A stretch of DNA of 64,000 bases from assembly GCF_013409865.1 (NCBI RefSeq), contig NZ_JACCBM010000001.1, positions 372,001-436,000 of the forward strand, given 5' to 3'. Under the pieces are notes generated by a model that was given only the letters and a program-made list of their open reading frames with translations, was not told the origin of the DNA and did not search any database. Below are positions 1-64,000 of the stretch, piece by piece. The translations under genes were made by a program, and so were the position numbers. The stretch is from Herbiconiux flava. GTDB lineage: Bacteria > Actinomycetota > Actinomycetes > Actinomycetales > Microbacteriaceae. Position 1 is the stretch's first letter, and each line of letters begins with the position of its first letter.

Positions 1-1037
1 TCCGAGCCGTACGGGCCGTCGGCGGCGAGAACCGCAGTTCCCGAGGCGTCGTGCACCGAGACGTTCGCGCCCTCTCGGCCGAGCCGCGGCTTCGACACGA
101 AAGGACGGCCGGAAAGAGCATCCGGAGTCGCGAAGGCGGGCAGCAGATTCGGGTGCTCCGGGAAGAGCTCCCAGAGCACGACGAGCAGCTGCTTGTTGCT
201 GAGCAGCAGCTTCCAGGCGGGCTCGACCCACTGCGTGGCACCACGGCTGACGGGGAGGAAGCCGCCGAACTGCTCGGTGATCATCCACTCCCAGGGGTAG
301 AGCTTGAAGATGTGCCGGATGGGCTCGTCGGAACCGTCGAGGAAGAGCTGCCGGTCCATGCTCCAGCGCACGTCCTCCATGAAGATGAGCTTCGGGTCGA
401 AGCCGGCGGCCGCGGCGGTCTCGGCCATGTACGCGACGGTGTCGAAGTCCTCGACGATCAGTGCGCCGTCGCCCGAGTCGTGCAGCGAGGCGAGGTGCAG
501 GCGCGCTCCCGGCGCGAGGCCCCATCGCGCCGAACGGATGTGCGTCCACTGCTCGACCAGCAGCTCGTGCAGCCCGTTGAACTGGTCGGCTTCCGCCGGC
601 AACGACCCGTCACGCCGCCGCTCGTCGAGCCACTGCCACTGGGCGGCCGCTGTCTCGACGAGCGAGGTGGGGGTGTCGGCATTGAACTCGAGCAGCGAGA
701 CGGTGCCGGCCCCGTCGTAGGCGAGGTCGAAGCGGCCGTAGACCGTGGGGTCGTCGTCGTCCCAGGATGCGCGGACGAGCTCGTGGTACCGCCCCGGTAT
801 CCCGAACTCCTCGAACCGGCCCTGGCGCACCACGTGCTCGACGGCGTCCATGCAGCGAGCGAAGAGCTCGGCGGTGGCGGCCTCGATCAGCTCGATCTCG
901 GGCAGCGTGAAGACGTACGCCGCGGATTCGTTCCAGTACGGCCGGCCGCCCTCCGACTCGAGGTCGTAGAAGCTGAAGCCGACCGCGTCGAGGCGGTCGC
1001 GCCAGGCGGGGCGGGGCGTCATCTCGGTGCGGTGCAT
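1..1037 (-). CDS. Glutathionylspermidine synthase-family ATP-grasp protein (3' end outside window)
   Basis: The reverse strand reads without a stop from an ATG at 1037 to the window edge (about 345 residues). The protein begins MHRTEMTPRPAWRDRL. Hallmarks of the GSP_synth (PF03738, YgiC/YjfC-like) family are a ...PYWNESAAYVFTLPEIE block near residue 35, LLEFNADTPTSLVE near 115, and KLYPWEWM followed by an ATP-grasp lobe (LLPAF...PFVSKPRLGREG) near the cut end. Full-length members are about 380-390 residues, so roughly 40 are missing. The family resembles the amidase-free synthetase half of glutathionylspermidine synthase; the true substrate of actinobacterial members is unknown. A second ATG at 1022 is possible; neither start has a clear Shine-Dalgarno sequence. 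Downstream context is outside the window. Confidence 0.85.
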   Translation of the reverse strand, partial: MHRTEMTPRPAWRDRLDAVGFSFYDLESEGGRPYWNESAAYVFTLPEIELIEAATAELFARCMDAVEHVVRQGRFEEFGIPGRYHELVRASWDDDDPTVYGRFDLAYDGAGTVSLLEFNADTPTSLVETAAAQWQWLDERRRDGSLPAEADQFNGLHELLVEQWTHIRSARWGLAPGARLHLASLHDSGDGALIVEDFDTVAYMAETAAAAGFDPKLIFMEDVRWSMDRQLFLDGSDEPIRHIFKLYPWEWMITEQFGGFLPVSRGATQWVEPAWKLLLSNKQLLVVLWELFPEHPNLLPAFATPDALSGRPFVSKPRLGREGANVSVHDASGTAVLAADGPYGS

Positions 1038-1051
1038 CGGGAGAAGCGTAA

Positions 1052-1077
1052 CCCCGCCGCGGGGGTGCACGGCGGGG
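1052..1077 (-). terminator. Candidate terminator after aldo/keto reductase
   Basis: Two 8-bp arms, CCCCGCCG (1052-1059) and CGGCGGGG (1070-1077), form a GC hairpin in the gap downstream of the minus-strand gene ending at 1150. On the minus strand a short TT follows. A weaker 6-bp hairpin (GCTCTG/CAGAGC) lies at about 1110-1134. Confidence 0.45.
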
Positions 1078-1149
1078 CTCGCGGGTGGCGCACAGGCCGG
1101 GCATCCGCTCGCTCTGGCCCGAAGCCGGCAGAGCGGAAGCCCGCCCGCG

Positions 1150-2022
1150 CTACTTCAGCGCGTCGAGCTCGGCGAACTCCTCGTCGCTCAGCTCGAGCTG
1201 GGCGGCGGCCACGTTCTCCTCGAGGTGCGCGATCGACTTGGTGCCGGGGATCGGCAGCATCGCGGGCGAGCGGCGCAGCAGCCAGGCGAGGGCGAGCTGG
1301 CTCGGGGCCACCTCGTGCCGCGCGGCGAGCGAGGACAGCGGCGAGCCCTCGCCGCTCAGCTCACCGGTGGCCAGCGGGAACCACGGGATGAAGGCGATGT
1401 TCTCAGCCGTCGCGTGGTCGAGCAGCGCCTCGGACTGGCGGTTCGAGAGGTTGAACAGGTTCTGCACCGAGGCGATCGGGGCGACCTCCTGCGCGGCCTT
1501 GAGCTCGTCGATCGACACCTCGGAGAGGCCGATGTGGCGGATCTTGCCCTCGTCCTGCAGTTCCTTCAGCGCGCCGATCTGCTCCTCGAGCGGGACGTTC
1601 GCGTCGATCCGGTGCAGCTGGAGCAGGTCGAGGCGCTCGAGCCCGAGGTGACGGAGGTTCAGCTCGACCTGCTGGCGCAGGTACTCGGGGCGCCCCAGCG
1701 GCACCCACTGGCCGGGGCCGGGGCGGGTGTTGCCGACCTTGGCGGCGATGGTGACGCCCTCGGCGTAGGGGTGCAACGCCTCGCGGATGAGGCCGTCGGT
1801 GACGAAGGGGCCGTAGGCGTCGGCGGTGTCGATGAAGGTCACGCCGAGCTCGACGGCGCGACGCAGCACCGCGATGGCGCCGGCGCGGTCGGCGGGCTCG
1901 CCCCAGACCCCGGGGCCGGTGAGCTGCATGGTGCCGAAGCCGAGGCGGTTGACGGTGAGGTCGCCGCCGATGGCGAAGGTTCCGGATGCGGCGGCGGGCT
2001 TCTGCGTGCTGGTGTCAGTCAT
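1150..2022 (-). CDS. Aldo/keto reductase
   Basis: This 290-residue protein is an NADP-dependent (beta/alpha)8 oxidoreductase. The catalytic tetrad is visible: Asp65 and Tyr70 in [10 protein letters not shown], Lys95 in IAAKVG and His137 in LLQLHRID. The C-terminal coenzyme-binding segment [15 protein letters not shown] is typical of the AKR superfamily. The start at 2022 ([14 protein letters not shown]) is preferred because the in-frame upstream extension is Arg-rich and unlike the family. No Shine-Dalgarno is evident. It lies downstream of lipA on the same strand but is separated by 253 bp with an inverted repeat, so it is probably its own unit. The substrate is unknown; it resembles the oxidoreductases often annotated as pyridoxal reductase-like. 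Confidence 0.88.
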
Positions 2023-2163
2023 GCAGGGGTCAACCGGGCGGGTCGCCGCTCTCTTCCCCCGGAGCGTTCGCCAGGCGCGGAACACCGCGGCCGCCCTCGA
2101 GCGCCGAAGTGGAGTAGCAATTGCTCATCACGCCCCGGCGTCTCCGCCTGCCATCCTGAACCC

Positions 2164-2249
2164 GCACCGCGTTCCGGGTGCACCGCGGCTCCTCCCGTGC
2201 ATGTCCCCCACCTCACGTGTGGCATCGCCGCCGCCCCGGAACGCGGTGC
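2164..2249. repeat. 15-bp perfect inverted repeat between lipA and AKR gene
   Basis: GCACCGCGTTCCGGG (2164-2178) is exactly complementary to CCCGGAACGCGGTGC (2235-2249), with 56 bp between the arms. It lies just beyond the lipA stop (2276). It could be a long-loop transcription stop for lipBA or a regulatory structure. A separate 10-bp palindrome AGCAATTGCT is at 2116-2125, in the same 253-bp gene-free gap. Confidence 0.5.
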
Positions 2250-2275
2250 ATTCTGCGTGCATCGACCGGGGCGGC

Positions 2276-3262
2276 TCACACGGCCTGGGCGAAGGGCGCC
2301 GGCGCGTCGGCGAGGGCCGTGAGGCCCGAGGGCACGGGCCAGCCCTTGCGGCGGAGCGACTGCGCCCAGAGCCGGCCCGCGCGGTACGACGAGCGTACGA
2401 GCGGCCCCGCGAGCACGCCGAGGAAGCCGATCTGCTCCGCCTCCTCACGGATCTCGACGAACTCCTCCGGCCGCACCCACGACGCCACCGGCAGGTGCCG
2501 CGGCGAGGGCCGCAGGTACTGCGTCACCGTGATGATGTCGCAGCCGGCGTCGTGCAGGTCCTGCAGCGCCGACGAGATCTCGGCGCGGGTCTCGCCCATG
2601 CCGAGGATGAGGTTCGACTTGGTGATCAGCCGCGCATCCCGGGCCTGCGTGATCACCCCGAGCGACCGCTCGTAGCGGAAGGCGGGGCGGATGCGCTTGA
2701 AGATGCGCGGCACCGTCTCGACGTTGTGCGCGAACACCTCCGGCCGCGACTCGAAGACGAGCTCGAGCAGCGCCGGGTCGCCCGAGAAGTCGGTCGCGAG
2801 CAGCTCGACGCCCGTGCCGGGGTTCAGCGCGTGGATCTGCCGCACCGTCTCGGCGTGCAGCCACGCCCCCTCGTCGGGCAGGTCGTCGCGCGCGACGCCG
2901 GTCACCGTGGCGTAGCGCAGCCCCATCGTCTGCACCGAGCTCGCAACCCGCCGCGGCTCGTCGCGGTCGTAGTCGGCGGGCTTGCCGGTGTCGATCTGGC
3001 AGAAGTCGCACCGCCTCGTGCACTGCGAGCCGCCGATCAGGAAGGTCGCCTCCTTGTCCTCCCAGCACTCGAAGATGTTCGGGCAGCCGGCCTCCTGACA
3101 GACCGTGTGCAGCTCCTGCGTCTTCACCAGGGCCTGCAGCGCCTTGTACTCGGGCCCGAAGCGCGCCTTGGTCTTGATCCACTCGGGCTTCCGCTCGATG
3201 GGCGTCTCGGCGTTCCTGACCTCCAGGCGCAGCATCCGCCGCCCGTCGGGGGCCGCGGTCAC
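2276..3262 (-). CDS. lipA: Lipoyl synthase
   Basis: This 328-residue radical-SAM enzyme inserts two sulfurs into protein-bound octanoyl groups to make lipoate for 2-oxoacid dehydrogenases and the glycine cleavage system. Both iron-sulfur sites are visible: auxiliary cluster Cys55, Cys60 and Cys66 ([12 protein letters not shown]) and the SAM-binding CTRRCDFC with Cys81, Cys85 and Cys88. The conserved C-terminal RSSY (290-293) that ligates the auxiliary cluster is present. Length is normal. The GTG start at 3262 overlaps the lipB TGA in a GTGA, so it is translationally coupled to lipB. This start also gives the expected N-terminus ahead of the conserved RKPEWIK. Confidence 0.98.
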
Positions 3263-3990
3263 GACGCCACCGCCAGGGCCGGCACCGCGCCCGGGACGAC
3301 AGTGACAGGAGACACGGCAGAGACGGCAGAGCCGAGCGGATGCCCGCCCGCCGCCTCCCGCGGCGACACGAACCGGGCGACCACCGCCCCCACCACCTCG
3401 CGCGGCTCGACCCGGCGGCCGAGCACCTCGCTCAGCGTGGTGACCCCGGCGTCGCGGATGCCGCAGGCGACGATCGCGGCGTACGGCTCGAGCGGGTTGC
3501 TGCAGTTCAGCGCGAAGCCGTGCGTGGTGACGCCCGCGGCGACCCGGATGCCGATGGCGCCGAGCTTGCACTCCAGGCCGTCCACCGTGGTCCAGATGCC
3601 GGAGCGGCCCTCGACGCGATGCGCGTCCACCCCGAGCGACGCGACGACGTCGAGCAGGAGCTGCTCGAGCATCCGCACGTAGGCGACGACGTCGATCGGG
3701 TCGGGCAGGCGCACGATCGGGTAGCCGACGAGCTGGCCGGGGCCGTGCCAGGTGATCTTGCCGCCGCGATCGACGTCGATCACGGGCGTGCCGCCACCGG
3801 CCGCGCCGACCGGCCGCTCGGAGGGCTCGGTGCGCTTGCCGGCGGTGTAGACCGCCTCGTGCTCGAGCAGCACCAGGGTGTCGGGCGCCGCACCGGAGAC
3901 CACCTCGTCGTGGAGCCGGGACTGCAGGGCGAGGCCCTCGGAATAGGGCACGAGCCGCCGGCCGACACCCTCGTTCAGAACATCCGTCAT
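3259..3990 (-). CDS. lipB: Lipoyl(octanoyl) transferase
   Basis: This 243-residue cytoplasmic enzyme transfers octanoyl from acyl-carrier protein to lipoyl domains, the step before LipA. The catalytic pair is visible: Lys142 in [10 protein letters not shown] and Cys163 in [13 protein letters not shown]. Substrate-tunnel motifs [16 protein letters not shown] (76-91) and SGIWT are conserved. A short Gly-rich insertion (GAAGGGTP, about 62-69) sits before the [11 protein letters not shown] block. First gene of the lipB-lipA pair. A TAGGAT -10 box ends 6 nt before the ATG, suggesting a leaderless transcript, and a 15-bp palindrome covers the promoter, so repression is plausible. Confidence 0.97.
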
Positions 3991-3996
3991 GCCCTG

Positions 3997-4022
3997 ATCC
4001 TACATACTTGTACTCAGTACAA
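3997..4022 (-). promoter_or_regulatory. lipB promoter with 15-bp palindromic operator candidate
   Basis: TTGTACTCAGTACAA (4008-4022) is a perfect palindrome (7-bp arms, one central base). On the minus strand a TAGGAT -10 hexamer occupies 4002-3997 and the lipB ATG is 6 nt further, so the palindrome lies over the -35/spacer region. This is the geometry of a repressor site, with TetR-type half-sites. It is also 12 bp upstream of the proposed -35 of the divergent gene at 4106. Confidence 0.5.
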
Positions 4023-4033
4023 AAAGACCGGGT

Positions 4034-4061
4034 TTGTGCTCATGGCCCGCTTCGATAGGGT
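4034..4061 (+). promoter_or_regulatory. Candidate promoter for DsbA-like gene
   Basis: TTGTGC (4034-4039) and TAGGGT (4056-4061) are spaced by 16 bp and fit the actinobacterial TANNNT -10 pattern. They leave a leader of about 40 nt that contains AGGAG (4091-4095) before the ATG at 4106. Confidence 0.4.
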
Positions 4062-4105
4062 CTAGGCGCAGCGCCGTGCGGCGCGGAACGAGGAGCACCC
4101 ACGGC

Positions 4106-5071
4106 ATGAGCCCCGCCACGAACGACAAGAGCATCTACGACGGCATGTCCAAGAAGGACCGGCAGGCGCTGTCGCGGGAGCTCGCGCGGATCCGGCGCAT
4201 CGAGGAGCAGAAGCGGCGCCGGCGCAACCGGATCATCGCGATCGTGGCCGTCGTCGTCGTGGTGCTCGGCATCCTCGCGGGCGCCGGCTGGGCCGTCTAC
4301 AGCTCCGTGCGCGCGAGCTTCACGGGCCCCCTCAACATGCTGAGCGACGGCATCCTGCTGACCGGGAGCAGCTCGGCGGTCACCGCCACGACGACCGATG
4401 CCATCCAGCCCGGCGAGCAGCCGGTGCCCTCCGAGCTCGACACCGCGTCGGTGCTGCGGCTGACCGAGTACGTCGACTACGGCAGCGCCGACGTCGGCAC
4501 CTTCGAGTCGACGAACGGCTCGTCGCTGCAGAGCTACGTCAGCGCCGGCTACGCGAGCCTCGAGCTGCACCCCGTGGCGCAGGGCGGCCCCGACAGCTAC
4601 TCGGCCCGCGCCGCGAACGCGGTCGCCTGCGTGGCGAACGCGGTTCCGGATGCGGTGCTGCCGATCCACAACGCGCTGATCGCGAAGATCGCCGACCTGC
4701 CCGACGGCGGGCTCTCCGACGACGAGCTGGTCACGCTGGTGTCGGATGCGGGGCTCGCCGACGACTCGATCGCCTCGTGCATCCGCGGGAACGAGTTCTC
4801 GGACTGGGTGACCGACGCCACCGCGCGGGCGGAGGCGGGCATCCCGAACGCCGACGTCGAGACGCTGACCCAGACGCCGCTCCTGATCGTCGACGGCAAG
4901 GCCTACACGGGAGCGCTCGACGACGCCGAGGCGCTCTCGACCTTCATCACCGAGACCTACACCGAGGTCGCCGACCCGCCGGCCACCGAAGGCACGGCAC
5001 CCACCGACGGCACGGCCCCCACCGACGGCACGGCCCCCACCGACCCGACCGCCCCGGCCCCCGCCGGCTAG
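4106..5071 (+). CDS. Membrane-anchored DsbA/thioredoxin_4-like protein lacking CXXC
   Basis: This 321-residue protein has a charged cytoplasmic N-terminus (KKDRQALSRELARIRRIEEQKRRRRNR), one membrane helix at about 42-66 and an extracytoplasmic domain. The domain follows the Thioredoxin_4/DsbA pattern: beta strand RLTEYVDY (118-125), a helical insert, and a cis-Pro loop TQTPLLIVDG (Pro258) before YTGALDDAEALSTFI. Where DsbA has CPYC, this protein reads GSADVGTF, so the redox cysteines are absent. Cys175 and Cys225 lie elsewhere and might pair structurally. The last 30 residues are a (TAPTDG)n repeat. The ATG at 4106 is chosen for its AGGAG and because earlier starts lack family similarity. Role is probably structural or chaperone-like rather than redox. 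Confidence 0.8.
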   Translation: MSPATNDKSIYDGMSKKDRQALSRELARIRRIEEQKRRRRNRIIAIVAVVVVVLGILAGAGWAVYSSVRASFTGPLNMLSDGILLTGSSSAVTATTTDAIQPGEQPVPSELDTASVLRLTEYVDYGSADVGTFESTNGSSLQSYVSAGYASLELHPVAQGGPDSYSARAANAVACVANAVPDAVLPIHNALIAKIADLPDGGLSDDELVTLVSDAGLADDSIASCIRGNEFSDWVTDATARAEAGIPNADVETLTQTPLLIVDGKAYTGALDDAEALSTFITETYTEVADPPATEGTAPTDGTAPTDGTAPTDPTAPAPAG

Positions 5072-5074
5072 CGC

Positions 5075-5398
5075 CTAGTGGGCGGCGCCGAGCTCGATCA
5101 CGAAGACGCCGACCGCGATCAGCGCGATGCCCACGATCATCCGCGGCGTGAGCTTCTCCTTGAACAGGATGCGCGCGAGGATCGCCGTGAGCGCGACCCC
5201 GCACGCGGCCCAGACGCCGTACGCGATGCCCACCTGCAGTCCCCCGGCGAGCGCGACGGCGAGCAGTGTGAACGCGATCAGGTAGAACACGACGACGGGT
5301 GCGATCCAGCGCCGCTTGCGGAAACCCTCCGAGGCCCGGAGCGCCAGCGTGGCGGCCACCTCGGTGACGATGGCGCCGGCCAGCAGCAGCCAGATCAC
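5075..5398 (-). CDS. Small multidrug resistance (SMR) efflux subunit
   Basis: This 107-residue, four-helix inner-membrane protein has the normal SMR length. The conserved helix-1 glutamate is in AGAIVTEVAATLALRASEGF (Glu13 region), followed by a W in RRWIAP, and the GIAYGVWAACGVALTAILA block of helix 3 is present. Such proteins exchange protons for cationic or guanidinium-like compounds and work as dimers. The GTG start (5398) overlaps the stop of the preceding SMR gene as GTGA, so the two are coupled and probably form a heteromeric pair such as EbrAB. It ends 3 bp from the convergent gene at 5071. Confidence 0.92.
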   Translation of the reverse strand: MIWLLLAGAIVTEVAATLALRASEGFRKRRWIAPVVVFYLIAFTLLAVALAGGLQVGIAYGVWAACGVALTAILARILFKEKLTPRMIVGIALIAVGVFVIELGAAH

Positions 5399-5817
5399 GA
5401 GGCGTCCGGGGCGGTCGGCCGCGCATCCTGAGCAGGCGCAGCAGCGGCGGCGGCAGCCGGCGCAACCGGCGCAACCGGCGCAACCGCGTGCGGCGAGCCC
5501 GTCTCGACCAGCACCACGCCGACGATCACGATCGCGATGCCGATCCCGATGGTCAGCGTGAGCTCCTCGCCGAACACGAGCGAGGCCAGCACCGCCGTGA
5601 GCGCGACGCCCGCGGCCGACCAGATGCCGTAGATGACGCTGATCGGCGCTCCCCGGCGCAGCAGCAGGGCGAGAGCGACGAAGGCGCCGGAATACCCGAC
5701 GACGGCGAGCGCCACCCACCACGGGTCGTCGACGGCGGCACGCAGCGACAGCGTGGCTGTCACTTCCAGCCCGATCGCCGCCGCCAGGAAGAGCCAGTTG
5801 CGGAGGTCGTACCCCAT
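5395..5817 (-). CDS. SMR efflux subunit with Ala/Pro-rich C-terminal extension
   Basis: This 140-residue protein has four predicted helices with SMR signatures AAAIGLEVTATLSLRAA (membrane glutamate in helix 1) and ISVIYGIWSAAGVALTAVLASLVFGEELT. After helix 4 (VVLVETGSPH) comes an unusual 30-residue tail of VAP and poly-Ala followed by an acidic end. ATG 5817 is selected because GGGAGAG precedes it at good spacing. First gene of the SMR pair; the partner lacks the tail, so the two subunits are asymmetric. The 71-bp upstream region is too short for a guanidine riboswitch. Confidence 0.9.
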   Translation of the reverse strand: MGYDLRNWLFLAAAIGLEVTATLSLRAAVDDPWWVALAVVGYSGAFVALALLLRRGAPISVIYGIWSAAGVALTAVLASLVFGEELTLTIGIGIAIVIVGVVLVETGSPHAVAPVAPVAPAAAAAAAPAQDARPTAPDAS

Positions 5818-5861
5818 CTCTCCCACCAATCGTCGGCACCACCCTAGCGCCCGGGAATAAG

Positions 5862-5884
5862 GTTGTCGGTACAACTGTTCGAAC
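5862..5884. promoter_or_regulatory. Two short palindromes in the SMR/VOC divergent promoter
   Basis: GTTGTCGGTACAAC (5862-5875, 5-bp arms) and GTTCGAAC (5877-5884, perfect) abut each other immediately before the ATG at 5889. They lie in the only intergenic space between the SMR pair and the VOC gene. They are plausible operator sites, for example for a MarR-type repressor, but no regulator gene is adjacent. Confidence 0.35.
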
Positions 5885-5888
5885 GAGC

Positions 5889-6758
5889 ATGACCACGACC
5901 GCAGACCTGCTCGCCCCCGACACCGCCATGGGCGCGGTCACCCTCCGCGTCGGCGACCTCGACCGGATGATCGCCTACTACCGCGACGCCGTCACGCTCG
6001 ACGTGATCGCGCAGCAGGGCGACTCCGCGGTGCTCGGCCGCGGCGGTGTGCCCGCCGTCGTGCTGCAGCACGCCCCCGAGCTGAGGAGCCCCGAGCCGCG
6101 CTCGGCGGGACTGTTCCACACGGCCATCCTGTTCGAGAGCGAAGCAGCGCTGGCGGCGGCCGTCTACTCGGTCGCCACCCGCTTCCCGCAGTCGTTCACC
6201 GACTCGAGCGACCACCTCGTCTCGAAGGCGTTCTACTTCGACGACCCCGAGCACAACGGCGTCGAGCTCTACTGGGACCGCGACCGCACCGAGTGGAGCT
6301 GGACGCACGGCCAGATCGAGATGGGCACGGTGTTCCTCGACCCGAACGCCTTCCTGCAGGAGCACCTGAGCCCCGAGACCGTGGCCGACCCCCGCGTCGG
6401 AGGCGCCTCGGTCGGTCACGTGCACCTCTCGGTCGGCGACGTCGCCCGGGCCCGTGACTTCTACGTCGACTCCCTCGGCTTCGAGGCGACGATCGCCTAC
6501 GGCTCGTCGGCCCTGTTCGTCTCGGCCGGCGGTTACCACCACCACATGGCGATGAACGTCTGGAACTCGAAGGGCGCCGGTCGCCGGCAGCCCGCGCTCG
6601 GGCTGGGCCAGGTCGAGATCGTGCTCCCGGATGCCGACGGCGTCGCCGCGACCGACGAGCGGCTGCGGCGTCGCGGCCTGCAGACGGCGAACGACGGGCT
6701 CCAGGTGACGGTGTCCGACCCGTGGGACAACACCATCCTCCTGAAGCCCGCCGTCTGA
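5889..6758 (+). CDS. VOC-family (catechol 2,3-dioxygenase/CatE-like) protein
   Basis: This 289-residue protein has two vicinal-oxygen-chelate modules (about 15-130 and 175-285). Candidate metal ligands are His77 (GLFHTAIL), Glu127 (NGVELYWD) and His177/His179 (SVGHVHLSV). PEHNGVELYWDRD in the first module is typical of Bacillus CatE/YfiE-like ring-cleavage enzymes. It probably acts on an aromatic diol or quinol-like compound, but glyoxalase-type detoxification cannot be excluded. It is divergent from the SMR efflux pair, with paired palindromes in the shared promoter. This may point to a joint response to a toxic aromatic or cation. Confidence 0.82.
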   Translation: MTTTADLLAPDTAMGAVTLRVGDLDRMIAYYRDAVTLDVIAQQGDSAVLGRGGVPAVVLQHAPELRSPEPRSAGLFHTAILFESEAALAAAVYSVATRFPQSFTDSSDHLVSKAFYFDDPEHNGVELYWDRDRTEWSWTHGQIEMGTVFLDPNAFLQEHLSPETVADPRVGGASVGHVHLSVGDVARARDFYVDSLGFEATIAYGSSALFVSAGGYHHHMAMNVWNSKGAGRRQPALGLGQVEIVLPDADGVAATDERLRRRGLQTANDGLQVTVSDPWDNTILLKPAV

Positions 6759-6765
6759 GACTCGC

Positions 6766-6951
6766 TCAGGCCGTGGCCAGACCGATCGCGCCGGTGCCGG
6801 TCGCCGGCAGCGGGGCGGTCGCGCGGGAGCTCTGCCTCGGCGCGAACTCCGTGTCGGTGTAGCGGCCGATCGGCCGCTCGTTCACCGAGTTCGTCGAGAC
6901 ATACGAGCCCCACACGTGTCGGGGGCCGTATTCTGGGCTGTGTTCGGTCAT
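6766..6951 (-). CDS. Small hypothetical protein downstream of katA
   Basis: A 61-residue hydrophilic protein starts at the ATG at 6951, preceded on the minus strand by GGAAGG at good spacing. It reads MTEHSPEYGPRHVWGSYVST, then NERPIGRYTDTEF, then an Ala/Thr-rich tail. No membrane helix or known motif is seen. The composition is less biased than an out-of-frame shadow and the ribosome site is good, so I regard it as likely real. It follows katA on the same strand but beyond a strong hairpin, so it may have its own promoter. Confidence 0.55.
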   Translation of the reverse strand: MTEHSPEYGPRHVWGSYVSTNSVNERPIGRYTDTEFAPRQSSRATAPLPATGTGAIGLATA

Positions 6952-6985
6952 TCTTCTGCCTTCCAGGGTGGGGGTGATTCGAATA

Positions 6986-7016
6986 CGCGGTGCCGGGGGT
7001 CCAGCCCGGCACCGCG
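6986..7016 (-). terminator. Rho-independent-type terminator after katA
   Basis: A perfect 12-bp stem CGCGGTGCCGGG (6986-6997) pairs with 7005-7016 across a 7-nt loop, 33 bp beyond the katA stop at 7049. Confidence 0.7.
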
Positions 7017-7048
7017 CTCGTCGGTCGACGGCCCGTGAGGGCCGGGAA

Positions 7049-8545
7049 TCAGGCCTGGCCGATGCCGACCGTCTCGGGTGCGACGTCCGCACCCGGAGCC
7101 GAGGGCTCCAGTGCCTCGGCCACGCGGAGCGCCAGCGTCGCGTCGACGTTGTGCCAGTACTCGAGCACGCGCACGCGCAGCTCGGGGATGGTCACCTTCG
7201 AGACGTGGCCGGCGATGTTCGCCACCAGGCGGTCGCGGGCCGCGTCGTCGAGCACCTCGCGCACGAGCGTGCCGGCCTGGCCGAAGTCGTCGTCCTCCGG
7301 GTGCAGCGTCGCGGCGGTGCGGACGAGCTCGCCGTCGGCCTCCCAGCCCGCGTCGTTGCCGTGGCGCGCCGGGTCGGCGTGCGGGCCACCGTAGGAGTTC
7401 GGCGCGTACACGGGGCGCTCGGGCGACGCGAAGTCGTGGCGCATCGCGCCGTCCTTCGAGTACGAGTTCACCGGGCTGTGCGGGGCGTTGACCGGGAGCT
7501 CGGCGTGGTTCGTGCCGACACGGTAGCGGTGGGCATCCGCGTAGCTGAAGATGCGGGCGAGCAGCATCTTGTCGGGCGAGGCCGCGATGCCGGGCACGAA
7601 GTTCGAGGGGGCGAAGGTCGCCTGCTCGATCTGCGCGAAATAGTTCTCGGGGTTGCGGTTCAGCGTCATGGTGCCGACCTCGTGCAGCGGATAGTCCGCG
7701 TGCGGCCAGACCTTGGTGAGATCGAACGGGTTGAAGCGGTACGAGGCCGCGTCGGCGTAGGGCATGATCTGCACCGAGAGGGTCCACGACGGGAACTCCT
7801 CGCGGGCGATCGCCTCGGACAGGTCGCGGATGTGGAAGTCGGCGTCCTCGCCCGCGATCTGGTCGGCGGAGGACTGCGAGAGGATCTCGATGCCCTGGTT
7901 CGTCTTGAAGTGATACTTCACCCAGAAGCGCTCACCGGCGGCGTTGATCCACTGGTAGGTGTGAGAGCCGAAGCCGTCCATGTGCCGCCAGGAGGCGGGC
8001 AGGCCGCGGTCGCCCATCAGCCAGGTCACCTGGTGCGCCGACTCGGGCGAGAGGGTCCAGAAGTCCCACTGCATGTTGTGGTCACGCAGGTGGGTGCCCG
8101 GCAGGCGCTTCTGCGAGCGGATGAAGTCGGGGAACTTGATGCCGTCGCGGATGAAGAAGACGGGGGTGTTGTTGCCGACGAGGTCGTAGTTGCCCTCGTC
8201 GGTGTAGAACTTCAGCGCGAAGCCGCGCGGGTCGCGCCAGGTGTCGGGCGAGCCCTGCTCGCCGGCGACGGTCGAGAAGCGGGCGAGCAGCTCGGTGCTG
8301 GCGCCCGGCTGGAAGAGCGACGCGCGGGTGTAGGCGCTGACGTCGCCGGTGGTCTCGAAGACGCCGAACGCGCCGCCGCCCTTGGCGTGCACGACGCGCT
8401 CCGGCACCCGCTCGCGGTTGAACTGGGCGAGCTTCTCGACGAGGTAGTGGTCGTGCAGCACGACGGGACCGTCGGCGCCGACACTCTGCGAGTGGTCGTC
8501 GCTCGCGACGGGGGCGCCGGAGTTGGTGGTGGTGAAGTCGGTCAT
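7049..8545 (-). CDS. katA: Monofunctional heme catalase
   Basis: This 498-residue clade-3-size catalase decomposes hydrogen peroxide in the cytoplasm. The active-site His53 ([12 protein letters not shown]), Asn125/126 (VGNNTPVFF) and the proximal heme ligand Tyr335 ([14 protein letters not shown]) are all present. NADPH-type small-subunit signatures ([12 protein letters not shown]) are seen near 271. The ATG at 8545 has GGAGAG upstream and overlaps the TGA of the upstream Fur-family gene as ATGA, so regulator and enzyme are made from one message. It is presumably derepressed by peroxide through that regulator. A strong terminator follows. Confidence 0.98.
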
Positions 8546-8991
8546 GTTCTCTCCGGTTCGGTTGTGGTGGTCGTCTCCGCCGCCTGGCACGCGGGGCACA
8601 GGCCCCAGAACGTGACCTCGGCGGTGGTGACGCGGAAGCCGCTCGTCGACGACGGGCTGAGGCACGGCGCGGCGCCGTGCACGCAGTCGACGTCGTCGAC
8701 CGCGCCGCAGCCGGTGCAGACCACGTGGTGGTGGTTGTCACCGACGCGCCGCTCGTAACGGGCGGGAGACCCCGCCGGCTCGATGCGGCGCAGCAGCCCG
8801 GCCTCGGTGAGGGCGTTCAGCACGACGTAGGTGGCCGGCAGCGACAGCCCGGGGAGCTCCCCGAGCGCCAGCCGCCGCACCTCGTCGGCATCGGCGTGCG
8901 GGTGCGTCTCGAGCGCCCGCAGCACGGCCATCCGCTGCTCGGTGACGCGCAGGCCGGCACTCCGGATGCGCGTCTCGAGCTCGATGGTCAT
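8542..8991 (-). CDS. Fur-family peroxide/iron-responsive repressor
   Basis: This 149-residue protein has an N-terminal winged helix ([26 protein letters not shown] and a [23 protein letters not shown] recognition region). The dimer/metal domain contains [18 protein letters not shown] (His-rich site and CXXC) and a second CPAC at about 135-138, as in zinc-dependent Fur/PerR/FurA proteins. It is translationally coupled to katA, the usual FurA-catalase arrangement, so the likely role is peroxide or iron sensing repressor of its own operon. A TACGGT -10 ends 6 nt before the ATG, which suggests a leaderless message, and the 43-bp palindrome covers this promoter. Confidence 0.93.
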
Positions 8992-8998
8992 GGAACGA

Positions 8999-9041
8999 CC
9001 GTAGCCGCTAATTATGAACAGTTCATAATTAGCGGCTACGG
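8999..9041. promoter_or_regulatory. 43-bp perfect palindrome (Fur-type operator) at the fur-katA promoter
   Basis: Positions 8999-9019 are exactly complementary to 9021-9041 around the single base at 9020. The centre AATTATGAACAGTTCATAATT is AT-rich and resembles a 7-1-7 Fur/PerR box. The outer arms are GC-rich. It overlaps the fur -10 (9003-8998 on the minus strand). Because it also lies 20 bp past the stop of the gene ending at 9062, it could fold as a transcript hairpin as well. Confidence 0.8.
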
Positions 9042-9061
9042 CGGGCGTGTCGGTCAGGTGA

Positions 9062-12000
9062 CTAGCCGGTGCACACCGTGAGGTCGGCCACGGCCGTCGG
9101 GAGGGCGTTCTCGCCACCCAGCAGGGTGACCTCGGTCGCTCCCAGATCGGTGATCCGCTCGAGGGTCTCGGCGGGGATGCACGAGCCGGGCACCGTGAAC
9201 AGCGGGGCGTCGATCCGCGGTCCGTAGGCCGAGCCCGACAGCGCGTCCGGGAACCGCTCACCCGTGGCGAGCAGCACCCGCCCGGCCTCGTCGAAGAAGT
9301 ACCGGTTGATGCTGCGCGAGGTCGCGTAGCGGTCGGCACCTCCCAGGCGGACGGTCGGGGCGATGGTCGCCGCCTTGTTCAGGATGCCCACCGACACCGA
9401 GTCGGTGCCGCCGACGATCACGATCTTCGACACGCCGAGCTCCTCCAGGAGGTCGGCCGTCTCGGAGTCGAGCTTCGCCGCCGGGCCGTTCACCAGCAGC
9501 ACCGGGCCGTCGCCGTCGACCGCGGCACCCGCGGACAGGGCGTCGGCGTAGGTGGTGCCGGTCGCCAGCACGGCGACCTCGGCCCCGTCGGGGAACGCGG
9601 CCTTCGCGATGTTCCGCGAGGCCTCGAAGCGGTCGGCGCCGCCGATGCGGCTGACCTCGCCGAGCTCCTTCAGGCCGGCCTCGGCCTCGGCCGACACCGC
9701 CTGCACTCCGCCGACGATGACGATCTTCGTCGCACCGAGGCGCTGGATCTCGGCCTTCACCGAGTCGGGCACGGAGGCCTTCGTGGTGAGCAGCACCGGA
9801 GCGTCGGCGCGCGTCGCGGCGGGAGCCGCCGACAGGGCGTCGGGGAAGGTCTCACCGCTGGCGAGGTAGACCGTGTCCGAGCCGTCCGGCCAGCCGTCCT
9901 TCGACGCGTTCACCGAGACCTCGAAGCGGTCGGCGCCGCCGATGCGGTCGACCTCGGGCGGGGTCGGCAGTCCGCCGGTGACGGTCACCGGGATCCGCAC
10001 GACCGTGCCGCTCGGCTCCGCGGTCAGCACCAGCTGGCTCGACTCGTAGGCGTCGGCCGGCACCTCGACGGTGACCGTCGCGCTGCCGCCGGTCACGGCG
10101 GTGGCGTCGAAGGTCGCCACCGATCCGGGCCAGGAGGCCTGGATGGTGGTGTTCTGCGGGCTGCCGAGCGAGGTCAGGTCGAGACCCGACACGGTGGCGG
10201 ACACCTCGGCGCCGAGCTCCACCGGGCCGGCGGTGACGTCGGTCACCGCGACCGCCTGACGGGCGAAGTCGGGCGTGAGGCCCGGATTCGCCTCGAGGTA
10301 GGCGATCCACGCGTCGCGGTCGACGAGACCCGAGTCGCGGGTGTCGGTCCCCTCCGCGAACTCGCGGAAGTTGTCGCCGCCCTGGAGCAGGAAGTTGAAC
10401 GAGCCGACGCGGTACGAGGCCGCGGGATCGATCGGCTTCCCGTCGATGAAGACGCCGGTGATGTGCGAGCCGCGCTCGGCGTCGGGGTCGAAGGTGTAGG
10501 TCACGTTCTTCGACAGCCCGAGCTGCAGGTAGGGCCGTGACGGCACGGTGCCGTCGGGGTTGGTCTGCCACTGCTGCTCGAGAACCGTCGTGAACTGCTC
10601 GCCCGTGAGGCTCGTCGTCCAGAGGTTGTTCACGAACGGCAGCACCGCGTTGGCCTCGGCGTAGGTGACCACGCCGTCGGGGGCGAAGGTCAGCTCCTCA
10701 CGGAGGCCGCCGGGGTTGACCACGCCGATCTCGGCGCCGCCGCGCTCGGCCGAGCCGAGCGAGGAGACGAGGGAGTCGGCCACCAGGTCGCCGAGCGTCG
10801 ACTCCGAGGCGCGGTCGTCGCGCTTGCCCCCGGTGTAGACGCCGTCGACGTACGAGCCGCCGCTGAAGGCGGTGGTGATGTCCGCGGTGACCGAGCCCTT
10901 GGGCTGGTTGCCGATCTCGGCGGCCGTGGCGAGCGCCGCATCCGTGATCGTCTTCACCTCGGCCACGGCCGGGTAGGTGCTGACCAGCTGGGCGTCGAGG
11001 GCGGCGCTCAGGGCGGCCGTCTCCTCGGGCGTCGCGCCGGTGGCGGCGGCGAGGCGCTTCACGTTCTCGGCCGTGTAGCCCTCGACCTCACCGGTGGCCG
11101 GGTCGAGCGAGAGCACGACGTGGCCGATGTTCTCGCCGTAGTTGCCGGTCTGCAGCACCGGGCGGGTCTTGTCGCTGCCCGGGATCGGGCCGTCCCACGC
11201 GTACTGCTTGTGGGTGTGGCCGGTGAAGATCGCCGCCACGCGGGCGTCGGTGTCGTTCACGATCTCGGCGAACGCGCCGCCCTCGGCGAGCTCCTGCTCG
11301 AGGGTGGCGCCCTCGACGAGGCCCGCGCCGGCACCCTCGTGGTAGCTGGCGATCAGCACGTCGGCCTCGCCGTTGGACTCGTCGCCGTCGCTCAGTTGAG
11401 CGGCCACGCGGTTCACCGCGTCCACCGGGTCACCGAAGTCGAGGTCGGCGATGCCGCCGGGCGACACCAGCGACGGAGTCTCCTGGGTGATCGCGCCGAT
11501 GATGCCGACCGTGAGGCCGCCCACCTCCTGCAGCGAGTACTCGTCGAGCGCCGGGGTCTGGGTGCCCTTCTCGTAGACGTTCGCACCGAGGTAGTCCCAC
11601 TCGGCGTTCCGGGCGTCGTCGGCACCGATGATCCGGTCGACGAGGTCGGAGTAGCCCTGGTCGAACTCGTGGTTGCCCACGGCGCTCGTCTTCAGGTCGA
11701 GCGCGTTCAGAACGTCGATCGTGGGCTGGTCCTGCTGCACCGCCGAGGCGAACAGCGAGGCGCCGACGTTGTCACCCGAGGAGATGAAGAGCGAGTTCGG
11801 GCTCTGCGCCTTGATCTGCTCGACCGTTCCGGCGAACTTCACGGTGTTGGTGTCGATGCGGCCGTGGAAGTCGTTGATGTCGATCAGGTTCAGGTCGAGG
11901 GTCGACGGCTGCTCGGCGGCTGACGGCGTGTAGCCGACGATCACCGGGTCGTGGTCGCTGGAGCGGAAGACGCTCTCGTCGTAGAAGTTCGTCGCGTTGT

Positions 12001-13855
12001 AGTTGTAGCGGCTGTACTCCTTCGCGATCGTCTCGCCCGAGTTGATGTTCCAGATGTCGACGCCGCTCACCTTGGCGTCGGCCGAGGGACTGGCGTAGAC
12101 GTGGTCGAGCGAGCCGCTCGTTCCGCTGAAGGAGTAGCTGTACTTGCCCGACTTTGCGCCCTGGTCGACGTAGCCGGCGTCGGTGATCGTGACCGCCGGG
12201 TCCTCCTGCGTGTAGGCGTTGAAGTCGCCGATCAGGAACACGTCGGTGGTGCCGAGCTCGGTCTGCAGCGACTGCGAGAAGCTCAGCAGGGCGGTCGCCT
12301 GGCGCACGCGGTCACCGTTGAAGTAGCCCTGCGGGCCGTCGGCGTTGTCGCCGGTGGCCGTGTCGGAGGACGACTTCGACTTGAAGTGGTTGACGATGGC
12401 GAGGAACTCGCCGCCCTCGGCGCCGACCGGAGCGAACTCCTGGGCGAGGGGCTGACGGGCGTTCGCGAACGCCGGGTCGAGCAGCACGCGCGAGGCGCCC
12501 ACCGGAGCCACGACGGCCTTCTTGTAGATGAAGGCGGTGCGGATGACGTCCTGCTCCTCGATCGGCGGCAGCGCGTCGGCGGCGGGCGAGGGCACGAAGG
12601 CCCACTCCTCGGAGCCGGCGGCCGCGTTCAGCGCCGCGACGAGGGTCGACAGCGCCTGGTCGCGGTCGGCGCCGAACTTCGCCGAGTTCTCGATCTCCTC
12701 GAGCGAGACGACCTCGGCACCGAGGCCGTTGATCGCCGCGACGATCTTGGCCTGCTGGCGGGCGAGGTCCTCGGGCTCGGCGGCACCGCGGGCGTCGCAG
12801 CCGGAGTTGACCGTCACCGGGTCCTCGTCGCGGTCGGTGTAGTACGTGCATCCGGTGAGCGTGTCGCCGGTGGTCGTGAAGTAGTTGAGCACGTTGAAGC
12901 CTGCGATCTGCAGCGCGCCTCCGACGTCCTCGGGCTCGGCGTCCTGCTCGCCGGCGAAGGTCGCGGGGGCTGTGGCGCCCGAGACGTACTGCGCGGTCGG
13001 CTGGAACTTCCAGGCGTTGTTCCGGTAGTCGAAGACGACCGGAGCGGCGAACGTCGCCGAGGAGCCCACGACGATGTCGGGGTTCTCGGTCAGGTAGGGC
13101 AGCGGGACGTCCTTGTTGGCGTCGGAGCCGAGGAAGTTGATGCTCGCCCCGTCGTCGAGCGTCACGGCTCGGGCCGCGTTGTCGGCCACGGCGGCGGCGT
13201 ACGCGCCGGTGCCCGGGCGGGCGATCTCGGTGGGGGTGGTGAGCGGGGAGTCGCCGGCGGCGAGGCCGATCTCGGCGTACTGGTTGGTGGTGTAGTTGTT
13301 CGTGACCGTGAACTCGCCCTGCGGGGCGACGAGCATGCTCTCCACGGCCTCGCGGCCGGCCGCGTCGAGCGGCAGCGTGAGGGCGAGCGGCGTGACGGCC
13401 TCGGCCGGGTCGAGCTTCACCAGTCCGTCGGCCGAGCCCACCTCGAACTCGGTCAGGCCCTGGAACTCGGTGACCGTGCCGGTGACCTGCACGTGGTCAC
13501 CGATGGCGACGGATGCGACGGTCGCCTTCGAGTAGACGAAGATCGCATCGCTGGCGGTGCGGCCCTCGGCCTCGGCACCGGTGCCGGGCGTCTGGATGAC
13601 GTAGCCGTTGAACCCGCCCACCGGATAGGCCGCGGTGACGACGCCGCTGGTGGTCACCACCGGCTTCTCGGCCGTGGCGAAGGGCGAGGCGTCGCCCGTG
13701 CCCTGGATCTCGGCGATGGTGTACTCCGCCGCGGCGGCAGGCGCCTCGGTGGCGGAGGCGCTGGACACGACGCCGACGAAGGGCGAGGCGAACAGCGCCC
13801 CTCCGGCGATCGTGGCGAGGACCGCTTTCAGCGACCTCGAGGGTGATTCGGACAT
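9062..13855 (-). CDS. Secreted ExeM/NucH nuclease - 5'-nucleotidase - CWB2 fusion
   Basis: This 1597-residue exported protein has a signal peptide (about 1-36, cut after SSASA) and then an OB-like region (45-145). An endonuclease/exonuclease/phosphatase domain follows at about 315-645, with Glu386 in SLEEIEN, His490 in IVNHFKSKS, GDFNAY at 543-548 and SDHDP near 633. A UshA-like metallophosphatase and 5'-nucleotidase span about 655-1230 (IDINDFHGR, SGDNVG, GNHEFDQG, TGHTHKQY). Then come Ig-like linkers and three CWB2 repeats from about 1306, each starting with R(I/L)GGADR. The enzyme can in principle cut extracellular nucleic acid and dephosphorylate the nucleotides at the cell wall. AGGAG precedes the ATG. 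Single-gene unit, likely nutrient scavenging. Confidence 0.93.
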   Translation of the reverse strand: MSESPSRSLKAVLATIAGGALFASPFVGVVSSASATEAPAAAAEYTIAEIQGTGDASPFATAEKPVVTTSGVVTAAYPVGGFNGYVIQTPGTGAEAEGRTASDAIFVYSKATVASVAIGDHVQVTGTVTEFQGLTEFEVGSADGLVKLDPAEAVTPLALTLPLDAAGREAVESMLVAPQGEFTVTNNYTTNQYAEIGLAAGDSPLTTPTEIARPGTGAYAAAVADNAARAVTLDDGASINFLGSDANKDVPLPYLTENPDIVVGSSATFAAPVVFDYRNNAWKFQPTAQYVSGATAPATFAGEQDAEPEDVGGALQIAGFNVLNYFTTTGDTLTGCTYYTDRDEDPVTVNSGCDARGAAEPEDLARQQAKIVAAINGLGAEVVSLEEIENSAKFGADRDQALSTLVAALNAAAGSEEWAFVPSPAADALPPIEEQDVIRTAFIYKKAVVAPVGASRVLLDPAFANARQPLAQEFAPVGAEGGEFLAIVNHFKSKSSSDTATGDNADGPQGYFNGDRVRQATALLSFSQSLQTELGTTDVFLIGDFNAYTQEDPAVTITDAGYVDQGAKSGKYSYSFSGTSGSLDHVYASPSADAKVSGVDIWNINSGETIAKEYSRYNYNATNFYDESVFRSSDHDPVIVGYTPSAAEQPSTLDLNLIDINDFHGRIDTNTVKFAGTVEQIKAQSPNSLFISSGDNVGASLFASAVQQDQPTIDVLNALDLKTSAVGNHEFDQGYSDLVDRIIGADDARNAEWDYLGANVYEKGTQTPALDEYSLQEVGGLTVGIIGAITQETPSLVSPGGIADLDFGDPVDAVNRVAAQLSDGDESNGEADVLIASYHEGAGAGLVEGATLEQELAEGGAFAEIVNDTDARVAAIFTGHTHKQYAWDGPIPGSDKTRPVLQTGNYGENIGHVVLSLDPATGEVEGYTAENVKRLAAATGATPEETAALSAALDAQLVSTYPAVAEVKTITDAALATAAEIGNQPKGSVTADITTAFSGGSYVDGVYTGGKRDDRASESTLGDLVADSLVSSLGSAERGGAEIGVVNPGGLREELTFAPDGVVTYAEANAVLPFVNNLWTTSLTGEQFTTVLEQQWQTNPDGTVPSRPYLQLGLSKNVTYTFDPDAERGSHITGVFIDGKPIDPAASYRVGSFNFLLQGGDNFREFAEGTDTRDSGLVDRDAWIAYLEANPGLTPDFARQAVAVTDVTAGPVELGAEVSATVSGLDLTSLGSPQNTTIQASWPGSVATFDATAVTGGSATVTVEVPADAYESSQLVLTAEPSGTVVRIPVTVTGGLPTPPEVDRIGGADRFEVSVNASKDGWPDGSDTVYLASGETFPDALSAAPAATRADAPVLLTTKASVPDSVKAEIQRLGATKIVIVGGVQAVSAEAEAGLKELGEVSRIGGADRFEASRNIAKAAFPDGAEVAVLATGTTYADALSAGAAVDGDGPVLLVNGPAAKLDSETADLLEELGVSKIVIVGGTDSVSVGILNKAATIAPTVRLGGADRYATSRSINRYFFDEAGRVLLATGERFPDALSGSAYGPRIDAPLFTVPGSCIPAETLERITDLGATEVTLLGGENALPTAVADLTVCTG

Positions 13856-14155
13856 GGATCTCCTAGACGAGAGGGCTCACACGGATGCCGTCATGCTAGG
13901 GGCCGCACGCAACGAAAGAAAGACTGAACATTTCGAGCAGGTTAATAAAGAGAAACTGAATGATTGTCACCCTGATGGGGGGCAAGAAGCGTACCGCGAG
14001 CGCGAGCTGCACGACAAGGGCAGATCGCCTCCCCTTGTCCGTATTCCGCACGCCCCGGATAGGGTGTTGACAACGCGATGGAGCTGTCGACCATCCGCTC
14101 ACCCTGGCGACATCGCGAGGATCGACTGAAATACGCTGACCCTGGGGGGTCCAGG
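13856..14155. other. 300-bp divergent intergenic region
   Basis: This gap lies between the secreted nuclease (minus) and the LuxR/LAL regulator (plus). It is clearly AT-richer than its surroundings around 13905-13975. It contains two similar sites, GAAAGACTGAA (13918-13928) and GAAACTGAA (13952-13960), about 33 bp apart. A TTGACA hexamer lies at 14066-14071. An upstream ATG at 14078 is in frame with the regulator but lacks a ribosome site. I see no gene in it. Confidence 0.5.
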
Positions 14156-16561
14156 ATGCCGGGTACCGCACGACGACGAGTCGTCGGTGCGCCGTCCGAG
14201 GAGGTCGTCGGGCTCGACCGCGATCCCACCGAGATCGCCGAGCTGCTGGCCACCGGCGGGAGCGTCGTGATCGTCGGCGTGCCGGGCAGCGGCAAGAGCC
14301 ATCTGGCGCGCGCCGTCACCGCCGAGCTGCGCCGGCGTGACCTCGACCCGGTCGTGCTGCGGCCCGGGCAGAGGCCGCCCGAGGGGCTCGGCGAGCATCC
14401 GGCGCCCGGCGTGCCCTCGCTCGTGCTCGTCGTCGACGACGCCCGCTCGTTCGACGAGCCCGACCTCGAGGCGATCAGCCGCGCGGCCTACACGGGCCGC
14501 GCCCGCGTGCTGCTGACGGCCGAGACAGACCCCTGCACCCAGTCGTCCGGGCTGCCGCCCGTGCTCGCTCAGCTCTGGCTCGACGGTGTCGCCGTGCGCC
14601 ACGATCTGCAGCTCCTCGACGACGTCACGGCCGATCAGCTGATCTCCTGCGTGGTCGGCGACGACGTGCTCGACTCGGTCACCCGCGCCGTGGTCACCCA
14701 GCGCTCGGCCGGCAACCGGATGCTCCTCCGCGAGCTCGCCCTCGATGCCGCCGAGGCGCAGCGCGGGGGCGGGCACGAGCCGTGGGAGACCCGCCGGGCG
14801 CGGGCCGGATCCCGGCTCGCCGACGCCCTGCGCACCGTGGTCGCCGACTACGACGAGGAGCAGAAGCTCGCACTGGCGCTGGTCGGCCGGCTCGACGGGA
14901 TCGAGTACTCGACGCTGAGCCGCGTCGTTCGGCCCGCGGTGCTCGACGCGCTGATCGGCCGCCGGGTGCTGCGCGAGACCGGCCCGCACCGGCTGCTGCA
15001 CGCCACGGCCCCGATCGCCCAGGAGGCCGACCACCGGCTGCCGCCCGGGCGGGTCGACACCGTGGTCGACGAGCTGATCGGCCGCATGCTCACCCAGCCG
15101 GGGGTCGGCACGAGCGAGCCCGTGATGCGGGCCGCCGCGGCCGCGTGGCACTCCGGGAGCGACTCGGTGCCCTCGCCCGGGGAGGTCGATCCGGTGCTGC
15201 GGGGCCGGGTGCTCGGCACCGCCGCCGCGGCCGCCAACGCCGAGGGGCGCGCGGGGTTGGCACTGGACTACGTGGCCCTGGGCTTCGCGGTGGACGGGCA
15301 TCCGGGCCTCAACCTCGAGGCGTCGCGGGCGCTCGCGCGGCTGCACGAGATCGACGAGGCCTACGCCCAGATCTCGCGGCTGGACGCCGCCACCGTGCCG
15401 GTGCCCGAGCTCCGGCGCCTGGTGCGGTGGTGGGCGAGCATGATCGCCTGGAACCCCGCCGGGCAGACGATCGCCGACATCGAGGAATGGCTGGCCGCAG
15501 CGGGGGTGACCGACCGGAGCGTGCTCTGCGAGCTCGACGTGCAGCGCGCCGAGGAATGCTACCTCGACCTGGACTGGACGGGCGGCGAGCGGAACGCGCT
15601 GCGGGTGCTCGCCGAGCCCGAGGCCGGCACGCTCGCACGCCTGCGCGCCTCGGTGGTCGCGGCGATGTGCGCCGCCCAGCTGGGGCGCGGCTCCGACGGG
15701 CTCACGATGCTGGCCCGCGCCGAGCGGATCAACCGCGACCCCGTCACGAGCCGGCCGGTGTCGCTGCGCACCGAACTCGTGCTGATCTGCTTCCAGGCCT
15801 TCACCGGCGTGATCGCCACCAGCATGCCACCCCATCTCGACGCCCGGCTGCGCTTCGCCGTCGGCGTCGCGGCCCAGCGCAAGGACCGCAGCGGGCTCGC
15901 GCTGGCCGGAATCGTCTCGGGCGTCGCTCTCGGGTTCGCCGCGGGCGACGACGCCCGCGCCGAACTCGAGTTCGGCGCGGCCATCGACCGGATCGACCGG
16001 ATCGAGTTCGCCGTCTTCCGCCCCCTCGTCGGCGACCTGCGCGCCAGCGCGCTCGCCCGGCTGGGCCGGGTGGCGGAAGCCAGGCAGGTGCTCGACGAGA
16101 TCGACATCGAGCAGCTGCGCACGCACCGACTGTTCCGCTATTCGCGGCACGTCGCGGAGTACAACATCGCCGTCGCGGCCGGAGAGTTCGGCACCGCCGA
16201 GGCGGCCCTCGTCGCCGCCGAGGCCGAGCGGGTGGCGGGCGACGCGACCGCCGGCCCCTCGGTCACCGACCGCAAGCGGAGGCAGAGCCTCGACCGCACC
16301 ATCGACACCCTCGCGCCCGCCGGCCGCAGCGAGAGCCCGGCCGGCCGGGTGCTGACCGAGCGCGAGCACGAGATCGCGCTGCTGGTGGCGCGACGGCTGA
16401 GCAACAAGGAGATCGCGCAGCAGCTGTACCTCTCGGTGCGCACGGTCGAGTCGCACATCTACGCCGCGCGCGGCAAGCTGGGCGCCGGGTCGCGCCGGGA
16501 GCTCGGTGACCGGGTGCGCGAGCAGGATGCCCGGGACCGCGTGGCGGACGGTAGACTGTAG
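14156..16561 (+). CDS. LuxR-family LAL-type ATP-binding transcriptional regulator
   Basis: This 801-residue protein has an N-terminal STAND-type ATPase with Walker A GVPGSGKS (41-48) and Walker B LVLVVDD (89-95). A long helical tetratricopeptide-like middle follows, and a C-terminal LuxR helix-turn-helix LTEREHEIALLVARRLSNKEIAQQLYLSVRTVESHI sits in the last 70 residues. Such MalT/LAL proteins bind an inducer and ATP before activating promoters. Start choice: ATG 14156 is preferred; an in-frame ATG at 14078 would add 26 residues. It is divergent from the secreted nuclease, so it may control that gene, but this is inference. purS begins 34 bp downstream, with its own probable promoter. Confidence 0.9.
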   Translation: MPGTARRRVVGAPSEEVVGLDRDPTEIAELLATGGSVVIVGVPGSGKSHLARAVTAELRRRDLDPVVLRPGQRPPEGLGEHPAPGVPSLVLVVDDARSFDEPDLEAISRAAYTGRARVLLTAETDPCTQSSGLPPVLAQLWLDGVAVRHDLQLLDDVTADQLISCVVGDDVLDSVTRAVVTQRSAGNRMLLRELALDAAEAQRGGGHEPWETRRARAGSRLADALRTVVADYDEEQKLALALVGRLDGIEYSTLSRVVRPAVLDALIGRRVLRETGPHRLLHATAPIAQEADHRLPPGRVDTVVDELIGRMLTQPGVGTSEPVMRAAAAAWHSGSDSVPSPGEVDPVLRGRVLGTAAAAANAEGRAGLALDYVALGFAVDGHPGLNLEASRALARLHEIDEAYAQISRLDAATVPVPELRRLVRWWASMIAWNPAGQTIADIEEWLAAAGVTDRSVLCELDVQRAEECYLDLDWTGGERNALRVLAEPEAGTLARLRASVVAAMCAAQLGRGSDGLTMLARAERINRDPVTSRPVSLRTELVLICFQAFTGVIATSMPPHLDARLRFAVGVAAQRKDRSGLALAGIVSGVALGFAAGDDARAELEFGAAIDRIDRIEFAVFRPLVGDLRASALARLGRVAEARQVLDEIDIEQLRTHRLFRYSRHVAEYNIAVAAGEFGTAEAALVAAEAERVAGDATAGPSVTDRKRRQSLDRTIDTLAPAGRSESPAGRVLTEREHEIALLVARRLSNKEIAQQLYLSVRTVESHIYAARGKLGAGSRRELGDRVREQDARDRVADGRL
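16552..16557 (+). promoter_or_regulatory. Candidate -10 box for purS
   Basis: TAGACT matches the actinobacterial TANNNT -10 and lies 38 bp before the purS GTG, inside the last codons of the LuxR gene. No convincing -35 is seen, so this is a weak call. Confidence 0.3.
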
Positions 16562-16595
16562 GCCGTCCTCCCCCGTCACTCCCCGAGGAGCAGCC

Positions 16596-16886
16596 GTGCC
16601 GAAAATCGTCGTCGACGTCATGCCGAAAGCCGAACTCCTCGACCCGCAGGGCAAGGCCGTCGCCGGCGCGCTGACGCGGCTCGGCAAGAGCGAGTTCACC
16701 GGGGTGCGAGTGGGCAAGCGCTTCGAGCTCACGGTCGACGGTGTCGTCGACGCGGCGGTGCTCGCCGACGTGCGCGAGATCGCCGAGGAGCTGCTGTCGA
16801 ACTCCGTCATCGAGGACGTGGTGAACATCACGGTGCTCGACGAGGCCGGCGCCCACAGCGCGGCCGCCTCCGGAGCGCTGGCATGA
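16596..16886 (+). CDS. purS: Phosphoribosylformylglycinamidine synthase subunit PurS
   Basis: This 96-residue small subunit bridges PurL and PurQ in the glutamine-dependent fourth step of purine synthesis. The sequence runs [20 protein letters not shown], then [17 protein letters not shown] and [13 protein letters not shown], the standard PurS pattern. The GTG start at 16596 follows a clear GAGGAG. Its TGA overlaps the purQ ATG (ATGA). The C-terminus has about 10 extra Ala-rich residues beyond the usual end. purL is not found next to the pair in this window. Confidence 0.95.
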
Positions 16887-17581
16887 CCCGCGTCGGCGTC
16901 GTCACCTTCCCGGGCTCGCTCGACGACCGCGACGCCCAGCGCGCGGTGCGCTTCGTCGGCGCCGAGCCGGTGGCGCTCTGGCACGGCGACCACGATCTGC
17001 AGGGCGTCGACGCGGTCGTGCTGCCCGGCGGGTTCAGCTACGGCGACTACCTGCGCTGCGGCGCCATCGCCTCGCACTCGCCGATCATGCGCGAGGTCGT
17101 CGCGGCCGCCGAGCGCGGCGTGCCGGTGCTCGGCATCTGCAACGGCTTCCAGATGCTCACCGAGGCGCACCTGCTGCCCGGCGGCCTGATCCGCAACGAC
17201 CACGGCTCGTTCATCTGCCGCGACCAGGTGCTGCGGGTCGAGAACGCCTCGACGGCCTGGACCAACGCGTTCGACGTCGGCCAGGAGATCACCATCCCGC
17301 TGAAGAACGGCGAGGGCGGCTACATCGCCTCCGCCGAGACGCTCGAGCGGCTCGAGGGCGAGGGTCTGGTGACGTTCCGTTACGTCGGCGTGAACCCGAA
17401 CGGCTCGCTCAACGACATCGCCGGCGTCTCCAACGAGCGCGGCAACGTGGTCGGCCTGATGCCGCACCCCGAGCACGCCATCGAGGCCGGTTTCGGCCCC
17501 GACACCGCCGTGGCCATGCGCTCGGGCGTCGACGGGCTGGGCATCTTCACCTCGGCGCTGCAGTCGCTGCTGGCCGTCTGA
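16883..17581 (+). CDS. purQ: Phosphoribosylformylglycinamidine synthase subunit PurQ
   Basis: This 232-residue class-I glutamine amidotransferase supplies ammonia to PurL. The nucleophile Cys is in [13 protein letters not shown] (residue about 90), with the oxyanion [13 protein letters not shown] upstream and the catalytic His-Glu pair in MPHPEHAIE near the C-terminus. [15 protein letters not shown] is the conserved N-terminus. Normal family length. Translationally coupled to purS, and followed by a hairpin at 17641-17664. Confidence 0.97.
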
Positions 17582-17640
17582 GTCCTCCAGGCCCGTGCGG
17601 GCCGCCGGTGGGCACCGCGAGGCGCTGCGCCACGGCGGTC

Positions 17641-17664
17641 GACCGGCCGACCGGTCGGTCGGTC
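17641..17664 (+). terminator. Hairpin after purQ
   Basis: GACCGGCCGACC (17641-17652) and GGTCGGTCGGTC (17653-17664) are complementary with one mismatch. The repeat forms a tight stem-loop 60 bp past the purQ stop. It is probably a transcription terminator, with no T tract. Confidence 0.5.
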
Positions 17665-17792
17665 GGTACGGATGGTGGGATGCATCGCGAGGGGCTCGCG
17701 TCAACCCCTCGCCGCGCATCCGCGCACCGGGTAGGCCTGATGCTGAGGAGCGGTGCCACGAGGCAGGGAGCTCCGGAACACTGGAGGCATCG

Positions 17793-18092
17793 ATGACGAT
17801 CGCAGAACTCTCACCCGACCGCACCGGCGGCCCCGACCACTCCCCGCGGCACGACGACGTGACCGCCCTCACCTGGCGCTGCCCGCAGCCCGATCTCTGG
17901 GTCGCCGTCGACGATCACGGCCGCCCGGCCGGCATCGTCTCGCAGCGCCGTCGCGGCCTGTTCGTGACCACCGCCGTCACGGGCCACGCCCTCGGCCAGC
18001 ACGAGAGCCTCGCCGGGGCCCAGGCCGCGCTCGAGCGGCACGCCCGGCCGGCGCCCGTTACCGTGGCCGCGCCGGACACCGTCGGGGCATGA
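17793..18092 (+). CDS. Hypothetical protein coupled to macro-domain gene
   Basis: This 99-residue protein starts at an ATG preceded by GGAGG. It contains [20 protein letters not shown] followed by [38 protein letters not shown]. This reads as a small beta-rich domain in which a polypeptide describes its substrate-like loop W..D..GR. Similar short proteins of unknown function occur in Microbacteriaceae. Its TGA overlaps the macro-domain ATG (ATGA), so the two are co-translated. Function is unknown. Confidence 0.75.
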
Positions 18093-18598
18093 CGGGGTCG
18101 ATCGCTCTCCTCCGCGCCGACATCACCACCGTCGAGGCCGACGCGATCGTGAACGCCGCGAACAGCTCGCTGCTCGGCGGCGGCGGGGTCGACGGCGCCA
18201 TCCACCGCCGGGGCGGGCCCGAGATCCTGGCCGCGTGCCGAGAGCTCAGGCGCACCCGCTTCCCCGACGGCCTGCCCGCCGGGGACGCCGTCTCCACCAC
18301 GGCGGGCCGGCTGCCGGCGCGCTGGGTCATCCACACCGTGGGCCCCGTCCACAGCACGACGGATGACCGGTCGGCGGTACTGGCCTCGGCCTACCGCCGC
18401 TCGCTCGAGATCGCGGGCGAGCTCGGCGCCGCCTCCGTCGTGTTCCCGGCGATCAGCGCCGGGGTCTACGGGTGGCCGGCCGAGAGCGCGGCCCGCATCG
18501 CGGTGGACACCGTGCGGGCCTCTCCCTACGCCGGAACGGTGTCGTTCGCCCTCTTCGGCGACGCGATGCTGCGGGAGTTCGAGCGGGCGCTGGCGTAG
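18089..18598 (+). CDS. Macro-domain O-acetyl-ADP-ribose deacetylase-like protein
   Basis: This 169-residue protein consists of one macro domain (MacroD/YmdB type). Visible motifs are GDIT-like [40 protein letters not shown] (ADP-ribose loops, residues about 7-46), WVIHTVGPV and the phosphate loop [12 protein letters not shown] near 113-124. Family members hydrolyse O-acetyl-ADP-ribose or remove mono-ADP-ribose. The [19 protein letters not shown] catalytic segment is complete, so activity is expected. It is coupled to the upstream 99-residue protein. Confidence 0.95.
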
Positions 18599-18626
18599 AG
18601 CATCCGCCGGGCTGGTCGCGTGCGGC

Positions 18627-20075
18627 TCAGTCGGCGTCGGGGCCGCGCTCGACCGCCGTCAGCGCCTGCGTGTCGAGCTCGGCGGCGCCGCCGTAGCCGC
18701 TGCGGCGACGGTGGACGAAGGTGATCGCCCAGAGCACGATGCCGAGCACCAGCAGGATGCCTGCGATCTCGTACTGCTCGGGCGGGCGGCCCGAGGTCCA
18801 CGGCAGCACGAGGTAGAGGCACGCGATCGCGCCGATCACGGGCAGCGCGGTCGGCGTGCGGAAGTGCTTGTGGTCGACGCGCTTCTTGCGCAGCACCAGC
18901 ACGCTCACGTTCACCACCGAGAACACCGCGAGCAGCAGCAGCGACGTCGTGCCGCCGAGCAGCACGGCGATGGGGTTGTCGGGGTCGATCGAGACGAAGG
19001 CCGTGAGCCCCAGCGCGATGGCGGTGGTGAACAGGATGGCGGCCCACGGCGTGCGCCGCTTCGGCAGCACCTTCGACAGGAACGGCGGCAGCACCCCCTG
19101 CTTGCTCATGCCGTAGAGCAGGCGGCTCGCCATCATCATGTTGATCAGGGCGCTGTTGGCGACCGCGAAGAGCGAGATGAACGGGATGAGCGCCGAGATC
19201 GGGAAGTCGGGTGCGGCCGTCTGCACCACCGTCACCAGCGGGGTGTCGTTGCCGGCCAGCTCGCCGACCGGGACGATGGCGACCGCCACGATCGACACCA
19301 GCACGTAGATCACAGCGGTGATGCCGAGCCCTGTCAGCATCACCTTGGGGAAGATCTTCGAGGGGTTCTTGGTCTCCTCGGCCATGTTCACCGAGTCCTC
19401 GAAGCCGACCATCGCGAAGAACGCGAGCGAGGTCGCGGTCGAGATGGCGAGGAAGACGCTCTTGTCGTCGGGGGTGTCGAAGGCCACGACACGGGAGAAG
19501 TCGGCCTGGCCGCCGAAGATCGCGAAGAAGCTGATGAAGATCACCAGCAGCAGCCCCGAGAGCTCCACGAGGGTCAGCACGACGTTCAGGCCCACGCTCT
19601 CGGCGACGCCGCGGAGGTTCACGGCGGCGATCAGGATCATGAAGGCCAGCGCGATCACGAGGGCGAGGCCAGGACCCTCGCCGAGCCCGAAGCCGATGGC
19701 GAAGTTGCTGGCGAAGGCGCCCGCGGCGGCCGACGCCGAGGTGATGCCCGAGGACATCACCGTGAAGCAGATCAGGAAGGTGACGAAGTGGATGCCGAAG
19801 GCCTTGTGCGCGTACAGCGCCGCCCCGGCCGCCTGCGGGTACTTCGTCACCAGCTCGAGGTACGAGCACGCGGTGATGGTCGCGACCACGAACGCGATGA
19901 GGAACGGCAGCCAGGCCGCCCCGCCCACCTCGGCCGCCACCTGACCGGTCAGCGCGTAGATGCCGGTGCCGAGGATGTCGCCGATGATGAACAGGAGCAG
20001 GAGCTTCGGGCCCATCACCTTCTTCAGTTCCGGCTCACTCGGGGAACTCGAGGGTGACGCTGCCGTGGCTGTCAT
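18627..20075 (-). CDS. APC-family amino acid permease
   Basis: This 482-residue inner-membrane transporter has about 12 hydrophobic helices. The unwound TM1 motif GDILGTGIYALTGQVAAEVGG and the TM6 motif FAMVGFEDSVNMAEETKNPSK are those of APC superfamily cation/amino acid transporters. The start at 20075 (MTATAASPSSSPSEPELKKVMG) is chosen because the in-frame upstream part crosses a divergent gene. It is convergent with the macro-domain gene and divergent from the gene at 20122. Substrate is unknown. Confidence 0.93.
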   Translation of the reverse strand: MTATAASPSSSPSEPELKKVMGPKLLLLFIIGDILGTGIYALTGQVAAEVGGAAWLPFLIAFVVATITACSYLELVTKYPQAAGAALYAHKAFGIHFVTFLICFTVMSSGITSASAAAGAFASNFAIGFGLGEGPGLALVIALAFMILIAAVNLRGVAESVGLNVVLTLVELSGLLLVIFISFFAIFGGQADFSRVVAFDTPDDKSVFLAISTATSLAFFAMVGFEDSVNMAEETKNPSKIFPKVMLTGLGITAVIYVLVSIVAVAIVPVGELAGNDTPLVTVVQTAAPDFPISALIPFISLFAVANSALINMMMASRLLYGMSKQGVLPPFLSKVLPKRRTPWAAILFTTAIALGLTAFVSIDPDNPIAVLLGGTTSLLLLAVFSVVNVSVLVLRKKRVDHKHFRTPTALPVIGAIACLYLVLPWTSGRPPEQYEIAGILLVLGIVLWAITFVHRRRSGYGGAAELDTQALTAVERGPDAD

Positions 20076-20121
20076 GAGGCAAGCATGCACCCTGTTAACC
20101 TTCGACGGGCATAATGCGGGC

Positions 20122-20514
20122 ATGGCGAAGAAGACGAAGACAGCTCTGAAAGACCTCGTGAAGGCCCTCGAGAAACACCAGGAGGTGCTCGAGGACAAGA
20201 AGAGCGGGCACGGCAAGCGCGATCGCGCGACGGCGAAGGTGCGCACCGCCACCATCGCCTACGCCTCGGCGGTCTACTCCCGCACCGGCGGCACGAGCCC
20301 GTTCCTCGACCTGCCCGATCCCGGGCTCGACGAGTCGACCGTGGCGTCGCTGAAGGCCGAGAAGGAGGCGCTCGTCGCCAAGCAGTCGCAGAAGGAGTCG
20401 TCGAAGCACGCCGCACCCGAGGCAGCCGCTCCGGCCGCCGACGCCGACGCCTCCTCCGACGACTCGGCCGGGTCGTCCTCCTCCGACGCGAAGTCGGCGC
20501 CCGTCTCCTCCTGA
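20122..20514 (+). CDS. Hypothetical protein with basic N-terminus and Ala/Ser/Asp tail
   Basis: This 130-residue soluble protein starts MAKKTKTALKDLVKALEKHQ, has a Lys-rich helical first half, a short PFLDLPDPGLDEST segment and a low-complexity acidic Ala/Asp/Ser tail. CATAAT at 20110-20115 lies 6 nt before the ATG, so it may be a leaderless transcript. The charge split (basic front, acidic tail) recalls small nucleoid- or RNA-associated proteins, but no family is recognised. Divergent from the APC permease. Confidence 0.6.
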   Translation: MAKKTKTALKDLVKALEKHQEVLEDKKSGHGKRDRATAKVRTATIAYASAVYSRTGGTSPFLDLPDPGLDESTVASLKAEKEALVAKQSQKESSKHAAPEAAAPAADADASSDDSAGSSSSDAKSAPVSS

Positions 20515-20530
20515 CGCCGCTCTGCCCGGG

Positions 20531-21388
20531 TCACGGACGGACGGGCGCCTCCGCCTGGAAGGACTGCCGGCCGAGCACGGCGAGCAGCTCGAGCTTGGCC
20601 GCGGCCTCGCTGCGCGGGGCCGCGGTGAGCACGAGGAGGGTCTGCCCCTGGTCCTCGGTCAAGAGGGCCTGGCAGTCCAGTTCGATCGGGCCGAGCTCCG
20701 GATGCACGAGCGTCTTGTGATCCTCGAAGCGCTGCGCCACCACCTGCGTCTGCCAGATCGCCTCGAACTCCTCGCTCACGGCGCGAAGCTCCCGCACGAG
20801 CGCGCCCGCGCGGGACCGCTCCCCCGCCGCCCCGTAGGCCGCGCGCAGTCCCGAGACCTGCGCGCGGCTCTGCCGCGCCCGGTCGGACTCGGGGTAGAGC
20901 TCCCGCTCGCCCGGATCGGTGAACCAGCGGTAGGTGCCGCTGCGGGCCGCTCCGGTGTGGCGGGAGTGGTCGCCCATCAGCGCCTTCGACAGCTCGTTCT
21001 GCAGCAGCGTCTCGCCGAGGCTCGACAGCACGAGCGCCGGCGTGTTCTCGAGCCGGTCGAGCACCCGCATAAGCGCCGGGGCGACGTGGGTGTCGAGCGG
21101 CGTGCGGGCCGGCGCCGTGTGGCCGGCCTGGCGGTAGAGGTAGTCGCGCTCGTCCAGACTCAGCCGGAGCGCCCGGGCCAGCGCGGCCAGCATCTGCTCG
21201 GACGGCTGCGGCCCGCGCACCTGCTCGAGCCGCACGTAGTAGTCGGTCGACATGCCCGCGAGCGCCGCCACCTCGTCGCGCCGAAGCCCCGCGACGCGGC
21301 GGCGGGGCCCGGTCGAGAGGCCGACGTCCTCGGGCCGGAGCCCGGTGCGGCGGGCGCGGAGGAAGTCGGCGAGGGCGGCGCGGTTCAT
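20531..21388 (-). CDS. XRE regulator with MmyB-type ligand-binding domain
   Basis: This 285-residue transcription factor has an N-terminal helix-turn-helix (HTH_31: RRTGLRPEDVG...RRVAGLRRDEVAALAGMSTDYYVRLEQVRGPQPSE, about 10-65). The C-terminal MmyB-like PAS-type domain includes LDRLENTPALVLSSLGETLLQNELSKALMGDHS and RYRWFTDPGERELYPE-like segments. Such regulators usually repress a neighbouring short-chain dehydrogenase, and here an SDR is divergent at 21490. The ATG at 21388 is preferred over upstream in-frame codons on family grounds. Confidence 0.92.
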   Translation of the reverse strand: MNRAALADFLRARRTGLRPEDVGLSTGPRRRVAGLRRDEVAALAGMSTDYYVRLEQVRGPQPSEQMLAALARALRLSLDERDYLYRQAGHTAPARTPLDTHVAPALMRVLDRLENTPALVLSSLGETLLQNELSKALMGDHSRHTGAARSGTYRWFTDPGERELYPESDRARQSRAQVSGLRAAYGAAGERSRAGALVRELRAVSEEFEAIWQTQVVAQRFEDHKTLVHPELGPIELDCQALLTEDQGQTLLVLTAAPRSEAAAKLELLAVLGRQSFQAEAPVRP

Positions 21389-21423
21389 GATCCGATTATC
21401 GGCGCAGCGCGCATCCGGAGACA

Positions 21424-21438
21424 GGGATCGCCGATCCC
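21424..21438. promoter_or_regulatory. Palindrome in the MmyB/SDR divergent promoter
   Basis: GGGATCGCCGATCCC has 6-bp arms around a 3-bp spacer and lies midway between the divergent starts at 21388 and 21490. It is the natural operator candidate for the XRE/MmyB regulator. Confidence 0.45.
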
Positions 21439-21489
21439 CCGACAAGCGCTCCTCTCCCGCCCGCGACCGGTGGCGCGCAGGCTGGGCGC

Positions 21490-22230
21490 ATGGACATCAC
21501 AACCAGCACCGTCTTCATCCCCGGCGCCACCTCCGGCATCGGACTCGCCCTCGCACTGCGGCTGCAGGCCGCCGGGAGCACCGTCGTCATCGGCGGCCGC
21601 CGCACCGAGCTGCTCGAGCGCCTCGCCGACGAGCACGGTTTCGACACCGTGCCGATCGACATCATCGACCCCGCCTCCATCGCCGCGGCCCGTGACACGG
21701 TGCTCGCGCGGCACCCCTCACTCGACGCGATCATCGCCATGGCGGGAATCATGACCGCCGAGGACGTGCGCGACGCCGGCTTCCTCGACGACGCCCTGCG
21801 GGTGGTCGAGACGAACATCGTCGGGCCGCTGCGCCTCGTCGCCGCTTTCGTCGAGCACCTGCAGACGCGTCCGCACGCGACCGTGATGACCGTGTCGTCG
21901 GGGCTCGCGCACCTGCCGCTGGCCGCGACGCCCACGTACAACGGGTCGAAGGCCTTCATCCACCGCTTCAGTGAGAGCATCCGGCTGCAGCTCGCGTCGA
22001 CCTCGGTCGAGGTCATCGAGCTCGTGCCGCCGGCGGTGCAGACCGACCTGATGCCCGGCCAGGCCGAGCAGCCCGGCTTCCTGCCGCTCGACGACTTCGC
22101 CGACGAGGTGATGGCACTGCTGCGGTCGAACCCGCACGCCGCCGAGATCCTCGTCGAACGGGTGAAGTTCCTGCGCTTCGCCGAGGTCGAGGGGCGGTTC
22201 GACGCGGCGGTGGCCGCGGTCAACGCCTAG
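21490..22230 (+). CDS. Short-chain dehydrogenase/reductase (DltE-like)
   Basis: This 246-residue Rossmann protein has the cofactor loop GATSGIG (about 11-17), an NAG-like motif MAGIM and the catalytic Ser-Tyr-Lys in VSSGLAHLPLAATPTYNGSKAF. It is cytoplasmic, NAD(P)-dependent, substrate unknown. The PAVQTDLMPGQAEQPGF segment is shared with DltE/oxidoreductase family members. It is divergent from an XRE/MmyB regulator with a palindrome between them, a very common actinobacterial pairing. Its stop directly abuts the stop of the convergent VOC gene. Confidence 0.93.
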   Translation: MDITTSTVFIPGATSGIGLALALRLQAAGSTVVIGGRRTELLERLADEHGFDTVPIDIIDPASIAAARDTVLARHPSLDAIIAMAGIMTAEDVRDAGFLDDALRVVETNIVGPLRLVAAFVEHLQTRPHATVMTVSSGLAHLPLAATPTYNGSKAFIHRFSESIRLQLASTSVEVIELVPPAVQTDLMPGQAEQPGFLPLDDFADEVMALLRSNPHAAEILVERVKFLRFAEVEGRFDAAVAAVNA

Positions 22231-22662
22231 CTACTGCTCCTGCTCCTGCGGGGCGCCGCCGATGTTGACCAGCCAGTTGATGCCGAAGCGGTCGACCACC
22301 ATGCCGAAGCTGTCGCCCCAGGGCGCCTCCACCAGGGGCTCCGTGACGGTGCCGCCCTCGGCCAGCCGGTCGAAGTACCCGTGCAGCTCGTCGCTCTCGC
22401 CGGGGCCGCCGCTGAGCGACACCGAGATGTTGTTGCCCACGTTCAGCTCCATGTGGGTGGGCGTGTCGGAGAGCATCAGCACCAGCCCGCTCGCCGTGGT
22501 GAGCTGCGCGTGCATCACCAGGTGCTCCTCGCCCGGCTCGACCGGCATGCCGAAGTCGCCGAAGGTGCTCAGACCGAGCTCGCCGCCGAAGACCGACTGG
22601 TAGAACTCCGCCGCCTCCTTCGCCTGGCCGCGGAAGTTGATGTAGGGGTTCAGGGTGGTCAT
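22231..22662 (-). CDS. PhnB-like VOC/3-demethylubiquinone-fold protein
   Basis: This 143-residue protein has the PhnB pattern: TLNPYINFRGQAKEAAEFYQSVFGGEL at the N-terminus, EHLVMHAQLTTASGLVLMLSD in the middle and PLVEAPWGDSFGMVVDRFGINWLVNI at the end. Proteins of this group are single VOC modules that dimerise; their reactions are mostly unknown. AAGGAG precedes the ATG at 6 nt. A promoter is visible upstream (22692-22720). Confidence 0.92.
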   Translation of the reverse strand: MTTLNPYINFRGQAKEAAEFYQSVFGGELGLSTFGDFGMPVEPGEEHLVMHAQLTTASGLVLMLSDTPTHMELNVGNNISVSLSGGPGESDELHGYFDRLAEGGTVTEPLVEAPWGDSFGMVVDRFGINWLVNIGGAPQEQEQ

Positions 22663-22691
22663 CGAAGGCTCCTTGCCGTGGTCGTGAGGTC

Positions 22692-22720
22692 ACGGTAGCA
22701 GAACATGTGAACGCTGTACA
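22692..22720 (-). promoter_or_regulatory. Promoter for PhnB-like gene
   Basis: On the minus strand TGTACA (22720-22715) and TACCGT (22697-22692) are spaced by 17 bp. They leave a short leader that carries AAGGAG. The -35 lies inside the partial palindrome TGTGTACAGCGTTCACA, a possible operator. Confidence 0.45.
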
Positions 22721-22729
22721 CATCTCCTC

Positions 22730-22759
22730 GGTGAACGGATGCGCGAGCATCCGTTCGCC
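22730..22759 (-). terminator. Terminator after the MarP-like protease
   Basis: GAACGGATGC (22733-22742) pairs with GCATCCGTTC (22747-22756) around a GCGA tetraloop. The stem extends by three more pairs including a wobble. It begins 13 bp past the stop at 22772. Confidence 0.7.
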
Positions 22760-22771
22760 CTGTCGACGACC

Positions 22772-23965
22772 TCAGCTCGAGCAGGCGCCCGACGCCACCG
22801 CCTCGGTCGACGAGACCGCCGCGAGCACCGGGGCGATCTCGTCGAGCGTGAGCGCGTAGCCCGTCTCGGCGTCGACGGTGGAGCGTGCGAAGACCACGCC
22901 GACGACCTGGCCGGCGTCGTCGAAGAGGGGGCCGCCGGAGTTGCCCGGCCGCACGGTGGAGCGGAGCGAGTAGATCTCGCGGGTGACCGTCGCGTCGCCG
23001 TAGATGTCGCGTCCGACCGCGTCGACGACGTCGCGCACGCGGGACGGGACGACGGAGTACGGGCCGTTCTCGGGGTAGCCCGCGACCGTCGAGGAGTCGC
23101 CCGACGCCAGCTCGGCGCCGAGCGGCAGCGGATCGGCGGGGAGGCCCGGCACGTCGAGCACGGCGAGGTCGCGCTGCGGGTCGAAGACGACGAGGCGGGC
23201 GTCGTAGAGCCGGCCCTGTCCACCGAGCTGCACGGTGAGCGCGTCGCTTCCCGCCACGACGTGGGCGTTCGTCACGACGCGGTCGCCCGCCACGACCCAG
23301 CCGCTGCCCTCGGCGTCGGAGCCGCACCGGGGAGCGGAGGACAGGATGCGGACGACGCCGCCCGAGGCCTGGTTCACCGCATCCGGAACCGAGGGATCGG
23401 GCTCGGGCGCACCCGGGATGATCTCGTCGCCGAACGCGAAGACCTCGGGGAAGCCGGCCCCGTCGAGCGCCTCACCGAGCGTGCCGAGGGCGCTCTCGGC
23501 GGGCACCGGGGCGATGCGGTCGAGAGTCGCGACCACCCGTGAGGAGGCGACCGCCTGGGTGACGGGAGGGATGCCGGTGGTCTGCAGGAAGCCCGCGAGC
23601 AGCCACACCACGACGGCCCAGGTGACGAGTCCCAGCACGCCGCCGCCCAGGGCGTCGATTCCGCGGCCGATCCGCACGACGCCGATGACGCGGCGCAGCA
23701 GCGAGGCGACCAGGGTCAGCACCGCCGACGCGAGCGCGATGCACAGGATGAGCACGGCCCCCGCGGCGAGGGTGCGCTGCAGCGGGCTGCTCCAGCCTCG
23801 GGTCGCCAGCCAGTCGACGACGGGCGGGGCCGCGACGCCGGTGAGCCAGGCGCCCGCGACGATGCCGGCGAGGGCTGCGGCCGTCATCAGGGCACCGCGC
23901 CGCCAGCCGCCGACGACGGCCAGCAGGGCGATCAGGAGCAGCACGAGGTCGATGAGGATGTCCAT
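22772..23965 (-). CDS. marP: MarP-like periplasmic serine protease with CvpA-type membrane domain
   Basis: This 397-residue protein has four N-terminal membrane helices (CvpA/colicin V production domain, about 1-130) and an extracytoplasmic chymotrypsin-like protease. The triad is His235 (TNAHVVAG), Asp266 (QRDLAVLDV) and Ser343 (RPGNSGGPLF). Cys214 and Cys395 correspond to the regulatory disulfide known for mycobacterial MarP, which supports acid and oxidative stress resistance. Length equals the mycobacterial protein. It is divergent from glutathione peroxidase across 115 bp. Confidence 0.94.
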   Translation of the reverse strand: MDILIDLVLLLIALLAVVGGWRRGALMTAAALAGIVAGAWLTGVAAPPVVDWLATRGWSSPLQRTLAAGAVLILCIALASAVLTLVASLLRRVIGVVRIGRGIDALGGGVLGLVTWAVVVWLLAGFLQTTGIPPVTQAVASSRVVATLDRIAPVPAESALGTLGEALDGAGFPEVFAFGDEIIPGAPEPDPSVPDAVNQASGGVVRILSSAPRCGSDAEGSGWVVAGDRVVTNAHVVAGSDALTVQLGGQGRLYDARLVVFDPQRDLAVLDVPGLPADPLPLGAELASGDSSTVAGYPENGPYSVVPSRVRDVVDAVGRDIYGDATVTREIYSLRSTVRPGNSGGPLFDDAGQVVGVVFARSTVDAETGYALTLDEIAPVLAAVSSTEAVASGACSS

Positions 23966-24080
23966 GTGCGGATCAGGCTACGCGGGGGGCCGCGGCGGTC
24001 GCTGGGAGTGTTCTGCGTCGCCCCCCGTTGTTGTTCCGTGGTCGGCTGCGCGGGGTGCGGCGGCGCGTAGGATGCGGATC

Positions 24081-24560
24081 ATGGCACTCGACGACATCCC
24101 CCTCACCACGATCGACGGGGCGTCCTCGACGCTCGCCGACTACGCGCCCGTCAAGCTGATCGTGAACGTCGCGTCGCGCTGCGGCCTCGCCCCGCAGTAC
24201 GAGAAGCTCGAGGAGCTGCAGAAGCGCTACGAGGCGCGGGGCTTCACGGTGCTCGGCTTCCCAAGCAACCAGTTCCTGCAGGAGCTCGGCGACACCGACA
24301 AGATCAAGGAGTACTGCTCGATGACCTGGGGCGTCACCTTCCCCATGTTCGACAAGGTCAAGGTCAACGGGCGCTCGGCCCACCCGCTGTACCAGGAGCT
24401 CACCAAGACCCCCGACGCCGACGGCAAGGCGGGGCGGGTCAAGTGGAACTTCGAGAAGTTCGTCGTCACCCCCGACGGCGCCGTGCACCGCTTCCGCCCC
24501 TCGACGGAGCCCGACGACCCGGCCATCGTCGCCCTCATCGAATCCTCCCTCCCCGAGTAG
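24081..24560 (+). CDS. Glutathione peroxidase-family thiol peroxidase
   Basis: This 159-residue protein contains the peroxidatic Cys34 (NVASRCGLAPQY), Gln64 (FPSNQF), Trp122 (VKWNFEKFVV) and a resolving-position Cys79 (EYCSM). The cysteine form with a resolving Cys usually works with thioredoxin rather than glutathione, reducing hydrogen peroxide and organic peroxides. Actinobacteria make mycothiol, so the name is only historic. It is divergent from the MarP-like protease. Confidence 0.96.
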   Translation: MALDDIPLTTIDGASSTLADYAPVKLIVNVASRCGLAPQYEKLEELQKRYEARGFTVLGFPSNQFLQELGDTDKIKEYCSMTWGVTFPMFDKVKVNGRSAHPLYQELTKTPDADGKAGRVKWNFEKFVVTPDGAVHRFRPSTEPDDPAIVALIESSLPE

Positions 24561-24637
24561 TCGATTAATCCTCGGTTCTCCGATACGGTGAACGCGTCCG
24601 GCTCTCCTGGCGGCCGGCGCTTCCGATCGGAGAACCC

Positions 24638-25663
24638 ATGGCGTCACGTCGCGTCCCCTTCGTCCTGACCGCCGGGCTCGGCGCTCTGCTGCTCATCGGG
24701 AGTGTGGCGGCGCCGGCGTCCGCCCTGCCCGACGGGGTGCAGCGCATCGGCGGAGCCGACCGCTTCGAGGTGTCGGCGGCCATCTCCGCCGACACCTACC
24801 CCGGGCCCGCAGCCGTGCCGATCGCCTACGTGGTGTCGGGCGAATCGTTCCCCGATGCGCTCTCGGCCTCGGCACTGGCGGGGCTCCAGGGCGGTCCTGT
24901 GCTGCTCACTCGGAAAGAGGCACTCCCCGACTCAATCCGCACGGAGCTCTCCCGCATCGACCCGGTGAAGATCGTCGTGCTCGGTGGCGTCAACGCGATC
25001 AGCGAGTCGGTGGTCGCGGAGCTGAGGCGCTTCTCGCCCACCGTCACCCGGATCGGCGGAGCTGATCGCTTCGAGGTGTCGGCTGCCGCCTCACGGGCTG
25101 TCTTCGCTCCCGGAACGCCGGTCCCCACCGTGCCCAGGCTCTACATCGCGTCCGGAGAGAACTATCCCGACGCCCTGTCGGGCAGCGCCGCCGCCGCCTT
25201 CAAGGGCGGGCCGGTGCTCCTCGTCACGAAGACAGGTATACCGGCAGCCGTGAAGACGGAGCTCCTGCGCATCCGACCCTCGGAGATCATCGTCCTGGGC
25301 GGCATCCATGCCATCGACCCGGTCGTCTTCGATGAGCTGAAACGCGATGTCCAGGCCGCGACCTACCGCATCACCGGAGCCGATCGCTTCACCGTGTCGG
25401 CCGACACCGCCGAAGCCTTCCCCACGGGAACGACCAAGACCGTCTATGTGGCCTCGGGCGAGAACTACCCGGATGCTCTGTCCGGTGGCGTCGCCGCTGC
25501 CCGCAGCCTCGGCCCGCTCCTCCTCGTCCGCTCCGACTCGATCCCCGACGACATCAAGGCTCAGCTGCGACGTCTGCAGCCGACGAAGATCGTGATCCTG
25601 GGTGGCACCTCGGCTGTCGCGACGTCGGTGGAGACCGAGCTGCGAGGGTTCCTCGCGCCATGA
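24638..25663 (+). CDS. Secreted protein made of three CWB2 repeats
   Basis: This 341-residue protein has a signal peptide (about 1-29, cut after APASA) followed directly by three cell-wall-binding repeat 2 units. Each starts with (R/T)I(G/T)GADRF.VS, with internal VASGENYPDALSG and KIV(V/I)LGG motifs. No catalytic domain is present. CWB2 repeats in Clostridioides S-layer proteins bind anionic wall polymers; here the module would form a wall-coating or matrix protein. Its TGA overlaps the ATG of the next CWB2 gene (ATGA). TACGGT in CCGATACGGTG about 50 bp upstream could be the -10. Confidence 0.9.
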   Translation: MASRRVPFVLTAGLGALLLIGSVAAPASALPDGVQRIGGADRFEVSAAISADTYPGPAAVPIAYVVSGESFPDALSASALAGLQGGPVLLTRKEALPDSIRTELSRIDPVKIVVLGGVNAISESVVAELRRFSPTVTRIGGADRFEVSAAASRAVFAPGTPVPTVPRLYIASGENYPDALSGSAAAAFKGGPVLLVTKTGIPAAVKTELLRIRPSEIIVLGGIHAIDPVVFDELKRDVQAATYRITGADRFTVSADTAEAFPTGTTKTVYVASGENYPDALSGGVAAARSLGPLLLVRSDSIPDDIKAQLRRLQPTKIVILGGTSAVATSVETELRGFLAP

Positions 25664-26727
25664 TCGGGCGTCGAACCGGGCATGCCCGAGGCCGCGCGGG
25701 TGCCGCTGCTGCTGCACTGACCCTGATGGTGATGCTCGGTCTCGGCGCCGGTGGGGCCATCGGGGCGACGGACCCATCCGACACGGTGGGGACGAAGGAG
25801 GAGGCGGAGGCGCTGGCCGCGATCCGGGTGAGCCGGATGGCGGCGGGCGATCGGTACGAGTTGGGCGCCGCGGTGGCGCTGCTGACCCGGCCCTTCGGTG
25901 CTGACGTGGTGTACGTCGCGTCCGGGGCGAACTACCCCGACGCGCTGAGTGCCGGGCCTCCCGCCGTCGTGCAGGGCGGCGTGCTGCTCCTGACGGCGCC
26001 CGATGCCGCACCCGCGTCGGTGCTCGCCGCACTGACGCGGTTGAATCCGCGTTCGGTGATCGTCGTCGGCGGCGAGAGCGCCGTCTCGAGCCGGGTGCTC
26101 GGTCAGCTCGGCGCGGCGGCCCCTCGCGCCGTGGTCGGGCGGTTGGCCGGGGTCGACCGCTATGCGGTCAGCCGCGCGCTCGCGGCCCAGGCGTTCCCCG
26201 CCGGCGCCGACAACGTCTTCGTGGCCACCGGCACGAACTTCCCGGATGCGCTGTCCGCGGTCTCCCCGGCCGCCATCTACAACTCGCCGGTGCTGCTCGT
26301 CGACGGCGGTGCTGCTGTGGCCGACAGCGACACGCAGCGGGCGATCGCAGTGGCGGCCCCGAGTTCGCTCGTGATCATGGGCGGCGTGCTGTCCGTCTCG
26401 CAGGGCGTCATGGACACCCTCTCCCCCAGCGTCGGCTCGGTGCGCCTCGGCGGCGCCGACCGCTACGCGGTCTCGTCGGTCGTGAACGACCACTTCCTCG
26501 CCGACTTCAGCACGGTCTACTTCGCCACCGGTGCGAACTTCCCGGACGCGCTGGTGGGCGGGGTGCTGACGGGCACCCGGCACAATCCGCTCTACATCGT
26601 GCCGCCGGGCTGCGTGCCGCGCCCGGTGCTGTCGCGCATGGCCTCGAAGGGCACCTCGGAGGTGGTGCTGCTCGGGGGCACGGCTTCCCTGACGACGGCC
26701 GTCGAGGCGCTCACCCCCTGCCCGTAG
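25660..26727 (+). CDS. Second secreted CWB2-repeat protein
   Basis: This 355-residue protein has a signal peptide (about 1-35, Ala/Gly-rich, cut near GGAIGA), a short spacer and three CWB2 units. They start with RMAAGDRYELG (degenerate), RLAGVDRYAVS and RLGGADRYAVS, each followed by PDALS/PDALV and VIVVGG-type motifs. The last unit ends in GCVP...ALTPC, a Cys pair also found at the end of the 1597-residue nuclease (SCIP...LTVC), so the last repeats are closely related. Translationally coupled to the previous CWB2 gene. Confidence 0.9.
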   Translation: MIGRRTGHARGRAGAAAAALTLMVMLGLGAGGAIGATDPSDTVGTKEEAEALAAIRVSRMAAGDRYELGAAVALLTRPFGADVVYVASGANYPDALSAGPPAVVQGGVLLLTAPDAAPASVLAALTRLNPRSVIVVGGESAVSSRVLGQLGAAAPRAVVGRLAGVDRYAVSRALAAQAFPAGADNVFVATGTNFPDALSAVSPAAIYNSPVLLVDGGAAVADSDTQRAIAVAAPSSLVIMGGVLSVSQGVMDTLSPSVGSVRLGGADRYAVSSVVNDHFLADFSTVYFATGANFPDALVGGVLTGTRHNPLYIVPPGCVPRPVLSRMASKGTSEVVLLGGTASLTTAVEALTPCP

Positions 26728-26744
26728 GAGTCGAGCCAATCGGC

Positions 26745-27677
26745 GTGGGTAGAGTTGCGGCCGTGGATCAGGTGACGCGGAGAGACGACGGGACGGGGTG
26801 GGTCGTCGGGGCGCTGCGGGCCGGGGGGTGCGTGTTCGCCGAGGAGGAGGCCGCGGTCGTGATCGAGGCGGCCGCCGGGGACGAGGCCGAGTTGGAGCGG
26901 CTCGTCGAGGAGCGGGTGGCCGGGCGGCCGCTCGAGCATCTCGTGGGGTGGGCGGCGTTCGCGGGGCTGCGGGTCGTGGTGGGCCCGGGGGTGTTCGTGC
27001 CGCGGCGGCGCACCGAGCTGCTGGTGCGGGCCGCGGTTCGGGATGCGCCCGACGGCGCCGTGGTGGTCGATATGTGCTGCGGCTCGGGTGCCATCGGGGC
27101 GGCGATCGCGGCGTACGGGGAGGGGCGCATCCGGCTCAGCACCGACGCCGACGGCGACACCGTCTTCGAGGCAGTCGAGCAGGGCGGCCGCGTCGACGGG
27201 AACGTGGGATTCGAGGCGGCTGACCAGGGCGGCCCGGTCCACGGCGGCGCGGGGTTCGAGGTGTGGGGCGCCGATCTGGATGCGGCGGCGGTGGCGAGCG
27301 CGCGGCAGAATCTGGGGGCCGGGCGGGTGTTCGAGGGGGACCTGTTCGAGGCGCTGCCGGCGGGGTTGCGGGGGCGGGTGGACGTGATGGTGGTGAACGC
27401 GCCGTACGTGCCGAGCGCCGCGATCGCGACCATGCCCGCCGAGGCGCGGGAGCACGAGGCTCCGATCGCACTCGACGGGGGCGGCGACGGGCTCGACGTG
27501 CAGCGACGGATCGTCGCCGGGGCCGCCGAGTGGCTCGCGGAGGGCGGGCGGCTGCTGATCGAGACCAGCGAGCAGCAGGCCCCGCTGACGGCGGCGCTGT
27601 TCGAGGCGGCGGGACTTCAGCCGCACGTCGAGCGCGACGAATCCCTCGACGCGACGGTCGTCGTCGGCCACATCTGA
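26745..27677 (+). CDS. PrmC-related N5-glutamine methyltransferase
   Basis: This protein of about 310 residues has a PrmC-like N-terminal helical domain and a SAM-binding fold with DMCCGSGAIGAA (about 109-120). NAPYVP (218-223) replaces the usual NPPY, as in the actinobacterial PrmC-related family. About 45 residues with a duplicated motif (VFEAVEQGGRVDGN, then VGFEAADQGGPVHGG) are inserted between the first helix and the AxDLDAAA strand. The start is uncertain: GTG 26745 is used, but GTG 26763 and 26772 are also possible. The methylation target is probably a Gln in a translation factor. Confidence 0.85.
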   Translation: MGRVAAVDQVTRRDDGTGWVVGALRAGGCVFAEEEAAVVIEAAAGDEAELERLVEERVAGRPLEHLVGWAAFAGLRVVVGPGVFVPRRRTELLVRAAVRDAPDGAVVVDMCCGSGAIGAAIAAYGEGRIRLSTDADGDTVFEAVEQGGRVDGNVGFEAADQGGPVHGGAGFEVWGADLDAAAVASARQNLGAGRVFEGDLFEALPAGLRGRVDVMVVNAPYVPSAAIATMPAEAREHEAPIALDGGGDGLDVQRRIVAGAAEWLAEGGRLLIETSEQQAPLTAALFEAAGLQPHVERDESLDATVVVGHI

Positions 27678-27703
27678 GGCGCACCCCCGTGAGGGGCGGC
27701 GGG

Positions 27704-27814
27704 TCAGCTGTTGTAGGGGGCCTTGACCATCGCGATGAGGGCCGCGAGGCCCAGGACACCGGTCACCAGGCTGAGCAGCCCGATGAAACCGAGCAGCAGA
27801 TCTCCGACCACCAT
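27704..27814 (-). CDS. 36-residue single-helix membrane peptide
   Basis: A short gene with a strong AGGAGG 5-10 nt before an ATG encodes a protein beginning MVVGDLLLGFIGLLSLV and ending MVKAPYNS. About 27 hydrophobic residues form one helix, with a Lys only near the end. It is downstream of the amine oxidase operon on the same strand (52-bp gap) and convergent with the methyltransferase. The ribosome site and clean hydrophobic reading make it credible despite its length. Confidence 0.55.
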   Translation of the reverse strand: MVVGDLLLGFIGLLSLVTGVLGLAALIAMVKAPYNS

Positions 27815-27866
27815 GTGCGCCTCCTAGAACGTCCCGTCCAGCCTATCGTGCCCCGCCGTCAGCCGG

Positions 27867-28514
27867 TCAGGCCGCGAGGGCGAGCAGCATCAGCACCGTC
27901 GACGCGCCCATGCCGGCGACCTCCACGACCGGAAGCCAGCGCCGCATCGCAGCGCAATGGGCGGCGGCGGCGGGGCCGCGAGCCAACCGCAACGCCACCA
28001 CGGCGCTGTAGCCGGCGTAGGCGAGCGAGCCCACCCCCACCAGCGCTACGAGGGCTCCGGATGCTCCCCCGCCGTGATGGCCCGCCGACACCGAGGCCGC
28101 GACGGCCGAGACGGAGACGGCCGACGCCGGCGCGCCCGCGCCACCCAATTCGCCCGCCCCGCCCATCACGAGCAGCAGTCCCGCCATCACGATCATCCCC
28201 AGCCCGCCGTGCAGCGCCATCACCGGATGCACGCCCGCCGCCCGCGCGCGGGAGCCGGCCCGGCCCACGCCCGCCGCCCGCGCCCGGGAGCCGGCTCGCG
28301 CCGAGACCGCCGCCGCGAGGGCCGTGCCGATGAGCAGCGCGGCCCAGACGAGGGCGGGGAGGCCGGGCATCCGGAACACCGTGTCGAGCATCGCGAGGAG
28401 CATCACGACCGCCGAGACGCCCGCCGCCGCGCGGCCCGAGCGGCGGGCGCCGAGGGTGCAGCACGCGCCGACCGCGGCCGGTACGAGCGCCCCGGCGTGC
28501 AGCAGCTCACCCAT
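27867..28514 (-). CDS. DUF5134-like polytopic membrane protein
   Basis: This 215-residue protein has about 6 hydrophobic segments. The N-terminus MGELLHAGALVPAAVGACCTLGARR, a His-containing segment GVHPVMALHGGLGMIVMAGLLLVMGG and a later GHHGGG and AAHCAAMRRW give several His and Met near membrane ends. DUF5134-type proteins with this pattern are often found with copper genes, but the function is not established. A 14-residue duplication (AGSRARAAGV twice) lies near residue 75. It starts 14 bp after the copper amine oxidase stop, so a role in copper delivery to that enzyme is a reasonable inference. Confidence 0.7.
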   Translation of the reverse strand: MGELLHAGALVPAAVGACCTLGARRSGRAAAGVSAVVMLLAMLDTVFRMPGLPALVWAALLIGTALAAAVSARAGSRARAAGVGRAGSRARAAGVHPVMALHGGLGMIVMAGLLLVMGGAGELGGAGAPASAVSVSAVAASVSAGHHGGGASGALVALVGVGSLAYAGYSAVVALRLARGPAAAAHCAAMRRWLPVVEVAGMGASTVLMLLALAA

Positions 28515-28528
28515 CGCGCCCGCCGCCC

Positions 28529-30583
28529 TCAGTGAGCGTGGCCGGTGACGTGGCCGGCCACGTCGTCACCGCCGTGGTGCGCGCAGTGGTCGCCCGCGCC
28601 AGCGCCGGAGGAGGACGAGGACGAGCCCGGCGCCGGCACGTTCAGCGCCGGGTTCCGGTCGAAGAACCCGTACGGCTTCAGCGTGAACTTGGCGTAGTCG
28701 ACCGGCATCACGGGCCAGTCCTCGGGCCGCGGGAAGTGGGTGGGCCCGAAGGTGTGCCAGAGCACGATGTCCTCGCCGTCGATCGGCGCGTCGTCGGCGA
28801 TGAAACGCGTGATGCCGTCGCCGCCCGGGTTCTGGTGCACGAAGTCGCCCGCCGCGTAGCGCTCGGCCGGGTCGTAGGCCGTGACGAAGAGGTGCTTCGT
28901 GGCGAACTCGGCCCGCTTGGCGATCGACGACGAGGGGTCGGCGAGCAGCGTCGGCGCCTCCTGCGGCAGCAGCACGTAGCCGGTCGGCCGACCGAGCCCG
29001 TTGAGCGTGGAGGGGTTCACGATGTGCCACGCCCGGCCCACCGACGCGTCGGCGACCCGCCCCGAGGTGCCCTCGGTCGTCAGCCGGGTGACGCCCTTCG
29101 TGAAGGCGTTGCCGTGCTCGTTGCCCTCCCCGATCGGCACGCGCACCACGTCGACCTCGTCGACCGCGTTGGCGACGCCGTCGACGGTCATGTCCAGCCG
29201 TGCCGAGAAGAGGTGCTGGTGGTAGGGCCCGCCGAGGCCGGGGGCGACCTCCGAGGCGTAGGGGTAGTCGGCGCCGTCGGCCGAGAGACCCGGGTAGGCC
29301 GAGGTGAACAGGATGCCCGTCAGCTTCGCCTCGCACTCGATGGTGCCGTCGAGGTAGAGGTACCAGTAGAAGCCGTAGTCGTAGTTGCCGACGGTGGTGA
29401 AGAACGAGATGACGAGCCGGCGCGAGCGGCGGGTCTCGTTCGAGCCGGTGAACATGTCGGAGTGCTTCCAGAGCGTGCCGAAGTCCTCCTCGTGCATGCA
29501 GATGCCGTTGGAGATCGTGTACGGGTTGCCGAGCTCGTCGGCGAGGGTCGCGTCGAAGTAGTGGATCTCGCCCACGCAGTCGCAGCCGAGCGCGAGCGAG
29601 TTCGTGAAGCGGCCGAACAGGTACTCCCCCGTGTCGAAGTAGTTCTGCCAGAACCGCACGGGCGATGGGTCGCCGTAGGGCACGAGCATCTCGTCGATCG
29701 AGGCGCGGTAGATGATGGGCCGGGAGGCGCCGGTGGCCTGGTCGGTCCAGGCGAGCTGGCGCAGCACGAGGCCCTCGCGGGTGTCGAAGCCGACTTGGAA
29801 CGTCCAGTTGCCCCACGACACGGTCTCGCCCTCGACCGTGAACGACGGCCCCTCGGGCTGGGTGATGACGATGGGCTTCAGGGTGTCGAGCGGCGGCCCC
29901 TGCAGCGCGGGGTCGTCGAAGTTGCCCGAGGTGGCCGGCACCGGCAGGTCGGTGGCGTCGATCAGCCGGGTCACCGAGCGGGTGGCGGTGTCGACGTAGG
30001 CCGACAGCCCGTCGACGGGGTGCGCCCAGGGGTGGTCCTCGGGGTACTCCTGCTTGAAGGCGAGCACGCGCAGGATGCGCCGCCCCTCCTCCTCGGGGAA
30101 GTCGTAGTACCCGGCCGACAGCGGCACGCAGATCACGTTCTGCACGGTGAGACCGCGTCGCGACAGGGCGGCGACCCAGCGCTCGTCGGCCGCCACGATG
30201 TCGGCGATGGCCTCGAACTCCTCGATCAGCACCGGGAGCTGGCCGCGCGAGCCGTCGAGCACGACGGTCGACAGCAGCGCGCCGGGCGCCTCCGCCGAGC
30301 CGATCGACACGACGTTGTCGGTCGAGCGCCCGGTCGCCATGTCGAGCAGCATCACCCGGGCGCGCCGCTCGGGCAGCGGCCCCTCGCCGTCCTGCCAGGC
30401 GAGCACCTCGCGCTTGTGCGGCTCGTCGAGGCCGACGTAGGCGAAGCGCGTGGTGGCGGTGAAGTCGGGCAGGGCGGTGACGAGGTCCCGGATGCGCGTG
30501 AACTCGTCGGCCGCGAGGCTCGCGAGCGGGTGCGGCGGGGTGGTGGGGTCGGCGGCGGCGAGGTCGGTCTCGACGATGGTCAT
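28529..30583 (-). CDS. Copper amine oxidase with His-rich C-terminal tail
   Basis: This 684-residue protein converts primary amines to aldehydes, ammonia and hydrogen peroxide. The topaquinone precursor is Tyr401 in VGNYDYGF. The active-site base is Asp317 (YFDTGEYLFG). Copper ligands are His455 and His457 (PYHQHLF) and His616 (THFPRPEDW). The family is about 640 residues in Arthrobacter; here the last 30 residues are Ser-rich then His/Cys-rich (DHCAHHGGDD...GHVTGHAH), with six His. No signal peptide is seen, so it is probably cytoplasmic. It follows an APC permease gene and precedes the DUF5134-like gene. Likely substrate is an arylalkyl amine such as tyramine or phenethylamine. Confidence 0.97.
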   Translation of the reverse strand: MTIVETDLAAADPTTPPHPLASLAADEFTRIRDLVTALPDFTATTRFAYVGLDEPHKREVLAWQDGEGPLPERRARVMLLDMATGRSTDNVVSIGSAEAPGALLSTVVLDGSRGQLPVLIEEFEAIADIVAADERWVAALSRRGLTVQNVICVPLSAGYYDFPEEEGRRILRVLAFKQEYPEDHPWAHPVDGLSAYVDTATRSVTRLIDATDLPVPATSGNFDDPALQGPPLDTLKPIVITQPEGPSFTVEGETVSWGNWTFQVGFDTREGLVLRQLAWTDQATGASRPIIYRASIDEMLVPYGDPSPVRFWQNYFDTGEYLFGRFTNSLALGCDCVGEIHYFDATLADELGNPYTISNGICMHEEDFGTLWKHSDMFTGSNETRRSRRLVISFFTTVGNYDYGFYWYLYLDGTIECEAKLTGILFTSAYPGLSADGADYPYASEVAPGLGGPYHQHLFSARLDMTVDGVANAVDEVDVVRVPIGEGNEHGNAFTKGVTRLTTEGTSGRVADASVGRAWHIVNPSTLNGLGRPTGYVLLPQEAPTLLADPSSSIAKRAEFATKHLFVTAYDPAERYAAGDFVHQNPGGDGITRFIADDAPIDGEDIVLWHTFGPTHFPRPEDWPVMPVDYAKFTLKPYGFFDRNPALNVPAPGSSSSSSGAGAGDHCAHHGGDDVAGHVTGHAH

Positions 30584-30605
30584 GATGGTTCCTGTCCGGT
30601 TGATT

Positions 30606-30650
30606 CTGCTGAGGTCGGTGCTGCTGAGGTCGGTGCTGCCGAGGCCGGCG
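30606..30650. repeat. 15-bp tandem repeat before the amine oxidase
   Basis: CTGCTGAGGTCGGTG occurs twice in tandem (30606-30635), followed by a degenerate third unit (30636-30650). It fills the gap between the permease stop and the amine oxidase start. Confidence 0.75.
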
Positions 30651-30683
30651 GCGGTCAGATCGGTGGTGAAGAGCGGATGCGCG

Positions 30684-32213
30684 TCAGACGCCGGTGGCGT
30701 CGGGCGGGATCGCAGCGGGCACCGTCGAGGCGCTCGAGTCGCTGATCGCGTCGGTGATGGTCGCGTACACCGCCGGCCGGCGGCTCCGCAGCACGGCGGC
30801 CTGCACCAGCCCGATCAGCGGGAAGATCACGACGAGCGCCAGCAGCGCGATGCTCACCCCGCCGAAGACGGGCACCCCGTCGGCGTCGACGTCGCCGACC
30901 ATGATCGGGAAGTACGCGATGATGATCACCGCCGAGCCGATCAGACCGAGGAAGCCGAGGGCGGGGGCGATGACCGTGTTCCAGAGCCGCCGGTCCTGCC
31001 GGGTGCGGGCGAAGTAGACGATCACGGCCAGCGAGGTGATGGCCATCAGGATCGCGATGGCGAGGGTGGCGACGCCGGCGAACCAGGTGAACACCTGCAG
31101 CACCGGGTCGAGCCCGAGCAGCGCGAAGACGACGATCAGCACCGCCGCGGTGGCGCTCTGCACGACCGAGGAGGTGTGCGGCGAGAGGTGCTTCGGGTGC
31201 ACCCGGCCGAGCACGTTCGGCAGCACCGAGGCGTTCGACATCGAGTGCTGGTAGCGGGTGATGACGTTGTGGAACGACAGCACGCAGGCGAACATGCTCG
31301 TGATCAGCAGCACGTTGATGATGACCTCGCCCACCACGCCGAGGTACTTGGCGGTGGTGACGATGATCATGGCGCCCGGGTCCTCGGCGGCCACGCCCAG
31401 GACGTTGTCGGGGCCCCAGGCCATCACGAGCCCCCACGAGGCGAGGGTGTAGAAGACACCGATGCCGATCACGGCCGTGTAGGTGGCGCGGGGGATCGTG
31501 CGGGTCGGGTCCTTGGCCTCGTCGCGGAAGATCGCCGTCGCCTCGAAGCCGATGAAGGCGGCGATGGCGAACATCAGGCCGACGCCGGGGGCTCCCGAGA
31601 AGACGTTCTCGGGCAGGAACGGTGCGGCCGAGAGGCCCTGCTCGCCGCCGGAGAAGACGATCGCGATCACGAGCACCAGCACGATGCCGACCTCGCCGAC
31701 GAGCAGGATGCCGAGCACCCGGCTGGACAGGTCGATGTGGCGGTAGCCGAGGAAGCCGACGATCGCGATCACGGCCAACGAGTAGAGGTACCAGGGGATG
31801 TCCGGCCCGCCGAGCCCCGTGACGGTGACCTGCAGGATGTACCCGATGTACCCGTGCACGCTCACCTGGATGGCGGTGTAGGTGAGCAGCGCGAGGAAGG
31901 CGCTGGCGAGCCCGGCCGGCCGGCCGAGGCCGTAGCCCACGAAGGTGAAGAAGGCGCCGGGCTTCGGCACGTGCCGGGTCATGGCGGCGAGGCCGACGGC
32001 GAACAGCAGCAGGATGACCGCGGACACGGCGTAGAGGCTCGGGAAGCCGACCCCGTTGCCGAGCAGGATGCCGAGCGGCGCGGCTCCGCCGACGACGGTC
32101 AGCGGGGCGGCGGCGGCCACCACCATGAACACGATGGCGGTGACGCCGAGCGAGCCCTTCAGGGTTCGGGCGTGCGGGGTGCCGGTGACGGCGGGGTCCT
32201 TCGTGACGGACAT
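30684..32213 (-). CDS. APC-family amine/amino acid permease
   Basis: This 509-residue transporter has about 12 membrane helices. The TM1 motif VMVVAAAAPLTVVGGAAP and TM6 FIGFEATAIFRDEAKDPTRTIPRATY are typical of APC superfamily importers. GAGGAG precedes the ATG at 32213, which is well separated from a weak upstream in-frame extension. The amine oxidase follows in the same direction with only tandem repeats between. It likely supplies the amine substrate. Divergent from a second APC permease and its IclR regulator. Confidence 0.93.
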   Translation of the reverse strand: MSVTKDPAVTGTPHARTLKGSLGVTAIVFMVVAAAAPLTVVGGAAPLGILLGNGVGFPSLYAVSAVILLLFAVGLAAMTRHVPKPGAFFTFVGYGLGRPAGLASAFLALLTYTAIQVSVHGYIGYILQVTVTGLGGPDIPWYLYSLAVIAIVGFLGYRHIDLSSRVLGILLVGEVGIVLVLVIAIVFSGGEQGLSAAPFLPENVFSGAPGVGLMFAIAAFIGFEATAIFRDEAKDPTRTIPRATYTAVIGIGVFYTLASWGLVMAWGPDNVLGVAAEDPGAMIIVTTAKYLGVVGEVIINVLLITSMFACVLSFHNVITRYQHSMSNASVLPNVLGRVHPKHLSPHTSSVVQSATAAVLIVVFALLGLDPVLQVFTWFAGVATLAIAILMAITSLAVIVYFARTRQDRRLWNTVIAPALGFLGLIGSAVIIIAYFPIMVGDVDADGVPVFGGVSIALLALVVIFPLIGLVQAAVLRSRRPAVYATITDAISDSSASTVPAAIPPDATGV

Positions 32214-32345
32214 GGATTCTCCTCGGGGTGGCAGGCGGGTGGGGCGAGCGGATGGAGACGGGCGGGGGTGCGGGGGCTCGCCGTCCACTGTGCTCGCCCG
32301 GCGTTGCGGGCCTGTCACCGCCGCGTGAAGCTTCGGGGCACGCGA

Positions 32346-32373
32346 AATGAGACGGCCGCGCATCCGTCTCATT
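32346..32373. promoter_or_regulatory. 10-bp-arm inverted repeat in the divergent permease promoter
   Basis: AATGAGACGG (32346-32355) and CCGTCTCATT (32364-32373) are exactly complementary around an 8-bp spacer. They lie in the 226-bp region between the two divergent APC permeases. This is the best candidate site for the IclR protein encoded at 33933. Confidence 0.6.
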
Positions 32374-32439
32374 CAGCGATCACGAACCCGAAACACAGCC
32401 GTCGCACGGCCGCAACGCGCGGCTCGTAGCCTGAGCCGC

Positions 32440-33936
32440 GTGACCGCCCTCGAACGTGCCATCGCGCATCCGGCCCCCGTTCCGGGCATCGGCACGCGCT
32501 CACCCGTCGACGGCCTCGAGCGCCGCAGCGTCGGCTTCGTGGACGTGCTGGCCCAGTCGGTGTCGGCGGTGGCGCCCTCGGCGGCGGCCACGACCATCCC
32601 GCTGCTGGTGGCCGTCGTGGCCGGCGGGGCGACGCTGTGGTCGCTCGCGGTGGCGATGCTGATCGCCCTCGCGGTGGCCACGACCGTGAACCAGTTCACC
32701 CGGCGGATCGCCGCGACCGGCTCCCTCTACACCTACGTCACCCGCGGGCTCGGCACGGGCGCCGGCTTCGTCGCCGGCATCGCGACGCTGATCGGCTACG
32801 GCTTCATCGCGATGTTCTCGCTCGCGGGGGCGGGTTACTACCTCTCGATCCTCGTGGGGCGGGCCTGGCCGGGGGCCACCTCGCCGCTGTTCGCGATCGT
32901 CTGCATCGGCCTGATGGCGCTGGTCGTGCTCGTGGTGATCGTGCGGGGCATCCGGCTCTCGACCCGGCTGACGCTGCTGATCGAGACGGTGTCGGTCGGC
33001 ATCATCCTCGTGCTGGTGGTGACCCTGCTGGTCGCCACCGGGCCGGGCATCGACTGGAGCGCCTTCGACGTCGGCGGCTCGACGCCCGCGACCTTCGCCG
33101 TGGGCTCGGTGCTGGCGCTGACCGCGTTCGTGGGCTTCGAGAGCTCGGCCGCGCTCGGCGTCGAGGCGAAGCGGCCGTTCGCCGCCGTGCCCCGCGCGAT
33201 CGTGTGGACGGTGATCGCCTCGGGCACCCTCTTCCTCGTCGCCAGCTACAGCCAGATCGTCGGCTTCTCGGCTCTCGGCCTCGACCTCGTCGGCAGCGGG
33301 TCGCCCGTGAACGACCTCGCCACGGCCTACGGGGTCGAGTGGATGGGGCTGCTGCTCGACCTCAGCATCGCCACCTCGTTCCTCGCCTGCGCCATCGCCT
33401 CCACGACGGCGCTCGCGCGGGTGCTCTTCGCGATGGGCCGGGAGGGTGTGGTGCCGCCGCTGGTGGGGTCCGCGCATCCGCGATTCAGGACCCCGTGGGT
33501 GGCCGCGGCGATCGCCGTGCCCGTGGTGGCCGGGGTGCCGATCGCCGCCATCGCGCTCGGCTCCGGGCTGTGGGAGACGCTGATCGTCGTGGCCGCCGCC
33601 GGGTACATCACGGCCTACGGGCTGGTCTGCGTGGCCGCCCCGGTGTTCCTCCGGCGCATCGGCGAGCTGACCGCCGCCGTGGCGGTGCGGTCGATCACGG
33701 CGGCCGCGCTGCTCGGGGTGGGCCTCGTGGTCTACCTCTCGGTCGAGTTCGCCGGCGAGCGCTGGATCGGCGCCGCCGTGTTCGTGCTGCTGCTCGGCGC
33801 CGGCTCGGTGCTCTCGATGCTGCGGCGCCGGCGGCACCCGTGGCTGCTCGACACGGTCGGCGTGTACGACGTGCCCGTCGCCTCCGACGTGCTGGGCGGC
33901 GGGGCCGGCGACGCTCCGGGAGGCGGGCCGGGGTGA
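32440..33936 (+). CDS. Second APC-family permease of the amine locus
   Basis: This 498-residue transporter has about 12 helices. The TM1 region is VLAQSVSAVAPSAAATTIPLLV and the TM6 region LTAFVGFESSAALGVEAKRPFAAVPRAI. The GTG start (32440) is taken because upstream in-frame sequence does not resemble the family. Its TGA overlaps the IclR regulator GTG (GTGA). The two divergent permeases differ in sequence, so they may import different amines or one may export a product. Confidence 0.92.
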   Translation: MTALERAIAHPAPVPGIGTRSPVDGLERRSVGFVDVLAQSVSAVAPSAAATTIPLLVAVVAGGATLWSLAVAMLIALAVATTVNQFTRRIAATGSLYTYVTRGLGTGAGFVAGIATLIGYGFIAMFSLAGAGYYLSILVGRAWPGATSPLFAIVCIGLMALVVLVVIVRGIRLSTRLTLLIETVSVGIILVLVVTLLVATGPGIDWSAFDVGGSTPATFAVGSVLALTAFVGFESSAALGVEAKRPFAAVPRAIVWTVIASGTLFLVASYSQIVGFSALGLDLVGSGSPVNDLATAYGVEWMGLLLDLSIATSFLACAIASTTALARVLFAMGREGVVPPLVGSAHPRFRTPWVAAAIAVPVVAGVPIAAIALGSGLWETLIVVAAAGYITAYGLVCVAAPVFLRRIGELTAAVAVRSITAAALLGVGLVVYLSVEFAGERWIGAAVFVLLLGAGSVLSMLRRRRHPWLLDTVGVYDVPVASDVLGGGAGDAPGGGPG

Positions 33937-34736
33937 CCGAGCCGTCGCGCCACCCCCTCCCCCCGCCGGCCGACCTGCGCGCCCGGCAGCCCAAGGCCGT
34001 GCACAGCGCGCTGGCCGTGCTGGAGGAGGCGGCGCGCTGCGGCCCCGGCGTGACGGCGCAGCAGGTCTCCGACAACCTCGGTCTGCCCCGCGCCACGACC
34101 TACCGCCTGATCAACCTGCTGGTGCAGGACGAGTACCTCGTTCGCATGCCCGACCTCCGCGGCTTCACGCTCGGGCGCAAGGTCGTCGAGCTCGCGCACC
34201 GGGTGGCGCCTTCCGCGGTGCCCGCCTCGGCAGCGGCGGGGGTCACGGGGGCGCCGGTGCTGCCGCGCGCCGCGGTGCGCGTCGTCGACGGGCTGCGGGC
34301 GGGCATCCGGGGCGGCGTGCACCTCGTGGGCTACGTCGACGAACGGATGCACGTGCTCGACCCCGACCCCGACTTCCCCCTGGCCGACGAACGCCGGCTG
34401 CTCGCGGAGTACGACGTCTCGGCGATGGGCCGCCTGCTGATCGCCGAGCGCCTGGCCGCCGGAGCCGCGCCACCCGCCGCCCTCTCGGCCCGGGCGCAGC
34501 GCGCGCCCGAGCTGCTCGAGGGCATCCGCCGGGACGTGGCCGCGGCCCGGCACTCGCGGCAGCTCGACGCCTTCACCCCGGGCTTCGGCTGTCTGGCGCT
34601 TCCCATCCGCGGGCCGCGCGGCGAGCTCGTCGCCGGGCTCGTGCTCTCGGCCCCGCGCGTGCGGATCGAGCAGCCGGGCGCGGTGCTCGAGCAGCTCACG
34701 GCGGGCACGCGCGAACTCGCGCCGCTGCTGGCCTGA
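33933..34736 (+). CDS. IclR-family transcriptional regulator
   Basis: This 267-residue protein has an N-terminal winged helix (PKAVHSALAVLEEAARCGPGVTAQQVSDNLGLPRATTYRLINLLVQDEYLVR, about 20-70). The C-terminal effector-binding domain contains AMGRLLIAERLAAG and FGCLALPIRGPRGELVAGLVLSAP. A Pro-rich head precedes the HTH. It is coupled to the upstream permease and is the obvious regulator for the divergent amine permease-oxidase operon; the 32346-32373 inverted repeat is the candidate operator. Confidence 0.93.
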   Translation: MTEPSRHPLPPPADLRARQPKAVHSALAVLEEAARCGPGVTAQQVSDNLGLPRATTYRLINLLVQDEYLVRMPDLRGFTLGRKVVELAHRVAPSAVPASAAAGVTGAPVLPRAAVRVVDGLRAGIRGGVHLVGYVDERMHVLDPDPDFPLADERRLLAEYDVSAMGRLLIAERLAAGAAPPAALSARAQRAPELLEGIRRDVAAARHSRQLDAFTPGFGCLALPIRGPRGELVAGLVLSAPRVRIEQPGAVLEQLTAGTRELAPLLA

Positions 34737-34755
34737 GCCGATACTCGGCCTGCCC

Positions 34756-35814
34756 TCAGGCCCAGGGGTCGATCAGCACCTTGCCGTCGAGGCGCCCGGC
34801 CACGAGCAGCTCCAGCTGCTCCGGCAGGGCTTCGAGCGGCACGACGCCCGCGAGCAGTTCGGGCCCCACGACGCCCTCGGCGAGGATGTCGAGGGCCGGT
34901 CCGAGGTCGGCGTCGCAGACGTGCGCGAGGCTCGAGTCGATCGTGACCTCGCGGAAGACGAGCGAGTGCACGTCGAGCTCCGGCTTCGCCTTGGGCAGGC
35001 CGACGGCGAGCACCCGCCCACCGTCGCGCACGAGCGCGACCGCGGTGGCGAGCTGGCCGGGCGCCCCGCTGGCCTCGATCACGACATCGGGACGGGCTCC
35101 GCCGAAGGCCTCGGCGACCGCGTCGCTGAGCTCGGGCACCGCCGCGGGGGCGAGCACGGCCGAGGCACCGAAGCGCAGCGCCCGCTCCTGCTTGGGCCCG
35201 GGGAACTCGACGACCACCACGGTCGCGTGGATGAGGTGCCGCAGCCCGGCCAGCACGAACGACGCGATCGCGCCGCCGCCGATGATGACGACCCGGTCGC
35301 CGTCGCGGGCGCCCGAGCGTCGGGCCGCGTGGATGCCGACCGCGAGCGGCTGGGCGAGGGCGGCATGGTCGAAGGAGAGGCCGTCGGGGATGCGCGCCAG
35401 AGTGCGCGAGGGCACCGACACGTACTCGGCCATCCCGCCGTCGGTGCTGAGCCCGAGGGTCCAGTAGCGCTCGCACATGTTCGTGCGGCCCTCGAGGCAG
35501 CGCGCGCACGTGCCGCACCAGACACCGGCCCCGCTGGCGACGCGGTCACCGGGCTGGAAGCCGCTGTCCGCATCCGCCTCGACGACCTCGCCGACGAACT
35601 CGTGGCCCGGGATCATCGGGCCGGTGTGGCCCGTCACCCGGTGCGCGACCGTCACGGGGAAGACCTTGGGCCCGACGGCCCACTCGGTGGCGTCGGTGCC
35701 GCAGAGGCCCGAGCGCACGACCCGCAGCAGCACCTCGCCGGCGCCGCGCGACGGGGCCGGCACGGTCGACGAGACCCGGATGTCGTGGTCGCCGTGGTAG
35801 ACCGCGGCGCGCAT
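34756..35814 (-). CDS. Zinc-dependent polyol/alcohol dehydrogenase
   Basis: This 352-residue medium-chain dehydrogenase has catalytic zinc ligands Cys38 (SGLCGTD) and His71/Glu72 (PGHEF), and the structural zinc lobe Cys100, 103, 106 and 114 (WCGTCARCLEGRTNMC). The NAD-binding loop is VIIGGGAIASFVLAG. It resembles sorbitol/threonine dehydrogenases. Its ATG overlaps the TGA of the ABC fusion gene by one base (TGATG), so it is the last gene of the transporter operon and probably oxidises the imported polyol or sugar. Confidence 0.94.
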   Translation of the reverse strand: MRAAVYHGDHDIRVSSTVPAPSRGAGEVLLRVVRSGLCGTDATEWAVGPKVFPVTVAHRVTGHTGPMIPGHEFVGEVVEADADSGFQPGDRVASGAGVWCGTCARCLEGRTNMCERYWTLGLSTDGGMAEYVSVPSRTLARIPDGLSFDHAALAQPLAVGIHAARRSGARDGDRVVIIGGGAIASFVLAGLRHLIHATVVVVEFPGPKQERALRFGASAVLAPAAVPELSDAVAEAFGGARPDVVIEASGAPGQLATAVALVRDGGRVLAVGLPKAKPELDVHSLVFREVTIDSSLAHVCDADLGPALDILAEGVVGPELLAGVVPLEALPEQLELLVAGRLDGKVLIDPWA

Positions 35815-38321
35815 CAGACGAGCACCGTGCGGCGACGCCGGGCGACCGAGTAGAACACGGCCGCGATCAGGATCAGCACGCCCTGGAAGATGTACTGCCA
35901 CATCTGCGACAGACCGAGGAAGGTGGTCGCGTTGAGCACCTGGATCAGCAGGATCGAGCCGAACAGGCTGCCGACGAAGGTGCCGCGGCCACCCAGCAGC
36001 GAGGTTCCGCCGAGCACCACCGCGGTGATGCTGGAGAGCGTGTACGAGACGCCCTGCGCCGGGTCGCCGACGCCGATCTGCGTCATCAGCACGATCGCGC
36101 CGAGGAAGGCGAGCACCGAGGTGGCGACGTAGGCGAAGACGACCGTGCGGTCGATGTCCACACCGATCCGGCGGGCGGCCTCCTCGTTCGAGCCGGTCGC
36201 CCGCAGGCGCCAGCCCCAGCGGCGCTTCCGCAGTGCCAGCTCGAGCAGCACCGTGAACACGACGAGAACGATGAAGATCAGCGGCACCGGCCCCACGCGG
36301 GTGGTGATCAGCGCGGTGAAGGAGCCGGCGATGTAGCCGCCGGGCGAGTCGCGCAGCAGGAAGCTGAGCCCCTGCAGCGCGATGTAGAGCGTCAGGGTCG
36401 CCGCGATGGCCGTGAACTTGCCGAAGCGGATGAGCGAGCCGTTCACGAGTCCGGTCGCCACCGCCAGCACGAACATGAGCAGGATGCCGAGGCCCATCAC
36501 CCCGAACGGCTGACCGTCGTTGACGAAGAACGACCCGACCACCACCAGGAAGCCGGCCAGCGGCCCGACCGAGAGGTCGATGCCGCCGATCAGCAGCGAG
36601 ATGGTCTGTCCGAGGGCGATGAAGCCTAGGGCGCTGACGAGCATCAGCACCGAGAAGATGTTGAAGTCGGACAGGTAGCGCACGTTCTGGCTGAAGATGA
36701 AGGCGCCGAGCACCGCGATCACGGCCACGAGCAGGGCCGAGGGGGCGTAGTCGCCCTGGATGAATCGACGGAGCGGGGTGGAGCGCGCGACCTTCTCGGT
36801 GGCGAGCTGCGTGTTGGCGGTGTGAGCGGTGGAGGTGACGGCCGTCTGCACAATGCGCGTCTCGGTGATGTCGTCGCCCGTGAGGGTGCCGACCGCGTTG
36901 CCGCGCGACATCACGATCACCTGGTCGCAGAGGCCCTCGAGCTCCTTCGCGTCGGAGGAGGCGACGACGACCGGGATGCCCGAGGCCGACACCTCGCGGA
37001 GGATGCGGTAGATCTCCAGCCGCGCTCCGACGTCTACGCCCTGGGTGGGCTCGTCGGCGATCACGATGGACGGCTCGGAGAGCAGCGCCCGGGCCATCAC
37101 GACCTTCTGCTGGTTGCCGCCCGAGAGGGAGGAGACCACCGCATCCATCGACGAGGCCTTCACCGCCAGGGAGTCGAGGGTCTCGCCCACGGTCTCGACC
37201 TCGGCCCGGCGACTGACCAGCGCCCAGCGCTTGAAGCGCTTGAGGGCCGAGATCGCGGCGTTCTCGCGCACGGTCAGGGTCATCATCAGACCCTCGCTGT
37301 GCCGGTCGGAGGGCATGTAGGCGGTCTTGCCGAGCAGCTGCGAGGCGCTCAGCCCGCGCCCACCGACCGCGACCGTGCCGGTGAAGCCGTCGAGGCCGGC
37401 GAGGGCGCGGAGCAGCTCGCTCTGGCCGTTGCCGACGACGCCCGCGATGCCGAGGATCTCGCCGCGCCGCACCGCGGCCGAGACGTCGACGAAGCCGTCG
37501 CCCGTCAGGTGGCTGAGCACGAGGTTGATGTCGTCGCTCTCGGTCGCCGTGTACTTCGGCGGGAAGGTCGACTCCATCTGCCGGCCGACGATCATCGTCA
37601 GCAGTTCGTCGTCGGTGACCTCGTCGACGCGGGCGATGCCGCGCAGCCGGCCGTCACGGAGCACCGTGACCCGGTCGGCGAGCTGGCGCACCTCCGCCAT
37701 CCGGTGCGTGATGTAGACGACCGCGGTGCCGCGGGCCACGGTCTCGCGCACCCGGGCGAAGAGCAGGTCGACCGAGTCCTGGCCGAGCGGCGCGGTCGGC
37801 TCGTCGAGCACCAGCAGGCGGGGCTCGAGAGCCAGCGCCTTGGTGATTTCGAGCAGGTGCTTCTGCGCCACGCTGAGCGTCTCGACCCGGTCGCCGAGGT
37901 GGGCGGTCAGGCCCGACTCGCGGATCAGCCGGGTCGCGTACTCCTCGATCGGGCCCTTGCCCTCGAACACCGAGGGCGGCAGCGCCACCCGCAGGTTCTC
38001 GAGGATGGTCATGTCGGGCAGCACCGCGGGATGCTGGTGCACGATCGCGATGCCGAGCTTCGCGGCGAGCGCCGGGCTGAGCCCGTCGATCTCCTCGCCG
38101 TTCACCCGGATGCGCCCGCCGTCGGGCTGGACGGTGCCGGAAGCGACGTTCATCAACGTCGACTTCCCGGCACCGTTCTCCCCGAGGAGCGCATGCACCT
38201 CGCCCGGCAGCACCTCGAGCGAGACGTCGGTCAGCGCCGCGACGCCCGAGTACGACTTCGAGATGCCGGTCAGCGAGAGGACGGCGACGGTGGTGTCGAC
38301 GTCGTGCAGTTGTGTATCCAC
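35814..38321 (-). CDS. Fused ribose-type ABC ATPase (two NBDs) and permease
   Basis: This 835-residue fusion corresponds to RbsA plus RbsC. NBD1 (about 13-245) has Walker A GENGAGKST (47-55) and Walker B LLVLDEPTA but a degenerate signature TLSVAQKH. NBD2 (about 265-495) has a degenerate Walker A (GVVGNGQSE) and a clean LSGGNQQK (399-406). A linker leads to 8-10 membrane helices (about 530-830) with the RbsC motif GGIDLSVGPLAGF and GGTSLLGGRGTFVG. The importer supplies energy and one half of the channel. The operon contains a second separate permease and a binding protein, giving a heteromeric channel. Confidence 0.94.
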   Translation of the reverse strand: MDTQLHDVDTTVAVLSLTGISKSYSGVAALTDVSLEVLPGEVHALLGENGAGKSTLMNVASGTVQPDGGRIRVNGEEIDGLSPALAAKLGIAIVHQHPAVLPDMTILENLRVALPPSVFEGKGPIEEYATRLIRESGLTAHLGDRVETLSVAQKHLLEITKALALEPRLLVLDEPTAPLGQDSVDLLFARVRETVARGTAVVYITHRMAEVRQLADRVTVLRDGRLRGIARVDEVTDDELLTMIVGRQMESTFPPKYTATESDDINLVLSHLTGDGFVDVSAAVRRGEILGIAGVVGNGQSELLRALAGLDGFTGTVAVGGRGLSASQLLGKTAYMPSDRHSEGLMMTLTVRENAAISALKRFKRWALVSRRAEVETVGETLDSLAVKASSMDAVVSSLSGGNQQKVVMARALLSEPSIVIADEPTQGVDVGARLEIYRILREVSASGIPVVVASSDAKELEGLCDQVIVMSRGNAVGTLTGDDITETRIVQTAVTSTAHTANTQLATEKVARSTPLRRFIQGDYAPSALLVAVIAVLGAFIFSQNVRYLSDFNIFSVLMLVSALGFIALGQTISLLIGGIDLSVGPLAGFLVVVGSFFVNDGQPFGVMGLGILLMFVLAVATGLVNGSLIRFGKFTAIAATLTLYIALQGLSFLLRDSPGGYIAGSFTALITTRVGPVPLIFIVLVVFTVLLELALRKRRWGWRLRATGSNEEAARRIGVDIDRTVVFAYVATSVLAFLGAIVLMTQIGVGDPAQGVSYTLSSITAVVLGGTSLLGGRGTFVGSLFGSILLIQVLNATTFLGLSQMWQYIFQGVLILIAAVFYSVARRRRTVLV

Positions 38322-38358
38322 GGGATGCCCTTGCGATCGTTCGTGCGTGAAGCGGTTC

Positions 38359-39468
38359 TTACTTCAGGAGGTCGGCCTGGTCCTGGGGGGACATCTCCGC
38401 GGAGAGGAAGATGTCACCGGGCAGGTCGGCCTCGCACTCGACGGGGTTCGGGGTGCCCGACACCGAGTCCTCGAACACCGGGGCGTCGAAGGTGGTGGTG
38501 TCGGGGAGGACGCCGCCGGTCGCCTTGGCCACCGCGTACTGAACGGCGAGGCGCACGTTGTCGTTGCCGGTGGCGACCGTCATCATCTTGAAGTCGGGGT
38601 TCGCCTCCTGGTTGTCCGTCCAGAAGCAGCCGAGGACGTTGCCGTCCGAGGCGACCAGGGCGGGGATGGAGCGTCCGCTCTTGGTGAACTCGGGCAGCGC
38701 ACCGACGAGCGAGGGGCCGAAGTCGGAGACGATCACGTCGATCTCCGGGTTCTTGGCGATGGCGCTGGTGAGCACCTGCTGGGTGACCGCCGGGTCCCAG
38801 TTGGTGGGCTCGAACGGGGTCTCGCCGATGAACTCGTACTCGCCGCCGTCGCCGAGCACCGAGTTCATGCCGTCGAGCTCGTCCTCGCCCTGGCTGTTGC
38901 CCTTGGGGCCCGAGAGGAAGAGGATCTTGGCGCCGTCGGGGAAGTTGGTCTTGATCCACTTGCCCCAGTTCTCGCCGTCGGTGGTGAAGTCGGCGCCGAT
39001 CCAGGCGTCGTAGTCCACGCCGTCCTCGCCGCCCGGGTTCACGCGATAGGGCACCGTGACGACGCCGGCCTGGTAGGCGCTGCGGAGGGCGGGCAGCATG
39101 GCCTCGCCCGCATCCGGGAAGACGACCAGCGCGTTGACGCCCTTGGCGACCATGCCCTGGATGTCGGCGATGGACTTCTGGGTGTCGCCCTGGCCGTCGG
39201 CGTACTCGTAGCCGGTGACGCTCGGGCACTTGGCGACCTCGTCGGCGCCGGCCGCGGTGGTGACCTTGCGCCAACTGTTGCCGCCGAAGCCGTCGAGGAG
39301 GCCGAGGGTGATCTCGTTCGGGCCGCACCAGTCGGGGGCGCCGGCGACCGGCGCCCCGGTGGTGACGGTGTCGTTGGACGACGGAGCGCCCGAGCTGCAG
39401 GCGGTGAGCGCGAGGGCGAGCACGCCGATGCTCGCCGCGGTCAGTGCGATTCGTTTGCGGATGGCCAT
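38359..39468 (-). CDS. Sugar-type ABC substrate-binding lipoprotein
   Basis: This 369-residue periplasmic-binding protein (Peripla_BP_4 type) has a lipobox LALTACSS (Cys about 25). The mature domain contains the ribose-type NSWRKVTT, GVNALVVFPDAGEAM and DVIVSDFGPSLVG segments. GAGAGGAA precedes the ATG. It lies between the two permease genes of the operon. The ligand is unknown; the distinctive N-terminal WCGPNEITLGLLDGFGGNSWRK is not that of RbsB itself. Confidence 0.92.
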   Translation of the reverse strand: MAIRKRIALTAASIGVLALALTACSSGAPSSNDTVTTGAPVAGAPDWCGPNEITLGLLDGFGGNSWRKVTTAAGADEVAKCPSVTGYEYADGQGDTQKSIADIQGMVAKGVNALVVFPDAGEAMLPALRSAYQAGVVTVPYRVNPGGEDGVDYDAWIGADFTTDGENWGKWIKTNFPDGAKILFLSGPKGNSQGEDELDGMNSVLGDGGEYEFIGETPFEPTNWDPAVTQQVLTSAIAKNPEIDVIVSDFGPSLVGALPEFTKSGRSIPALVASDGNVLGCFWTDNQEANPDFKMMTVATGNDNVRLAVQYAVAKATGGVLPDTTTFDAPVFEDSVSGTPNPVECEADLPGDIFLSAEMSPQDQADLLK

Positions 39469-39541
39469 GGGATGGTTCCTCTCACTGTGCGCGGCGCCTC
39501 TGCCGCGGGTGATTCTCGGGTTGGGGTGTGTTCGGGGGTGA

Positions 39542-40555
39542 TCAGGCGGCCGCGCCGACGCGCTGCCGGGAGCCGAGCCGGGCACGCAGGCCCGCCCAGT
39601 CGATGGTGTAGAGCGCCACGCCGACGGCGAGCGCCGCGGCCTGGATGATCGAGCGCACCGCGAAGGGCACGCCCGCCGCCAGCACGAACTGGTCGAGCTG
39701 GCTGAGGAAGACCGCCGCCACGACGGTCGCGAGCGGGAAGCCGCGACCGCCGAGGAGGCTCGTACCGCCGAGGACCACCACGGCCACGGCGGGGATCAGG
39801 TACGCGTTCCCCTGGAACGCGGTGGGCTGCGCCGTGATGCCGGCGAGCAGGATGCCCGCGAGGCAGTACAGCAGCTGCGCCCAGACGTAGGCGGCAGCCT
39901 GGTGGGTGCGCACGCGCAGGCCGGTGGCCCGTGCGGCGACGGGGTTGGCACCGACGGCCTCGAAGCGCCGGCCGGCCACCGTCTTCTTCACCAGCACGGT
40001 GACGAGCAGGAACGCGGCGAGCGCGAAGAACACCGAGTTCGGGATGCCGAAGCTCAGCCCGCCGGCGACGTCACGGAGCAGCCGGGTGGTCGTGGTCGGG
40101 CTGCCGCCCGAGATGCCGAGCACCACGGCGAACAGCAGCGCGTTGGTGCCGAGGGTGGCGATGATCGCGTTCAGGCCGAGGCGGCCGATCAGCAGACCGT
40201 TCAGGAGGCCCGCCAGCACGGCGAGGCCGATGGCGAGCAGCACGGCCGGCACGAGCAGCGAGTCGTCGCCGTTCGGGATGCGGCTGACCACGACGATCGA
40301 CAGCGACACGGCACCGGGGATGGAGAGGTCGATGCCGCCCTGCTGCACGACGAGCATCTGGCCGAGGCCGACGCAGGAGAGCACCGCGGCGAAGGGGAGC
40401 ATGCCGAGCACGGCCCCCTGCGAGACGCTCGACGGGGCGAACAGCGCACTCACGACGAGCAGCGCGATCACCGCGATGCCCACGGTCACGAGACCCCGCG
40501 AGATCGACCAGCGCGAACTCGTCAGTGCGGGTTGCCGTCGCTCCGTTGCGCTCAT
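39542..40555 (-). CDS. Ribose-type ABC permease subunit
   Basis: This 337-residue protein has 8-10 membrane helices and the RbsC family hallmark GQMLVVQQGGIDLSIPGAVSLS and the C-terminal VVLGGTSLLGGRGFPLATVVAAV. It is the first gene of the minus-strand importer operon. It pairs with the permease half of the 835-residue fusion. The upstream region holds a partially palindromic candidate operator. Confidence 0.94.
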   Translation of the reverse strand: MSATERRQPALTSSRWSISRGLVTVGIAVIALLVVSALFAPSSVSQGAVLGMLPFAAVLSCVGLGQMLVVQQGGIDLSIPGAVSLSIVVVSRIPNGDDSLLVPAVLLAIGLAVLAGLLNGLLIGRLGLNAIIATLGTNALLFAVVLGISGGSPTTTTRLLRDVAGGLSFGIPNSVFFALAAFLLVTVLVKKTVAGRRFEAVGANPVAARATGLRVRTHQAAAYVWAQLLYCLAGILLAGITAQPTAFQGNAYLIPAVAVVVLGGTSLLGGRGFPLATVVAAVFLSQLDQFVLAAGVPFAVRSIIQAAALAVGVALYTIDWAGLRARLGSRQRVGAAA

Positions 40556-40608
40556 ACTGTCTCCCTGGTGGGTGGGCTTCCGATGAACCCCTCATCGGGC
40601 TCGTCGTT

Positions 40609-40626
40609 GAGTATAGCTTTACACTC
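40609..40626. promoter_or_regulatory. Imperfect palindrome upstream of the ABC importer
   Basis: GAGTATAGCTTTACACTC has 7-bp arms with one mismatch around a 4-bp centre. It is 54 bp before the permease ATG (minus strand) and overlaps a TATACT hexamer on that strand. It is a candidate repressor site; no regulator gene is adjacent. Confidence 0.4.
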
Positions 40627-40775
40627 GAGACCGAGCGTTCACAACTGCTTTTGATAACTATCCGGTCAATTCGGCCTGTTCTCGGTGATCTTCCCGGTCA
40701 CCGGCCGCATCCGCTGGGGCTGGCGTGAAGCAGAAGTGTACATTGACTCTGAACACGCCGACGAAAGGGACGACC

Positions 40776-41855
40776 ATGTCAACTGCTGGAGCCGGGCGCC
40801 GCGCGCTGGTGATCGGATCGACCGGGATAGCGGGGCAGGCCCTCTGCCGGCTGCTCCTCGAGCAGGGCTTCGAGACCTTCGGGGTCTCGCGGTCCGCGAC
40901 CGCCCCCGTGCCGGGCGTGCAGCCGATCGCCGCCGACCTCCTCGACGCCGACGGCCTGACCGCCGCCCTGTCGGGGGTGCACCCCGAACTCGTGTTCATC
41001 ACGGCCTGGATGCGACAGCCGAGCGAGGCGCAGAACATCGAGGTGAACTCGGCCATCGTGCGGAACGTCATCGACGCGACGACCGCCGGAGGAACGGTGC
41101 AGCACGTCGCCCTGCTCACCGGACTGAAGCATTACCTCGGGCCGTTCGACAACTACGCCACCGGCGTGATGGCCGACACCCCGTTCGAGGAGGAGTCGGA
41201 GCGCCTCGACAGCCCCAACTTCTACTACGCGCAGGAGGACGAGCTGTTCGCGGGCGCCGCCCGGCACGGCTACGGCTGGAGCGTGCACCGCGCCCACACC
41301 GTGTTCGGCTACGCCGTGGGCAACGCCATGAACATGGCGCTCACCCTCTCGGTCTACGCGACCATCTGCGCGCGCACCGGCGAGCCGTTCCGCTTCCCGG
41401 GGTCGGAGACGCAGTGGAACGGGGTGACCGACGTGACCGACTCCGACCTGCTGGCCGAGCAGCTCGTCTGGGCGGCGACCGATCCCGCCGGCCGCGACCA
41501 GGCCTTCAACATCGCCAACGGCGACGTGTTCCGCTGGCGCACGCTCTGGCCGCGGATCGCCGAGCACTTCGGCGTGAGCTGGGAGGGCTTCGACACCGAG
41601 CCGGCTCCGCTCGAGGGTCGGATGGGCCACGCCGACGAGGTCTGGCGGGAGATCGCCGCCGAGCACGGCCTCGCCGAGGCCGACGTGTCGCGGCTGGCGA
41701 GCTGGTGGCACACCGACGGCGACCTCGGCCGCAACCTCGAGTGCTTCACGAGCATGAACAAGAGCCGCGCGGCAGGCTTCCTCGGCTTCCGCACCACCCC
41801 GGGCAGCTTCTTCGACAAGGTCGAGCGCTACCGGGCGTCCCGCATCCTCCCCTAG
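40776..41855 (+). CDS. PRISE-type SDR (progesterone 5-beta-reductase/iridoid synthase family)
   Basis: This 359-residue extended SDR has the N-terminal GSTGIAG (14-20), LLTGLKHYLGPFD (Lys118) and SPNFYYAQEDELF (Tyr150/151). These, with the WSVHRAHTVFGYAVGN and GSETQWNGVTDVTDSDLLAEQLVWAA blocks, mark the PRISE family. Members reduce conjugated enones using NADPH. The ATG at 40776 follows GAAAGGGA. It is divergent from the ABC importer, so it may act on the imported compound. Confidence 0.9.
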   Translation: MSTAGAGRRALVIGSTGIAGQALCRLLLEQGFETFGVSRSATAPVPGVQPIAADLLDADGLTAALSGVHPELVFITAWMRQPSEAQNIEVNSAIVRNVIDATTAGGTVQHVALLTGLKHYLGPFDNYATGVMADTPFEEESERLDSPNFYYAQEDELFAGAARHGYGWSVHRAHTVFGYAVGNAMNMALTLSVYATICARTGEPFRFPGSETQWNGVTDVTDSDLLAEQLVWAATDPAGRDQAFNIANGDVFRWRTLWPRIAEHFGVSWEGFDTEPAPLEGRMGHADEVWREIAAEHGLAEADVSRLASWWHTDGDLGRNLECFTSMNKSRAAGFLGFRTTPGSFFDKVERYRASRILP

Positions 41856-41870
41856 CAGGAGGATGCGCGG

Positions 41871-42887
41871 TCAGCGGGTGGTCCAGGCGAGCAGCTGCTC
41901 GAGGGGCCAGGTCGTCACGATGCGCTCGGGCGGGATGCCCGCCGCCGCCGCGCGCTCGGCACCGAGGTCGATGAAGCCGAGGTGGCCGGGCGCGTGCGCG
42001 TCGGAGTCGATGCTGAACAGGCAGCCCGCCTCGAGGGCGAGCGCGATCAGCTCGTCGGGTGGGTCCTGCCGCTCGGGCCGGGAGTTGATCTCGACCGCGA
42101 CCCCGGCGTCGGCGCAGGCCGCGAACACGGCGTCCGCGTCGAACTCCGACTGCGGCCGCGTGCCCCGGGAGCCCTGCACGAGGCGGCCCGTGCAGTGGCC
42201 GAGCACGTCGGCGCGGCCGGAGCGGATCGCGGCGAGCATCCGCGCGGTCATCGGGCCCTTCTCGTCGCGCAGCTTCGAGTGCACGCTGGCGACGACGACG
42301 TCGAGCCGGTCGAGCAGCTCCGGCTCCTGATCGAGAGCGCCGTCGGCGAGGATGTCGACCTCGATGCCCGCGAGCAGCCGGAAGCCCTCGTCGCCGTCGG
42401 CGTTCACCCCGGCGACGACGTCGAGCTCGGCCTCGAGTCGCTCGGCGGTGAGCCCGTGCGCGATCTTCAGGCTCGGCGAGTGATCGGTGAGCGCCAGGTA
42501 CTCGTGGCCCAGTGCACGGGCGGCGGCGGCCATCGAGGGGATGTCGGTCGTGCCGTCCGACCAGTCGCTGTGCGCGTGCAGGTCGCCGCGCAGCTGCTCC
42601 CGCAGCGCCTTCGCCTCGGGGCCGAGCTTCTCGCCCGTCCGCGCGCGCAGGGCCTCGAGGTAGTCGGGCACGCGACCCTCCAGTGCCTGCAGCACGATCT
42701 CGAGCGAGCGGTCGCCGATGCCCTTCGTGCGGGCGAGACGGCCGTCGGATGCCCGTGCCGCGAGCTCCTCGGCGGGCAGCTCCCCCGCCACCGCCGCCGC
42801 CCGGCGGAACGCCTTGACCTTGAAGCCGGGCGCGAGCTCCCGCTCGAGCAGGAACGCGGTCTCGGTCAGGGCGTCGACGGGGTCCAT
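41871..42887 (-). CDS. PHP-domain phosphoesterase (PolX C-terminal type)
   Basis: This 338-residue protein has an N-terminal helix-hairpin-helix-like region (GIGDRSLEIVLQALEGRVPDYLEAL, about 56-80) and a PHP domain with LRGDLHAHSDWSDG (metal His104/His106), ALTDHSP, AGIEVDIL, ASVHSKL and DSDAHAPGHLG near the end. It resembles the DNA polymerase X C-terminal phosphoesterase without the polymerase. It may be a DNA-repair exonuclease or histidinol-phosphatase-like enzyme. It is convergent with the PRISE reductase. Confidence 0.9.
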   Translation of the reverse strand: MDPVDALTETAFLLERELAPGFKVKAFRRAAAVAGELPAEELAARASDGRLARTKGIGDRSLEIVLQALEGRVPDYLEALRARTGEKLGPEAKALREQLRGDLHAHSDWSDGTTDIPSMAAAARALGHEYLALTDHSPSLKIAHGLTAERLEAELDVVAGVNADGDEGFRLLAGIEVDILADGALDQEPELLDRLDVVVASVHSKLRDEKGPMTARMLAAIRSGRADVLGHCTGRLVQGSRGTRPQSEFDADAVFAACADAGVAVEINSRPERQDPPDELIALALEAGCLFSIDSDAHAPGHLGFIDLGAERAAAAGIPPERIVTTWPLEQLLAWTTR

Positions 42888-43000
42888 GCCCCCGACCCTA
42901 GCCCGGTGCCTGCGACGCGACGAGGAGTCCCGGAGCAATCGGCGCACGGGGGCGGCGACGAATGGTGGAGGGGGCATACCCTTCGACGAGGAGGTGGAGC

Positions 43001-43909
43001 ATGGCGGCTCCGAGCGAGTACCTGAGGGCGAAGCGCGACGCGGAGTTCCGCGATCGGGTGGCGCGGGCGTACGGCGGCGCGAACGACGTGCTCGACGCGC
43101 TCTGGTGGCGCGAGCATCCGGGTTCGCCGACGCCCGCCGGGGTGGAGTCGCCCGCGGCCCGTCGTGCCGAGCTGCAGCGCACGGCCTTCGCGCCGGCCGC
43201 CAAGGGCAGCGCCGACGCCGTGCCCCGGGCCGACCGTGCCGCCGCCGAGCTGGCGCAGCTGGACGCCGCCCTCGCCGAGGAGCGGGAGGCCATCGACCAG
43301 GCCGTGGCCGAGGCGACCGCCGTCGGAACCGCGCTCGCCGTCGCGGATGCCGACGAACCTCCGACCGACGGGGAGACCGCCCCCGCCCGGCGCCCGCAGC
43401 GGGTGCGCCGGCGTCTCGCGGCCGTCGCGGCTGTCGGCTTCGTGCTCGCGCTGGTGGGCGGCGCCGTCGGGTTCACCCTGGCCCAGGCGACCGGCGGGTC
43501 GATCGCCGGTCTCGGTGCAGGAGGCGGGCCGCCGTTCGCCGACGCCTCCGCTGCGCTGGCGATCTTCGACCGGCCCTCGCAGCCGGCCGACCAGCCGCCC
43601 GTGCTCTACGCCGTGCAGCTGCGCGAGGAGACCCTGCGCACGCTCTCGATGGCGGACACCCCGCTCTACGTCGCCCGCGACATCGACGACGACGTCTGCA
43701 TCGTGCTGGTGCAGGACAACGGCACCTACACGGCGAACTGCGTGCCGCCCGACCGCTTCCCGTCGACGGGCCTGCTGATCCGCGGCTCGATCGCGGTGAC
43801 CGGGCGGCCCTCGCAGGGCGACCAGCTGCCGCAGAGCTTCGTCGACGTCGAGGCGAGCTGGCTGCCCGACGGGACGACGGTGTGGGGGCAGAACCCGCAG
43901 ACGAGGTAG
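43001..43909 (+). CDS. Single-pass membrane protein of unknown function
   Basis: This 302-residue protein has a charged N-terminal part (MAAPSEYLRAKRDAEFRDRVARAYGG), an Ala/Glu-rich helical linker, one membrane helix (about 141-163, RLAAVAAVGFVLALVGGAVGFTL) and an outer domain. The latter holds ALAIFDRPSQPADQPPVLYAVQLREETLRTLS, DDDVCIVLVQDNGTYTANCVPPDRF (Cys pair) and SFVDVEASWLPDGTTVWG. Not recognised. AGGAGG precedes the ATG. Divergent from the PHP gene. Confidence 0.72.
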   Translation: MAAPSEYLRAKRDAEFRDRVARAYGGANDVLDALWWREHPGSPTPAGVESPAARRAELQRTAFAPAAKGSADAVPRADRAAAELAQLDAALAEEREAIDQAVAEATAVGTALAVADADEPPTDGETAPARRPQRVRRRLAAVAAVGFVLALVGGAVGFTLAQATGGSIAGLGAGGGPPFADASAALAIFDRPSQPADQPPVLYAVQLREETLRTLSMADTPLYVARDIDDDVCIVLVQDNGTYTANCVPPDRFPSTGLLIRGSIAVTGRPSQGDQLPQSFVDVEASWLPDGTTVWGQNPQTR

Positions 43910-43946
43910 CGGCACCGATGCGGTGGAGCAGGGCGGCCGGACGGAG

Positions 43947-44471
43947 CTACGGCGTCAGCGTCTCGGCGATCGCGGCCAGGGCCCGCCCGGCCGCCGGCCC
44001 GTCGGGTCGCCAGACCAGCACGGTGTCGCCGGCATCCGGGAGCTCGAGCCGGTGGAAGGTGAGGGTGAAGGGCTCGGCCGAGCCGGCGCCGAACTCCCAC
44101 GACCCGGTGAGGCGCTGCCGGCCGGAGTCGTCGGCGAAGGCGCGCGCGAAGGCACGGCTCTGCGCCGAGAGCTCGCCGACGATCCGCCGGAACTCGGGAT
44201 CGGCGTCGTGCCGGTCGAGCTCCCAGCGCAGGGTCGCGGCGATGTGCTCGGCGAACCGGGGCCAGGAGGCCTGGCTGTCGACCACGGAGTCGTCGAGGAA
44301 GGCCGCCCGGGCCAGGTTGACGCCCTCGCGGAAGAACGGCGAGACCGCGCGAGCCAGGCGGGTGGCGCCGACGACGGTGAGGTACCGGTCGTGCACGATG
44401 ACCGGCAGGCCGTCGAGCGCGCGGAGCAGGGCGTCGAGCTCGTCACGGCGACGGAGCGGGGCTTCGGTCAC
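43947..44471 (-). CDS. MmyB-type ligand-binding domain without HTH
   Basis: This 174-residue protein aligns by eye with the C-terminal MmyB-like domain: LDGLPVIVHDRYLTVVGATRLARAVSPFFREGVNLARAAFLDD, then RIVGELSAQSRAFARAFA and FTLTFHRLELPDAGDTVLVW. It starts directly at this domain, at a GTG preceded by AAGGAGG 5 nt away. There is no helix-turn-helix upstream in frame. It may be a sensor or dominant-negative partner, or a truncated regulator. The full-length relative is at 20531-21388. Confidence 0.72.
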   Translation of the reverse strand: MTEAPLRRRDELDALLRALDGLPVIVHDRYLTVVGATRLARAVSPFFREGVNLARAAFLDDSVVDSQASWPRFAEHIAATLRWELDRHDADPEFRRIVGELSAQSRAFARAFADDSGRQRLTGSWEFGAGSAEPFTLTFHRLELPDAGDTVLVWRPDGPAAGRALAAIAETLTP

Positions 44472-44596
44472 GGTGCCTCCTTCGCACGTTCGGAATCCTC
44501 CGGGTATTCGGACTCCTCCAGGTATAGGGCGACGAGGGGCCCGGCGGCCCGACTGGTTGTCGGAATCCCGCCCGACTCCGACGTAGGGTGTGCTGC

Positions 44597-44818
44597 ATGG
44601 ACGACGAGGAGCGGAGGAGGCTGGCCGACCAGGAGCGGAGGAGGCTGGCCGACGAGCAGGAGCGACGGGCCCTGCAGGCCCTCGAGACGATCGTGCACGG
44701 CGGCGACCTGGGGGCCGAGACGCTCGCGCTCTCGAACGAGTTCACCGACCGCCACACCGCGCGGCTGAAGTCCTGGCTGGCGGCCCGCCTCAGGGGAGGA
44801 CGTGGCCCGCAGCCGTGA
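44597..44818 (+). CDS. Small protein with tandem ERRRLAD repeats
   Basis: This 73-residue protein reads MDDEERRRLADQERRRLADEQE, then a helical LETIVHGGDLGAETLALSNEF and a basic end. The DNA shows an 18-bp tandem repeat for the first part. TAGGGT at 44584-44589 lies 7 nt before the ATG, suggesting a leaderless transcript. Its last 29 bp overlap the convergent aldo/keto reductase gene. No family is known. Confidence 0.5.
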   Translation: MDDEERRRLADQERRRLADEQERRALQALETIVHGGDLGAETLALSNEFTDRHTARLKSWLAARLRGGRGPQP

Positions 44819-45719
44819 ACAGCCGGTACCACTCCGGCCGGGTGAGCACGACGTCGGCGCCCGCGGCCGCATCGGTCACGCGACCGGGGTTCGTGGTGCC
44901 GAGCACGACCTGGATGCCGGCGGGGTGCCGGGTGATCCAGGCGGTGGCGATCGCCATCGGCGTCACGCCGTAGGACGCGGCGAGCTCGTCGAGCACGTCG
45001 TTCAGCTCGGCGAAGTGCTCGCGGTCGCCGAGGAAGACTCCGTCGAAGAAGCCCTTCTGGAAGGGCGACCACGCCTGCAGCGTGATGTCGTTCAGGCGCG
45101 CGTGGTCGAGCATCCCGAGGCCCCGGTCGACCGACTGGTCGAGGCGCACCATGTTCGCCGCCACACCCTGCGCGATGATGGGCGCATGCGTGATGCTCAG
45201 CTGCACCTGGTTGACGACGAGGGGCTGGCGCACGGTGCGGGCCAGCAGGTCGATCTGGCCGGGCGTGTGGTTCGAGACGCCGAAGTACCGCACCTTGCCC
45301 GCGCTCTCGAGCGCGTCGAACGCGGAGGCGACCTCCTCGGGCTCGACCAGGGCGTCGGGCCGGTGCAGCAGCAGCAGGTCGAGGTGCTCGAGGCGCAGGG
45401 CGGCGAGCGACTCGTCGACCGTGCGGAGGATGTGCTCGGCCGAGAAGTCGAAGTAGCCGTCACGGATGCCGACCTTCGACTGGATGACCACCTGCTCCCG
45501 CTCGGCGGGCGTGAACGACACGGCATCGCCGAAGCGGCGCTCGCTGCCGTGCCGCTCGCCACCGTAGATGTCGGCATGGTCGAACATCGTGACGCCGGCG
45601 TCGCGGGCGGCTCCGACGAGGGTGCGGATCTCCTCGTCGTCGAGCTCGGCGATGCGCATCAGTCCGAGGACGACGGCGGAGACGGACAGGTCGGTACGGG
45701 CGATGCGCTGGCTCTTCAC
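44790..45719 (-). CDS. Aldo/keto reductase (YdhF-like)
   Basis: This 309-residue NADP oxidoreductase has the catalytic Asp47 and Tyr52 in TMFDHADIYGGE, Lys82 in VVIQSKVGIRDG and His119 in LLLLHRPDA. The C-terminal VVLGTTNPGRVTDA is the cofactor region. The GTG start at 45719 (MKSQRIART) is preferred to upstream in-frame codons. The pattern DHADIYGGERHGSE is that of Escherichia coli YdhF. It is convergent with a small protein gene with a 29-bp overlap. Confidence 0.92.
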   Translation of the reverse strand: MKSQRIARTDLSVSAVVLGLMRIAELDDEEIRTLVGAARDAGVTMFDHADIYGGERHGSERRFGDAVSFTPAEREQVVIQSKVGIRDGYFDFSAEHILRTVDESLAALRLEHLDLLLLHRPDALVEPEEVASAFDALESAGKVRYFGVSNHTPGQIDLLARTVRQPLVVNQVQLSITHAPIIAQGVAANMVRLDQSVDRGLGMLDHARLNDITLQAWSPFQKGFFDGVFLGDREHFAELNDVLDELAASYGVTPMAIATAWITRHPAGIQVVLGTTNPGRVTDAAAGADVVLTRPEWYRLFTAAGHVLP

Positions 45720-45827
45720 GGGCCCCAGCCTCCCGCACCCGGCGGGATTCGGCCACCGGGACTCCCGGAAACCTCCGGATGCCGGTACGTTCATGAGGAA
45801 CCGTTGTTTTCTGGAGGGAATCACACC

Positions 45828-46100
45828 ATGACCGCATCCGCACCGCAGCCCGCTCCGGCCGGAACCGACTACCCGGGCAAGACCCTCGGCATCGTCGGCC
45901 TGATCGTCGCCATCTTCTTCAACCTGATCGGCCTGATCATCTCGGCCATCGCGCTGAACCAGTCGAAGAAGGCCGGCTACAAGAACACCCCGGCCCTCGC
46001 CGGAGTCATCGTCGGCGCCGTGCTCTTCGTGATCGCCATCATCTTCTCGATCGTGACGGTCGTCGCGTCGATGTCGATGATGGGCAGCACCACCTACTGA
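45828..46100 (+). CDS. DUF4190-like small membrane protein
   Basis: This 90-residue protein has a Pro/Ala-rich head and two membrane helices (about 18-42 and 55-80) separated by NQSKKAGYKNTPALAGVIVG. LGIVGLIVAIFFNLIGLIISAIALNQSKKAG is the characteristic first block. GGAGGG precedes the ATG. It is followed by a strong bidirectional terminator. Function unknown. Confidence 0.85.
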   Translation: MTASAPQPAPAGTDYPGKTLGIVGLIVAIFFNLIGLIISAIALNQSKKAGYKNTPALAGVIVGAVLFVIAIIFSIVTVVASMSMMGSTTY

Positions 46101-46111
46101 GCCCCGGCTCC

Positions 46112-46153
46112 CAGCGCTCCGTGTCCCCGTTCGGTCGGGGGCACGGAGCGCTG
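46112..46153. terminator. Strong bidirectional terminator
   Basis: CAGCGCTCCGTGTCCCC (46112-46128) and the matching 46137-46153 form a 17-bp stem with one G-U wobble and an 8-nt loop. It separates the small membrane protein (plus) from the LysR gene (minus). Confidence 0.8.
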
Positions 46154-46157
46154 TCGT

Positions 46158-47027
46158 TCAGGCAGGCGCGCGCAGAGCCTCGGCCAGTGCCGCCAGCAGC
46201 GGACGACGGGCCGCCCCGCGGCGCACGGCCAGCGACACCACCCAGGGCGGGGGCGGGTCGGTGAGCGGCAGGCGCGCGCATCCGCTCGCCTCGATCACGT
46301 CGGGCACCACCGCCACCCCGAAGCCAGCGGCCACCCACGGCGCCACGCTCGGCAGGTCGGGCAGCTCGGCCGCGAGATGCCTCGCGAGGCCCCGGTCGGC
46401 GAGCGCCCGGTCGAGCTGCAGGCGGTTGCCGTAGCCCGGCAGCACGTCGACCCACTCCTCGCCGGCGAGGTCGGCCAGCGACACCGCGGCGCGGGTCGCG
46501 AGCGGGTGCCCCTCGGGCACGAGCGCCACGAAGTCGAAGGTCGCGATCGGCCAGGCGTCGAGCGTGGGCGGGGCCGGCACCGCGAGGAAGGCGAGGTCGA
46601 GGCGCCCGTGCCCGAGGTCGTCGGCCAGCCCGGTGGAGCCCACGGGCGACGAGACGAGCTGGATGTCGACGAGCGGATGCTCGCGCCGGAAGCGCCCGAG
46701 CACCCCGGGCAGGTCGAGCAGCTGCATGCCGGTGAAGGTGCCGATGCGCACCCGTCCGCGGAGGCCGCTGCCCGACTCGGTGGCGGCGCGGCGCAGCTCC
46801 TCGGCGTCGTCGACGAGGGCCCGCGCGAGCGGCAGCAGCACCTCGCCCGCCGCGAGCAGCCGCACCGACTTGGTGGTGCGCTCGAACAGCGCCACGCCGA
46901 GCTCGCCCTCCAGACTGCGAAGGCCTGCCGAGACGGTCGACTGCGCCACGAAGAGCCGCTCGGAGGCGCGGGTGACGCTGAGCTCGTCGGCCACGGTGAC
47001 GAAGTACTCCAGCAGGCGGGTCTCCAT
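46158..47027 (-). CDS. LysR-family transcriptional regulator
   Basis: This 289-residue protein has the N-terminal LysR HTH (LLEYFVTVADELSVTRASERLFVAQSTVSAGLRSLEGELGVALFERTTKSVRLLAAGEVLLP) and a two-lobed inducer domain (VRIGTFTGMQLLDLPGVLGRF, FDFVALVPEGHPLA, GVAVVPDVIEA). Normal length. Divergent from an MFS transporter at 47110, so it probably controls that gene. Confidence 0.94.
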   Translation of the reverse strand: METRLLEYFVTVADELSVTRASERLFVAQSTVSAGLRSLEGELGVALFERTTKSVRLLAAGEVLLPLARALVDDAEELRRAATESGSGLRGRVRIGTFTGMQLLDLPGVLGRFRREHPLVDIQLVSSPVGSTGLADDLGHGRLDLAFLAVPAPPTLDAWPIATFDFVALVPEGHPLATRAAVSLADLAGEEWVDVLPGYGNRLQLDRALADRGLARHLAAELPDLPSVAPWVAAGFGVAVVPDVIEASGCARLPLTDPPPPWVVSLAVRRGAARRPLLAALAEALRAPA

Positions 47028-47109
47028 GGCACCGATCATAGAGCGGATCGATGAGACTCTGCAGGATAATTCGTTAGACACGATGACAACCGAGGAGCAT
47101 CCTCGAACC

Positions 47110-48402
47110 ATGACCGCACTGCTCTCCGAGCCCCGCACCGCCTCCCAGCCCGTCGTCCCGGCCGCTGCCCCCTCCCCTCGACCCGGGCTGCGCCTCCCGC
47201 ACGGCGCGGGGTTCTGGGTCACCGCCGTCGCGTTCCTCGTGATGATGGCGTTCAACACGGTGCCGACGCCGCTGTACGCGCTCTACCAGCAGCGCGACGG
47301 CTTCCCGACCGTGGTCATCACGCTGATCTTCGCCGCCTACTCCACCGGCGTGATGCTCGCCCTCTACCTCGCGGGCCACCTCAGCGACCGGCTCGGCCGG
47401 CGCCGGGTCATCCTCACGGCCGCGGCGATCGAGCTCGTGGCGGCGGTGCTGTTCGTGCTGTGGCCGGATGCCGTCGGTCTGATCGTGGCCCGGTTCGTCG
47501 CCGGTCTCGGCATCGGCGTGCTCACGGCCACCGCCACGGCCCACCTCGCCGACCTTCGGCGCATCGCCCGGCCCGGCGCCGGCATCGGCTTCGCCGCCAC
47601 GATCGCGGGTGTCGCGAACATGGGCGGCCTCGCGCTCGGCCCGCTGATCGGCGGCGTGTTCGCCGAGTGGATCGCCGCGCCGCTCGTGACGCCCTACCTC
47701 GTGTTCGCCGCGGCCCTCGTCGCGGTCGGCTTCGCCTACGCCTTCGTGCCCGAGACCGTGACACCGCCCACCGACCGCGCGGCCTACCGGCCGCAGCGGG
47801 TGCGCGTGCCGGCCGAGAGCCGCGGCGCCTACTGGGCGGCCGGTCTCGGTGGCTTCGCGGCCTTCGCGATCACCGGGCTGTTCGGCTCGGTGGCCCCGAC
47901 CTTCCTCGCCCAGCTGCTGCACCAGGGCGACCACTTCGTCGCGGGTGTCGTGTCGTTCTCGGTGTTCGGGGCCGCGGCCCTGGCGCAGATCGTCTTCTCG
48001 CGGCTGTCGACCCGGCGTCAGCTGGTGCTCGGCGTCGCCTCGATGGCGGTGGGGCTCGTCGCCCTCGCCGGCGCGGCGCTCGTGTCCGGCCTGGCGGGCG
48101 ACTCGGCGGCCGTGGTCGCGACCGTGCTGTTCGTCGGCGGCGGCGTGATCGCGGGAGCCGGCGTCGGCCTCGTCTTCCGCGGGGCCCTCGCCACCGCGGG
48201 CGCGCTCGCGAGCGGCGGCAACCGCAGCGAGATCACCTCGGGCATCTTCCTGCTGGCGTTCGCCGGGATGACCGTTCCGCCGCTCGCCGTCGGAGCCGCT
48301 CTGCTCGTGCTGCCGCTCGTGCCCGTGCTGCTCGGCTTCGTGGCGCTCGTGCTGGCCCTGATCCTCTGGGCGGGGCCGCGGATGATCCGCACCACCCGCT
48401 GA
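47110..48402 (+). CDS. MFS drug/metabolite exporter
   Basis: This 430-residue protein has 12 helices. The loop 2-3 motif A GHLSDRLGRRRVIL and the motif C-like GVANMGGLALGPLIGG in helix 5 point to the MFS efflux group. An extended Pro/Ala-rich head precedes helix 1. Two ATGs are possible: 47110 (GAGGAG upstream) and 47083. The divergent LysR regulator is its likely controller. A bidirectional terminator follows at 48416-48457. Confidence 0.92.
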   Translation: MTALLSEPRTASQPVVPAAAPSPRPGLRLPHGAGFWVTAVAFLVMMAFNTVPTPLYALYQQRDGFPTVVITLIFAAYSTGVMLALYLAGHLSDRLGRRRVILTAAAIELVAAVLFVLWPDAVGLIVARFVAGLGIGVLTATATAHLADLRRIARPGAGIGFAATIAGVANMGGLALGPLIGGVFAEWIAAPLVTPYLVFAAALVAVGFAYAFVPETVTPPTDRAAYRPQRVRVPAESRGAYWAAGLGGFAAFAITGLFGSVAPTFLAQLLHQGDHFVAGVVSFSVFGAAALAQIVFSRLSTRRQLVLGVASMAVGLVALAGAALVSGLAGDSAAVVATVLFVGGGVIAGAGVGLVFRGALATAGALASGGNRSEITSGIFLLAFAGMTVPPLAVGAALLVLPLVPVLLGFVALVLALILWAGPRMIRTTR

Positions 48403-48415
48403 GCGGGCGGGACGA

Positions 48416-48457
48416 CCGCCGGCACCGGGTCGCGGAGCGGCGCCCGGTGGTCGGCGG
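48416..48457. terminator. Bidirectional terminator with internal loop
   Basis: CACCGGG (48423-48429) pairs with CCCGGTG (48443-48449), and the outer CCGCCG (48416-48421) with CGGCGG (48452-48457). It lies between the convergent MFS and TfoX-like genes. Confidence 0.55.
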
Positions 48458-48461
48458 CGTC

Positions 48462-48788
48462 CTAGGAGTCGCCGCCGACGGCGGGCTCGCCGACGAACTG
48501 GTGCGCCTCGGTGGCCAGCTCGACCCAGTTCTGGGTGTCGGCGATGCCGACCCAGCGGCCGGCGACTCCGGCCGGTGCGGCCGAGGGCGCCTCGGCAGGC
48601 GTCGCGACGTCACGGCCGAGGAGGTCGTCGGCGCGGTGGGCGGGCAGGGCGACGACCAGCAGCTCGCCGTCGAGGGCGGCGAAGACCGATTCCTTCACCA
48701 GGAGGCTCGTGCCCTCGAGGGTCACGTCGTCGTCGGGGTCGGCCAGGAGGGCCCGGGTCACGTCGTCGAAGGCGGCGGGGTTCGTCAT
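48462..48788 (-). CDS. TfoX/YjbR-like small protein
   Basis: This 108-residue protein reads FDDVTRALLADPDDDVTLEGTSLLVKESVFAALDGELLVVALPAHRADDLLGRDVA, with a C-terminal GRWVGIADTQNWVELATEAHQFVGEP. This is the general pattern of the TfoX N-terminal/YjbR fold (strand, LLV..KVFA, LPA.R...L, WV.I). The match is by eye only. ATG 48788 is chosen. Function is unknown. Confidence 0.65.
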   Translation of the reverse strand: MTNPAAFDDVTRALLADPDDDVTLEGTSLLVKESVFAALDGELLVVALPAHRADDLLGRDVATPAEAPSAAPAGVAGRWVGIADTQNWVELATEAHQFVGEPAVGGDS

Positions 48789-49017
48789 CGGAGCATCCGT
48801 TTCTCGCGGCCCGGCGAGCACCCGCTCTCGGGTGGGCCGGCGACCGCATCGCCGCCATTGTGCCGCACTTCGGCGCCGGCCGCCGCACCCGCGACGACGC
48901 CTCGACCCCGCCGCACCGACGCCGCGACGCGCCGTGCCCGATCGCCGTCGACAGCGTAGGGTGCTCAGGGTCGGGTTCGCGGGCCGGGGCCGTAGGAGAA
49001 GGGATCGTATCGCTGAG

Positions 49018-49488
49018 ATGCTGAACGATCACGCCGAGAGGCTCGGCTCGGGCGACGTGCTCGACGCCCTGCAGGAGTACCTGGCGTCCCGCACCGCACT
49101 GCGCCGGCTGATCCGTGCCGAGACCGAGCTCTCCGACAGCGCCTGGAACGCGCTGGTCGAGCTGCGCGCGGAGGGCGAGCAGGGCCGCTCGCTCACCCCG
49201 AAGGAGCTGGCGTCCCGGCTGCAGCTGCGCAGCGCCTCCATCACCGCCCTCATCGACAAGCTGGTGCGCCTCGGCCACGTCGACCGCACCACGAGCAGCG
49301 TCGACCGGCGCGGGCTCTCGCTGAGCATCACCGACTCGGGCATCGAGTTCATCGACCGCCACGACCGGGCACGCGAGCCGGAGCAGGCCGTCGCCGCCCG
49401 GCTCGACCCCACGGCGGCCGAGCTGGTGGTGCGGGTGCTCGACGAGCTCAGCTCCGCCGCCGGCCGCTCGTTCTCCGCCGCGGAGTGA
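49018..49488 (+). CDS. MarR-family transcriptional regulator
   Basis: This 156-residue winged-helix protein has helix-turn-helix LTPKELASRLQLRSASITALIDKLVRLGHVDRTTSSVDRRGLSLSITDSG, the MarR DNA-binding core with DRR wing, and dimerising helices on both sides. GTAGGAG is 20 nt upstream. A TAGGGT hexamer at 48957-48962 could be the -10. It sits alone, with the next gene starting 48 bp later; its target is unknown. Confidence 0.85.
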   Translation: MLNDHAERLGSGDVLDALQEYLASRTALRRLIRAETELSDSAWNALVELRAEGEQGRSLTPKELASRLQLRSASITALIDKLVRLGHVDRTTSSVDRRGLSLSITDSGIEFIDRHDRAREPEQAVAARLDPTAAELVVRVLDELSSAAGRSFSAAE

Positions 49489-49536
49489 GCGGGCATCGCT
49501 AGGCTGGGCTGGTCACTCGATCGGGAGGAGTCCTAG

Positions 49537-49902
49537 GTGCCGTTCCGCAGCAAAGAGGTGCTCGAGTCGTGGCTCGCCGAGTACGGGTCCGAGTCGGGGC
49601 CGGCGTCGGGAGCCCACCGCATCGTCGAGTACACCGAGGTCGCCGTGCAGGACGGCAGTGACGGCTCCGACACCGGGCTCGTCGTCATCGCCCTACGGAA
49701 CGCGACCACCGACGTCTACATGCAGCCGGTCGCGCTGGGCGACCCCCGCTGGGAGGTCACCTTCGCCGCCCGCGACCGCGACCTGGCGCTCAGCACGGAA
49801 GACGTCGTCGCCCTCTCCCAGGAGCTCGCCGCCGCCGCCGAGCTCTGCTCCTACCTCGAGCGCCGCTCGCTCGAGCACCTCCAGGCGCTCGAGGGCGCGT
49901 GA
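49537..49902 (+). CDS. Hypothetical protein coupled to an aldo/keto reductase
   Basis: This 121-residue protein starts at a GTG preceded by GGGAGGAG. It reads FRSKEVLESWLAEYGSESG, VEYTEVAVQDGSDGSDTGLVVIALRNATTDVYMQPVALGDPRWEVTF and a helical end SQELAAAAELCSYLERRSLEH. No family recognised. Its TGA overlaps the start of the next gene as GTGA. Confidence 0.7.
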   Translation: MPFRSKEVLESWLAEYGSESGPASGAHRIVEYTEVAVQDGSDGSDTGLVVIALRNATTDVYMQPVALGDPRWEVTFAARDRDLALSTEDVVALSQELAAAAELCSYLERRSLEHLQALEGA

Positions 49903-50873
49903 CCGACTCCGCCGCCGCCCCCGGGCCCGGGGAGGCCGGCGGCCTCGCGTCCCGGCTCGGCCTCGGCCTCGCCGCACTCGGCCGCCCCGCGTACATCACC
50001 GCCGGGCGGGCCGCCGACCTCGGCCCCGCCGGCGACCGCTCCGTCGACGCCCTGCGCGAGCGCGCGCACTCGCTCCTCGACGCGGCCTGGTTCCTCGGCA
50101 TCCGCTACCTCGACGCCGCGCGCTCGTACGGCCGAGCGGAGGAGTTCCTCGGCTCGTGGCTCGCCGCGCATCCGGGCCGCCGGGACGAGCTCACGATCGG
50201 CTCGAAGTGGGGCTACGAGTACGTGGGCGACTGGCGGGTCGACGCCCACGTGCACGAGCGCAAGGAGCACAGCCGACGGATGCTCGACCGCCAGTGGCCC
50301 GAGACGCTCGACGCCCTCGGCACCGCCCCCGACGTGTACCTCGTGCACTCGGTCACGCCCGACAGCCCCGCCCTGACCGACCCGGCCCTGCTCGACGGGC
50401 TCCGCGAGATCGCGGCCGAGGGTGTTCGGATCGGCCTCTCGACGAGCGGCCCCGCCCAGGGCGAGCTGATCGAGCGCGCCCTGGCGCTCGAGGACTCCCC
50501 GTTCTCGGCCGTGCAGGCCACCTGGAACCTGCTCGAGCCCTCGGCCGCCCCGGCCCTCGAGGCGGCGAACGACGCCCGCTGGCTCGTCGTGGTGAAGGAG
50601 GTGCTGGCGAACGGCCGGCTGAGCGCGGCGGAGGGCTCAGCCGAGGCGCTCGCCCTCGCCGAGACCGACGGCCAGCCGCTGGAGGGCCTGGCGGTCGGGG
50701 CGGCGGTCGCGCATCCGTGGGCCGACATCGTGCTGAGCGGCGCGGTCACCCGGGCCCAGCTGCGGGCGAACACGCGGGCGCGGGTGCCCGGCCTCGGCGA
50801 GGAGCGGCTGGCGGCACTGGCCGAGCCGGCCGCCGGATACTGGGCGGCCCGGTCGGCACGCGCCTGGGCCTGA
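49899..50873 (+). CDS. Aldo/keto reductase
   Basis: This 324-residue oxidoreductase has the AKR tetrad Asp72 and Tyr77 in YLDAARSYGRAEEFLG, Lys103 in GSKWGYEYVG and His150 in VYLVHSV. It is a Tas/YghZ-type family member with a less common DAARSYG. Gly-poor linkers and Ala-rich helices are typical of this high-GC genome. Coupled to the hypothetical protein upstream and followed by a perfect hairpin. Confidence 0.9.
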   Translation: MTDSAAAPGPGEAGGLASRLGLGLAALGRPAYITAGRAADLGPAGDRSVDALRERAHSLLDAAWFLGIRYLDAARSYGRAEEFLGSWLAAHPGRRDELTIGSKWGYEYVGDWRVDAHVHERKEHSRRMLDRQWPETLDALGTAPDVYLVHSVTPDSPALTDPALLDGLREIAAEGVRIGLSTSGPAQGELIERALALEDSPFSAVQATWNLLEPSAAPALEAANDARWLVVVKEVLANGRLSAAEGSAEALALAETDGQPLEGLAVGAAVAHPWADIVLSGAVTRAQLRANTRARVPGLGEERLAALAEPAAGYWAARSARAWA

Positions 50874-50910
50874 CCCTCGGACGGTCCGCCCACTCTCCCG
50901 GGAACGCCGG

Positions 50911-50939
50911 AGGCCGGCTCCGTGGGGCGGAGCCGGCCT
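50911..50939 (+). terminator. Rho-independent-type terminator
   Basis: AGGCCGGCTCCG (50911-50922) and CGGAGCCGGCCT (50928-50939) are perfectly complementary, with a 5-nt loop. It closes the operon ending at 50873. Confidence 0.75.
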
Positions 50940-50996
50940 TCGAGGTGGTGCACCCGTTGCCCGGGTGCGACGGACGTGCTCGGCGCGCCGGTCGGA

Positions 50997-51161
50997 TCAG
51001 ACGCGACGGTTGCCGGTGAGGAACCGCACCAGGAACACGATGATGGCGAGCACCAGCAGGATCGCGCCGACGTACAGCAGGAAGTTCAGCGACGAGACGA
51101 ATCCGCCCGTGAAGAGCAGGATGACGGCGATGACGGCGATGATGATGACGAGGATGTTCAC
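50997..51161 (-). CDS. 54-residue two-helix membrane protein
   Basis: The gene starts at a GTG preceded by AAAGGAG at good spacing, and encodes MNILVIIIAVIAVILLFTG, then a GGFVSSLNFLLYV turn and a second helix ending in RFLTGNRRV. The Arg-rich end is probably cytoplasmic. It is downstream of a DUF6458 gene on the same strand, and resembles the small hydrophobic proteins (lactococcal Asp23 neighbours, DUF-type) of actinobacteria. Function unknown. Confidence 0.7.
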   Translation of the reverse strand: MNILVIIIAVIAVILLFTGGFVSSLNFLLYVGAILLVLAIIVFLVRFLTGNRRV

Positions 51162-51243
51162 GAGTTCTCCTTTGTAGGGGTGAGGGCCGCAGGATCACGG
51201 CCTCGTTTTCGACGCCTCGTGGGCGTACGGGGTGGTGCCGACG

Positions 51244-51501
51244 TCAGACGAGCGGGTCGCTGTCCGTCGTGCGGCGGGTGACCTGCTCGCCGCTGGCCGG
51301 GTCGACGGCCGAACGGGTGGTGGACACCGACGAGCGCCGGCGCAGCATGAGCACGAGGCTGATCAGGAACACGACGACGCCGGCCCCCATCAGGATGTAG
51401 CCGATCAGGGCCAGGTTGACGAACCCGCCGAGATCGACGTTGACCGCGAAGGCCAGGATGGCCCCGATGACGAACAGCGCGATACCGGTTCCGATACCCA
51501 T
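51244..51501 (-). CDS. DUF6458 family membrane protein
   Basis: This 85-residue protein has two helices with the family start MGIGTGIALFVIGAILAFAVN and VNLALIGYILMGAGVVVFLISLVLML, followed by a basic RRRSSVSTTRSAVD tail. AAAGGACC precedes the ATG. These proteins are widespread in Microbacteriaceae and related groups; the role is unknown. It is divergent from the ArsR fusion gene. Confidence 0.88.
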   Translation of the reverse strand: MGIGTGIALFVIGAILAFAVNVDLGGFVNLALIGYILMGAGVVVFLISLVLMLRRRSSVSTTRSAVDPASGEQVTRRTTDSDPLV

Positions 51502-51623
51502 GAAGTGGTCCTTTCGTCCGCGCCCGGGGGCACGATGGTGGAGAACGAAGCGCTCCTGGCAATCGTCTGACTGTCGCTCGCGCGCCGTTCTGAGTCCTGC
51601 CTACCATGATTGGGTCAGCAGCG

Positions 51624-51634
51624 ATTGACTCAAT
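51624..51634. promoter_or_regulatory. Palindromic operator candidate for the ArsR fusion
   Basis: ATTGACTCAAT has perfect 5-bp arms. It contains a TTGACT (-35-like) 17-18 bp before the TAAGCG region. A second half-site ATTGGGTCA lies 15 bp upstream. ArsR-family operators are usually short, AT-rich inverted repeats like this. Confidence 0.45.
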
Positions 51635-51651
51635 GGAAGTTGTTTTAAGCG

Positions 51652-52329
51652 ATGACCGAAGCGATGACCGATCTGAAGCGGCGGGCCGCGGTCTTCGCGG
51701 CGCTCTCCGATCCCACGCGGCTGTGGATCGTCGACCTCCTCGTGCTGGGCGACCTGTCGTCCACCGAGATCCAGTCCGCGCTCGGCGTCCCCTCCAATCT
51801 CGTCGCCCATCACGTGCGCGTGCTCGAGAAGACGGGCATCCTCACCCGCACCCGCTCGGAGTTCGACGGGCGGCGCACCTACCTGCACCTCGTGCAGACG
51901 GCATTCGACTCGCTGATGCCCGGGCTCCTCACGCTCGGCGGCCGGGTGGTCTTCGTCTGCACGGCGAACTCGGCCCGCTCGCAGCTCGCCGAGGCGGTCT
52001 GGCGCACCGTCAGTGCCATTCCCGCGGTTTCCGCCGGCATGCGGCCGGCCACTTCGGTGAACCCCGGTGCGGTGGCGGCGGCTCGGCGGCACGGGCTGGC
52101 GATCGACCCCGACACCGTGCCGCGGCACGTCGACGACGTGGTCGGCGACGGGGACTTCGTGATCAGCGTCTGCGACGCGGCGCACGAGCAGCTGCACGGC
52201 TCCGACGACCTGCACTGGTCGCTGCCCGATCCGGCCGCCGACGGCAGCGACTCGGCCTTCGACCGCACCGTGCGCTCCCTGCGCGAGCGCGTCGGCGCCC
52301 TCGTCACCCGGCTGGCCCCCGCGGCGTGA
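51652..52329 (+). CDS. ArsR regulator fused to low-molecular-weight phosphatase/arsenate reductase
   Basis: This 225-residue fusion has an N-terminal ArsR winged helix (FAALSDPTRLWIVDLLVLGDLSSTEIQSALGVPSNLVAHHVRVLEKTGILTRTRSE, about 14-68) and a C-terminal phosphatase domain. The CX5R P-loop is Cys103-TANSA-Arg109 in VVFVCTANSARSQLAEAV. It reads through without a break. The phosphatase half is of the LMW-PTP/ArsC type used for arsenate reduction, but the arsenic-sensing cysteines of ArsR are absent, so the signal could be another one. An ATG at 51664 is an alternative start. Confidence 0.9.
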   Translation: MTEAMTDLKRRAAVFAALSDPTRLWIVDLLVLGDLSSTEIQSALGVPSNLVAHHVRVLEKTGILTRTRSEFDGRRTYLHLVQTAFDSLMPGLLTLGGRVVFVCTANSARSQLAEAVWRTVSAIPAVSAGMRPATSVNPGAVAAARRHGLAIDPDTVPRHVDDVVGDGDFVISVCDAAHEQLHGSDDLHWSLPDPAADGSDSAFDRTVRSLRERVGALVTRLAPAA

Positions 52330-52375
52330 GCCGGCACGATCTCCGCGATCGGGGTGACGGATGCGCGGCGACTCG

Positions 52376-52405
52376 TTGTGGCCGACGGCAGCGCCTCGCT
52401 ACATT
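52376..52405 (+). promoter_or_regulatory. Leaderless promoter of the PadR gene
   Basis: TTGTGG (52376-52381) and TACATT (52400-52405) are separated by 18 bp. The ATG of the PadR gene is 7 nt after the -10, so a leaderless transcript is likely. Confidence 0.55.
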
Positions 52406-52411
52406 GGGCGC

Positions 52412-52699
52412 ATGCAACCGCTGCAGCGAGTGACCGCTCCGACCGTCGACGTGCTGACGGCGATGCTCGGCGGCACCGAGCCCATCTGGGGTCTGCGCAT
52501 CGTGAAGGAGTCGGGCCGGCCCTCGGGCACGGTCTACCCGATCCTCGACCGGCTGGAGCGCCAGGGCTGGATCAGGTCGACCTGGGAGGAGCTCGGCAGC
52601 CGGGAGAGCCCGCCGCGCCGGCTGTACGAGTTCACCGACGAGGGCGAGGCCGCGGCCCGCGAGATCCGGGACGCGTTCCTCGCGAAGCACCGCGGCTGA
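52412..52699 (+). CDS. PadR-family transcriptional regulator
   Basis: This 95-residue minimal PadR protein has a winged helix (VDVLTAMLGGTEPIWGLRIVKESGRPSGTVYPILDRLERQGWIRSTWEELGSRESPPRRLYEFTDEGEAAAREI). It has no separate C-terminal coiled-coil domain, so it is the short type. The ligand is unknown. A leaderless promoter lies in front. Confidence 0.9.
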   Translation: MQPLQRVTAPTVDVLTAMLGGTEPIWGLRIVKESGRPSGTVYPILDRLERQGWIRSTWEELGSRESPPRRLYEFTDEGEAAAREIRDAFLAKHRG

Positions 52700-52783
52700 G
52701 AACAGAGGCCGAGCCCCGTCTCGGTGGTCGGCTCCCCCGGTTGGGAGTCGCAGTCCCACGGCTTCTGCACTAGCTTCTGCACT

Positions 52784-53113
52784 GTGTCCACCGATCCGCC
52801 GCGCACCGAGCTCGCGCCCTGGCTGCGGCGGATGGACGTGTCCGACCAGATCTTCCTGACCGGCACCGTGCTCGTGCTGCGCGAGATCCGGTCCCGGCGC
52901 GCGGACGACCTGCCGGTCGCCTTCGACGAGCGCCGGCTGTGCACCGCTCCGACGCCCGACGAGGCCGCGCGCTACGCGGCCGGGATCTCAGCCGCCTATC
53001 GCGATCAGCCGGCCCTCGCCGCCCCCGACGGAGTCGACGAGCACTGGCGCATCAGCAGCATGACGGGAGCGATCGCCGCGCGCATCCGCTCGGCGTACCC
53101 GCCCCTGGACTGA
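52784..53113 (+). CDS. Hypothetical protein, antisense-overlapping a glycosyltransferase
   Basis: This 109-residue protein (GTG start) has a plausible amino-acid mix: STDPPRTELAPWLRRMDVSDQIFLTG, LVLREIRSRRADDLPVAFDERRL, then an acidic helical section. No family known. Its last 126 bp lie opposite the 3' end of the minus-strand glycosyltransferase. A direct repeat CTTCTGCACT precedes the start twice. Both genes cannot easily be dismissed. Confidence 0.5.
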   Translation: MSTDPPRTELAPWLRRMDVSDQIFLTGTVLVLREIRSRRADDLPVAFDERRLCTAPTPDEAARYAAGISAAYRDQPALAAPDGVDEHWRISSMTGAIAARIRSAYPPLD

Positions 53114-54217
53114 GGCCACCCCGTCGCGGCGGCGCTCGAGCAGCCGCTCCAGCTCGGCCTCGTAGGCGTCGATCATGCCGCCGAGCGAGAACCGCCCGGC
53201 CTGGGCGCGCGCGACGGCGGGGTCGACCGCGGCGGCGGTGCGGATGGCCGCGGCGAGCGAGACGGGCCGGTCGTCGACGGCCACCGCGCCGGCCGCCTCC
53301 CGCACCAGCCCGAGCACGGAGCCCGCACCCGGCGCGACGAGCTCGGGCACGGCACCGTGCGGCAGCGTCGCGACCGGCGTACCCGAGGCGAGCGCCTCGA
53401 CGACCGAGAGGCCGAACGGCTCCTCCCAGACCGGGCTCGCGACGAAGACCGATCCGGCGGCGTAGAAGGCGGGCAGGGCGTCGTGGCCGAGGTGGCCGAC
53501 GTACTCGACGTCGTCGCCGAGCAGGGGCTCGATCTCCTCCGCGAAGTAGCGGGGGTCGGCGACCGGGCCGGCCACGCGCATCCGGAAGCCCGCCTCGCGC
53601 GCCGCGGGGATGGCGATGTGCAGACCCTTCTCGGGCGTGATGCGGGCGGCCCAGACGGCCAGGCGCTCCTCGCGGGGTACATCGACGCGCCAGCGCTCGA
53701 GCGGGATGCCGTTCGGGATGCTCAGCACTCCCGGGAGGCGCGGCGCCCAGGCGCGGGCGTTCCGCGGCGAGACGGCGACGTAGGAGTGCAGGGGCGACGG
53801 CGACCAGCCCGGGGCGTCGAGCAGGGCGTTCACGTCGTCGAGGGTCGGCGGGGTGTGCAGCACGGTCATCATCGGGCGGTCGCGCAGGGCGCGGTAGGGC
53901 AGGCTGCTGAGGGAGTTGTTGATGACGACGTCCCAGTCACCGGCGGCGATCAGGTCGAGGCTGTGCTGGCTGGCCTCGGCGAGGAAGCCCGCCTGCTGGC
54001 GGCGCACCAGCGGGGTGGCGGCGAAGACGAACTCGAAGTCGCTCGGCACGAGCGGGTGCAGGGCGGCCGAGGTGCGGGAGCCCTCCTTGGCGAAGAGGGT
54101 CACGTCGTGGCCGCGGCGCACCAGTTCGTCGGCGAGCATCGCCGTGTGGGCCTCGGTTCCGCCCTGGAACGGCTCGGCGATGGGGTGGTGCAGGTGACAG
54201 AGGATGGCGATTCTCAT
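52988..54217 (-). CDS. GT4-type glycosyltransferase
   Basis: This 409-residue GT-B enzyme has MRIAILCHLHHPIAEPFQGGTEAHTAMLADELVRRGHDVTLFAKEG at the N-terminus and a C-terminal nucleotide-sugar lobe (WAARITPEKGLHIAI, GHLGHDALPAFYAAGSVFVASPVWEEPFGLSVVEALASGTPVATL with the E-X7-E signature). The last about 45 residues have no family match and run opposite another gene. It is the third gene of the glycosyltransferase operon, coupled by ATGA. Confidence 0.9.
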   Translation of the reverse strand: MRIAILCHLHHPIAEPFQGGTEAHTAMLADELVRRGHDVTLFAKEGSRTSAALHPLVPSDFEFVFAATPLVRRQQAGFLAEASQHSLDLIAAGDWDVVINNSLSSLPYRALRDRPMMTVLHTPPTLDDVNALLDAPGWSPSPLHSYVAVSPRNARAWAPRLPGVLSIPNGIPLERWRVDVPREERLAVWAARITPEKGLHIAIPAAREAGFRMRVAGPVADPRYFAEEIEPLLGDDVEYVGHLGHDALPAFYAAGSVFVASPVWEEPFGLSVVEALASGTPVATLPHGAVPELVAPGAGSVLGLVREAAGAVAVDDRPVSLAAAIRTAAAVDPAVARAQAGRFSLGGMIDAYEAELERLLERRRDGVASVQGRVRRADARGDRSRHAADAPVLVDSVGGGEGRLIAIGG

Positions 54218-55038
54218 GCGGCGTCCGTTCTGAGGTCGGGGCGGCGGGCGTAGCGGTCGGTGTCCGGGTCGTGGGCGACGAGGCCGAGCTCGGCGAAGGC
54301 GTCGAGCCAGCCGCGCATCGGCACGACGCCCCACTTGGCGGCGAAGCGGTCGGCGTTCCGCAGGATGTCGTCGAGGTGCTCGATGGGCGGGTCGCTCACC
54401 GGATGGTGCTGATGGTCGGCCTCGGCGCCCCCGACGAAGAGCAGCTCGACCCCGGCGGCGCGGGCGGCGAAGCCGAAGTCGGTGTCCTCGCCGCCGTAGC
54501 CGCGGTAGCCGTCGTCGAAGCCGCCGATGCGCTGCCAGGTCGCCGGGGTGCAGGCGAACGACAGCGACCAGAACAGCTCGTGGGGGGCGGGTTCCCGGAT
54601 GCCCGGCAGCGGCCTCGGGCGGAAGCCGTGCACCGTCCCGAGCGCCTCGAAGGTCTCGGGGCGGGCGTAGTCGACGCCCTCCGGGAGGTAGGCGACCGAC
54701 CCCGTGAGCAGCGCGTCGGGCCGCTCGCGGGCGGCGTCGGCGTACGCATCGAGGAGTCGCGGGCGGGGCAGGCAGTCGACGTCGAGGAAGACGAGCAGCT
54801 CGGCGCCGGCGGCGATCGCGGCCTCGGCCCCGGCATTGCGGGCGGCCGCGAGCGGGAGCGCGCCGTCGGCCCGCACCCGGAGCACGGTCGCGTCGGCGGC
54901 GCTCGGCGTCTGGATCGGCGCGTCGTCCATGGCCACGACGACCCGGACGACGTCGGCCCGCTGCTGCCGGCGGAGCCACTCCTCCTGGCGGGAGAGATGG
55001 AGGCGGCGACCCGCCACCGCGGTGATCAGCGCGATCAC
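54214..55038 (-). CDS. GT2-like glycosyltransferase
   Basis: This 274-residue GT-A protein has a metal-binding DXD-type FLDVDCLPRP and a galactosyltransferase-like GGFDDGYRGYGGEDTDFGFAARAAG acceptor loop. The N-terminus IALITAVAGRRLHLSRQEEWLRRQQ is the typical start. The GTG at 55038 overlaps the preceding stop (GTGA) and its TGA overlaps the GT4 ATG. Sugar and acceptor are unknown. Confidence 0.9.
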   Translation of the reverse strand: MIALITAVAGRRLHLSRQEEWLRRQQRADVVRVVVAMDDAPIQTPSAADATVLRVRADGALPLAAARNAGAEAAIAAGAELLVFLDVDCLPRPRLLDAYADAARERPDALLTGSVAYLPEGVDYARPETFEALGTVHGFRPRPLPGIREPAPHELFWSLSFACTPATWQRIGGFDDGYRGYGGEDTDFGFAARAAGVELLFVGGAEADHQHHPVSDPPIEHLDDILRNADRFAAKWGVVPMRGWLDAFAELGLVAHDPDTDRYARRPDLRTDAA

Positions 55039-56129
55039 GCGGCGACACCGCTGCGCTCGGCCCCGGCCGCGGCGGCGGCACCGAGCCGCTGCAGCAGGTC
55101 GGCGATGCGGGACGCGGCGCCTCCGTCGTTCCAGAGCCGCCAGGCGGCGCCGTCGAGGGCGGCGGCGGCGCGGTGGGCGGTGGCCCAGTCCGTGCGGGCG
55201 AGGTCGGCCGGGGCGACCACGAGGCACGGCAGCTGCGCCCTGGTCAGCGCCTCGGCGAGGTGCTCCTGCTCGGCGTGGGGGCGGGCATCCGGAACCAGGA
55301 TCGCGGGGCGGCGGGCGGCGGCGATCTCCGCCACCGCGTTCGAGCCGCAGTGCGAGAGCACGAGGGGGGCGGCGCGAAGGGCGGCCCAGACCTCGGCCGG
55401 GCCGGCGTTGCGGAGGTGGCGAACCGGGTGCCCCGCCGCCTCGAGGCCGGCGGCGGCGAGGTCGAGCGGGTCGGCGCCACGGCCGCCGGCGCCGTGCAGC
55501 ACGAGCACCTCGGGGGCGGTGGGGCGGGCCGTCGCGGGGTCGCCGGCCGCGGGGCGGTCGGCCGCCGGGTCGGAGGCGAAGCGGCTCAGGGCGCCGACCC
55601 GGTGCAGGCGGTCGGGGGGCACGGAGCCGGCCGTCGGTCCGATTCCCTCGGGCCAGGGGGCGATCACGGCGTCGGAGAGTTCGTAGGCGAGGCGGTGCGC
55701 CGGGTCGTCGCGGAGGCCCGGGAGGGTGAAGCTCACCACCGGGACGCCGAGCAGGCGCACGAACGCGGCGATCTCGGCGGAGACGTCGACGACGAAGAGC
55801 TGCGGGCGGGTCTCGGCGACCCACGCGGCGATGGCGGCGAGACGCTCGGTGTGACCCGGGGAGTCGGTGGGGGCCCAGTGCAGTCGGCCGTGGGCGGTGC
55901 GGCCGCCGCCGGCGGGCTCCCGGGCCGCACCGGAGTCGCCGCTGAGCGGGGTCGAGTCGAGTGGCAGGCGCACCGTGCGGGCGTGCGGGGACGCCACGGG
56001 GCCGGCCGCGGAGGTGAACACGGTGACCTCGGCGTCGAGCAGGGGAATCACCGAGCCGGCCGTCATCCGGTGGCCCGCCCCGCGGTGGTGCACGTACCAT
56101 CCGATGCGGAGGGGGCGCGGGGTCGACAC
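55035..56129 (-). CDS. UGT/MurG-like glycosyltransferase
   Basis: This 364-residue GT-B protein has RPLRIGWYVHHRGAGHRMTAGSVIPLLDAEVTVF at the N-terminus and a sugar-nucleotide site APLVLSHCGSNAVAEIAAARRPAILVPDARPHAEQEHLAEAL near 270-310. A low-complexity PAADRPAAGDPATARPTAPEV lies near the middle. The GTG at 56129 follows GGAAGG. It opens the three-gene operon, whose product would be a glycan or glycolipid. Confidence 0.85.
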   Translation of the reverse strand: MSTPRPLRIGWYVHHRGAGHRMTAGSVIPLLDAEVTVFTSAAGPVASPHARTVRLPLDSTPLSGDSGAAREPAGGGRTAHGRLHWAPTDSPGHTERLAAIAAWVAETRPQLFVVDVSAEIAAFVRLLGVPVVSFTLPGLRDDPAHRLAYELSDAVIAPWPEGIGPTAGSVPPDRLHRVGALSRFASDPAADRPAAGDPATARPTAPEVLVLHGAGGRGADPLDLAAAGLEAAGHPVRHLRNAGPAEVWAALRAAPLVLSHCGSNAVAEIAAARRPAILVPDARPHAEQEHLAEALTRAQLPCLVVAPADLARTDWATAHRAAAALDGAAWRLWNDGGAASRIADLLQRLGAAAAAGAERSGVAA

Positions 56130-56257
56130 AGGGATGGCGTTCCTTCCGGGAGTGGGACCGAGCTGGTCCTCTTCCCCGTCTACACGCTTTCGGGCGCAAT
56201 GGAAGGGGCTTGCCGCTTCCACCCGTTCAGGGCATGATCGAGCGCCCTCGCGGGGCA

Positions 56258-56905
56258 CTAGACGGGCACGCTGATGTCCTCGAGCAGGGCAGGCAGCGTG
56301 CGCTGCACGTACGGCGAGGAATGGAAGTCGGCGGCGTCGGCGCCGGTCAGCAGCCAGGTCTCGAACGCGCGCTCATAGGTGTCGAGGATCACCCGCACCG
56401 ATCGCACGGGGGAGCTCGCGAAGCGCCGGCCGAGCTTCGCCATCAGATCGGCGTGCACGTCGACCAAGGCGTCGAGGAAGAGCTTCTCGGCCTTCAGAAC
56501 CGCGCTGCCGCCGTCACTGCGGCGCAGTGCCCGCGCCCGCCGGTCGGCGCGGATCAGCATGCCGTCGCGGTCGAGCGGCCAGGAGTCGGCGAGCGCCACC
56601 GCGGCCTCGGCGAAGGCCGCCGGGCCGCCCTGGGTCACGGCGGCCTCACTCGGCTCGAAGGCGGCGACCCCGCCGCGCAGCCTCGCGGCGCAGTCCTCGA
56701 CCAGCCCGTCGGTGACGGCGTCGAGGAACGCGTCGTCGTCGGGGAACAGGGCCCGGAACGAGTGCGGGTGCACGCCGACCTGCCGGCAGATGTCGTCGAT
56801 CAGCTGGGGCGTCACCCCGCCGGACTCGGCGAGCGGGACCCGGGCCGCGGTCGCCAGCCGCGCCATCACGGCCTGCCGCTGAATCTCGATCCTGCTCACG
56901 GTCAC
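56258..56905 (-). CDS. TetR-family regulator
   Basis: This 215-residue protein has an N-terminal HTH (MARLATAARVPLAESGGVTPQLIDDICRQVGVHPHSFRALFPDDDAFLDAV) and a helical ligand domain. Starts GTG 56905 or 56899 are possible. It is divergent from an old-yellow-enzyme gene at 57059, so it is probably the NemR-like regulator of that reductase. It precedes the glycosyltransferase operon by 128 bp, which could also be controlled. Confidence 0.85.
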   Translation of the reverse strand: MTVSRIEIQRQAVMARLATAARVPLAESGGVTPQLIDDICRQVGVHPHSFRALFPDDDAFLDAVTDGLVEDCAARLRGGVAAFEPSEAAVTQGGPAAFAEAAVALADSWPLDRDGMLIRADRRARALRRSDGGSAVLKAEKLFLDALVDVHADLMAKLGRRFASSPVRSVRVILDTYERAFETWLLTGADAADFHSSPYVQRTLPALLEDISVPV

Positions 56906-57058
56906 CCTCCGTCGTCAGCCTACCGGCGAGCCCAGGTGGGAAAGCCCTGAACGCCGGAATCGCCCGACAGGAAGGACGGTTCGGGTGAGGGGCGCGGGAG
57001 CGCCCTGCGACGCTGCGGACGGGCATCCGCTCGACCGTGAACCACCCGAAAGGCCCTC

Positions 57059-58135
57059 ATGAAGCTGTTCACCCCTCTCACCGCCGGCGATCTGGAGCTG
57101 CCCAATCGCGTCGTGATGGCGCCGATGACGCGACTGCGGGCCGACGAGCACGGCGTGCCCACCGCACTGATCGCGGAGCACTACGCGCAGCGGGCGAGCA
57201 TGGGGCTGATCATCAGCGAGGGCGTCTACCCGAGCGCCGAGTCGCGGGCCTACCCGGGGCAGCCCGGCATCGTCACCGACGAGCAGCAGGAGGGCTGGCG
57301 ACGCGTGGCCGACGCCGTGCACGAGGCCGGCGGGCGCATCGTGATGCAGCTGATGAACGGGGGCCGCGTCACGAACACGGCGATCACGGGCACTCAGCGG
57401 ATCGTGGCGCCGAGCGCCGTCGCGATCGACGGGGAGACCCACGGGCCCGACGGGTCGAAGGCGCCGTACGGGCTGCCGCACGCGCTGACCACCGCCGAGC
57501 TCGACACGGTCAAGGCCGAGTTCGTCGACGCCGCCCGCCGCGCGGTCGACGCCGGGTTCGACGGTGTGGAGCTGCACGCGGCCAACGGGTACCTGCTGCA
57601 CGAGTTCCTCTCGCCGGCCTCGAACGTGCGCACCGACGCCTACGGCGGGTCGCCGGCGGCCCGGGCCGCGTTCGTGATCGAGGTGGCGTCCGCCGTGGCG
57701 TCCGAGGTCGGGGCCGGGCGGGTGGGCATCCGCATCTCTCCCTCGCACAACATCCAGGACGTGCTCGAGACCGACGCCGACGACGTGCGCGCCACCTACA
57801 CGGCGCTCGTCACGGGCGTCGCGCCGCTCGAGCTCGCGTACCTGAGCATTCTGCACGGCTCGCCCTCCGACGAGCTCGTGCAGTCGCTGCGCGCGGCCTT
57901 CGGTGGCGTCTTCGTGGTGAACAGCGGATTCTCGGAGATGACCTCGCGCGACGAGGCCCACGCGCTGGTGTCCGACGACCTGGCCGACGCCGTGGCGGTC
58001 GGCCGCGCCGCGATCGCGAACCCCGACCTCGTGGAGCGCTGGCGCGGCGCCCACCCCGAGAACGCCCCCGACCAGGCCACCGTCTACGCCTCGGGCGCTG
58101 CCGGCTACACCGACTACCCCCGCCTCACCGCCTGA
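57059..58135 (+). CDS. Old-yellow-enzyme family ene-reductase (NemA-like)
   Basis: This 358-residue FMN-dependent (beta/alpha)8 protein reduces activated alkenes, quinones or nitro compounds. Visible motifs are LTAGDLELPNRVVMAPMTRLRA (FMN loop), ELHAANGYLLHEFLSPASNVRTDAYGGS with the substrate pair His173/Asn176 (HAAN), and a C-terminal VNSGFS...AVGRAAIANPDL phosphate site. In place of the usual QLWHVGR there is MQLMNGGR. ATG follows GAAAGG. Divergent from a TetR regulator. Confidence 0.94.
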   Translation: MKLFTPLTAGDLELPNRVVMAPMTRLRADEHGVPTALIAEHYAQRASMGLIISEGVYPSAESRAYPGQPGIVTDEQQEGWRRVADAVHEAGGRIVMQLMNGGRVTNTAITGTQRIVAPSAVAIDGETHGPDGSKAPYGLPHALTTAELDTVKAEFVDAARRAVDAGFDGVELHAANGYLLHEFLSPASNVRTDAYGGSPAARAAFVIEVASAVASEVGAGRVGIRISPSHNIQDVLETDADDVRATYTALVTGVAPLELAYLSILHGSPSDELVQSLRAAFGGVFVVNSGFSEMTSRDEAHALVSDDLADAVAVGRAAIANPDLVERWRGAHPENAPDQATVYASGAAGYTDYPRLTA

Positions 58136-58159
58136 CCCGTCTCGGTGCCGTCGGCCCGG

Positions 58160-58165
58160 TAACAT
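58160..58165 (+). promoter_or_regulatory. Candidate leaderless -10 of the DUF1016 gene
   Basis: TAACAT lies 6 nt before the ATG at 58172, a position that would give a leaderless transcript. No clear -35 is seen, so this is weak. Confidence 0.35.
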
Positions 58166-58171
58166 GACGAT

Positions 58172-59197
58172 ATGTCAGAAGTTCGGGTCGGCGGATACGC
58201 CGACGCTCTGCTCGCTCTGAAGCGGCGCGTCCACGAGGCGCGCTACGAGGTGCAGCGGCACGCGAACACTGCGATGGTGCTGCTCTACTGGGACATCGGC
58301 GCGGTGCTCGCGGAACGAGCCGCGAACGCCGACTGGGGCAGCAAGGTCGTCGAGCGGCTGGCTCGCGACCTGAGCGCCGAGTTCCCCGAGGCCAAGGGGT
58401 TCTCCCACCGGAATCTGCGCTACATGCGGTCGTTCGCCGAAGCCTGGCCCGACCGGGCCTCAATTGTGCAACGCTCCGTTGCACAATTGCCCTGGGGCCA
58501 CATTATCGAGCTCCTGACCCAGTTGACGGGGCCCGACGATCGCGACTGGTACGCCGATCGCGACCTTGAGCACGGCTGGACGAGGTCGGTTCTGGCCCAT
58601 CAGATCTCGACCCGGCTCCGCGACCGAGAGGGGGCCTCTCCGTCCAACTTCGCCACCTCCCTCGAACCCTCGGACTCCGAGCTCGCGCAGCAGATCACGA
58701 AGGATCCCTTCACCCTCGGCTTTCTCGCCATCGACGTCGACACCAGCGAGCGGCAGCTCGAAGACCGCCTCGTGGAGCGGATCATCGACACCCTTCGGGA
58801 ACTCGGCCCGGGGTTCTCCTTCGTCGGGCGACAGGTGCACTTCGAGATCGACGGCGACGACTTCTACGTCGATCTGCTCTTCTTCCACGTCCAGCAGCTG
58901 CGCTACGTCGTCGTCGAGCTCAAGACGACGAAGTTCGACCCACGGCATGCCGGCCAGCTCGGGTTCTACGTCGCACTCGTCGACGATCGACTGCGCGACC
59001 CGGGCAAGCACCAGCCGACGGTGGGCATGCTGCTCGTGAGGGAGAAGAACGAGACCGTGGTGCGGTACGCCCTCGCCGGGGCGAGCCAGCCCCTCGCAGT
59101 GTCGCGGTATGAGCTAGCGCCCGGCGTGCAGGCCTCGCTGCCGAGTGAGGATGCCCTGGTGCGGATCGCAGAGGCCGACAGCGGGCGGAGCCGGTAG
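58172..59197 (+). CDS. DUF1016/YhcG-type PD-(D/E)XK nuclease
   Basis: This 341-residue protein has an N-terminal helical DUF1016 region (YADALLALKRRVHEARYEVQRHANTAMVLLYWDIGAVL to WPDRASIVQRSVAQLPWGHIIELL, about 8-115). The C-terminal nuclease domain has the PD-(D/E)XK core: Asp in FYVDLLFFH and Glu-X-Lys in VVVELKTTKF, then GQLGFYVALVDD. Such proteins are often near type I restriction or other defence genes; here it stands alone. Residues 97-106 (SIVQRSVAQL) are encoded by a perfect inverted repeat that uses rare codons. The composition is slightly lower GC than its neighbours. Confidence 0.92.
   Translation: MSEVRVGGYADALLALKRRVHEARYEVQRHANTAMVLLYWDIGAVLAERAANADWGSKVVERLARDLSAEFPEAKGFSHRNLRYMRSFAEAWPDRASIVQRSVAQLPWGHIIELLTQLTGPDDRDWYADRDLEHGWTRSVLAHQISTRLRDREGASPSNFATSLEPSDSELAQQITKDPFTLGFLAIDVDTSERQLEDRLVERIIDTLRELGPGFSFVGRQVHFEIDGDDFYVDLLFFHVQQLRYVVVELKTTKFDPRHAGQLGFYVALVDDRLRDPGKHQPTVGMLLVREKNETVVRYALAGASQPLAVSRYELAPGVQASLPSEDALVRIAEADSGRSR
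58461..58489. repeat. 13-bp-arm perfect inverted repeat inside the DUF1016 nuclease gene
   Basis: CAATTGTGCAACG (58461-58473) and CGTTGCACAATTG (58477-58489) are complementary around a 3-bp CTC loop. It lies in frame and covers codons 97-106. The arms contain TCA, ATT, CAA, GTT, GCA and TTG codons, which are scarce in this genome. Confidence 0.9.
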
Positions 59198-59244
59198 CGT
59201 GGGGGGCGGCGCCGCCGTGGGGCGGGGCCGGCGAGGAGGGGTCG

Positions 59245-60222
59245 ATGTCGGTCGGGTTGCTGGCGGTGGTCGACGACATACTGACGGCTGCGCTGAAGGC
59301 GAGTGCGAAGACCGCGGGGGTCGTCATCGACGACGCCGCCGTCACGCCGCAGTACGTGCAGGGGCTGACGCCCGCACGCGAGCTGCCCGTGGTGTGGAGG
59401 ATCGCGCTCGGCAGCCTCGTCAACAAGTTCGTGATCATCATCCCGATCGCGCTGCTGCTGTCGGCGTTCGCGCCGTTCGTGCTGCCGTTCCTCCTGATCA
59501 TCGGCGGCACGTACCTCTGCTTCGAGGGCGCCGAGAAGGTGCTCGAGTGGTTCGGTCTGCATCACGACGCCGGCGAGACCGAGGCCCGCGACGAGAAGAA
59601 GCTGGTGTTCGGGGCGATCCGCACCGACCTCATCCTGAGCACCGAGATCATGCTGATCGCGCTCGACAGCCTCGACCCGGCTCTCGGCATCTGGATGACC
59701 CTCGGCGCCCTCGCGGTGATCGGCCTCGGCATGACGGCCCTGGTCTACGGCGCGGTGGCGCTGCTGGTGAAGATCGACGACGTCGGGCTGCGGCTGATGA
59801 AGAACCCGTCGCGGGGTGTGCGGCGCACGGGGGCGCGCATCGTGGCGTCGATGCCGGCGGTGTTCCGCGTGATCAGCATCGTGGGCACGGTCGCGATGCT
59901 CTGGGTCGGCGGGCACCTCGTGATCGAGAACCTCGCCGAGGCGTTCTGGCACGGGCCGCACGACGTCGTGCACGCGATCACCCACTCGATCGAGGCGGCC
60001 GGGCCGGTCGTCGTCTGGATCGTCGAGACCGCCCTCTCGGCCGTCTTCGGCCTGATCCTCGGACTGGTCGTGGTGGGCGTCGTGATGCTCGTGCGCCGCG
60101 TGCTCCCCGGGGGCTCGAAAGGCCACGGCGCTGGTGGCCACGGCGACGCCGGGCACGGCGCGATCGCGGGCGCGCAGGACTCGCACGCCGGCGCGGAACG
60201 GCCCGGCATGCGCCGACCGTAG
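59245..60222 (+). CDS. DUF808 (YedI-like) membrane protein
   Basis: This 325-residue protein has about 8 membrane helices. The family start is LLAVVDDILTAALKASAKTAGVVIDDAAVTPQYVQGLTPARELPVVWRIALGSLVNKFV. The inner part includes EARDEKKLVFGAIRTDLILSTEIMLIALDS. The tail is His/Gly-rich (GGSKGHGAGGHGDAGHG). DUF808 proteins are of unknown function. Confidence 0.92.
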   Translation: MSVGLLAVVDDILTAALKASAKTAGVVIDDAAVTPQYVQGLTPARELPVVWRIALGSLVNKFVIIIPIALLLSAFAPFVLPFLLIIGGTYLCFEGAEKVLEWFGLHHDAGETEARDEKKLVFGAIRTDLILSTEIMLIALDSLDPALGIWMTLGALAVIGLGMTALVYGAVALLVKIDDVGLRLMKNPSRGVRRTGARIVASMPAVFRVISIVGTVAMLWVGGHLVIENLAEAFWHGPHDVVHAITHSIEAAGPVVVWIVETALSAVFGLILGLVVVGVVMLVRRVLPGGSKGHGAGGHGDAGHGAIAGAQDSHAGAERPGMRRP

Positions 60223-60259
60223 TCGATCCGGTGGCGGGTGCCCGCGCATCCGTCGCCGA

Positions 60260-60332
60260 CCTCGTCGTGGTTCAGGATGCGCGGGGCAGCCGTCAGGACA
60301 CCAGCCTCGTCGCGGTTACCGATGCGCGGGGC
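60260..60332. repeat. 45-bp-spaced direct repeats in a convergent gap
   Basis: CCTCGTCGTGG (60260 onward) and CCTCGTCGCGG (60305 onward) begin 28-bp units that share GATGCGCGGGGC and differ at four positions. They fill the 117-bp gap between DUF808 and the XRE gene; no gene is seen there. Confidence 0.6.
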
Positions 60333-60339
60333 GGAGGCG

Positions 60340-60615
60340 TCACGACGCCAGGGAGCGCGAGGGCTGCTCGACGTGGGGCGAGATCTCGGTCCAGACCTCG
60401 TCGAGCGAGAGGCCCAGCACGCCCGCGATCGACGCGATCGTCGAGAACGCCGGCGTCGCGACGCGGCCGGACTCGATCTTGCGCAGGGTCTCGGGCGAGA
60501 CCCCGGCGTCGAGCGCCGTCTCGAGCAGCGGCCGGTCGCCGCGCGCCCGGCGCAGCAGCGCGCCGAGCCGGCGCCCGCGCTCGAGCTCGGCGGGAGTGAG
60601 GGGGAGCCGGACCAT
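60340..60615 (-). CDS. Small XRE-family regulator
   Basis: This 91-residue protein has one HTH (LETALDAGVSPETLRKIESGRVATPAFSTIASIAGVLGLSLDEVW) with a short N-terminal helix and no sensor domain. It is divergent from a methionine aminopeptidase gene, with two 11-bp direct repeats in the 62-bp gap. It likely represses both. Confidence 0.85.
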   Translation of the reverse strand: MVRLPLTPAELERGRRLGALLRRARGDRPLLETALDAGVSPETLRKIESGRVATPAFSTIASIAGVLGLSLDEVWTEISPHVEQPSRSLAS

Positions 60616-60634
60616 GCGTCGAGTCTACCGACCG

Positions 60635-60659
60635 ACCGGGATAGTATTACCGGGATAGT
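60635..60659. promoter_or_regulatory. Direct-repeat operator between XRE and MetAP genes
   Basis: ACCGGGATAGT occurs at 60635-60645 and again at 60649-60659 (14-bp period). This overlaps the promoters of both divergent genes and is the most likely site for the XRE protein. Confidence 0.6.
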
Positions 60660-60677
60660 TATTGGAATGAGGGATTA

Positions 60678-61445
60678 ATGATCGAGATACTGAGTGCACG
60701 CGAGCTGCCGCGGGCCCGGGCGGCCGGGGCGCTGGTGGGGAGCATCCTGCGCGAGCTGAGAGGGCGGGCATCCGTCGGCACCAGCCTGCTCGAGATCGAC
60801 GCCTGGGCGCGCGAGCTGATCCTCGAGGCCGGCGCGGAGTCCTGCTACGTCGACTACGCGCCCTCGTTCGGCAGCGGCCCGTTCGGGCACTGGATCTGCA
60901 CCTCGGTGAACGACGCCGTGCTGCACGGCATGCCCTCGGCACACGTCCTGGCTGACGGCGACCTCCTGACGCTCGATCTCGCCGTCTCGCTCGACGGGGT
61001 CGTGGCCGACTCGGCCGTCAGCTTCCTGGTCGGCGAGGCGCGTCCGGCCGAGAGCGTCGCTCTGATCGAGGCGACCGAGCGGGCCCTCGCCGCCGGGATC
61101 GCCGCCTCCGTGCCCGGCGCCCGCATCGGCGACCTCTCGCACGCGATCGGCACCGTGCTCACCGAGGCCGGCTACCCCGTGAACACCGAGTTCGGCGGCC
61201 ACGGCGTCGGCTCGACCATGCATCAGGACCCGCACGTCTCCAACACCGGCCGCCCCGGCCGCGGCTACCGGCTGCGCCCCGGCCTGCTGCTCGCCCTCGA
61301 ACCCTGGGCGATGATCGGCACCGACCGCCTGGTCACCGACCCCGACGGCTGGACCCTCCGAAGCGCCACCGGCAGCCGCACCGCCCACAGCGAGCACACC
61401 ATCGCGATCACCGGGGCCGGCCCCGAGATCCTCACCCTCCCCTGA
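60678..61445 (+). CDS. map: Type I methionine aminopeptidase
   Basis: This 255-residue enzyme removes N-terminal Met from new proteins. Metal ligands are Asp100 (LLTLDLAV), Asp111 (VVADSAV), His175 (EFGGHGVG), Glu208 (LALEPWAMI) and Glu239 (HSEHTIAI), and His83 (VLHGMP) is the substrate His. The protein is of the class Ia length without an N-terminal zinc finger. It is not in the usual secY-adk-infA ribosomal cluster but under a divergent XRE regulator, so it may be an additional, conditionally expressed copy. Confidence 0.95.
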   Translation: MIEILSARELPRARAAGALVGSILRELRGRASVGTSLLEIDAWARELILEAGAESCYVDYAPSFGSGPFGHWICTSVNDAVLHGMPSAHVLADGDLLTLDLAVSLDGVVADSAVSFLVGEARPAESVALIEATERALAAGIAASVPGARIGDLSHAIGTVLTEAGYPVNTEFGGHGVGSTMHQDPHVSNTGRPGRGYRLRPGLLLALEPWAMIGTDRLVTDPDGWTLRSATGSRTAHSEHTIAITGAGPEILTLP

Positions 61446-61556
61446 CCGACCCCCTGGCCGCGCGGCGCCGCACGGCGACCGCCGACCGCCCTGCGGAGAA
61501 CCGCCGAATGCCGCAGCGGCCTCGACGCCACGGGCGAAGCGGAGCAGGCTGGGGTG

Positions 61557-62177
61557 ATGGCACCCACGACGAGAACCATCACGGCCGCGACGACCGGGCG
61601 GGCGGTGCGCCGGGCGGGCTGGCTCCCGGTGGTGGTGCTGGCGGTGGCCGCGACCGCCGGATGCTCGGCCGGCACCGCGAGCACCGGTGCGGCGTCTCCG
61701 ACCTCCGCCGCGCCGTCCCCGTCCGCACCCGCACCCAGCCCCACTCCGACGCCCGCACCGACGGCCGAACCCGCGGCGTGCGGCCAGGAGGCCGCCGCCT
61801 CGGGCATCGCCGCACTGCCCGCCCCCGCCGGTCTCGAGGGCATTCCCTGGGACGCGGCGAACGCCGACTACAGCGGTTACGACCCCTGCGCCGCCCTCTC
61901 CTGGTCGCTCGTCACCCTCGAGTACGCCACGGTCAGCTCACCCACGGCGGTGCTCCTGTTCCACGACGGCAGCTACCTCGGCACGGCGACCTCCGAGGCC
62001 TACGGCTTCACCCCCACGGTCGAGCGCACGGCCGACGACGCGATCGCCGTCACCTACCGCTTCCTCCAGGGCTCCGAGTCCAACGCCGAGGCCTCGGGCC
62101 GCGCCACCGCCACCCTCACCTGGAACGCGGCGACCAGCTCCGTCGACCTCACGGGCGACCTCCCGCCGACGAACTGA
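61557..62177 (+). CDS. LppP/LprE-family lipoprotein
   Basis: This 206-residue exported protein has a lipobox (AVAATAGCSAG, Cys about 36), a Pro/Ser/Thr-rich linker, and the LppP/LprE domain DYSGYDPCAALSWSLVTLEYATVSSPTAVLLFHDGSYLGTATSEAYGF. A GTG (61554) lies just before the ATG. In mycobacteria such lipoproteins are envelope-associated. Its TGA is followed in the same frame by a remnant ArsR sequence. Confidence 0.9.
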   Translation: MAPTTRTITAATTGRAVRRAGWLPVVVLAVAATAGCSAGTASTGAASPTSAAPSPSAPAPSPTPTPAPTAEPAACGQEAAASGIAALPAPAGLEGIPWDAANADYSGYDPCAALSWSLVTLEYATVSSPTAVLLFHDGSYLGTATSEAYGFTPTVERTADDAIAVTYRFLQGSESNAEASGRATATLTWNAATSSVDLTGDLPPTN

Positions 62178-62180
62178 CCG

Positions 62181-62333
62181 TCGCGCCAGGCCGTCTCGCA
62201 GCACCTCGACGTGCTCGAACAGGCCGGTCTCGTGCGCACCGAGCGTCGGGGCCGCTACAAATTGCACACCATCGACACGTCACCGCTGACGCAGATCGCC
62301 GAGCGGTGGCCCGACCGGAAGGCACCCTCGTGA
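62181..62333 (+). pseudogene. C-terminal remnant of an ArsR-family regulator
   Basis: The 50-codon reading frame SRQAVSQHLDVLEQAGLVRTERRGRYKLHTIDTSP and following corresponds to the recognition helix and wing of an ArsR protein. The N-terminal half is missing, as there is only a Pro codon after the preceding TGA. The stop overlaps the VOC gene start as GTGA, the usual layout of an ArsR-VOC pair. This looks like a deletion that joined the lipoprotein gene to the regulator. Confidence 0.8.
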
Positions 62334-62728
62334 AGATCCAGACCATGAGCATCTTCGTCGACGACCAGCAGCGGGCGCTCGACTTCTACACCGGCGCGCT
62401 CGGCTTCGCCGTTTCCGCCGACGTGCCGCTCGGCGACCACCGCTGGCTCACCGTCGTCGACCCCGATCGCCCCGACGGCACACAGCTCTCCCTCGAACCC
62501 AAGGGTCATCCGGCGGTGGCGCCGTTCACCGAGGCACTGGCCGCCGACGGGATCCCCTTCTGCCAGTTCGGGGTGGATGACGTTCAGGCCGAGTACGAGC
62601 GACTGACGGCACTCGGCGTGACGTTCACGCAGCCGCCCACCGACTTCGGCCCGGTGATCGTCGCCGTGCTCGACGACACCTGCGGCAACCTGATCCAGCT
62701 GGCGCAGCCGACCGGAGCCCCTGCCTGA
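62330..62728 (+). CDS. Glyoxalase/bleomycin-resistance-type VOC protein
   Basis: This 132-residue single-module protein begins MKIQTMSIFVDDQQRALDFYTGALGF and ends CGNLIQLAQPTGAPA. It resembles small VOC proteins commonly paired with ArsR regulators. The GTG start at 62330 overlaps the remnant's stop; ATG 62345 is also possible. Translation may depend on coupling to the remnant. A hairpin follows. Confidence 0.9.
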   Translation: MKIQTMSIFVDDQQRALDFYTGALGFAVSADVPLGDHRWLTVVDPDRPDGTQLSLEPKGHPAVAPFTEALAADGIPFCQFGVDDVQAEYERLTALGVTFTQPPTDFGPVIVAVLDDTCGNLIQLAQPTGAPA

Positions 62729-62742
62729 CCCAGAAGCGAGAG

Positions 62743-62770
62743 GGCCCAGGCCGAGGGCGCGGCCTGGGCC
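62743..62770. terminator. Bidirectional terminator
   Basis: GGCCCAGGCC (62743-62752) and GGCCTGGGCC (62761-62770) form a perfect 10-bp stem with an 8-nt loop between the convergent VOC and dehydrogenase genes. Confidence 0.7.
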
Positions 62771-62783
62771 ACAGCCACGGGGC

Positions 62784-63776
62784 CTAGGCCGACGGAGCCA
62801 CCGGCGCCGGCGCCGAGAGTTCCACGTGGGCCTTGATCACGCCGCGCTGGGCGCGAGCGGTGGCCACCGCATCCGTCGCCTCGTCGATGCCGTAGACGTG
62901 GGTGATCAGGGGCGACAGGTCGATGCCCGAGCTCGCCAGGAAGCGGAGGGTCTGCGGCCAGACACCGGGCGAACCGATCGACCCGGTGATGGTGAGCTCC
63001 TTCGACTGGATCAGCCCGAGCGGCGCCGGCGCCGAGCGCCCCACGTCGATGCCGATGTAGGCGATCCGCCCGCGGAAGGCGGCCAGCTCGAGCGCCGTCG
63101 CCATCACCTCGGGCCGGCCCGAGCACTCCACCACGACGTCGGCGCCCCGCGAGCCCGAGAGCCGGTCGAGGGTGGCCGCCGCGTCGTCAGGATGCACGGC
63201 CTCGACGGCCCCGAGCGCGACCGCGACCGCGCGGCGCTCCTCCGAGGGCTCGACGACGATCGTCGTGGCCCCGAGGGCGGCCGCGGCGGCGGTCACCGCG
63301 AGGCCGATCGGGCCGGCGCCGAGCACGACGAGCACATCGCTGCCGTTCACGTTGCCCACCCGCATCAGCGCGTAGTACGCCACGCTGAACGGCTCGACGA
63401 GGGCGCCGGCCGCCCAGGACAGCTCGGAGGGAAGGCGGTGCAGCCAGGCGGGCTTGGCCACGAAGTACTCGGCCGCGGCGCCGGAGATCGAGAAGCCGAA
63501 GTGGTCGTCGCCGATCACGCACTCCCCCACGACCCGGTCGCCGACCTCGAACTCGGTGACGGCCGAGCCGACCGCGGCCACCTCGCCCGACCACTCGTGA
63601 CCCGGGATCACCGGGTACTCGAACGGGATGATGTACCGGCCCTCGAGCAGCTCGATGTCGGAGTGGCAGACGCCGACGCGGCGGGAGGCGATCAGCACCT
63701 CGTCGGCGGCGATGGCGGGGACGTCGAGGTCGCGCACGGCGGCGCTGTCCTCCTCGACGAACTGCAGGGCCTTCAT
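62784..63776 (-). CDS. Zinc-type alcohol dehydrogenase without structural zinc lobe
   Basis: This 330-residue medium-chain dehydrogenase has catalytic Cys37 (VGVCHSD), His60/Glu61 (PGHEWSG) and the Glu in GALVEPFSVAYY. The NAD site is VLVVLGAGPIGLAV. The four-Cys structural lobe is replaced by a short GECVIGDDHFGFSISG loop, as in L-idonate/ribitol-type dehydrogenases. Its ATG overlaps the stop of the upstream gene (ATGA), giving an operon with it. Confidence 0.92.
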   Translation of the reverse strand: MKALQFVEEDSAAVRDLDVPAIAADEVLIASRRVGVCHSDIELLEGRYIIPFEYPVIPGHEWSGEVAAVGSAVTEFEVGDRVVGECVIGDDHFGFSISGAAAEYFVAKPAWLHRLPSELSWAAGALVEPFSVAYYALMRVGNVNGSDVLVVLGAGPIGLAVTAAAAALGATTIVVEPSEERRAVAVALGAVEAVHPDDAAATLDRLSGSRGADVVVECSGRPEVMATALELAAFRGRIAYIGIDVGRSAPAPLGLIQSKELTITGSIGSPGVWPQTLRFLASSGIDLSPLITHVYGIDEATDAVATARAQRGVIKAHVELSAPAPVAPSA

Positions 63777-64000
63777 CGGCTTCCCTTTCCGGCCTGGATC
63801 AGCACCTTCACCTGGTCGCCGCGGGGCGACAGCAGCGTCTCGAAGCCCTGCACGACGTCGTCCATCTGCACCTGCGCGGTGACGACCTTCTCGACGGGGT
63901 AGCGCCCGCGGGCGATCAGGTCGATGATCCGCGGCCAGTCGGTGACGGGGTAGCACCAGGTGCCGGCGAGCGTGATGTCGTGCTCGGAGAGCACCATCGG
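63773..64000 (-). CDS. Second dehydrogenase, C-terminal part only
   Basis: The last about 75 residues (TLAGTWCYPVTDWPRIIDLIARGRYPVEKVVTAQVQMDDVVQGFETLLSP) match the C-terminal portion of a medium-chain zinc dehydrogenase. The gene continues past the window edge. The ATG near 63997 is internal to that gene. It overlaps the next gene by ATGA, so two related dehydrogenases are co-transcribed. Confidence 0.8.
   Translation of the reverse strand, partial: PMVLSEHDITLAGTWCYPVTDWPRIIDLIARGRYPVEKVVTAQVQMDDVVQGFETLLSPRGDQVKVLIQAGKGSR

Follow-up and report, generated by a model that had tools for sequence, protein, structure and literature searches.

What is a perfect inverted repeat doing inside the reading frame of a nuclease gene, and could it be read by the very protein that it helps to encode? 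We addressed this question in Herbiconiux flava, in a window of 64,000 nucleotides (the whole stretch of DNA that was analyzed). The 341-aa open reading frame at 58172-59197 (plus strand), a DUF1016/YhcG gene, contains the in-frame perfect palindrome CAATTGTGCAACG-CTC-CGTTGCACAATTG at 58461-58489, 29 bp long with 13-bp arms and a 3-bp spacer. A preliminary description of the window had reported this location, frame, pair of arms and CTC center, which we confirmed on the sequence. It had also seen no restriction system beside the gene, in line with our scan of eight neighboring proteins, which returned no restriction-family match and, for two of them, no match at all; the adjoining genes encode an FMN oxidoreductase and a DUF808 protein.

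Pfam and AF2 models indicate a ParB-like DNA-binding domain and a PD-(D/E)XK nuclease domain. The former is DUF1016_N (PF17761, residues 16-151, 58217-58624, plus strand; 137.9 bits against a cut-off of 32.8), a probable remote relative of the ParB/Noc DNA-binding domain, and the latter is YhcG_C (PF06250, residues 173-315, 58688-59116, plus strand; 163.4 bits against 32.5), with D234, E249 and K251. In a 60-sequence alignment (A2), D234 and K251 are invariant and E249 nearly so; the window gene has all three, and the triplet is retained in 211 of 246 family genes. The protein is a member of the PADLOC candidate family PDC-S02, and the gene at locus L003 is 94% identical to it. Since the AF2 full-length model reaches a pTM of 0.51, the domain arrangement in it is uncertain. 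A PDB sequence search with the window protein returned nothing at 0.001, and the best hit of a profile search had an E value of 0.91. The available text of an earlier study describes the DUF1016 N-domain as mainly helical, with no confident matches to known structures (PMC1189080).

The arm codons are mostly rare, as had been claimed. Against 2,097 codons from eight CDS pieces around the palindrome (GC3 0.934; two pieces are the remainder of the nuclease gene), CAA accounts for 0 of 39 Gln codons, TTG for 3 of 210 Leu, GTT for 5 of 184 Val, GCA for 15 of 336 Ala, ATT for 5 of 84 Ile and TCA for 3 of 128 Ser, while GTG, CGC and TCC in the palindrome stretch are ordinary locally. When SIVQRSVAQL was recoded synonymously 400,000 times, even the eight inner pairs never arose. 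Allowing at most one mismatch, the 13-nt arm matched the 3.85-Mb genome once on each strand, both times at the palindrome itself, so that no copies lie elsewhere; in G000, the own-site palindrome occupies a single place, inside its own gene.

Two other perfect palindromes with a 3-nt loop and arms of at least 9 nt occur in the window (9020 and 39346). The first, at 9003-9037, is AT-rich with 16-bp arms and a 3-nt center (AGCCGCTAATTATGAA-CAG-...); it lies upstream of a minus-strand ORF, presumably a Fur-type regulator, followed by a second ORF that we take to be catalase-like, and it looks like an ordinary operator. The palindrome at 39346 is GC-rich, with 10-bp arms and a 3-nt center.

We then surveyed the family in draws around Actinomycetota, Bacillota, Bacteroidota and Pseudomonadota genomes (phylum names inferred from the titles of the center records) and among mixed relatives, with the best 80 of 102 relatives taken in. 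The 300 loci yielded 315 ORF hits, from which 266 distinct proteins (at least 150 aa) and 246 genes with usable flanks were retained. Already among the first relatives, the homologous codons formed palindromes of differing letters, such as IVQ..VAQL (ATTGTGCAA/TTGCACAAT), IRQ..VGEL and VKQ..VSQ. Over the 246 genes, the best linker stem averaged 9.6, versus 4.25 in synonymous recodings (200 per gene, own codon usage) and 4.30 in segments of the same length elsewhere in these genes. At most one of the 200 recodings reached the real stem in 78% of genes (90% at p ≤ 0.05), and in 80% the linker stem exceeded all other tested segments of its own gene. Stems of at least 7 were found in 75 of 77 mixed relatives, 7/7 genes of the genus, 5/5 from E. 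coli, 15/17 from Actinomycetota, 9/11 from Bacillota, 66/76 from Bacteroidota, 29/29 from Pseudomonadota and 17 of 23 further copies in 20 genomes, with the window gene counted beside these draws. Far from being the oddity of one gene, the palindrome is thus present in nearly all family members examined.

Among the 22 genes with a stem below 7, 13 have a site with seven of the eight core pairs (10 in the linker, three near residue 63), some of which may be due to chance, given a density of 0.74 such sites per kb in the rest of these genes; in the other nine, no site was judged countable. In most cases, the site follows the recognition helix and precedes the next long one. A few genes deviate: the site lies at residue ∼63 in seven and at ∼163 in three, four of these (L132, L216, L251 and L255) having a linker site that is weak, or it flanks a start or stop codon or is present in tandem copies. 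The palindrome is centered on codon base 1 in 219 of the 224 genes with a stem of at least 7 and has an even loop in five. The spacer reads R-N-Y in 179 of 193 arms, a class that reverse complementation leaves unchanged.

The family is widespread: of 296 genomes in a draw centered on the Chlorobiaceae genome G215, 122 have DUF1016_N, as do 52 of 299 in a draw around a Legionella genome, and 467 plasmid records match the window protein. Six stretches of viral contigs matched a pattern, and none of them encoded a relative. Four genomes (G665, G764, G775 and G693) have 13-14 DUF1016_N matches each, a possible setting for orthogonal specificities, and a Fibrobacter sp. gene (L260, from the genome of L071) carries four tandem in-frame linker palindromes.

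We further investigated which part of the palindrome is maintained, using 193 distinct arms from genes with a stem of at least 7 for the pairing, tree and coupling analyses. Watson-Crick pairing at positions k=2..9 was 86, 94, 97, 99, 97, 98, 97 and 87%, percentages that are conditional on having a palindrome because the genes were picked by stem length, versus 39, 34, 39, 73, 48, 41, 50 and 46% expected from column composition. Further out, at k=10..15, pairing was 71, 79, 72, 81, 38 and 33%, versus 66, 72, 64, 79, 33 and 28% expected. On a protein tree built with the linker left out, k=3..9 underwent 212 changes from one Watson-Crick pair to another versus 39 one-sided changes, with 45 changes from pair to mismatch, and k=10..13 showed 118 one-sided versus 26 two-sided changes. 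Two-sided arm differences grew with divergence from ∼0.6 to 5, while one-sided differences remained at ∼0.2-0.7. Pairing, double changes and the residue-base coupling described below delimit a co-varying core of 19 bp at 58466-58484, with half-site GTGCAACG, spacer CTC and half-site CGTTGCAC, as the proposed site for the gene's own protein. Across the family, co-variation is confined to the inner pairs (58466-58473 with 58477-58484): of a constraint on the full 29 nt, the part covering these eight pairs holds, and the part covering the outer AATT, which does not co-vary, falls away.

Such co-variation also marks RNA stems, and a stem of 8-13 bp with a 3-nt loop would fold, so that a hairpin in the coding region of the mRNA could control translation of the nuclease or decay of its message. 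The mismatches oppose this: among 2,123 cells at k=2..12, the non-Watson-Crick cells were 29 G.U, 47 A.C and 161 others, and the wobble tolerance of a structured mRNA element was not seen, G.U not exceeding A.C. Likewise, where the third codon of the element is Gln, this codon and the paired second base of codon 6 combined as CAA/T in 78 genes, CAA/C in 0, CAG/T in 2 and CAG/C in 33. An mRNA stem would tolerate CAG for CAA opposite U, yet CAG stood opposite T in just 2 of 80 genes. As wobble pairs are no commoner than A.C mismatches, we rejected the RNA hairpin as the main reading, and this proposal of the preliminary description is very unlikely to be correct. Its suggestion that codon choice is selected at the DNA level fared well: homologs do not vary these codons freely, and the choice between CAA and CAG tracks the paired base. 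Altogether, comparison of the sequences strongly supports the view that the palindrome in DUF1016 genes is constrained as DNA.

Exact pairing, the lack of wobble bias and paired changes could also arise without selection, if template switching during replication kept the arms identical once a palindrome sat in a tolerant loop. What such a process does not predict is a coupling between the bases of the arms and residues of the helix-turn-helix (HTH) domain. We scanned 308 protein columns (linker columns excluded) against the eight half-site bases, and the ten strongest couplings (Neff 71) all fell in the HTH domain: 80-k7, 138-k3, 109-k3, 139-k2, 109-k2, 60-k8, 112-k4, 83-k9, 84-k5 and 138-k2. 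With stronger down-weighting (Neff 13), the top eight were within this domain. In the window gene (plus strand), the coupled residues lie in the recognition-helix region (residues 76-92, 58397-58447, including H79, R80, R83 and Y84; bases k=5..9), at G109-I112 (58496-58507, aligned with ParB G201-R204; k=2..4) and at R138 and S139 (58583-58588; k=2 and k=3). At residue 80, R goes with G at k7 (101/103) and A with C (17/19); at residue 84, Y goes with A at k5 (99/102) and R with C (20/22). Similarly, R139 goes with C (73/74) and N139 with A (40/55), G109 with C (42/43) and Y109 with G (23/23), R112 with C (40/43) and K83 with G (62/65). These tables look like a recognition code.

Co-change on the tree pointed the same way, the best nine of 2,456 tests being HTH residues (p from 2.9e-11 to 2.2e-5) in a test that is somewhat anti-conservative, since the best C-terminal column reaches 2.9e-5. 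With predictor residues picked on the same data, bases in left-out 60%-identity clusters were predicted with accuracies (baseline in brackets) of 0.86 (0.62) for k2, 0.90 (0.36) for k3, using residues 138 and 109, 0.62 (0.42) for k4, 0.85 (0.67) for k5, 0.52 (0.49) for k6, 0.72 (0.42) for k7, 0.76 (0.56) for k8 and 0.65 (0.49) for k9. With broader clusters, k3, k5 and k7 kept a clear gain, and k4 in both settings, k8 at 50% and k9 at 45% fell under the baseline. Even in a close pair of genes (L243 and L246, 88% identical), L at residue 84 accompanies A at k5 in one and R accompanies C in the other; k6 differs too. The computations thus support the notion that site and reading residues have changed together across the DUF1016 family. 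The coupling to the DNA-binding domain also speaks against an mRNA hairpin, and the odds of functionless template switching are smaller still than those of the hairpin.

The domain that carries these residues resembles a known reader of palindromes. An hhalign comparison of DUF1016 (246 genes) with the ParB HTH gave a probability of 90.2 (E 1.5e-6) and a score of 40.4, versus at most 22.8 in 60 column shuffles; a smaller alignment of 41 sequences gave a probability of just 50.5. Pfam HTH_ParB was found in two of nine homologs scanned, L275 (23.5 bits, cut-off 22.6) and L113 (21.9 bits), and was absent from the matches of the window protein at E ≤ 0.001. The modeled fold of the N-domain is similar to that of ParB/Noc-like DNA-binding domains; Foldseek alone returned no match for the N-domain at E ≤ 0.001. 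In ParB/Noc, as set out in the available text of PMC7383237, residue 201 reads base 6 and residue 173 reads base 1. By the hhalign alignment and shared motifs, DUF1016 residues 109 and 79 are their equivalents, and when the innermost half-site bases are equated, the 109-k3 coupling (p 2.9e-11) corresponds to 201-base 6 and the weaker 79-k8 coupling (p 4.3e-5) to 173-base 1. In the alignment, residues 84 and 112 fall opposite N178 and R204, which contact parS.

We therefore propose, with a probability of roughly 70%, that the palindrome is a double-stranded DNA recognition site of the protein encoded by the same gene. The N-terminal DUF1016 domain would be a ParB/Noc-like HTH, two copies of which would each read one 8-bp half-site, in the manner of ParB on parS, and nearly every member examined would bear its own version of the site within its own reading frame. 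Exact conservation of the dyad, a ParB-like fold and profile, and residue-base co-variation are the computed features that support this model, and of the functions first suggested for the palindrome, a self-binding site is favored on the ParB-like profile and fold together with the coupling. The protein very probably binds its own palindrome in the cell. It is an even bet whether the main effect of intragenic binding is to block or loop transcription of the gene, in which case a dangerous nuclease would be kept at low abundance and the gene would be a self-regulated, portable unit; an operator within the coding sequence of a mobile gene would leave it self-regulated wherever it lands.

Instead of an operator, the palindrome could be a parS-like loading or tethering point that marks its own locus or holds the enzyme inactive. 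The ParB-like domain and the single site in G000, within its own gene, fit this idea, as does the nucleation of ParB at parS (PMC7333895, in the text available). The window protein, however, matches only DUF1016_N and YhcG_C in Pfam, with no match to a CTP-binding ParB domain, and we consider a loading point rather improbable.

Related sites also occur outside the linker. Three tandem palindromes, 39 bp apart, lie within E. coli K-12 yhcG, and a further one is found directly past its stop codon; in each of the first two, one of the eight positions is unpaired. Sites with the same core were found directly before the start codon in L010 (perfect 13-bp arms), past the stop codon in E. coli and L092, and between the two domains in L223 (identical core) and L193. 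Because the listed E. coli sites were picked by their CAGAC core, their constancy at k=2..6 follows from the selection. Copies of a gene's own arms numbered 15, versus 4 for swapped arms; they include the linker tandem copies, and at least three are non-palindromic. Sites outside coding sequence are a further argument against the mRNA hairpin. Template switching predicts neither same-core sites elsewhere in the locus nor sites at residues 63 and 163, among them those of the four genes with a weak linker site; it could explain the E. coli arms with spacers agt and act, as inversion of the center would yield. At the downstream site, L105 and L383 differ from L099 and L103 in just this way, with the same arms and a center of agt or act (reverse complements), as if inverted.

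Among 5,426 E. coli genomes, yhcG was matched in 4,417 (3,310 with coverage of at least 80%) and, with a permissive cut-off, the 43-nt palindrome downstream of it in 5,329 (4,613 with coverage of at least 80%). In two strains that lack yhcG here, the gltD-nanQ spacer contains CGCCAGAC-agt-GTCTGGCG, which several yhcG-positive strains have, letter for letter, as their first intragenic site. At the equivalent empty site of Herbiconiux G003, the insertion point likewise has an inverted repeat, of unrelated sequence. Both empty sites, and the retained nuclease triplet, are what one might expect if the palindrome were the nuclease's own cleavage target, with conditional cutting of its own gene, related copies or neighboring sites leading to homing-like spread, copy control or self-destruction; the parallel with homing endonucleases drawn from the E. 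coli spacer is suggestive only. Yet the gene, which such an enzyme would cut, retains a perfect site, and six N-domain ORFs with no nuclease ORF detected in the fetched stretch have stems of 7-13 (L108, L113, L115, L199, L226 and L275); two more such ORFs, L173 and L196, have stems of 4 and 5. We regard a cleavage target as unlikely, if slightly more probable than a loading point. Equally doubtful is a self-addressed nuclease gene, in which the only strong cellular target of the enzyme would be the site in its own coding sequence. Its own DNA would then be a switch, an anchor or an antidote (bound while the gene is present), or a cut site driving spread to wherever the palindrome recurs, the E. 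coli gltD-nanQ spacer being one example.

Several E. coli alleles are rearranged at these sites. In L100, L101 and L102, yhcG is broken within the third palindrome and followed by a small transposase-annotated gene (two strains) or IS1 (one), and palindromes may be insertion hot spots; L102 has an additional palindrome past gltD. L104 and L105 carry one intragenic palindrome, in frame in L105 and annotated as frameshifted in L104, and the E. coli tandem sites seem to be lost or gained through deletion.

A 27-nt pattern, allowing two mismatches, gave 52 forward hits in 34 genomes, versus 10 hits (five genomes) for the reversed-pattern control. By coordinates, 34 of the 52 lie in or beside DUF1016 matches and 18 elsewhere. 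Four of the 18 were read, all from Herbiconiux: one is followed by a remnant-like CCGTGG, two resemble intergenic inverted repeats and one lies in overlapping ORFs. The search covered 11 of the 16 Herbiconiux genomes, in which 0-2 hits lie away from DUF1016 matches. We rejected a REP-like dispersal of the palindrome, given its one place in G000 and the few hits away from DUF1016 genes in these Herbiconiux genomes. Four genes have GTCCCACA-ggc-TGTGGGAC palindromes near their start; these, which mismatch the cores of the genes in question and may be terminators, were also discarded as own sites. An orphan inverted repeat with a CAACA-TGTTG core and ∼22-bp arms was seen at L332 (G006:C4, palindrome at 3593), in a genome where a protein search found no DUF1016 gene.

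These results offer a concrete functional hypothesis for DUF1016, a common family of unknown role. The family appears to be a case in which coding sequences must, family-wide, both encode a protein and display that protein's site, and in which base pairing and amino-acid changes are linked. Since each gene carries its own site, the co-evolution and specificity switching of a ParB-like domain would be readable from sequence and directly testable. If the model holds, one protein-site pair per sequenced gene would make a natural recognition code with thousands of examples.

How does this arrangement compare with known systems? In B. subtilis, a parS site is located inside spo0J. Among 22 ParB loci (those of 30 fetched that had the GHA[RK]A[LI] motif), the parS consensus was present in three and inside the stop-to-stop parB ORF in one, which is not informative. 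DUF1016 resembles ParB-parS and Noc-NBS (KorB-like HTH family) in the fold and profile of its putative DNA-binding domain and in a dyad palindrome with half-sites of ∼8 bp (consensus from the available text of PMC7383237). It differs in the 3-bp spacer between half-sites, in a PD-(D/E)XK nuclease domain in place of the other ParB domains, and in a site that is in frame in nearly every member examined and widely variable in sequence. The PurR site in purB is an intragenic operator able to block transcription, likewise a protein site within a coding sequence; in DUF1016, by contrast, the proposed binder is the gene's own product, and the site travels with the protein family. In REPtrons, genes for RAYT transposases, which are HUH enzymes, are accompanied by their cognate REP palindromes, as a nuclease gene is here by its own; REPs are dispersed, whereas G000 has one DUF1016 site, within the gene itself. 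Rickettsia palindromic elements are also in-frame palindromes in protein genes, but according to the available text of PMC4316617 they are ∼100-150 nt long and inserted at many places, unlike the co-varying 19-29 bp site of this one family. The window gene itself belongs to PADLOC PDC-S02, the YhcG family (PF17761+PF06250), and in the open-access literature on DUF1016/YhcG, to which our search was confined, the text available held no description of an in-gene palindrome or a ParB-like domain. While interactions of the ParB-parS type and intragenic operators are known, their family-wide embedding and the co-variation of site and protein appear to be new.
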